A stretch of 20,475 nt of DNA from a virus, in IMG/VR virus record IMGVR_UViG_3300023220_000041, positions 1-20,475 of that record; one strand, written 5' to 3'. The position numbers were made by a program, and so were the translations under genes. The notes under the pieces were generated by a model that did not search any database, was not told the DNA's origin, and saw nothing but the letters and a program-made list of their open reading frames with translations. The number at the start of each line of letters is the position of its first letter. Positions within the stretch are counted from its first letter, which is position 1. Positions 1 through 20,475 of the stretch are shown piece by piece.

Positions 1-344
1 ACAACGAAGATATAAAAACAATCCAGTACGTAGAGGCTAGACCCGACAATAAAAGCGGATGCTTAACTACTGTTCAGAAAGATAACATTGTTATACGCAA
101 AAAATCAAAGTGCGTAAGAAGCGGTGGACGTGGTAGTTATGATAGGCATGAATGGGATTCAATTGACAATAACCACACTAGAAAGCTAACCATCAAGGAA
201 TGCGCGAGACTCCAAACAGTTCCAGAACGCCACATCGAAACGTTTTTAAACTCAGGTGTTAGTAATACGCAATTATTCAAGATGATTGGCAACGGATGGA
301 CTCACGATGTAATAGTACACATATTCAAAGGTTTACGTAATTAA
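1..344 (+). CDS. C-terminal part of a C5-cytosine DNA methyltransferase (5' truncated by window edge)
   Basis: The frame is open from base 3 and ends with TAA at 342-344, leaving 113 residues of a longer protein. The last third carries the two C-terminal landmarks of C5-cytosine methyltransferases: motif IX as RKLTIKECARLQTVPE and motif X as QLFKMIGNGW. Motif X helps bind S-adenosylmethionine and motif IX supports the target-recognition region. The catalytic PCQ loop and the SAM-binding FxGxG motif would lie upstream of the window and cannot be checked. The enzyme is expected to place 5-methylcytosine on phage DNA, probably to evade host restriction. It sits 27 bases before an adenine methyltransferase, so the two form a DNA-modification pair. 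Family call is strong; target sequence is unknown. Confidence 0.88.
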   Translation, partial: NEDIKTIQYVEARPDNKSGCLTTVQKDNIVIRKKSKCVRSGGRGSYDRHEWDSIDNNHTRKLTIKECARLQTVPERHIETFLNSGVSNTQLFKMIGNGWTHDVIVHIFKGLRN

Positions 345-371
345 TCAGGCACACAGCCAAGGGAGAAACAC

Positions 372-908
372 ATGAGTGATTTAATAAGTTCAGATGTAAA
401 CGATGATGACAAAAACAGTTGGGGAACTGACCCGGTAATATTTAAAGCTATGGATAAAGAGTTTCATTTTTCTCTAGATGCGGCGGCTAACGATAAAAAC
501 CATAAAGTAGATCTTTATTTAACAAAGGAAGATGATTCTTTAAGCGTCAACTGGTCTGAATTAATAGAAAATAACTATAAATTTTATAAGAAAACAGTTT
601 GGATAAATCCCCCGTACGGTAAAGGGTTTATTAAAAAGTTTATGACTAAGGCTATCGAGCAAAAAGCCTTTGGGGTTACTTCGGTTTTATTGGTACCCGC
701 GACACTTGACGCTCAATGGTTGCCGATCTCGGAAATATCAGAGATAAGAATTATAGTCGGGGGCCGGTTAAGTTTTTACCATCCGATTACCGGAAAGAAA
801 GTAAACGGAAATACCAAAGGATCGATGTTTGTTATATTTCGGCCAACTCGGGTACCATTAAATATCAAGCTTGTTGATCGCAATGAATTATTAATATTAG
901 GGAAATGA
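372..908 (+). CDS. Phage N6-adenine DNA methyltransferase (Dam-like, PF05869 type)
   Basis: The 178-residue protein starts at ATG 372 behind a good ribosome site (AAGGGAG). An early W17-G-T-D-P segment and FSLDAAAN (33-40) match the N-terminus of phage Dam-type methyltransferases. The catalytic motif IV is NPPY at residues 79-82, within VWINPPYGKG. A later GGRLSFYHP segment (about 129-137) and GSMFVIFRP resemble the C-terminal signature of the same family. The enzyme would transfer a methyl group from SAM to adenine N6 in phage DNA. The length is normal for the phage family. It follows a cytosine methyltransferase and precedes small unknown genes. Family assignment is confident; the recognition site cannot be read from the sequence. 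Confidence 0.88.
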   Translation: MSDLISSDVNDDDKNSWGTDPVIFKAMDKEFHFSLDAAANDKNHKVDLYLTKEDDSLSVNWSELIENNYKFYKKTVWINPPYGKGFIKKFMTKAIEQKAFGVTSVLLVPATLDAQWLPISEISEIRIIVGGRLSFYHPITGKKVNGNTKGSMFVIFRPTRVPLNIKLVDRNELLILGK

Positions 909-909
909 A

Positions 910-1089
910 ATGAACATAAAATACAAAGTAAGGCGAGTTGTTAGATTGGGAACCGGCAACGTACACACCAAAATTTTAGGATCATACTCTGATGTTAAAG
1001 ATGCTATAAAAAAGTGTTCTGACATGAGCTTAAGCGGAATTGGCGCGCGTTATGAAATAGTTGTTGAATATAACGATATTGATTTTTAG
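910..1089 (+). CDS. Small hypothetical protein (59 aa)
   Basis: This ORF starts at ATG 910, one base after the TGA of the adenine methyltransferase, and ends with TAG at 1087-1089. The ribosome site (AGGGAAATGA) overlaps the end of the upstream gene, so translation is probably coupled. The protein begins MNIKYKVRRVVRLGTGNV, is basic at the N-terminus and acidic at the C-terminus (EYNDIDF), and contains a segment (SYSDVKDAIKKCSDM) likely to be a helix. I see no signal peptide, membrane segment or known motif. Its position suggests a small accessory protein of the modification and recombination region. Function unknown. Confidence 0.7.
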   Translation: MNIKYKVRRVVRLGTGNVHTKILGSYSDVKDAIKKCSDMSLSGIGARYEIVVEYNDIDF

Positions 1090-1098
1090 GGAAATAAC

Positions 1099-1320
1099 AT
1101 GAACATTAACGCAGGGGCAATTAAACGATTAAAAGCTGAGATACAGGAAATTGAATCTTGCATGGAGCACGGTTTTACCTTGAAAGACTGGCTTAAATGT
1201 AGAATTGACTTACTTGAATATTTAGAGGCTGACACGCGGGAAGTTAAATTTGAAGCCTGGAAACCGGATGGGACTCTAGTATCTAAGGCAATTAATAAAA
1301 TGATTAAGGAAGAAAGGTGA
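1099..1320 (+). CDS. Small hypothetical protein, mostly helical (73 aa)
   Basis: ATG 1099 follows an AGGGAAATAAC ribosome site like those of several neighbours. The first 45 residues are rich in K, E and L with a heptad-like spacing (AIKRLKAEIQEIESCMEH), so a short coiled coil is plausible. The C-terminus is KAINKMIKEER. The stop TGA overlaps the GTG start of the NinG gene (GTGA), showing coupling to it. An opposite-strand frame over the same bases is a shadow. No family recognised. Confidence 0.72.
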   Translation: MNINAGAIKRLKAEIQEIESCMEHGFTLKDWLKCRIDLLEYLEADTREVKFEAWKPDGTLVSKAINKMIKEER

Positions 1321-1913
1321 AAAAATGCGAATGCGGCGTTTTGTTCGTTCAGCACAACAAGTTAATGAAAGAATGCTATAAGTGCATGGCTAAAAGTGCC
1401 CGGGTTAAGCGTGAGAAGAAGCAAGCCAAAGAGAGAAAAGCCGATGTTACCCGGGTAAAAAAGAAGTTGAAGCAGCTTGATCGCCAGGATATCCGGTGGC
1501 AGCATAAACAAACACAGCCAATTTTTAATAAAATGCGAAAGTTAGAAGAATATTTATGGTTTCAAACCCGGGGCCTGGAACCTGAATGCATATCTTGCGG
1601 TAAGAAAGATATGGATTGGTCATGCGGTCACTTTAAGACCGTTGGATCGTCCGGAGAGCTTCGCTATGACGTAACCAACAGTTTCATCCAGTGTAATCGC
1701 TATTGTAATCGGGGGCTGTCAGGGAACATTAACGGCAACAAAACAACCCGGGGTTATTTAAAAGGTTTGGCGGAAAGATTTGGAGAGGATCGCGCCCGGG
1801 AGATTATCGAGTATTGCGAAACGTCCCGGGTCAAAAAATGGACTTGGCAAGAGATCGAAGGTATCAGATTTGAGTGCAATAAAAAGATTAGGAAATTAAA
1901 GAAATTAGTTTAA
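1317..1913 (+). CDS. ninG: NinG/Rap-like recombination endonuclease
   Basis: The 198-residue protein starts at GTG 1317, overlapping the previous stop. It has the NinG layout: N-terminal Cys pairs (C4/C6 and C20/C23), a long basic helical stretch (about 28-60), then a zinc-binding HNH-like region with C91-x2-C94, C103-G-H105 and C126-x3-C130-N. The segments CGHFKTVGS and FIQCNRYCNRGLSGN are typical of lambda NinG (Rap), which cleaves recombination intermediates at branched DNA. This places the area in a nin-region-like accessory block of a lambdoid-type phage. Length and cysteine pattern agree with the family. High confidence in the family; activity not shown. Confidence 0.9.
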   Translation: MKKCECGVLFVQHNKLMKECYKCMAKSARVKREKKQAKERKADVTRVKKKLKQLDRQDIRWQHKQTQPIFNKMRKLEEYLWFQTRGLEPECISCGKKDMDWSCGHFKTVGSSGELRYDVTNSFIQCNRYCNRGLSGNINGNKTTRGYLKGLAERFGEDRAREIIEYCETSRVKKWTWQEIEGIRFECNKKIRKLKKLV

Positions 1914-1921
1914 AATAAGTG

Positions 1922-1950
1922 TTGACACTGCGACACAATGACGCTATAGT
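1922..1950 (+). promoter_or_regulatory. Sigma70-type promoter P1, copy 1 of a repeated element
   Basis: TTGACA (1922-1927, a perfect -35 box) and TATAGT (1945-1950, -10) are separated by exactly 17 bases. It lies just after ninG and about 43 bases before the next start. The spacer and flanks are nearly the same as at 2250-2289: 32 of 40 positions are identical over 1921-1960, including non-consensus spacer bases. That suggests a shared regulator-binding site as well as a promoter. Confidence 0.72.
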
Positions 1951-1993
1951 TAGTATCAAGAAAGGGAAACAAACAAACCAAAGGAAACAAAAA

Positions 1994-2218
1994 ATGAAAA
2001 CATTATCATCAGCATCAAAGTTAACAAGAAAGATACTTGAAGAAGGAAGCGTAACAATCGAAACCAGAACAACGACAGTAAGCGGAGCATGTAACCTAAG
2101 AATAATCAACAAGACAGCCAAGGGATACAGAGCAGGCCTAAAGCTAAGAGATTCAGGCAAGATTGTTAACATACAGAACTTCACAAGCCTAGCAAAACTA
2201 AAGTATGCAATATCATAG
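1994..2218 (+). CDS. Small basic hypothetical protein (74 aa) behind promoter P1
   Basis: I start this gene at ATG 1994, after AAGGAAAC and downstream of promoter P1; an earlier in-frame ATG at 1919 lies on the promoter itself and is rejected. The product begins MKTLSSASKLTRKILEEGSV and continues with VTIETRTTTVSGACNLRIIN and a basic AKGYRAGLKLRDSGK stretch. It has many Lys and Arg residues and looks like a small mixed alpha/beta protein. Arg codons are almost all AGA or AGG and the whole gene is A-rich, unlike ninG. It is the only gene between P1 and the terminator at 2219, so it is a one-gene transcription unit. Function unknown; a host-takeover or regulatory peptide would fit the context. 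Confidence 0.7.
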   Translation: MKTLSSASKLTRKILEEGSVTIETRTTTVSGACNLRIINKTAKGYRAGLKLRDSGKIVNIQNFTSLAKLKYAIS

Positions 2219-2236
2219 AGAGCCTTCGGGCTTTTA
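2219..2236 (+). terminator. Rho-independent terminator after the P1 gene
   Basis: AGCC (2221-2224), a TTCG tetraloop and GGCT (2229-2232) form a short very stable hairpin, extended by two weaker pairs, then TTTTATTT. It starts directly after the TAG at 2216-2218. Confidence 0.68.
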
Positions 2237-2250
2237 TTTCAAATTAACCC

Positions 2251-2279
2251 TTGACACTACGACATAATGACGGTATTAT
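2251..2279 (+). promoter_or_regulatory. Sigma70-type promoter P2, copy 2 of the repeated element
   Basis: TTGACA (2251-2256) and TATTAT (2274-2279) are 17 bases apart, directly after the terminator at 2219-2236. A second TATAAT at 2283-2288 is present but is too far from this -35 box. The element repeats P1 (32 of 40 positions, 2250-2289). It should drive the run of small genes from 2321 onward. Confidence 0.72.
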
Positions 2280-2320
2280 TAGTATAATGGGAGAAAGGGA
2301 TCAAAAACAGGGGGTGAATT

Positions 2321-2593
2321 TTGGATCAATTTAAAGCGGAATCGCAATGGCTTGAAGTTGCAAATAAATTAAATTCTAGGTTGAACTTAATAATAGATTA
2401 CACGCAGGGCGCATGGACATTGAAGGGTGGTAAAAAATTACTTTCAAGCTCATTGCTTTTAGGTGCCAGTCATGATGTTCAGCTCCGGGTTTTTATGGCT
2501 TTAAATTCAAATACAAAATCAAGCTTTAAAAATTTAATTATCTTGGTTAGTGTTATTCACTGTGAGTGTATTGATAAATTGAAGGTGCGTTAA
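2321..2593 (+). CDS. Hypothetical protein (90 aa), first gene of the P2 operon
   Basis: The start is TTG 2321, preceded by a strong GGGGG ribosome site (2310-2314); no in-frame ATG is better placed. The sequence (MDQFKAESQWLEVANKLN onward) has an N-terminal helical part, a GAWTLKGGKK loop and a hydrophobic middle (KNLIILVSVIHCEC). The hydrophobic part is short and broken by polar residues, so I do not call a membrane segment. It ends with TAA at 2591-2593, one base before the next ATG. No family recognised. Confidence 0.68.
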   Translation: MDQFKAESQWLEVANKLNSRLNLIIDYTQGAWTLKGGKKLLSSSLLLGASHDVQLRVFMALNSNTKSSFKNLIILVSVIHCECIDKLKVR

Positions 2594-2594
2594 A

Positions 2595-2795
2595 ATGAAA
2601 GTTTGTGAGTTTTTAAAATTGCAAGAAGTATCGCGAGAGCTTCAGAGATACGTGTCAGCGGTAGAGATCACGGATTGGCATTTAGATAATAGGGTTCAAG
2701 GTGTTAGCTCCACAGATCCTTATGATATGGCGGTTAAATTCTCACAAAATAAAATAGTTTTGGAGCAAATTATAGGGCTAATAAATGACGCTTGA
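2595..2795 (+). CDS. Small hypothetical protein (66 aa)
   Basis: ATG 2595 begins one base after the previous stop; the AAGGTGCGTT before it can serve as ribosome site. The product (MKVCEFLKLQEVSRELQRYV onward) looks fully helical with no membrane segment. It overlaps the next gene by 11 bases, so the pair is probably translationally coupled. The next gene encodes a DNA-binding protein; this one could be a partner, but that is inference. No family recognised. Confidence 0.68.
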   Translation: MKVCEFLKLQEVSRELQRYVSAVEITDWHLDNRVQGVSSTDPYDMAVKFSQNKIVLEQIIGLINDA

Positions 2796-3009
2796 AATTA
2801 ATGAAGTAAAGTTTATTCAACTACAAGATTCCGCCGGGCTTAGGGTTGGCCTATCAAACAAGCCAGCGGCAGATTTTCTAGGTGTAAAGGTGAGAACTGT
2901 AGAGAGGTGGCGTAGTGGCCAAATAGAAGCCCCTAAAGCAGTTATAATGTGCCTGGAGTCAATAATACAGGGTAAGCCAGTTAATAAACTAAAGGTACGT
3001 CATGAATGA
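2785..3009 (+). CDS. Helix-turn-helix DNA-binding protein (74 aa)
   Basis: Residues 26-46 read as a helix-turn-helix: KPAADFLGVKVRTVERWRSG, where AADFLGV is the first helix, the turn follows, and RTVERWRSG is the recognition helix. This resembles small phage proteins in which a FLGVSxRTVxRW pattern marks an XRE/Cro-like or MerR-like reading head. The rest (APKAVIMCLESIIQGK) forms a supporting helix. It overlaps the previous gene by 11 bases and the next small gene by 8. It lies in the P2 operon and could bind the repeated P1/P2 element, though nothing in the sequence proves that. Transcription regulator is the most likely role. Confidence 0.72.
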   Translation: MTLEINEVKFIQLQDSAGLRVGLSNKPAADFLGVKVRTVERWRSGQIEAPKAVIMCLESIIQGKPVNKLKVRHE

Positions 3010-3118
3010 CCTATTAATAACACTAACATCAATATCGATATTCGCAATAATAGCAATACGGATACACATGGAAGTTAATTTTTATAAATTAAAGCGGGAG
3101 ATAAAGGGTTATGAGTAA
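3002..3118 (+). CDS. Small single-span membrane peptide (38 aa)
   Basis: This short ORF starts at ATG 3002, inside the end of the helix-turn-helix gene, and stops with TAA at 3116-3118, inside the start of the next gene. Its product begins MNDLLITLTSISIFAIIAIR, giving one hydrophobic span (about residues 3-21), then a polar tail rich in K and E. The overlapping arrangement on both sides fits translational coupling. An N-out topology with a basic cytoplasmic tail is likely. Function unknown. Its size makes it easy to miss, but it closes an otherwise 100-base gap between genes. Confidence 0.55.
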   Translation: MNDLLITLTSISIFAIIAIRIHMEVNFYKLKREIKGYE

Positions 3119-3350
3119 AGTAAGTTTTAATGTGGATTGCGACAAGGTTTCGGTTGAGTATAGCATTCAAAGCGGGATGGTTGACGTTGAGATTGAAGGC
3201 GTTGAGATTACCGACCTGATAGAGCAGGTTGAGGCTAGCGAAATTTTAGACGATATTGGTGAAGATGATATTTTTGAGCATTTGGGTGACGATAAAATCA
3301 TAAAGCATTTAGAATTGCAGGGCTGGATGGTTATTGAATCTGATGGCTGA
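3111..3350 (+). CDS. Acidic hypothetical protein (79 aa)
   Basis: ATG 3111 follows AAAGGG and overlaps the previous membrane peptide. The protein (MSKVSFNVDCDKVSVEYSIQ onward) has an N-terminal beta-like half and a strongly acidic helical half (EILDDIGEDDIFEHLGDDK). The overall charge is very negative, as in DNA-mimic or inhibitor proteins, although acidity alone proves nothing. The stop overlaps the DUF1367 gene start (8 bases). No family recognised. Confidence 0.7.
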   Translation: MSKVSFNVDCDKVSVEYSIQSGMVDVEIEGVEITDLIEQVEASEILDDIGEDDIFEHLGDDKIIKHLELQGWMVIESDG

Positions 3351-3783
3351 GTACACGTTAATCAAAATGGCTGGTGGAATATTTGCCCCGGCTGACGATG
3401 TTGAAGCGGAGGAACTAAAGAGGCTAAAAACTGGTAAGGCATTCCGGTGTAAAATTACAGAAATTCAGAATTACGAGCTACTTCAAAAGATATGGGTTTT
3501 CTTTAAATTTTGCGCTCAGTATTATTACGGTGATGAAAATGTCACCAAGCATCAAATACAGTTAACCAAGGATAAGTTAACAATGTCTGCCGGGTATGTA
3601 AGGCAGGAGTTTTTACCTGATGGGCTTAGGTTTGAATTATACCCAAAGTCGATCAGTTACGGTAAAATGAAACCAGAAGAAAGGGAGATTTTTTACACAG
3701 CAGTAACTAACGCAGCAATGAGAAATATTTTTACCGGGTGCGATGAAGCGACAATAAATAGATTGCATTCATTTTTTAATTAA
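3343..3783 (+). CDS. DUF1367 family phage protein
   Basis: I choose ATG 3343 (MAEYTLIKMAGGIFAPADD), which matches the usual beginning of the family; a TTG nine bases upstream is less likely. The 146-residue protein shows the DUF1367 features: an N-terminal segment ending in APADD, then ELKRLKTGKAFRCKI, NYELLQKIWVFFKFCAQYY, and a C-terminal MRNIFTGCDEATINR. The family is common next to NinG and other nin-region genes in lambdoid phages, and is often placed near recombination and late-regulation genes. Its biochemical role is not known to me. Family call is confident. Confidence 0.82.
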   Translation: MAEYTLIKMAGGIFAPADDVEAEELKRLKTGKAFRCKITEIQNYELLQKIWVFFKFCAQYYYGDENVTKHQIQLTKDKLTMSAGYVRQEFLPDGLRFELYPKSISYGKMKPEEREIFYTAVTNAAMRNIFTGCDEATINRLHSFFN

Positions 3784-3808
3784 CGGCATAAGCCAAAGGG
3801 AGAGTAAA

Positions 3809-3973
3809 GTGATTATAAGCGTAAGTTTTGATTTAGAAGTTCCAGATGATTCAAATGATGAGGAATTGGAGGAGTGGATTGAATTTAATTTAAACGCATC
3901 GGGTAGCATGAAACTAAGCAATTCATTTTATGGTACTGATCTTGATGCGTTCAATGTCCAAGTAAACACATAG
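3809..3973 (+). CDS. Small acidic hypothetical protein (54 aa), GTG start
   Basis: The ORF starts at GTG 3809 behind an excellent AAGGGAGAG ribosome site and ends with TAG at 3971-3973. The product (MIISVSFDLEVPDDSNDEEL onward) has a short beta strand followed by an acidic helix. It contains no cysteine or membrane span. The RMF-like ORF continues in exactly the same reading frame 12 bases after its stop, which matters for how that ORF is started. Function unknown. Confidence 0.65.
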   Translation: MIISVSFDLEVPDDSNDEELEEWIEFNLNASGSMKLSNSFYGTDLDAFNVQVNT

Positions 3974-3985
3974 AGAGTCAACACC

Positions 3986-4129
3986 ATCAACATCGAAATA
4001 TACCGCCAGGGTTACGCAGGACACGCAAGCAATCTTGATAACCCTCACTGCTACAATACAGAGTTAAAAGCGTTCTGTGAGTGGCAGGGAGGCTATAACG
4101 ATGCTAAAGCAAAGTACAACCCAATTTAA
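3986..4129 (+). CDS. RMF-like peptide (47 aa) lacking a canonical start codon
   Basis: The frame after the TAG at 3971-3973 encodes NIEIYRQGYAGHASNLDNPH and continues CYNTELKAFCEWQGGYNDAK. The pattern RxGYxxx..C-Y......W..G[YW]..A is that of ribosome modulation factor, the small protein that dimerises 70S ribosomes into inactive 100S particles in gammaproteobacteria. Phages often carry such short relatives. No ATG, GTG or TTG lies between the upstream stop and the conserved part. The codon where ATG is expected is ATC 3986, preceded by GAGAG and CAACACC, very like the leader of the gene at 6867 (TAACACCATG). Options are an AUC start, reinitiation, a recent start-codon mutation or a sequencing error. 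Homology is moderate; expression uncertain. Confidence 0.55.
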   Translation: MNIEIYRQGYAGHASNLDNPHCYNTELKAFCEWQGGYNDAKAKYNPI

Positions 4130-4141
4130 ACAGGGGTAATC

Positions 4142-4315
4142 ATGAAATTATCAAAGAAAGAACAGGCTGAATTTAATCGCATTACATCTGAACTTATGAA
4201 TTTTTTAGATAAAACATTCCATCCTCACTGCACTGTGGTGGTTACATCTGAAAATGCAGAGTTATTGGAGGGTTCGCTATCAAACAATAATCCCAAATAT
4301 CAGCAGGCAGGTTAA
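4142..4315 (+). CDS. Small hypothetical protein (57 aa)
   Basis: ATG 4142 follows AGGGG at a good distance; the stop is TAA 4313-4315, two bases before the next ATG. The product begins MKLSKKEQAEFNRITSELMN, mostly helical, followed by HPHCTVVVTSEN and an asparagine-rich end. Nothing in it points to a membrane or nucleic-acid role. It belongs to the run of small genes leading to the lysis cassette. Function unknown. Confidence 0.62.
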   Translation: MKLSKKEQAEFNRITSELMNFLDKTFHPHCTVVVTSENAELLEGSLSNNNPKYQQAG

Positions 4316-4317
4316 TC

Positions 4318-4503
4318 ATGACTTGGTTAAGAGATAATAACACTCACTGCGGCAGGGATTGCCAACACGGTCGTCAGATTGGAAAGTGCACTGATTGCGA
4401 TTTAATCGAAGCTGAAAAGGAGATTGAAAAGCTCAAGGCTGAGAATGGCAAACTCAGAGAGTTATTAAGCAGAGAGGGTAAGTTATGTTCAGAAACAGAT
4501 TAA
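4318..4503 (+). CDS. Small cysteine-rich protein with C-terminal coiled coil (61 aa)
   Basis: The N-terminal half has C11-x3-C15 and C24-x2-C27 with H10 and H17 nearby (THCGRDCQHGRQIGKCTDCD), a likely small zinc site. The second half (LIEAEKEIEKLKAENGKLRE) is a clear leucine-heptad coiled coil, so the protein is probably a dimer. Proteins of this layout are common as small unassigned genes in phages of Gram-negative hosts. It overlaps the next exported peptide by 19 bases. Function unknown; a protein-protein or nucleic-acid adaptor is possible. Confidence 0.68.
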   Translation: MTWLRDNNTHCGRDCQHGRQIGKCTDCDLIEAEKEIEKLKAENGKLRELLSREGKLCSETD

Positions 4504-4661
4504 CATCGGGTTTAATTTTGGCATTATGCGCAGGTGTATCGGCGGGGAGTTTACAAGATACAGCATTCAACGTATCAAACCCATTCGTTACAATGCCATA
4601 TAAGCGCACAGGCGGCAGGCGTCCAGTTAAACAGCGCAACCCAAACGCAAGGGGTAGATAA
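4485..4661 (+). CDS. Small exported peptide upstream of the endolysin (58 aa)
   Basis: ATG 4485 has an AGAGGGTAAG ribosome site. The product starts MFRNRLTSGLILALCAGVSA, a standard signal peptide with basic n-region, hydrophobic core and a likely signal peptidase I site after VSA (about residue 19). The mature part is short, Pro/Arg-rich and basic (TGGRRPVKQRNPNARGR). The LALC sequence is not a proper lipobox, so I do not call a lipoprotein. The stop TAA overlaps the endolysin ATG (TAATG). Position and export suggest a lysis accessory such as a spanin-like or envelope-binding peptide; this is inference. Confidence 0.58.
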   Translation: MFRNRLTSGLILALCAGVSAGSLQDTAFNVSNPFVTMPYKRTGGRRPVKQRNPNARGR

Positions 4662-5071
4662 TGAATACAAACAAGCTTCTAGAACAACTAAAGCGCCATG
4701 AAGGACTTGAGCTTAAAGCTTACTTATGCCCCGCAGATAAAATATCTATCGGATTTGGCCGGAATTTGCAGGATCGCGGAATTACAGAAAGTGAAGCTGA
4801 ATACCTGCTAATCAACGATGTAAAGCACTTCCAACAAAAGCTAATGACGCATCAGTTTTACGCATACTCCAATGAGGTTCGTCGGGGCGTCCTTATAAAT
4901 ATGGCTTTTAACATTGGTGTATCTGGATTGCTTAAATTCAAAAAGACCATCAATTTTATTGAGCAGCAGTATTTTGATCAAGCAGCTAGTGAAATGCTGG
5001 ATAGTAAATGGGCTAAACAGGTCGGTGATAGAGCTATTGAATTATCAAATCAGATGCGTGAGGGTGTTTGA
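4661..5071 (+). CDS. GH24 (T4-lysozyme-type) endolysin
   Basis: The 136-residue protein is a phage lysozyme that cleaves the glycan of peptidoglycan. E14 in RHEGLELKAYLCPADK is the catalytic glutamate, and the ISIGFGRNL segment is the family landmark. Spacing follows the T4 E-8-D-5-T rule, but the aspartate place holds C23 and the threonine place S29. The rest (VRRGVLINMAFNIGVSGLLK near 90) is the conserved helical half. There is no signal peptide or SAR segment, so release depends on a holin. It overlaps the exported peptide upstream (TAATG) and the 38-residue TM peptide downstream (TTGA). High confidence. Confidence 0.92.
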   Translation: MNTNKLLEQLKRHEGLELKAYLCPADKISIGFGRNLQDRGITESEAEYLLINDVKHFQQKLMTHQFYAYSNEVRRGVLINMAFNIGVSGLLKFKKTINFIEQQYFDQAASEMLDSKWAKQVGDRAIELSNQMREGV

Positions 5072-5184
5072 GTAAAAGAAGTATTTACAAGCGCAACTAT
5101 AAACCGGGTGCCAGGGGTAAAACAAATCCACGGTATCTATGGTTTATATTATTTATTTTAATATTTATAGGGATCATTATATGA
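5068..5184 (+). CDS. Single-TM basic peptide in the lysis cassette (38 aa), TTG start
   Basis: This ORF starts at TTG 5068, overlapping the endolysin stop, and ends with TGA 5182-5184, overlapping the holin ATG at 5181. The product begins MSKRSIYKRNYKPGARGKTN and ends in a hydrophobic span (WFILFILIFIGIII, residues 25-38). The 24-residue basic part followed by a C-terminal membrane span is unlike a signal peptide. A GTGAGGG ribosome site precedes it. Coupling on both sides within the lysis cassette suggests a lysis protein such as a second small holin, an antiholin or an amurin-like peptide. No family recognised; the ORF itself is well supported by its overlaps. Confidence 0.6.
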   Translation: MSKRSIYKRNYKPGARGKTNPRYLWFILFILIFIGIII

Positions 5185-5678
5185 GTTGGAAAGACACGCT
5201 CGCAGCAATAGCGCCCACACTAGCAACTGTAATAGGTGGCCCATTAGCAGGAACGGCCACTAAATTTTTAACTGGTAAATTACTTGGCAAGGAAACCACG
5301 GATACCGCAGAGTTAGAGCAGTTTATTTTAGGCGCAAGCCCGGAGCAGTTAGCCAATATAAAAAGCCTGGATAATGAATTTAAGTTAGAAATGGAAAGGC
5401 TGGGTATAGACGTATTTAAGCTTGAAGTTGCAGATAAAGGCAATGCCAGGATGCACAATAAAGATTCTATAATGCCTTCTGTAATGGTCGTTATGCTTTC
5501 CGTGTTTGTTGTAGGTATAGTTTACCTCTTATTCTTTTATGAGCCGCCTGAAGGTTCCAGGGACGTTTTATTCATGCTTTTGGGTATCGTTGTTAAGGAA
5601 TGGGCAAACGCAATGCATTATTGGTACGGCACAACACGATCAAGCGCGCAAAAAACTAATTTAATTAACAGGAGGTAA
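5181..5678 (+). CDS. Three-TM phage holin (Holin_3TMs type)
   Basis: I start at ATG 5181 (MSWKDTLAAIAPTLATVIGG), not at the upstream in-frame ATG 5139, because 5181 overlaps the preceding stop as ATGA and fits the family N-terminus. The 165-residue protein has a hydrophobic N-terminal segment (about 8-30), an amphipathic acidic middle (44-85), a DKGNARMHNKDS link, and two clear membrane spans (98-120 and 127-147). The C-terminus WYGTTRSSAQK resembles the family ending. It would form inner-membrane holes that release the endolysin. The last codons contain the AGGAGG that serves the next mini-ORF. Confidence 0.85.
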   Translation: MSWKDTLAAIAPTLATVIGGPLAGTATKFLTGKLLGKETTDTAELEQFILGASPEQLANIKSLDNEFKLEMERLGIDVFKLEVADKGNARMHNKDSIMPSVMVVMLSVFVVGIVYLLFFYEPPEGSRDVLFMLLGIVVKEWANAMHYWYGTTRSSAQKTNLINRR

Positions 5679-5680
5679 CC

Positions 5681-5707
5681 ATGCGAGATGAAGGCTGTAT
5701 GGGTTAA
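5681..5707 (+). CDS. Possible 8-codon minigene after the holin
   Basis: ATG 5681 follows a perfect GGAGG at 5671-5675 with 5-base spacing and encodes MRDEGCMG before TAA at 5705-5707. It sits between the holin and the terminator. It may be a leader or translated minigene, or the truncated remnant of a lost gene whose ribosome site survives. Confidence 0.3.
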   Translation: MRDEGCMG

Positions 5708-5713
5708 CTAAGG

Positions 5714-5723
5714 GGTGATCACC
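5714..5723. promoter_or_regulatory. Perfect 10-base palindrome before the lysis terminator
   Basis: GGTGATCACC is fully self-complementary and lies one base before the terminator stem. It could be a protein-binding site or a small hairpin that helps termination. Confidence 0.3.
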
Positions 5724-5724
5724 G

Positions 5725-5748
5725 AAAGGGGCTTAGGCCTCTTTTTTA
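5725..5748 (+). terminator. Rho-independent terminator of the lysis operon
   Basis: AAAGGGGC (5725-5732), loop TTAG and GCCTCTTT (5737-5744) form an 8-pair stem with one G-U, running into a T tract. It separates the lysis cassette from the operon starting near 5770. Confidence 0.78.
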
Positions 5749-5769
5749 TGAATAAATTAAAATAAAGAC

Positions 5770-5808
5770 TTGCTATTGTACGTCTAGCGTATATACTGAG
5801 GACGTACA
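5770..5808 (+). promoter_or_regulatory. Promoter overlapped by an inverted-repeat operator
   Basis: TTGCTA (5770-5775) and TATACT (5792-5797) are 16 bases apart. TGTACGTC (5777-5784) and GACGTACA (5801-5808) form a perfect 8-base inverted repeat with a 16-base gap. One arm lies in the promoter spacer and the other just past the -10 box. A bound dimer or tetramer would block RNA polymerase. The first gene downstream encodes a ribbon-helix-helix protein, so autoregulation is likely. Confidence 0.68.
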
Positions 5809-5826
5809 CAAGACAGGAGGCATTAA

Positions 5827-5997
5827 ATGGAAAAGATGGTAAAAACACAGGTTAGCTTTTACGAGCAGCAAAGGAAAGATTTTCAAAAGTATGCAGATGA
5901 AAACCATGAGGGAAATTTCTCATTAGCGATTAGGTTTTTGGCACAAAAGGCGCTAAACCGCCATGATGAATTAAATATTAAGTTCAACGGAGAGTAA
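5827..5997 (+). CDS. Ribbon-helix-helix (Arc/CopG-like) DNA-binding protein (56 aa)
   Basis: ATG 5827 has a perfect AGGAGG (5815-5820). The 56-residue product has a short N-terminal strand (MVKTQVSFYEQQ) that would insert in the DNA major groove as a dimer ribbon. Helix A follows (QQRKDFQKYADEN), then a turn with GNFSLAIRFL and helix B (LAIRFLAQKALNRH). This is the Arc/CopG fold by pattern and length. It directly follows a promoter with an inverted-repeat operator, and its stop overlaps the next start (TAATG). It is probably a repressor of its own operon, and may control other phage promoters. Confidence 0.7.
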   Translation: MEKMVKTQVSFYEQQRKDFQKYADENHEGNFSLAIRFLAQKALNRHDELNIKFNGE

Positions 5998-6515
5998 TGA
6001 TGAGATTAAATAAATTAATCAGAAGTGCAATTTTAGATAATTGGGCAACGGAAAAGTGGGACGCTAAAATATTCAAGGAAAGAGACGCTTTAGTTGGAAG
6101 ATGCAAGAAGGCTGTTAAATGCGGGTTATCTGGATTTGATGAAATTCACAGTAAATTAGCCATAGAAAACATGATGGTCAGTAAGGTCGGGTGTTTTTAT
6201 ATTAACGGCGGTATCCGTGATCTTTATTACAAAGGGACATGTTTAGTTACTAATCGACATAATTGCGATGATTATTATGTGGGCCGTTACGCTGGAGGAA
6301 GAAGCATTGAATCAGAAGGTAAATCAATTTCAAAACTGCTGAAAGAATATGAAACTGAGCGCCTTTCATTGCGTGGCATATTGTATTCAGTTACTACATT
6401 TAATCGATTGCTTGAACTGTTGCCAGAAATAGAAAAGTACATGCCAAAAAAGCAAAACGGATGCACAACGTTAGTTCCGGTATCTGAAATCGCAAAAATA
6501 AAGGCGTTTCTTTAA
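5997..6515 (+). CDS. Possible nucleotide-modification-associated (Nmad5-like) protein (172 aa)
   Basis: The start is ATG 5997 (MMRLNKLIRSAILDNW), coupled to the RHH gene. The N-terminus resembles the RLTxxIRxAI opening, and the C-terminal half (LSLRGILYSVTTFNRLLELL, then PEIEKYMPK and LVPVSEIAKIK) resembles the ending of the Nmad5 family, which is tied to phage DNA modification. The middle holds several Cys and a YYKGTCLVTNRHNCDDYY stretch. I recognise the pattern from memory only. If correct, it adds to the two methyltransferases at 1-908, although it lies in another operon. A different phage DUF is the main alternative. Confidence 0.5.
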   Translation: MMRLNKLIRSAILDNWATEKWDAKIFKERDALVGRCKKAVKCGLSGFDEIHSKLAIENMMVSKVGCFYINGGIRDLYYKGTCLVTNRHNCDDYYVGRYAGGRSIESEGKSISKLLKEYETERLSLRGILYSVTTFNRLLELLPEIEKYMPKKQNGCTTLVPVSEIAKIKAFL

Positions 6516-6534
6516 ATAACATAGGGAGTAACAC

Positions 6535-6855
6535 ATGAAAATATTATTAACAGCACTAATGGCAGTTAGCTTAAACATTCAAGCAAATGAATTTACAATT
6601 GAGCAAAAATTCATACACTGCTATCAGTTTGCAGCCCTTGCAGGAATGAAAAATAAACAAGCCGCTTTCGGTGGTGCTTTATTTGCAGCCAAGATTAAAA
6701 TGAGCGCTAGCCAATATGATCTCGGATTCGCTTATGGTTTAGTCTCCAGTACATTGCCAGAGCAAAGAAAGAATTTAGCGGCCAATTATTACGATCATGT
6801 TTGCACTAATCTTGAACCGTTAATAGGCTCTTTTACCGTAAATCAGTCAGCATAG
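6535..6855 (+). CDS. Small exported protein with signal peptide (106 aa)
   Basis: ATG 6535 follows AGGGAGTAAC. Residues 1-17 (MKILLTALMAVSLNIQA) form a classic signal peptide, with cleavage expected before NEFTIEQ. The mature protein of about 89 residues has two cysteines (HCYQFA near 29 and HVCTNLE near 90) that could form one disulfide in the periplasm. It is helical and Ala-rich, with no further membrane span. A phage periplasmic protein outside the lysis cassette might act in superinfection exclusion or envelope stress; this is inference. No family recognised. Confidence 0.68.
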   Translation: MKILLTALMAVSLNIQANEFTIEQKFIHCYQFAALAGMKNKQAAFGGALFAAKIKMSASQYDLGFAYGLVSSTLPEQRKNLAANYYDHVCTNLEPLIGSFTVNQSA

Positions 6856-6866
6856 GAGTTAACACC

Positions 6867-7109
6867 ATGGCAAACAAAAAAGAAGTTAAAGGTCGAGGCG
6901 GTAAAATTGCGATCCTAAAAGATGAAATTAAACTTTTAAATGAAAGTGCAAACAGGAAAAATCAGGAGCTTAACAGTCTTAGTATTGAAAATGACTGCTT
7001 GTGTGCTGAAAATGAAAGGTTAGATAAGGATGTTCAATTCTGGTTTAATATATCATTGGTTTCATCAGGGGTGGCGGTACTTTTATTCTTAATAGCATGG
7101 TTGGGGTGA
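6867..7109 (+). CDS. Coiled-coil protein with C-terminal membrane anchor (80 aa)
   Basis: ATG 6867 follows AGGAG. The N-terminus is basic (MANKKEVKGRGGK), residues 15-53 form a strong coiled coil (ILKDEIKLLNESANRKNQEL, then IENDCLCAENERLDKD), and residues 57-79 are a membrane span (FWFNISLVSSGVAVLLFLIA). The layout is a cytoplasmic coiled coil tethered to the inner membrane, with the C-terminus in or across the membrane. The basic head could touch DNA. Its position after an exported protein suggests an envelope-related function. No family recognised. Confidence 0.68.
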   Translation: MANKKEVKGRGGKIAILKDEIKLLNESANRKNQELNSLSIENDCLCAENERLDKDVQFWFNISLVSSGVAVLLFLIAWLG

Positions 7110-7112
7110 TGT

Positions 7113-7391
7113 ATGAGTGACAAGAAGAAACCAGTTAAACGTATCAAGCGGGTATTCATCAATGATGATTTAATAGTTCGGAAGAAAGGTGGGTATTATT
7201 TAGTTGACATTTACTTACCGCCAAAGCCTTACAATGTTGATACGGCAAAAGGTAATAGACTGGTAACCAAAACGTATTTAGTCAGGCAGTGGGCAATCAA
7301 CAAGGCTTTAGAATACGTTACAGACGGCAACTTGGTTAATAGCAAGTTTGATGAATTAGATGCAATTAAATTAGGGGAGATAGTAAAGTAA
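7113..7391 (+). CDS. Basic hypothetical protein (92 aa)
   Basis: ATG 7113 lies three bases after the previous stop, with GGGG as ribosome site. The first 15 residues are strongly basic (MSDKKKPVKRIKRVF), followed by beta-like segments (DDLIVRKKGGYYLVDIYLPP) and a helical C-terminus (LVRQWAINKALEYV). A nucleic-acid-binding role is possible from the charge. The stop overlaps the next start (TAATG). No family recognised. Confidence 0.68.
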   Translation: MSDKKKPVKRIKRVFINDDLIVRKKGGYYLVDIYLPPKPYNVDTAKGNRLVTKTYLVRQWAINKALEYVTDGNLVNSKFDELDAIKLGEIVK

Positions 7392-7684
7392 TGGCTAGCA
7401 TAAAACTTAAACTAATTCAGGAAGACGAGGCTTATATTAACTTTCATGTAAATCTAGATCCGAGGGGCAGCACAGGGTATGAGTCAACAGTATCCCTTTA
7501 CAATAAAGATGGCGCTGGCTGGACTGCTGAAATGACCTTTGATGATATGCCAGTACAGGAAACGCCAGGAGAAGCGATTGATAGAATGGGTCTGTACTTG
7601 AGGCAGATGGCAACGGCAATGAAAGGTAAGAATATAAAGCATTTAAATATCGATAATTTATTTCAGACGGTATATAAAAGATAA
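7391..7684 (+). CDS. Hypothetical protein (97 aa), last gene before the non-coding region
   Basis: ATG 7391 overlaps the upstream stop. The product (MASIKLKLIQEDEAYINFHV onward) looks like an antiparallel beta sheet (YESTVSLYNKDGAGWTAEMT), then a helix (ETPGEAIDRMGLYLRQMATA). This strand-then-helix layout is typical of small soluble phage proteins. It ends 55 bases before the first strong RNA pairing of the non-coding region, so its transcript may run into that region. No family recognised. Confidence 0.68.
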   Translation: MASIKLKLIQEDEAYINFHVNLDPRGSTGYESTVSLYNKDGAGWTAEMTFDDMPVQETPGEAIDRMGLYLRQMATAMKGKNIKHLNIDNLFQTVYKR

Positions 7685-7738
7685 TTTAACTTGAAATAAA
7701 CGGGAGTAAGTAGTAAGATTTATAACGTAGTAAAGCGG

Positions 7739-7860
7739 TTTGGTAGCTGCTTAAAATGAAAGGTAACAAGGGTTTATAAGTCTGGATTGATGCTTGGGTT
7801 AAACTACCAAAGTTATCTTTCAACCCCTTGTTTCGACGCCAGAACTTATAAGCCTTTTTT
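7739..7860 (+). ncRNA. Structured RNA block with four mutually exclusive pairings and a T6 tract
   Basis: There is no ORF here. Four pairings can be read: 7739-7746 with 7804-7811 (8 pairs); 7757-7767 with 7812-7822 (11 pairs, one G-U); 7765-7772 with 7825-7832 (8 pairs); and 7771-7785 with 7839-7854 (15 pairs, one G-U, one bulged A). The last is followed at once by TTTTTT (7855-7860), like an intrinsic terminator with a 53-base loop. The left and right halves pair in the same order, so the stems cross each other and must compete or form pseudoknots. It ends six bases before the tRNA. It may be a terminator with regulated folding, a processing signal, or the 5' domain of a larger RNA. Confidence 0.45.
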
Positions 7861-7866
7861 AATGTT

Positions 7867-7943
7867 CAGAGATTAGCGCAGTCTGGTAGCGTACCTCCCT
7901 TGGACGGAGGTGGTCGAAGGTTCGAATCCTTCATCTCTGACCA
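7867..7943 (+). tRNA. tRNA-Pro (anticodon UGG)
   Basis: All arms fold: acceptor CAGAGAT with ATCTCTG; D arm GCGC/GCGT; anticodon stem CCTCC/GGAGG around the loop CTTGGAC, with anticodon TGG at 7901-7903; a 5-base variable loop; T arm GAAGG/CCTTC with loop TTCGAAT; discriminator A and an encoded CCA (7941-7943). The total is 77 bases, and the C at position 1 is typical of bacterial tRNA-Pro. It reads CCA (and other CCN by wobble); CCA is a frequent proline codon in the phage structural genes. The cloverleaf is complete and looks functional. Confidence 0.96.
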
Positions 7944-7962
7944 ACCTTTCTAAACAGCTTCT

Positions 7963-8313
7963 AGTATGTATAACTGAGTGAGTTAGTAACAAGTAGATAG
8001 TGTAAAAGCCTCCTTGGCCGGAGTATCTTGACCTGATATGTTGCCAGCACATCACTAGCTCATTCAACTATACATACTTACCACAGGCTAACGCCAAAGC
8101 ACTAATCAGCGCACCGCACAAACGAAGCAGTATTAATCTGCACATCAAAATTAAGACAAAAGTTATCTACATATAATGACGTTAGGCCGCGATAAACAGA
8201 ACGGTATTGCAGGGTATTTGGTTTGGCTCACCAACATGGATAGTGAAAGGGTGTTCTGATTACTGTTATATGATTAATAGATTGAGGTGTTAAGGCAGCA
8301 TCCCTGCAAACAC
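7963..8313 (+). ncRNA. Candidate large structured non-coding RNA downstream of the tRNA
   Basis: No credible ORF lies between the tRNA and the gene at 8356, but strong pairings fill the stretch. Domain 1: 7963-7972 with 8069-8078, then 7975-7987 with 8054-8066, a 23-pair arm with one 2x2 internal loop and two G-U, capped by small hairpins (8010-8023 and 8035-8053). Domain 2: 8086-8093 with 8180-8188 (one bulge), enclosing a hairpin at 8127-8141. Domain 3: 8197-8202 with 8253-8258, enclosing a hairpin at 8218-8234. Domain 4: 8287-8291 with 8309-8313 around 8295-8298/8304-8307. An 8-base match, 8207-8214 with 8302-8309, could link domains 3 and 4 as a pseudoknot. Size, phage origin and an adjacent tRNA recall GOLLD or ROOL RNAs, but identity is unproven. 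Confidence 0.4.
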
Positions 8314-8355
8314 GGTCATTAGATAGCTTATTCTTTAAATTAAATGGAGAGTAAC

Positions 8356-9051
8356 ATGAACAATATAGACTTAAAGAATCTTTTAGTTAGATCCGCCGGT
8401 GAGTTATCATCTGTAATAAATGAACTTAACGGAATTAGGAAAAGCAAGATAACATCGTCTGATTTAGATGAACCAGATTATATAGATATGGAAACATGCT
8501 ACGACCTTTCAATGGCAGCTAAAGAGATTGAAGATGGTCAGGCCGCATGTAGTAAAACACCAGAGCCATTAATATACACCCAGCCTGAAGCCAGAATTAA
8601 ACAACTTGAAGATGCTTTCAATGAAATTACCAGCCTTAGTGAATATGAGGATTGTTATGGCATTGCAGTAGCTCAGCTTGATTTGTCGACGGATAATGAA
8701 GAAAACCCATTAATCTACACCAAACAGATGCATGATGCAGGGGAGCAAGTAAAGGTCGGCATGGAGTGTAGGTACAAGCTTATATTAACTAGATCATCGT
8801 CAACAACCAAGATCGTAATTAAGTATATTAACGATCAATTTATTGTTTGCGCGAAAGTTGGTGCCGCAGGTGAATATATTCTACAGTTGAATGATGTTAT
8901 TTTATTGCCAATAGACCAGCGCACAGATGCAGAGAAAGCTTTTGATGAATGGGCTGTAAATAACGATAACGTGTACGCCACTGAGGATGTGCTTAGACTG
9001 GTTAAGGCGGGGTTTGTGGCTGGTTATAGTGCCGTATGTCGTAAAAACTAG
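8356..9051 (+). CDS. Hypothetical phage protein (231 aa)
   Basis: I start at ATG 8356 (MNNIDLKNLLVRSAGE), because GGAGAG at 8346-8351 fits this start and would lie inside a reading frame begun at ATG 8344. The protein is acidic and mainly helical at the N-terminus. The pentapeptide PLIYT occurs twice (EPLIYTQPEARIKQLE and NPLIYTKQMHDAGEQ), hinting at an internal duplication of short regions. A central strand-rich part (ECRYKLILTRSSSTTKIVIK) is followed by DQRTDAEKAFDEWAVNN and KAGFVAGYSAV, an ending common in phage early proteins of the Ea22/Ead kind. Function unknown. It is the first gene after the non-coding RNA region. Confidence 0.7.
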   Translation: MNNIDLKNLLVRSAGELSSVINELNGIRKSKITSSDLDEPDYIDMETCYDLSMAAKEIEDGQAACSKTPEPLIYTQPEARIKQLEDAFNEITSLSEYEDCYGIAVAQLDLSTDNEENPLIYTKQMHDAGEQVKVGMECRYKLILTRSSSTTKIVIKYINDQFIVCAKVGAAGEYILQLNDVILLPIDQRTDAEKAFDEWAVNNDNVYATEDVLRLVKAGFVAGYSAVCRKN

Positions 9052-9108
9052 CCACACATAATAAAATTTGATAAGCTATAAATTCAATTAATTAAAGGAA
9101 GTAAGTAT

Positions 9109-9225
9109 ATGTCAAAGCCAGAAACCCCAGGTAAGCCGGAAAAGGAAGATAAGCCGGAAGCGGAAACGCAAGCCGGTAATGGTGGAAGCGGTAACCCTTT
9201 ACCAGGTAAAGAAGGCAGCGAATAG
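9109..9225 (+). CDS. Proline/lysine/glutamate-rich micro-protein (38 aa)
   Basis: ATG 9109 has an AAAGGAAG ribosome site and the stop is TAG 9223-9225. The product starts MSKPETPGKPEKEDKPEAET and continues glycine-rich (AGNGGSGNPLPGKEG). Repeated KPE units and no hydrophobic residues mark a disordered peptide. The membrane-protein gene that follows most likely starts at GTG 9227, one base after this stop, so translation could be coupled. Function unknown; a comparable KP-rich micro-protein lies at 12916. Confidence 0.5.
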   Translation: MSKPETPGKPEKEDKPEAETQAGNGGSGNPLPGKEGSE

Positions 9226-9226
9226 C

Positions 9227-9691
9227 GTGAAGGTCTTGTTTATAGCCTTATTCAGCTTCTTCGTTAGCTTGTCGGTAAATGAGGCTTACAGTTCATCAGG
9301 GGGCTGGCAGAATTACTCAAGCCTAGCCCTGGTTGACCTATCATTTATGTATGTATTCGGCGTTGTTGATATTGAATTAGTCAAAAAGCGCTGGGTAAGT
9401 TGCTTGTTGTTTATGTCTGTTTGCGCCTCATTGATTGTTACTTTAATTATGTTTTTGTACCAGTATTATACTCTAAATTTAATAGATTCAATCGCGCAAA
9501 ACTCAATTTACATTTACACAAGTTTAAGTTTAGCTATATCAATTTTAATTTTATTGGTCGCAGTTATGCCAAAAGGAATTTTAAGGTTAATTGATGATAA
9601 ATTTTGGCCTAGCTCTCTTGCTGATATTTATAGTTGTCATATTTCAGCTCGCACGAAAACTGTTAAAGAGATCGCATCAAGATGGCGCTGA
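9227..9691 (+). CDS. Four-span membrane protein (about 154 aa)
   Basis: An open frame runs from ATG 9179, but that part overlaps the micro-protein gene by 47 bases. GTG 9227 lies directly after the TAG and begins with a hydrophobic segment (MKVLFIALFSFFVSLSV), so I prefer it. Hydrophobic spans follow near LALVDLSFMYVFGVV, VSCLLFMSVCASLIVTLIMF and YIYTSLSLAISILILLVAVM, then a polar C-terminal tail of about 40 residues. It would sit in the inner membrane. It overlaps the next gene by 10 bases. Possible roles are holin-like function or superinfection exclusion; no family is recognised and the exact start is uncertain. Confidence 0.6.
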   Translation: MKVLFIALFSFFVSLSVNEAYSSSGGWQNYSSLALVDLSFMYVFGVVDIELVKKRWVSCLLFMSVCASLIVTLIMFLYQYYTLNLIDSIAQNSIYIYTSLSLAISILILLVAVMPKGILRLIDDKFWPSSLADIYSCHISARTKTVKEIASRWR

Positions 9692-9942
9692 CAGAGCTAA
9701 TAAACGCATCGACTGATAAGATAGGGTTTAGCTCTATTTTAACCGCTGTGGGAATTAGCGCGGCTCAGGCTGCTGATATAATTGATCGTGCCGGGGCTTG
9801 GGATAAAGCGGACACGGCTCTTGTAATATCAATGGTCGGCGGTTTATACTTTATATACCGAGTATACCTTGAGGCTAAAGTTAAAAAAATAGAGTTAAAA
9901 ATAAAAGAGATTGAGCTAAAAAGATTAAATAAAGATGAATAG
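9682..9942 (+). CDS. Small membrane protein with charged C-terminal helix (86 aa)
   Basis: ATG 9682 overlaps the end of the four-span protein. Residues 1-40 include a mildly hydrophobic helix (FSSILTAVGISAAQAADIID), and residues 46-60 form a membrane span (ALVISMVGGLYFIYRVYLEA). The last 28 residues are a strongly charged helix (KVKKIELKIKEIELKRLNKD). A hydrophobic N-terminal half with a charged C-terminal tail is a common holin layout, so this and its neighbour could form a second holin/antiholin pair, but the main lysis genes are at 4485-5678. It is the last gene before a strong terminator. Confidence 0.62.
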   Translation: MALTELINASTDKIGFSSILTAVGISAAQAADIIDRAGAWDKADTALVISMVGGLYFIYRVYLEAKVKKIELKIKEIELKRLNKDE

Positions 9943-9953
9943 AACAACCCATT

Positions 9954-9984
9954 GACTGCAACTAAACCATGCAGTCTTTTTTTT
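9954..9984 (+). terminator. Strong rho-independent terminator
   Basis: GACTGCA (9954-9960) and TGCAGTC (9970-9976) are perfectly complementary around a 9-base loop, followed by eight T (9977-9984). It separates the membrane-protein genes from the structural operon. Confidence 0.88.
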
Positions 9985-10011
9985 GCGTATATAGCGCATA
10001 ATACAACTAAG

Positions 10012-10020
10012 TGATATAAT
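10012..10020 (+). promoter_or_regulatory. Extended -10 promoter for the structural operon
   Basis: TGATATAAT contains the TGn extension plus a perfect TATAAT (10015-10020). No convincing -35 box lies 16-18 bases upstream. Extended -10 promoters can work without one, or an activator may help. It sits between the terminator and the first structural gene at 10049. Confidence 0.5.
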
Positions 10021-10048
10021 TTAATGATAAAACACATGGAGCATCACG

Positions 10049-10348
10049 ATGGCAAGTTACGCAGAGATTAGAAACTTATTCAATGATTCAAGCTTATTAA
10101 ATCGCGTTACAACAGCAACAATAATTTATGCTCATAACGCCATTTCAGGAGCAACGTTAGCACAAAAGAAGTGGATTGCTAATGCATTGTCAAACCCAAC
10201 CGCTGAATCAAAAAAAATATTAATGGGTGTGCTAGCCGCTAATAGCGGGCTCACTGTAGAAGCGATACAATCAGCCGGTGACTCAGCGATACAAGCTCAA
10301 GTAGATCTGATTGCCCCTGTTTTAATTGATGCGTTAGCGGGGGTGTAA
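10049..10348 (+). CDS. Small helical phage structural protein (99 aa)
   Basis: ATG 10049 follows TGGAGC. The protein (MASYAEIRNLFNDSSLLNRV onward) is nearly all helix, with ALAQKKWIANALSNPTAESK-like spacing and an Ala-rich end (QVDLIAPVLIDALAGV). Small proteins with a similar YAEI...L.NDS..L.RV...TII opening occur in virion gene clusters of many marine and gammaproteobacterial phages, usually next to head-completion or tail genes. The exact role is not known to me. It is the first gene behind the extended -10 promoter and is followed after one base by the next structural gene. Confidence 0.62.
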   Translation: MASYAEIRNLFNDSSLLNRVTTATIIYAHNAISGATLAQKKWIANALSNPTAESKKILMGVLAANSGLTVEAIQSAGDSAIQAQVDLIAPVLIDALAGV

Positions 10349-10349
10349 T

Positions 10350-10805
10350 ATGGCGATTGATACAGATGCAGCAATAGAGTTTTTCGGCACTCAGGACACT
10401 CTCGGAACATCAAGCGCGGCGGTGGCCGATGGTGCGTTCAGTATAGCGGGTGATCTTTCAACTTGGGTTAATGATGATGATGCGCCACAAGCAAGTGTAA
10501 TTTTACTGGCTAATTTCTCAGTGGCTCCAGACGCTAATAGTTCAGTTAATTTATATTTACGTCCGTTAAACATTCAATCAACCAATGACGGTGATGTTCC
10601 AGACGCTAATTTTCAACATGTTTTTGTAGGTTCTTTCCCGCTAAACGATGTAACCACGGCACAATACATTAACATTCAAATTTCATTACCGAACAATCAA
10701 ACCTCACAAAATTATGAATTCTATGTTGAAAACCTATCAGGTCAGAGTTTACCTGCTGGATGGGATATATTTGTAACACCTAAAACAATCGGGCCTCACG
10801 CGTGA
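10350..10805 (+). CDS. Beta-rich virion protein (151 aa)
   Basis: ATG 10350 lies one base after the previous stop. The sequence (MAIDTDAAIEFFGTQDTLGT onward) is rich in T, S, N and V with alternating hydrophobic residues, as in beta-sandwich virion proteins. ASVILLANFSVAPDANSSVN and YEFYVENLSGQSLPAGW read as strands of a jelly-roll-like domain, perhaps carbohydrate-binding or decoration. It is coupled by GTGA overlap to the lectin-like protein downstream, so they may act in the same tail or surface structure. No exact family recognised. Confidence 0.62.
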   Translation: MAIDTDAAIEFFGTQDTLGTSSAAVADGAFSIAGDLSTWVNDDDAPQASVILLANFSVAPDANSSVNLYLRPLNIQSTNDGDVPDANFQHVFVGSFPLNDVTTAQYINIQISLPNNQTSQNYEFYVENLSGQSLPAGWDIFVTPKTIGPHA

Positions 10806-11629
10806 TTTATACATTACCAAAACAATATCATCCTGATTTTAGCAATCCGAGGGTTAAGCCTAAAGGTCAAGTTGAGATTGACTGGTCAAACCCGGTAACG
10901 AGGGGGTTGAAGCGGTATTGGTTAGGTAACAATTTGGTCGATTTGGTTGCGGGAAGCCATTTATCACCAGCGGGATCAGGATTGGCGGAGGTTGTTGTTG
11001 ATAAGGGTAGTAAAACGTTTAAGTTCCAAACATCAGGAACAACAGGCGGCTTAGTAGACTTTGCCATCACCCCAATAAATGGATCGCAAAATAGAACGTT
11101 TTTAGGTGAAATTTTTCACACGGATAGTAATAATGGCTATATTCTAAACATTAACCCAACATCGGGCGGCAGTGGTTCTACTGGTGATAGGTGGGCTGTA
11201 AGAGTTGACACTTCAACAGGTCTTAGAGTTGAAATTCAAGGTAGCGGGTACACATCAAGCTTAGCGGCTAATACAGGCGCTCACTTTGTCGGGTGTAAAC
11301 TGAACGGAACCACGCTAGGAGATCACACGTTATATGTCGATGGCTCAAACGAAAGCGCCTCTGGTGCGAATAGTGTATCTACAAATGCAACTTACTCTGC
11401 AAGATTAGGATCAAGAGACAACGAGGGAGTGATAGATCCAGTCGAATTTATAAAGTGGGGCGCGTTATGGGGTAGGGCTTTAAGTGATCGTGAAATAGAA
11501 TCAATTAGATTAAACCCATATCAAGTATTAAAACCTAAAAACGATCCAGTTTATTTTGTACCTTCAGGGGTTATTGGAATTAATATACCTGTTATAATGA
11601 ATCACATGCGCAACCAGGGGATTTCATAG
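10802..11629 (+). CDS. LamG/concanavalin-like lectin-domain virion protein (275 aa)
   Basis: The start is GTG 10802, overlapping the previous stop. After a short head (MIYTLPKQYHPDFSNPRVKP) comes WSNPVTRGLKRYWLGNNLVD, the usual opening of phage LamG-like jelly rolls. The middle is glycine- and serine-rich beta structure, and residues 223-240 (WGRALSDREIESIRLNPY) are the hallmark of these laminin-G/concanavalin domains. The C-terminal tail (GINIPVIMNHMRNQGIS) is separate and conserved-looking. Such proteins bind sugars on the host surface or decorate the virion. It lies between two other surface-type genes. High confidence for the fold, moderate for receptor binding. Confidence 0.78.
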   Translation: MIYTLPKQYHPDFSNPRVKPKGQVEIDWSNPVTRGLKRYWLGNNLVDLVAGSHLSPAGSGLAEVVVDKGSKTFKFQTSGTTGGLVDFAITPINGSQNRTFLGEIFHTDSNNGYILNINPTSGGSGSTGDRWAVRVDTSTGLRVEIQGSGYTSSLAANTGAHFVGCKLNGTTLGDHTLYVDGSNESASGANSVSTNATYSARLGSRDNEGVIDPVEFIKWGALWGRALSDREIESIRLNPYQVLKPKNDPVYFVPSGVIGINIPVIMNHMRNQGIS

Positions 11630-11630
11630 A

Positions 11631-12287
11631 ATGGATTTAAGACAATCAACAGCGGGTCAAGTTGTCACGATAGGTCACGCCCTGGATAATACCGATGGTG
11701 ACACAGAAGAAAACGGATTAACCATAGCCAACACTGATATAAAGCTACACAAGCACAACACAACGGTCTTAGCCAATAAAAACAGCGGCGGGGCTACCAA
11801 TATATCAAATGGAGTTTATCACCTTACTCTAGACGCTACAGACACAAGTTTAGCGGGTCGTTTAGTCGCTTACATTCATGTTGCTGGCGCTTTGGCTATG
11901 AAGGCAGAGTTTAATGTTTTAACGCAATCGGCATTTGATGCGAAATACACCGGGACATTTAATAATTTAGGTGGTACAGCTCAAACTGCTGATAACGACA
12001 TACTACTACAAGACATACCCAACAACGCAGAGTTTGCAGCCAGGACATTATTAGCGGCTAGTTATTCAACTCTCACAGCAGCTCAAGTATTAGCAGCAGG
12101 AGATATAGACGGATTTACCTTAGAAGAATCACACAAGCTTATTCTATCCGCCTCAGTGGGCATACTGGCAGGCGCAGCAACTAACTCGATAACAATACAA
12201 GCGGCTGATGGAAGTAAGACAAGGATAACAGCAACAGTTGATTCTGATGGAAACAGAAGCGCAGTAACTAAGGACGTAACCGGGTAA
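11631..12287 (+). CDS. Tail/baseplate-associated virion protein (218 aa)
   Basis: ATG 11631 starts one base after the previous TAG. The N-terminal 100 residues (MDLRQSTAGQVVTIGHALDN onward, with LTIANTDIKLHKHNTT and GVYHLTLDATDTSLAGRLVA) match a phage family with an Ig-like beta domain, often annotated as structural or tail-fibre protein. The C-terminal part (EESHKLILSASVGILAGAAT and TRITATVDSDGNRSAVTKD) is a second typical module found at the end of such proteins. The middle is variable, as in host-range proteins. Its stop overlaps the next start (TAATG). Family recognition is from memory. Confidence 0.68.
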   Translation: MDLRQSTAGQVVTIGHALDNTDGDTEENGLTIANTDIKLHKHNTTVLANKNSGGATNISNGVYHLTLDATDTSLAGRLVAYIHVAGALAMKAEFNVLTQSAFDAKYTGTFNNLGGTAQTADNDILLQDIPNNAEFAARTLLAASYSTLTAAQVLAAGDIDGFTLEESHKLILSASVGILAGAATNSITIQAADGSKTRITATVDSDGNRSAVTKDVTG

Positions 12288-12559
12288 TGTTTGCTTCACG
12301 ATATTTTAACCCGAGATATTGGGCCAAGAGATATTGGGCTAAAGTTGGTGGAAAGCTAGAAATTGGTGATGGGTTTGGAGTAAACGCCACCATGTCTAAC
12401 AATGGATTAGGAATAACAAGCGCGATAAATAACGATGGTTTAGGTGAAAACGGCTCAATAGTGCTTGGCTTTGGAATAAATGCTACCATGACAAATAACG
12501 GTATCGGTAAGACTGGATTAATAAACAATAACGGAATTGGTAAGGATGGTGATATATGA
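12287..12559 (+). CDS. Small virion protein with RYW head and tandem NNG-G repeats (90 aa)
   Basis: The N-terminus (MFASRYFNPRYWAKRYWAKV) is a known opening of small phage structural proteins that follow the previous gene family. Residues 29-58 and 61-90 are tandem copies (GFGVNATMSNNGLG and GFGINATMTNNGIG), with 19 of 30 positions identical and a 32-residue (96-base) period. Each copy holds two NN-x-G-x-G turns 11 residues apart. This could be a short beta-solenoid or trimeric fibre segment. It overlaps its neighbours on both sides (TAATG and ATGA). An opposite-strand frame over it is a shadow. Confidence 0.66.
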   Translation: MFASRYFNPRYWAKRYWAKVGGKLEIGDGFGVNATMSNNGLGITSAINNDGLGENGSIVLGFGINATMTNNGIGKTGLINNNGIGKDGDI

Positions 12560-12906
12560 CAATAAAAGTAGGTGAGAAGGGGCAACCTTTTAGGGAGGCG
12601 ACAGGTTTTGATATGTCAGGATTTACAGCGTTAAGTATTGAATTTACAGCGCCGACTGGTGGTACAAGCTTCACTGCTACAGACGTAACCACACCAGCAG
12701 TTACCGCCCCGGCAGTCCCATTGGTAAATGATCCAGGTTTTACACCAGCTCAATCAGTAGCAGCAAGCACATATTTTGAATATATCACAGATGGCACAGA
12801 GTTTGATATTGCTGGACAATGGATAGCTTGTGCGGTTTATACAGACGCATCCAGGGTGCTAAATGCAAATAAGGTTACATTCACTATTGGCGCATCGTGC
12901 AGTTAA
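12556..12906 (+). CDS. Ig-like virion protein (116 aa)
   Basis: ATG 12556 overlaps the preceding stop (ATGA). The sequence (MTIKVGEKGQPFREATGFDM onward) has the VGxxGxxF opening, then FTALSIEFTAPTGGTSF and QWIACAVYTDASRVLNANKV, a pattern of alternating strands like BppU-type or Ig-like phage domains. It is rich in T, A and V, with one Cys close to each end of the last strand pair. It ends the tail/surface gene cluster. Likely a structural protein of the tail or baseplate periphery; exact family uncertain. Confidence 0.62.
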   Translation: MTIKVGEKGQPFREATGFDMSGFTALSIEFTAPTGGTSFTATDVTTPAVTAPAVPLVNDPGFTPAQSVAASTYFEYITDGTEFDIAGQWIACAVYTDASRVLNANKVTFTIGASCS

Positions 12907-12915
12907 GGGGTTATT

Positions 12916-12996
12916 ATGTCAGTACACACAGTAAAGCCAAAGCCAAGACCAAAGCCGAGAAAGAAACGTAAACCAGTACACAAACCAAGTAAATAG
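12916..12996 (+). CDS. Lysine/proline-rich micro-protein (26 aa)
   Basis: ATG 12916 follows AAGGGG. The product begins MSVHTVKPKPRPKPRKKRKP and ends VHKPSK, giving a very basic extended peptide with KP and RP repeats. Such peptides can bind DNA, RNA or membranes. It lies between the tail genes and terminase, with a good ribosome site and normal spacing to the gene at 13005. Function unknown; it resembles, in style only, the KPE-rich peptide at 9109. Confidence 0.5.
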   Translation: MSVHTVKPKPRPKPRKKRKPVHKPSK

Positions 12997-13004
12997 AGGT
13001 TAAT

Positions 13005-13241
13005 ATGACTGAAGAAAAGGTCAATATAAAAATGAAATTCCAAGCGGATATAGAAGGCGAAACAGTTTTAAAGTTTAGATGGCAAGATACGGATTACAGA
13101 GGCCTTAAGTTATTCAGACCCTTTTTTGGCTTGAGCGTTAATGGTGGTCGTTTTATTGACGTTAAAGATATTGTTGAGGTATGGGAAAAAAGAGAAGATC
13201 TTCATAAGCCGAATAACAACAACCAAAGCAGGGGTGAATAA
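13005..13241 (+). CDS. Hypothetical protein (78 aa) upstream of terminase small subunit
   Basis: ATG 13005 follows TAGAGGTTAAT. The first 55 residues look like a small beta domain (MTEEKVNIKMKFQADIEGET, then FRWQDTDYRGLKLFRPFFGL), and the tail is polar and Asn-rich (KPNNNNQSRGE). Its stop overlaps the terminase small subunit start (TAATG), so the two are translated together. It may assist packaging, but nothing in the sequence shows this. No family recognised. Confidence 0.66.
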   Translation: MTEEKVNIKMKFQADIEGETVLKFRWQDTDYRGLKLFRPFFGLSVNGGRFIDVKDIVEVWEKREDLHKPNNNNQSRGE

Positions 13242-13648
13242 TGGCTAAAATGGGCAGGCCAACAGACTATAAACCTGAGTATTGTGAAACAGTTATAGAG
13301 CTAATGAGTGAAGGCGCAAGCAAAGCCGAGGTATGCTTGGAATTGAATTGCGACTTTCAATCTTTCCTTAATTGGCAGAAGAAATACCCAGAGTTTTTCG
13401 AAGCCGTAAAAAGAGGCTTGCACTTATCCAAAGGTATGTGGGAGAAAATGGGCCGTAAAGCTGCATTCGGAAAGGTCGAAAACTTCAATGCTACAGCCTG
13501 GATATTTAACATGAAAAACAGGTTCGGTAAGATGGACGACTTCAGCGAAAAATGGAGCGACAAGCAAGAAGTAGAGCATTCAGGCGAGGTTACAACGTTT
13601 AACATGGATTTTGGGAGTAAGAAGAATGAAAACAATAACTCTAACTGA
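13241..13648 (+). CDS. terS: Terminase small subunit
   Basis: The 135-residue protein opens with MAKMGRPTDYKPEYCETVIE, a widespread terminase small-subunit N-terminus, followed by a helix-turn-helix-like segment (GASKAEVCLELNCDFQSFLN) that would recognise the packaging site on phage DNA. Next come WQKKYPEFFEAVKRG and WEKMGRKAAFGKVENFNATA with WIFNMKNRFG, typical of the oligomerisation part. The Asn-rich end likely contacts the large subunit. It lies a short distance before the large subunit. High confidence. Confidence 0.85.
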   Translation: MAKMGRPTDYKPEYCETVIELMSEGASKAEVCLELNCDFQSFLNWQKKYPEFFEAVKRGLHLSKGMWEKMGRKAAFGKVENFNATAWIFNMKNRFGKMDDFSEKWSDKQEVEHSGEVTTFNMDFGSKKNENNNSN

Positions 13649-13772
13649 TAAGCAATATGAATTGTTGACTGATAAGTTATCTGAAATGCAAGATGAAGGC
13701 CCAGATGGTGAGGGTTAGAAGTCTGAAGAACTAATTAGTTTATACGAAGCAATAGCAGGAAAAGAATACTAA
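13626..13772 (+). pseudogene. Small gene interrupted by one in-frame amber codon (31 + 17 codons)
   Basis: ATG 13626 lies inside the end of terS. It encodes MKTITLTDKQYELLTDKLSE, then QDEGPDGEG, and meets TAG at 13716-13718. The same frame then continues KSEELISLYEAIAGKEY to TAA at 13770-13772. The place of the TAG fits a tryptophan: small phage proteins of this type read EGP..GW.SEEL, and TGG to TAG is one base. The downstream part keeps sensible composition, so the stop is recent, suppressed, or a sequence error. Either a 30-residue truncated peptide or a read-through product of 48 residues would result. Function unknown. Confidence 0.5.
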
Positions 13773-13854
13773 TTCACAATGACTGAATAACTATCCACTA
13801 AAACAGCATGAAATGACTCTATATGCGCCGAAACACTTTCAAGGGTGAATTATT

Positions 13855-13938
13855 ATTAAAAAATTCGAAATTATATGCTCAATACTTCTGATAACTGGCA
13901 TTGCAACGCTGATATATGCTTTTTATTTGCTTGTTTAA
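13855..13938 (+). CDS. 27-residue single-TM peptide, apparent ATT start, immediately before terL
   Basis: The frame after TGA 13846-13848 reads I-I-I and then KKFEIICSILLITGIATLIY and AFYLLV before TAA 13936-13938. Two lysines followed by an unbroken hydrophobic span make a believable small membrane peptide. No ATG, GTG or TTG is available in frame after that stop. AAGGGTGA (13841-13848) is a good ribosome site for ATT 13855, with 6-base spacing. The terL ATG follows the TAA with no gap and has no ribosome site of its own, which suggests coupling and therefore translation of this ORF. Function unknown. Confidence 0.4.
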   Translation: MKKFEIICSILLITGIATLIYAFYLLV

Positions 13939-15570
13939 ATGACCACGATTAATTACGTAGCATCGCCAACAAGCGCAAGGTTTCACGCCTCTGATAAAGT
14001 TGTCAGGGGCTTTTTAGGCCCGGTAGGAAACGGTAAGTCGGTCTGCTGTATAAATGAAATGCATCGTATATCGGTAATGCAAGAGCCAAACTCAAAAGGC
14101 ATACGCAAAACCAAGTGGGTTATTGTCCGTAACACTCACGAGCAATTAGAAACAACCACACTAGCCACGTTTAGACAATGGATACCGCAAGATGTTTGCT
14201 CGATCACTCTAAAACCAATGAGAGGCGATTTAAACTATCCAATGCCGGACAAAACCACAGTCGAGGCTAAGTTTATATTCCTCGCTCTAGATAGACCGGA
14301 AGATGTGCGCAAACTGCTATCGCTGGAAGTTACCGGCGTATTCATGAATGAAGCAAGAGAATTACCTTATGCCGTGGTAAAAGGCTCCAGGGAGCGTATT
14401 GGACGCTACCCTTCCCAGGTTGACGGTTACACAGATGTTTACGACTCAAACGGCAAGTTAATCTATGATGCGCCAAAAGAATTAGATTCAAACGGTAATG
14501 TATTATTCAACACTGACGGAACACCAAAATATAAACCATGCACCCGTAAAGCTTTATTGATGGATACTAATCCGCCAGAAGATGATCACTGGTGGTATCA
14601 ACTCGCAGAAGATGGGCATTTAAAGTCAAACAAGTCAGCCGAGGCCAAACGAGCAGTAAAAGAAATATTCGGATTCTTTCGGGGGCCATCACCATTTATC
14701 AAGCAAGGCGATCAATACCTGGACAATCCAAAAGCTGAGAATATTAAATTTTTGCCTGGTGGATACAAATACTACCGAGATATGTTAGCCGGTAACTCTG
14801 AAGATCACATTAACGTAATGATAATGGGTAACTACGGCACTATCAAAGATGGTAAGCCGGTATACCCTCAGTATAATGACCGCTTGCACTGTCCAGAAAA
14901 GCCATTAGGCATCCTTGAAGATTTACCGATAGGATTGGGATGGGATGGCGGTTTAACTCCCTCATGTGTGATTGGCCAACAAACAGAGCGCGGGCAGCTT
15001 AGAGTTATTGCTGAACTGGTAGCTGAAGATATGGGTGTCCGTCAATTTGCACGTGATGTTGTTAAGCCATTTTTACAAAGGAATTTTTACGGGATAGAGA
15101 TCGCATTCAGTTATATTGATCCAGCCGGGGCCGGTCGAGGTGAAGCTGAAGCTAAAACTGCCATGGGAATTCTTAACGACGAATATGTAGAAGATAATCT
15201 TGACGGCGATATCATTCAGCCTTTGAGTATGGGATTTGAAACAGAACCGGCACCAACAAACGATCCATCAAAACGCATAGATGCCGTAAACTCATATATA
15301 ATTAAATTAGTCGATGGTGAGCCTGGTTACTTGGTTAGCCGTAAATGCCCATTCCTGAGGAAAGGCAAGATTGGCGGTTATCAATATAAGCGTGTGCAAA
15401 TGTCAGGTGAGGCCCGGTACAAAGATAAGCCTGACAAAAACAAGTACAGCCACCCGGCAGACGCAGAGCAATACATGGCTTTAGGATTTGCCGGTGGTTA
15501 TGTGTTAGACTCACAAGAAGAATTTGACGAATATGACAACTATGAAGAAGTCGGGATAATGGGCTACTGA
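13939..15570 (+). CDS. terL: Terminase large subunit (packaging ATPase and nuclease)
   Basis: The 543-residue protein has Walker A GPVGNGKS (27-34), a Walker B-like strand VTGVFMNEA (131-139, with E138 as likely catalytic base), and DTNPP (209-213) as coupling motif. The nuclease half has D336 in GLGWDGG, D394 in YIDPAG and D508 in SHPADAEQY, the expected acidic metal-binding set. It pumps phage DNA into the prohead through the portal and cuts the concatemer. Length is usual for short-tailed phages. The ATG lies directly after the stop of a small membrane ORF and lacks a purine-rich ribosome site. High confidence. Confidence 0.93.
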   Translation: MTTINYVASPTSARFHASDKVVRGFLGPVGNGKSVCCINEMHRISVMQEPNSKGIRKTKWVIVRNTHEQLETTTLATFRQWIPQDVCSITLKPMRGDLNYPMPDKTTVEAKFIFLALDRPEDVRKLLSLEVTGVFMNEARELPYAVVKGSRERIGRYPSQVDGYTDVYDSNGKLIYDAPKELDSNGNVLFNTDGTPKYKPCTRKALLMDTNPPEDDHWWYQLAEDGHLKSNKSAEAKRAVKEIFGFFRGPSPFIKQGDQYLDNPKAENIKFLPGGYKYYRDMLAGNSEDHINVMIMGNYGTIKDGKPVYPQYNDRLHCPEKPLGILEDLPIGLGWDGGLTPSCVIGQQTERGQLRVIAELVAEDMGVRQFARDVVKPFLQRNFYGIEIAFSYIDPAGAGRGEAEAKTAMGILNDEYVEDNLDGDIIQPLSMGFETEPAPTNDPSKRIDAVNSYIIKLVDGEPGYLVSRKCPFLRKGKIGGYQYKRVQMSGEARYKDKPDKNKYSHPADAEQYMALGFAGGYVLDSQEEFDEYDNYEEVGIMGY

Positions 15571-15585
15571 TTAACAGGATAAGCA

Positions 15586-17700
15586 ATGGCTGATGCAATA
15601 ATACAATTAGTAGAAGAAAACGAAGAAACCAGTTTGGAAGGTGTCAATTTATTGGCGAGTTATTTTACTCGGACTGAAAGCAACACCGAAACAGATGTAT
15701 TTATTCCCAAGCCAAATATTGCCGACCTATTCGATGATGATACCTTGTTGAAGGTCGGTGCTAATGTCATTGAAGGTTTCGATGCTGATTTACAATCAAT
15801 GCAAGAATGGTCTGATTTTGTTGATGTAGGTATGAAACTGGTTAAGCAAGAAAAAGAAGCTAAATCGACACCATGGGAGGGCGCAAGTAATTTTAAATCG
15901 CCCACTCTAATGCAGGCAGCTTTAAAGTTTAGTGACCGGGCATCGACTGAGCTATTACGTCAAGATGATATTGTCAAAACTGCCGTAATAGGCAAGGACG
16001 TTACCGGGGAAAAGGCCGAGCAAGCCGAGCGTGTTGCAGAATACTCAAACTATCAGATCAATATTGAAATGGATGAGTGGCGGGATGAACATGAAAAGCT
16101 ACTCTACAAACTCCCTTATGATGGATGCGTGTTTAAAGAAACCTTCTTCGATCAACGCTTAGGCCGTCCAGTATCAAATTTAATAACTTACCCTGACTTT
16201 GTTGTCAATAACAAGGCAGATAGTATTGGCCGGTTACGCCGGTTCAGCAAAACATTTGAACTGTCAGCTAATGAAGTGTTAGAACGTCAAAGGCAAGGTA
16301 TTTGGTTAGATGTTGAAATATCTGAAAACTCAACCGATGAAGATTCGACAGATGCACCAGCAGATAAACTTACAACATTTATTCAACAGCAAGGTTATTT
16401 TGATTTGGATGATGATGGTTATGAAGAGCCTTATACTTTCGTAGTGGCCCAGGCATCTCAACAAGTAGTTAGAATAATCCCCAGGTTTGAACCCTCAGAC
16501 GTATTAGTTAAAGACGAAAAGAACAAGCGAGGCGCAAAGCTATCTGATTTATTAGGTGATGGATTACCGGGAACAACTGGCAAGCGCGAAGTGGTACGCA
16601 TTAAACCAGACAATACGATCACTAAATATGGCTTTATACGCGATCCTGAAGGCGGCTTCCTTGATGTTGGCTACTCGTACATATTAGGCGCTTTGACTGC
16701 TGGTATTAACGCTACGACCAATCAGTTGGTGGATGCTGGTACACTATCAAACCGTCAAGGCGGTTGGTTAGCTAAAGGGTTTAGGCGCAAGATGGGCAAT
16801 TCATCGTTTAAGCCTGGCGAATGGAAACAGACCGGCATTAGCGCCATTGATATGCGAAACGGTATCGTACCTTTACCAGTTAAAGAGCCAAGCCCCACTT
16901 TATTCACACTAATGCAATTCATGATAGGTTCATCACAAGAGCTATCAGCAAGCGCAGACTTAACACAGGCACTAGGAGCCAACGCACCGGCTACAACTAC
17001 CCTGGCATTAGTTCAAGAGCAGCAGCAATCATCAGGAGCGATAATATTACGCATTTACCGGGCAATGTCATCAGAGTTTAAAAAGGTATTTGTTCTTAAC
17101 TCTAAATTTTTAGATCCGCAAGAGTACCAAGAAATTTTAGACGATCCACAAGCCGACTTTGCAAACGACTTCAATTTACGAGCGATGAATATCACGCCGG
17201 TTGCTAATCCCGAGATTTCATCCAAGATTCAGCGCATACAACAGGCCCAGGCAGAATTAAGCCAGGTTGAATTGGTTTCAGCGGCAGGCGGCAACATTCG
17301 AGTTATTATCAAAAACTTCTATGAGGCTATAGGCGCTCAGAATGTTGAAGAAATATTCCCTGAAGAAGATCCACAGGAGACATTGCAACGTTTACTTGGT
17401 GAAAACCCTGAATTGGTAGAGTTAATCATGGGCGAGAAAGAACGCCTTGACTTGATAGCAGCAGGTCAGGCCGATGCCGAAGAACGCGCACAAGAGCGTG
17501 AAGATCTAAAAGCAGCGGCGGCGGCAGATAAAGACAAGTCAACCGAGATATTAAATCTTGAAAAGGCTGAAACCGAGCAAGTTAAAAATCAGAACTCACT
17601 TTACACAACAGCTTTACAACTTGATAACCAAGAGATCCAAAACCAACAAGCAACTCAAGACCTCGAACAACTCGCACCAGCCGGACAACCTGTACAATAA
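15586..17700 (+). CDS. Portal protein (P22-like, 704 aa)
   Basis: ATG 15586 lies 15 bases after terL, with an ACAGGATAAG ribosome site. The size and features match large podophage portals: TPWEGASNFKSPTLMQAALK (a conserved early stretch near residue 100), LLYKLPYDGCVFKETFFD, YPDFVVNNKADSIGRLRR, and a central segment with LGALTAGINATTNQLVDAGT. The last 90 residues are a charged, Gln/Glu-rich coiled coil that would form the barrel or tail of the dodecameric ring. The portal is the unique capsid vertex for DNA entry and neck attachment. High confidence for portal; P22-like is by size and pattern. Confidence 0.9.
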   Translation: MADAIIQLVEENEETSLEGVNLLASYFTRTESNTETDVFIPKPNIADLFDDDTLLKVGANVIEGFDADLQSMQEWSDFVDVGMKLVKQEKEAKSTPWEGASNFKSPTLMQAALKFSDRASTELLRQDDIVKTAVIGKDVTGEKAEQAERVAEYSNYQINIEMDEWRDEHEKLLYKLPYDGCVFKETFFDQRLGRPVSNLITYPDFVVNNKADSIGRLRRFSKTFELSANEVLERQRQGIWLDVEISENSTDEDSTDAPADKLTTFIQQQGYFDLDDDGYEEPYTFVVAQASQQVVRIIPRFEPSDVLVKDEKNKRGAKLSDLLGDGLPGTTGKREVVRIKPDNTITKYGFIRDPEGGFLDVGYSYILGALTAGINATTNQLVDAGTLSNRQGGWLAKGFRRKMGNSSFKPGEWKQTGISAIDMRNGIVPLPVKEPSPTLFTLMQFMIGSSQELSASADLTQALGANAPATTTLALVQEQQQSSGAIILRIYRAMSSEFKKVFVLNSKFLDPQEYQEILDDPQADFANDFNLRAMNITPVANPEISSKIQRIQQAQAELSQVELVSAAGGNIRVIIKNFYEAIGAQNVEEIFPEEDPQETLQRLLGENPELVELIMGEKERLDLIAAGQADAEERAQEREDLKAAAAADKDKSTEILNLEKAETEQVKNQNSLYTTALQLDNQEIQNQQATQDLEQLAPAGQPVQ

Positions 17701-17705
17701 TTCAT

Positions 17706-17731
17706 AAAGGGCTTGCAACTGCCCTTTACTT
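17706..17731 (+). terminator. Rho-independent terminator after the portal gene
   Basis: AAAGGGC (17706-17712) and GCCCTTT (17721-17727) pair perfectly around an 8-base loop, followed by ACTTTTACT. The T tract is short, so some read-through is expected. Confidence 0.65.
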
Positions 17732-17741
17732 TTACTATATT
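17713..17741 (+). promoter_or_regulatory. Possible promoter overlapping the portal terminator
   Basis: TTGCAA (17713-17718) and TATATT (17736-17741) are 17 bases apart. The -35 box lies in the terminator loop, so termination and new initiation would be side by side. It would supply the gene at 17772. Confidence 0.38.
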
Positions 17742-17771
17742 ATTAAAACTTATTTTATAAAGGGAAAGATA

Positions 17772-17975
17772 ATGATTGAAAATAACGCAAACGAACCACT
17801 TACCGCAAGCAAACAGTTTGAAAAATTCAGCCGAGCATTACACATTGTATTAGGTATCAATACGCTAATTCCAGATAATTACTTTGCCATTATGCAATTA
17901 ATGAACGGACTTCCAAAAACAACGACTCTGTTACTTGATGAAACGCACGAGGATGTAAATGAAAATAACAGCTAA
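17772..17975 (+). CDS. Small hypothetical protein (67 aa)
   Basis: ATG 17772 follows AAAGGGAAAGATA. The product (MIENNANEPLTASKQFEKFS onward) is helical, with a moderately hydrophobic centre (ALHIVLGINTLIPDNYFAIM) too polar for a sure membrane span. The acidic tail ends DETHEDVNENNS. It overlaps the next gene by 17 bases. It lies between portal and the head-assembly genes. No family recognised. Confidence 0.64.
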   Translation: MIENNANEPLTASKQFEKFSRALHIVLGINTLIPDNYFAIMQLMNGLPKTTTLLLDETHEDVNENNS

Positions 17976-18390
17976 GAAACAATCAAAGTTAAATATGACC
18001 ATGAAATTCTTCGGTAAGCGCGGTTTCAGGTCTAACTATTCAAAGGTTAAGCCGAGGATTAGGATAGTTGCCAAGGTTGAATATAAGCAGTTAACGGAAA
18101 AGGTTAGGTTTAATTCGGGGTCTGAATTTGCATGGTCAGATCCTAGATTAAATCCGAGATATGCAATTAGATCAGCAGCTCAATCAATGCATAAGAATCA
18201 ACTTCAACTGGCAATGGGCCAAGCATCTTTAGGTATTGCAAATTGCCTTGCGGGGTTAGCCGCATCGGGTCAGGGAGCGGCATCGGCGGCATCGGCACAG
18301 CGGCAGGCAATCGGCGCACAGCAAGTAATTGATGAGCAGAGAAGGCAATTTGAACTTAGACAGCAGCAATTCGGGCAATTTAGAGGTTAA
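17959..18390 (+). CDS. Basic protein with Ala/Gln-rich helical C-terminus (143 aa), likely virion-associated
   Basis: ATG 17959 lies within the end of the previous gene and follows GAGGATGTAA. Residues 1-60 are strongly basic (MKITAKKQSKLNMTMKFFGK onward). Residues 65-100 include SDPRLNPRYAIRSAAQSMHK. The rest is Ala/Gly-rich, then Gln-rich (AIGAQQVIDEQRRQFELRQQ). Helical Gln/Ala-rich ends of this type occur in internal virion or ejection proteins and small head-joining proteins of short-tailed phages. The location right after portal fits that. Function inferred only from composition and position. Confidence 0.6.
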   Translation: MKITAKKQSKLNMTMKFFGKRGFRSNYSKVKPRIRIVAKVEYKQLTEKVRFNSGSEFAWSDPRLNPRYAIRSAAQSMHKNQLQLAMGQASLGIANCLAGLAASGQGAASAASAQRQAIGAQQVIDEQRRQFELRQQQFGQFRG

Positions 18391-18394
18391 TATA

Positions 18395-18868
18395 ATGACT
18401 AACGAAATGAAACTACTCACAGCATTAACTGAAGCTTTGGGGTTTGAGATTGAGGTGGTTCATACTAAAACGTATGGTCATGCAAGGGAGTTGAATTATA
18501 ATGAACGCTGCTTTGGCGGTGCTACTGCTGAGTTGGAATTTCAAGGTAATGGGCTATATAAGGAAGTTACCAGGCATGTTGATTACAAAGTAACTAAGAA
18601 GAGTTGCGAGCGTATTGATGTTTATCTTTATACATATTTAGAGGTAAACAAGAAAGACCTTGTTGGCGCTAGAATGTATTTTTATGAGTTTGAATCCGAC
18701 ACTCCAATAAATAGTTACTTTCATCCTGATCGTATAGTTAACGCTAATCCTGTTATAGCCAGTGGTTACGGCGAGTTTCCCAAGATATACATTGACAAGC
18801 CATATAGGGTCGTTATAAAAGACAGGTCTGGCAATAAAGTATTTGAGGATAATTATGAAAACCTATAA
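18395..18868 (+). CDS. Hypothetical protein (157 aa)
   Basis: I start at ATG 18395 (MTNEMKLLTALTEALGFEIE) with AGAGG upstream; an in-frame ATG at 18329 lies deep inside the previous gene. The sequence alternates strands and short helices (KEVTRHVDYKVTKKSCERID and VYLYTYLEVNKKDLVGARMY), consistent with a compact alpha/beta or beta-sandwich domain. The end (YRVVIKDRSGNKVFEDNYEN) looks like a small beta hairpin. The stop overlaps the Phd-like gene by 14 bases. No family recognised. Confidence 0.68.
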   Translation: MTNEMKLLTALTEALGFEIEVVHTKTYGHARELNYNERCFGGATAELEFQGNGLYKEVTRHVDYKVTKKSCERIDVYLYTYLEVNKKDLVGARMYFYEFESDTPINSYFHPDRIVNANPVIASGYGEFPKIYIDKPYRVVIKDRSGNKVFEDNYENL

Positions 18869-19073
18869 AAGCTCAGACCTAACCCATAAACGCGCCGAAG
18901 TATTCAAAGAGGCTGAGAAAGGCGGTGTAATCATTCAGCAGTGCAGGACTAATGGCGATGTTATCCAGGAGTTTGTATTATCGCCACAACTTTATCGTTT
19001 CGGTGAATCTTCCACGGAAAGTAGCGGGTGTTTTTGTACCTGTTACGATGAAAATGGGAATCCCGAGCTGTGA
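18855..19073 (+). CDS. Phd/YefM-like orphan antitoxin or regulator (72 aa)
   Basis: ATG 18855 has GAGG at 18845-18848 with 6-base spacing; a TTG 12 bases upstream is less likely. Residues 1-30 (MKTYKSSDLTHKRAEVFKEA and EKGGVIIQQ) follow the Phd/YefM N-terminal fold: strand, SSDL turn, helix, then the GGVII strand used for DNA binding and dimerisation. The C-terminus departs from the family and ends with GCFCTCYDENGNPEL, a possible metal site. No toxin gene is adjacent: the next ORF is a 43-residue basic peptide. Phages use lone antitoxins as regulators or to block host toxins. Moderate confidence. Confidence 0.5.
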   Translation: MKTYKSSDLTHKRAEVFKEAEKGGVIIQQCRTNGDVIQEFVLSPQLYRFGESSTESSGCFCTCYDENGNPEL

Positions 19074-19201
19074 AACCAAGAATACGAGTTAAACAGGTTG
19101 GCCAGTTCTGGTGCATAGTTTCACTTAGAGGGAGTGTATTGCAAAGTCTAATTCGGAGATACAACGACGAAAAGTATTTTATTGACAGGAATTTAAACTA
19201 A
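19070..19201 (+). CDS. Small basic peptide (43 aa), GTG start, coupled to the Phd-like gene
   Basis: GTG 19070 overlaps the preceding TGA (GTGA) and the ORF ends with TAA 19199-19201, just before the terminator. The product starts MKPRIRVKQVGQFWCIVSLR and ends with RRYNDEKYFIDRNLN. It is basic, with Trp-Cys in the middle, a pattern seen in small phage peptides with an IRVK..G.W opening. It is too short for a typical ParE/RelE toxin, although the position after an antitoxin-like gene makes one think of that. Function unknown. Confidence 0.55.
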   Translation: MKPRIRVKQVGQFWCIVSLRGSVLQSLIRRYNDEKYFIDRNLN

Positions 19202-19206
19202 AAACC

Positions 19207-19229
19207 AAAGAGCTTAACGGCTCTTTTTT
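19207..19229 (+). terminator. Rho-independent terminator
   Basis: AAAGAGC (19207-19213) and GCTCTTT (19220-19226) pair perfectly around a 6-base loop, and the T run continues to 19229. It closes the post-portal gene group. Confidence 0.85.
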
Positions 19230-19237
19230 ATTGCCTA

Positions 19238-19265
19238 TTTACCATTAAATTCATTGTGCTATACT
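19238..19265 (+). promoter_or_regulatory. Promoter for the co-chaperonin/scaffold operon
   Basis: TTTACC (19238-19243) and TATACT (19260-19265) are 16 bases apart, immediately after the terminator and 72 bases before the next gene. Confidence 0.5.
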
Positions 19266-19271
19266 TCTATT

Positions 19272-19333
19272 GTTGAAATGTTCAACGCTGATAACTCAGA
19301 AGGTTGTCAGTAAAACAACAGCTATAGGAGCTG
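19272..19333 (+). promoter_or_regulatory. Three-hairpin 5' leader with the ribosome site in the last hairpin
   Basis: Three hairpins follow in a row: GTTGAA/TTCAAC (19272-19286), CTGATAAC/GTTGTCAG (19288-19310, one G-U) and CAGCT/AGCTG (19319-19333). The Shine-Dalgarno AGGAG (19326-19330) lies in the loop and 3' arm of the last hairpin, six bases before ATG 19337. Folding could limit ribosome access or stabilise the mRNA. Confidence 0.48.
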
Positions 19334-19336
19334 ATA

Positions 19337-19558
19337 ATGGTAATAACACCAGAAGATCTAGCCGACTGGAATTCAAACCCAGTCACTAAAGAAGTATTCA
19401 AAGAAGTAGATAAAGCAGTATTAGACTTAAGTAATGAGTCTCCGCTAAGAGATACAGCAGATCAAACAGCTATGCAAGCAGCTTACAATGACGGCGTAAT
19501 AGCAGGCGCTAATTATTTTTCTGATGCATATCAAACGATCAAGGAGGATAACGAATGA
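19337..19558 (+). CDS. Small acidic protein (73 aa), first gene of the co-chaperonin/scaffold operon
   Basis: ATG 19337 has AGGAG in a leader hairpin. The product (MVITPEDLADWNSNPVTKEV onward) is helical and acidic, with AAYNDGVIAGANYFSDAYQT near the end. The WNSNPVTKEVFKEV pattern recalls small proteins encoded next to capsid genes in short-tailed phages. It overlaps the GroES-like gene (ATGA). Likely a small assembly factor; no firm family. Confidence 0.66.
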   Translation: MVITPEDLADWNSNPVTKEVFKEVDKAVLDLSNESPLRDTADQTAMQAAYNDGVIAGANYFSDAYQTIKEDNE

Positions 19559-19923
19559 CACCCGTCAAACCTTTAGGTCATCATGTATTAGTTGAAATAA
19601 TCCCCGTACAATTCAAATCAACTGGCGGTATCATACTGCATTCACAAACTGAATCCGAACGAGAGCGCAAAGGTCGAGACTTAGCAAGAATAGTTGCTTT
19701 TGGCCCTACTGCATACTTGGGCTTTTCTGGTTGTGAGTCCCCGGCAGATTGGGGCGTAAAAGTTGGTGATACGGTGGAATTAAAAGGTCGTTACGATGGC
19801 AAGTTTAGTTCTGTTTCTGATTATGATAGCAAGTATGAAAGCCTCAGATACGTTACAGATAGCGATATTATAGGTGTATTCACTGACGAGATGTCAGCCC
19901 ATTTAATAAATAAGGATAAGTAA
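19555..19923 (+). CDS. GroES-like co-chaperonin (122 aa)
   Basis: The start overlaps the preceding stop. VKPLGHHVLVEIIPVQFKST (4-23) resembles the GroES N-terminal strand. GGIIL (24-28) lies in the place of the mobile-loop GGIVL tripeptide that docks on GroEL. A charged loop (HSQTESERERKGRDLA), then RIVAFGP, VKVGDTVELKGRYDG and YVTDSDIIGVF give the remaining barrel strands. At 122 residues it is longer than host GroES (about 97), with an insert around YLGFSGCESPADWG and a tail. It would replace or modify host GroES to help fold the capsid protein, in the manner of T4 gp31. It lies directly before the scaffold. Good confidence. Confidence 0.82.
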   Translation: MTPVKPLGHHVLVEIIPVQFKSTGGIILHSQTESERERKGRDLARIVAFGPTAYLGFSGCESPADWGVKVGDTVELKGRYDGKFSSVSDYDSKYESLRYVTDSDIIGVFTDEMSAHLINKDK

Positions 19924-20475
19924 ATGTCTTTAGAAGCAAAGGAAGACGAAGTAATAGATTTGCAAGCATTGGCAAATCAAGATGAACCAGAAATTAAACC
20001 TGTCGATGATCCCGGTGATGAGTTGCCCGATCTATCCGCCACAGAGCAAAAGGCGTTTGATCAAGGTTGGCGGCCCAAAGATGATTATCAAGGTGACGAA
20101 GATAATTGGAAGTCTGCCGGGGAATATATCCGTCACGGTGAATTCCTGGCTACGATTAACAAGCTTAACTCTCGCCTTGATAATCAGGAAAAAGACTTTG
20201 ATACCCGCTTAGATAACACTAAAAAGTTACTCGATGCACGGCGCAAGTCTGAAATAACCAAGCTTAAGCAAGAGCAGCGCGAAGCTGTTTCATTATCTGA
20301 TACTGAAGCGTACGATGCCAAGCAAGTTGAGATTGACAGTCTTGAAAAAGAACAAGCCCCCACAGTTAAACCTGAAGTGCCGGGTGTCGATCCCGATGTA
20401 GCAGCTTGGGAAGAAAAGAACTCATGGATAAATGAAAAAGGCAACGAAAAAGCAGCGGTTGCCACGGGTATTTGG
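19924..20475 (+). CDS. Head scaffolding protein, N-terminal part (cut by window end)
   Basis: ATG 19924 follows the co-chaperonin stop directly; the frame is open to the last base (184 codons). After an acidic start (MSLEAKEDEVIDLQALANQD) comes EQKAFDQGWRPKDDYQGDED and NWKSAGEYIRHGEFL, a signature of podophage scaffolds (an A..QGW.P...Y.GD...W..A.E..RRG pattern). The following helix (INKLNSRLDNQEKDFDTRLD) is a coiled coil, as expected for an internal scaffold that guides capsid assembly. The capsid gene should lie next, beyond the window. Competing frames here (19982 on + and 20184 on -) are shadows. Confidence 0.82.
   Translation, partial: MSLEAKEDEVIDLQALANQDEPEIKPVDDPGDELPDLSATEQKAFDQGWRPKDDYQGDEDNWKSAGEYIRHGEFLATINKLNSRLDNQEKDFDTRLDNTKKLLDARRKSEITKLKQEQREAVSLSDTEAYDAKQVEIDSLEKEQAPTVKPEVPGVDPDVAAWEEKNSWINEKGNEKAAVATGIW

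Follow-up and report, generated by a model that had tools for sequence, protein, structure and literature searches.

A predicted new phage RNA family, large and structured, with a slot for tRNAs

GOLLD and ROOL are large RNAs of phages, often encoded near tRNA islands and of unknown function (PMC12286853); GOLLD, found in phages and prophages, has two folded regions with a variable linker between them, and the tRNAs that this linker sometimes contains lie inside a 14-mer RNA cage (PMC12286853). The stretch of DNA analysed here (‘the window’), a virus record of 20,475 bases with lysozyme, terminase and portal genes, had been predicted to contain a large structured phage RNA with an embedded, complete tRNA-Pro in its only long stretch without genes. 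Both the gap and the tRNA are confirmed. The listing of open reading frames leaves 7685–8343 unoccupied, all other gaps being shorter than 300 bases; the preceding frame stops at 7684 and the next starts at 8344 or 8356, with approximately 660 bases between them that hold no sense frame of at least 50 amino acids. A 64-amino-acid frame with a TTG start on the minus strand was rejected as spurious, being the antisense of the tRNA only. The tRNA-Pro is complete, with an Rfam tRNA score of 66.3 bits (Table 1). Elsewhere, on the plus strand, the window encodes a Dam-type adenine methyltransferase (372–908; E 9e-32), a lambda NinG-like protein (1317–1913; E 8e-21) and a GroES-like co-chaperonin (19555–19923; Pfam Cpn10, E 1.7e-5).

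Direct blastn searches with the window RNA against phages gave no match. A search with the terminase in IMG/VR returned 35 loci, one of which (L012) has an RNA copy 64% identical over 295 bases, lacking the tRNA-Pro and with a degenerate tRNA nearby (29.5 bits). The 5′ part of L012 matches a gap of 612 bases, left without annotation, in Vibrio phage phiV208, and this gap in turn matches 37 Vibrio phages; further searches found 33 records with one type of 3′ domain, and the copy in Vibrio phage K233 matches 88 Vibrio records, with 80% or more of the copy covered in 66 of them. Pseudoalteromonas phages HS1 and HS5 also have the RNA, and pattern scans of IMG/VR added approximately 25 contigs once chance matches had been set aside. 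The relatives, many of them from marine Vibrio phages, thus amount to over 100 records for Vibrio, the two phages of Pseudoalteromonas and these contigs. Four pattern matches (L076, L079, L087 and L104) were discarded as chance. The 5′ part of locus L055, used as a query, returned 321 records, mostly sharing the promoter region only. A loose descriptor of P2 and its U-tract (see below), scanned over the terminase relatives, produced false positives, some of them within genes, and L019 alone held up.

Working from the 5′ end, members of the family share a common order of parts (Table 1): a promoter; a 5′ domain composed of P0, PK0 and the interleaved helices P1 and P2; a ‘slot’; the long-range helix P_LR, which closes the 5′ domain together with the slot; and an exchangeable 3′ domain, the whole RNA measuring approximately 490–760 nt. 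The loop of P0, 6–10 bases long, pairs with a downstream segment to form PK0, whilst P_LR connects the base of P0 with the sequence directly 3′ of the slot, its 5′ strand overlapping P1 in the window copy. The promoter is the one promoter-like site found on either strand of 7600–8400, where 2.4 would be expected by chance, making it weak evidence alone; in the relatives that we read, sigma70-like sites lie directly upstream of P0.

Table 1. Predicted parts of the RNA in the window copy
Feature	Span	Strand	Sequence or paired segments	Remark
Promoter, sigma70-type	7691–7719	+	TTGAAA-N17-TAAGAT	predicted start of transcript near 7726
P0 hairpin	7733–7752	+	7733–7738/7747–7752	found in relatives too
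PK0 pseudoknot, 8 bp	7739–7811	+	P0 loop TTTGGTAG (7739–7746) with CTACCAAA (7804–7811)	
P1 helix	7758–7821	+	GAAAGGTAAC (7758–7767)/GTTATCTTTC (7812–7821)	interleaved with P2
P2 helix	7768–7856	+	AAGGGTTTATAAGTCTGG (7768–7785)/CCAGAACTTATAAGCCTT (7839–7856)	swap test (see text)
U-tract after P2	7855–7860	+	U6	position terminator-like
tRNA-Pro	7867–7943	+	anticodon UGG (TGG in DNA), encoded CCA	occupies tRNA slot
P_LR long-range helix	7758–7950	+	GAAAGG (7758–7763)/CCTTTC (7945–7950)	closes 5′ domain and tRNA slot
P4 long hairpin	7964–8077	+	7964–7972/8069–8077; 7976–7987/8054–8065	
H5 helix	8171–8271	+	ATATAA (8171–8176)/TTATAT (8266–8271)	crosses H1 and H2
Type A 3′ core domain	8178–8334	+	covariance model R1	107.8 bits, E 7e-18; window in training set
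H1 helix	8185–8317	+	GGCCG (8185–8189)/CGGTC (8313–8317)	encloses 3′ core
H3 helix	8197–8258	+	CAGAAC (8197–8202)/GTTCTG (8253–8258)	crosses H2
H2 helix	8208–8308	+	TGCAGGG (8208–8214)/CCCTGCA (8302–8308)	
H4 hairpin	8218–8234	+	TTGGT/ACCAA	almost invariant

The 5′ domain is the common part of the family and the 3′ domain comes in at least three types: type A in the window, L012, K233, phage 1.131.O and IMG/VR contigs; type B in most others, with H1 and H2 common to both; and a third in L067, L069 and L105. Among the terminase relatives of the window the type A core occurs in L012 only, L019 keeping the 5′ domain and P4 without it. In type A, H5 and H3 cross H1 and H2, and the 3′ core is thus a double pseudoknot. 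Three long-range pairings had been named in the original prediction, two of which, 8197–8202/8253–8258 (H3) and 8207–8214/8302–8309 (H2), show covariation in relatives; the third, 8086–8093/8180–8188, is not conserved, and the bases of its 3′ strand are partly those that form the 5′ side of H1, a supported helix. The promoter, PK0, P1, P2, P_LR, H1 and H5, the most telling parts of the RNA, are all additions to that prediction. One 34-kb contig, IMGVR_UViG_3300028045_000047 (L075, L081), carries two differing copies of the 3′ core, one of them at the contig end.

The whole region folds better than shuffles, at −186.7 kcal/mol against a mean of −161.9 (z −4.6; 20 dinucleotide shuffles). Its parts, folded separately, have a modest advantage only, with z −2.7 (5′ part) and −1.95 (7944–8343), from which it might be entertained that the stems are chance products of AT-rich DNA, or that the region is a DNA element such as an origin; because of these smaller values, folding energy by itself is not decisive. 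Covariation was assessed with an alignment-free ‘swap test’, in which the 5′ strand region of a helix is paired with the 3′ strand region of its own sequence and with those of all other members, the mean energy of the native pairings then being compared with 20,000 permutations. With helix regions picked after the sequences had been viewed, eight helices pass at z −4 to −15: in the 5′ domain (27 non-redundant members) P2 at −15.1, P1 at −7.2 and PK0 at −6.4, the last weakened by P0 being mis-located in several members; P_LR at −5.3 (20 relatives); and in the type A 3′ core (n = 14) H5 at −8.7, H2 at −6.4, H1 at −6.1 and H3 at −4.1. Both strands of PK0 change in concert among relatives, and P4, of approximately 23 bp, is kept with compensatory changes in L012, L080 and L084.

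A covariance model trained on the type A core (R1) locates type B cores at the equivalent position (E 0.001–0.36), with no other match at E ≤ 1. In R1 alignments, which are fitted to the structure, 86.3% of cells pair over 30 distinct 3′ cores, against 26–40% when slid, and none of 500 shuffles reaches the covariation score; for type A alone the figures are 88.6% against 28–41%. Paired cells are richer in G-U than in A-C (8 to 1 and 13 to 7), weakly favouring the plus strand as the folded RNA, and the tRNA and the promoter share this orientation. Because of the covariation in the swap tests and in the R1 alignments, which extends over dozens of divergent copies, we reject both chance stems and a DNA element, giving them next to no probability. 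R1 found nothing in 398 Pseudomonadota genomes, a sample that may lack suitable Vibrio and so does not show absence from prophages; the sole match of a type B pattern in genome contigs, on a Rhodobacteraceae contig, was set aside as chance.

On sequence grounds we regard it as near certain that the RNA of the window is real and belongs to a new phage RNA family whose members are large and structured. The ‘large structured phage RNA’ of the original prediction is strongly supported by homologues in many phages, by strong covariation and by a tRNA lying within the fold. Searches of Rfam 15, at both gathering and relaxed thresholds, matched only RF00005 (tRNA), with L051 and L080 matching nothing; it is this lack of any Rfam match besides tRNA that supports a new class. 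We found no earlier description of this RNA family in the open-access literature.

The slot is occupied by one to three tRNAs, by a degenerate one or by a plain stem, or is empty. In addition to the tRNA-Pro of the window, we see Trp, Arg and Gly in phage Seahorse, Met and Arg in vB_VaM_H2, Trp and Arg in 1.116.O, and Ser and Arg in L092/L098; a degenerate tRNA in phiV208, NF and 242E40-1 (annotated as tRNA-Und in the last); and, in other copies, the stem GTGTCTG/CAGACAC or nothing. T-arm motifs number 22, some of them within real tRNAs, against 1.7 in shuffles. P4, present in some members including the window, contains such motifs in L080, and in L084 the same hairpin is itself a degenerate tRNA (Rfam tRNA 34.2 bits). 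Decayed tRNAs with intact T-arms and oversized anticodon or variable regions lie in L080 (1749–2500, minus strand), L084 (2520–3200, minus strand), L012 (3623–3731) and L051 (6110–6205); these have apparently been captured, then reused as stems.

Real tRNAs with an encoded CCA, sitting in the slot of several phages, are also what would be expected of an ordinary phage tRNA cluster, in which structured spacers aid processing or shield the tRNAs from host anticodon nucleases and the RNA domains themselves have no role. We consider this quite unlikely: many members have both domains with no tRNA (L055, L059–L063 and L072) or with a decayed one only, and covariation in the helices of both domains is strong all the same. 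With so many members lacking a tRNA, its carriage cannot be the sole role of the RNA either.

Nature has also provided reduced versions of the locus. In Vibrio phage BT-1011 (L064, MW009675; 1480–1760) the 5′ domain is followed by no more than the opening bases of a tRNA before the next gene begins; relative to Seahorse and vB_VaM_H2, this is a natural deletion of the tRNAs and the 3′ domain that removes most of the slot. In V039C the promoter region alone is kept. Many phages without the RNA nevertheless conserve the promoter together with an inverted repeat, CCCCACTTTGCATTTGTGTGGAGTGGG or a similar sequence (for example K217 (L073), 1995–2060, and V039C (L065), 1500–1560), and this element may therefore be a shared late-promoter operator. 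From these reductions, the restriction of the type A core to L012 among the terminase relatives, the unconserved downstream gene and the placements in L099 and HS5 (see below), we conclude that the RNA behaves as an accessory, modular element.

As to what it does, we think it somewhat probable that this is a stand-alone accessory RNA scaffold carrying tRNAs, analogous to GOLLD. The parts would be transcribed as one RNA, which would act in its own right as a scaffold and not as a leader tied to a single gene, and which would serve to carry, present or protect tRNAs and captured tRNA-like folds during infection, as proposed for GOLLD. In agreement with this, the helices are kept despite sequence change, homologues occur in unrelated phage backgrounds, and the downstream gene is not conserved (a phosphatase, methylases, an HNH nuclease and unknowns). 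Against it, the RNA would be split into two pieces whenever a live tRNA was processed, and the 3′ domain mostly ends directly upstream of a gene on the same strand, in the manner of a leader.

A leader of the late or accessory operon is indeed a serious rival, albeit one that we judge improbable: the RNA would act in cis by antitermination or attenuation, with P2 and the U-tract forming a regulated terminator. HK022 put, an antitermination RNA of approximately 70 nt with two hairpins, offers the model. The possible likeness is one of role, that of a structured leader with which a phage operon opens; the RNA of the window is several times larger than put, pseudoknotted and tRNA-bearing. The RNA does follow directly on the promoter, many of the phages have terminase genes 1–6 kb downstream on the same strand, and at least five U follow P2 in nearly all members; this pairing of helix and U-tract resembles an intrinsic terminator and could, in most members, release the 5′ domain only. 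The Pseudoalteromonas phage HS5 and the Vibrio phage K233 nevertheless keep P2 with the U-tract absent, the HS5 copy lies inside the head gene cluster, after the terminase, and the 3′ domain of L099 has its end directly against that of a convergent gene; such a role would, moreover, require neither tRNAs within the RNA nor the exchange of 3′ domains.

Taking the stand-alone scaffold a step further, a possible though doubtful extension is a new class of ornate phage RNA that forms a tRNA-holding particle, by itself or together with proteins, and has repeatedly captured tRNA genes as structural stems, a live tRNA first decaying and then becoming a plain helix in the same slot. A further independent tRNA-carrying class would suggest recurrent coupling of tRNAs to large RNA folds in phages. 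The family occurs in small phages isolated on Vibrio that can be cultured in the laboratory (V. natriegens, V. alginolyticus and V. parahaemolyticus are among them), and its natural copies range from three tRNAs through a single one or a decayed one to an empty slot, alongside relatives without the RNA or without its 3′ half; with such variants to hand, the roles of the tRNA and of each domain are directly testable.

Amongst described RNAs, the noncoding RNA of approximately 800 nt between gp139 and gp140 of ICP1 (PMC7567579) is likewise large, comes from a Vibrio phage and occupies a gene-free gap of approximately 1 kb, and it is abundant in ICP1. We rejected it as a relative: R1 has no match there and only a chance-level match elsewhere (E 0.22), its sequence is without P2/U-tract and without the ATAAACAG core, and ICP1 has no tRNAs; the ICP1 RNA may be a separate class. 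The ICP1 gap (L106, 10098–11108, minus strand) ends in a strong intrinsic terminator and does not resemble the window family. The long noncoding RNAs of phage K (PMC9241854) are abundant, large and near tRNA genes, in a staphylococcal phage, and are likened here by description alone.

The original prediction had left open a divergent member of GOLLD or ROOL or a new class, and it is the second of these that stands. Size, location in phages and a tRNA in the linker are similar (PMC12286853), and yet a very divergent GOLLD or ROOL RNA is, in our estimation, very unlikely. The GOLLD model (RF02032) matches neither the window nor eight other phages at E ≤ 10 and is absent from a cmscan of the window; the ROOL model (RF03087) gives the same result in the nine records and the window cmscan, weak evidence alone since control genomes also gave none. 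ROOL has 574 model positions and forms a homo-octameric cage. What it shares with the window family is that of a large, structured RNA encoded by phages and frequently close to tRNA islands (PMC12286853); the difference lies in the missing covariance-model match. The likeness to GOLLD goes further, with two folded regions and tRNAs in between in a large phage RNA, but the common and exchanged ends are reversed: in published GOLLD the 3′ region is universally conserved and the 5′ region less so, whereas in the window family a common 5′ domain is joined to an exchanged 3′ domain.
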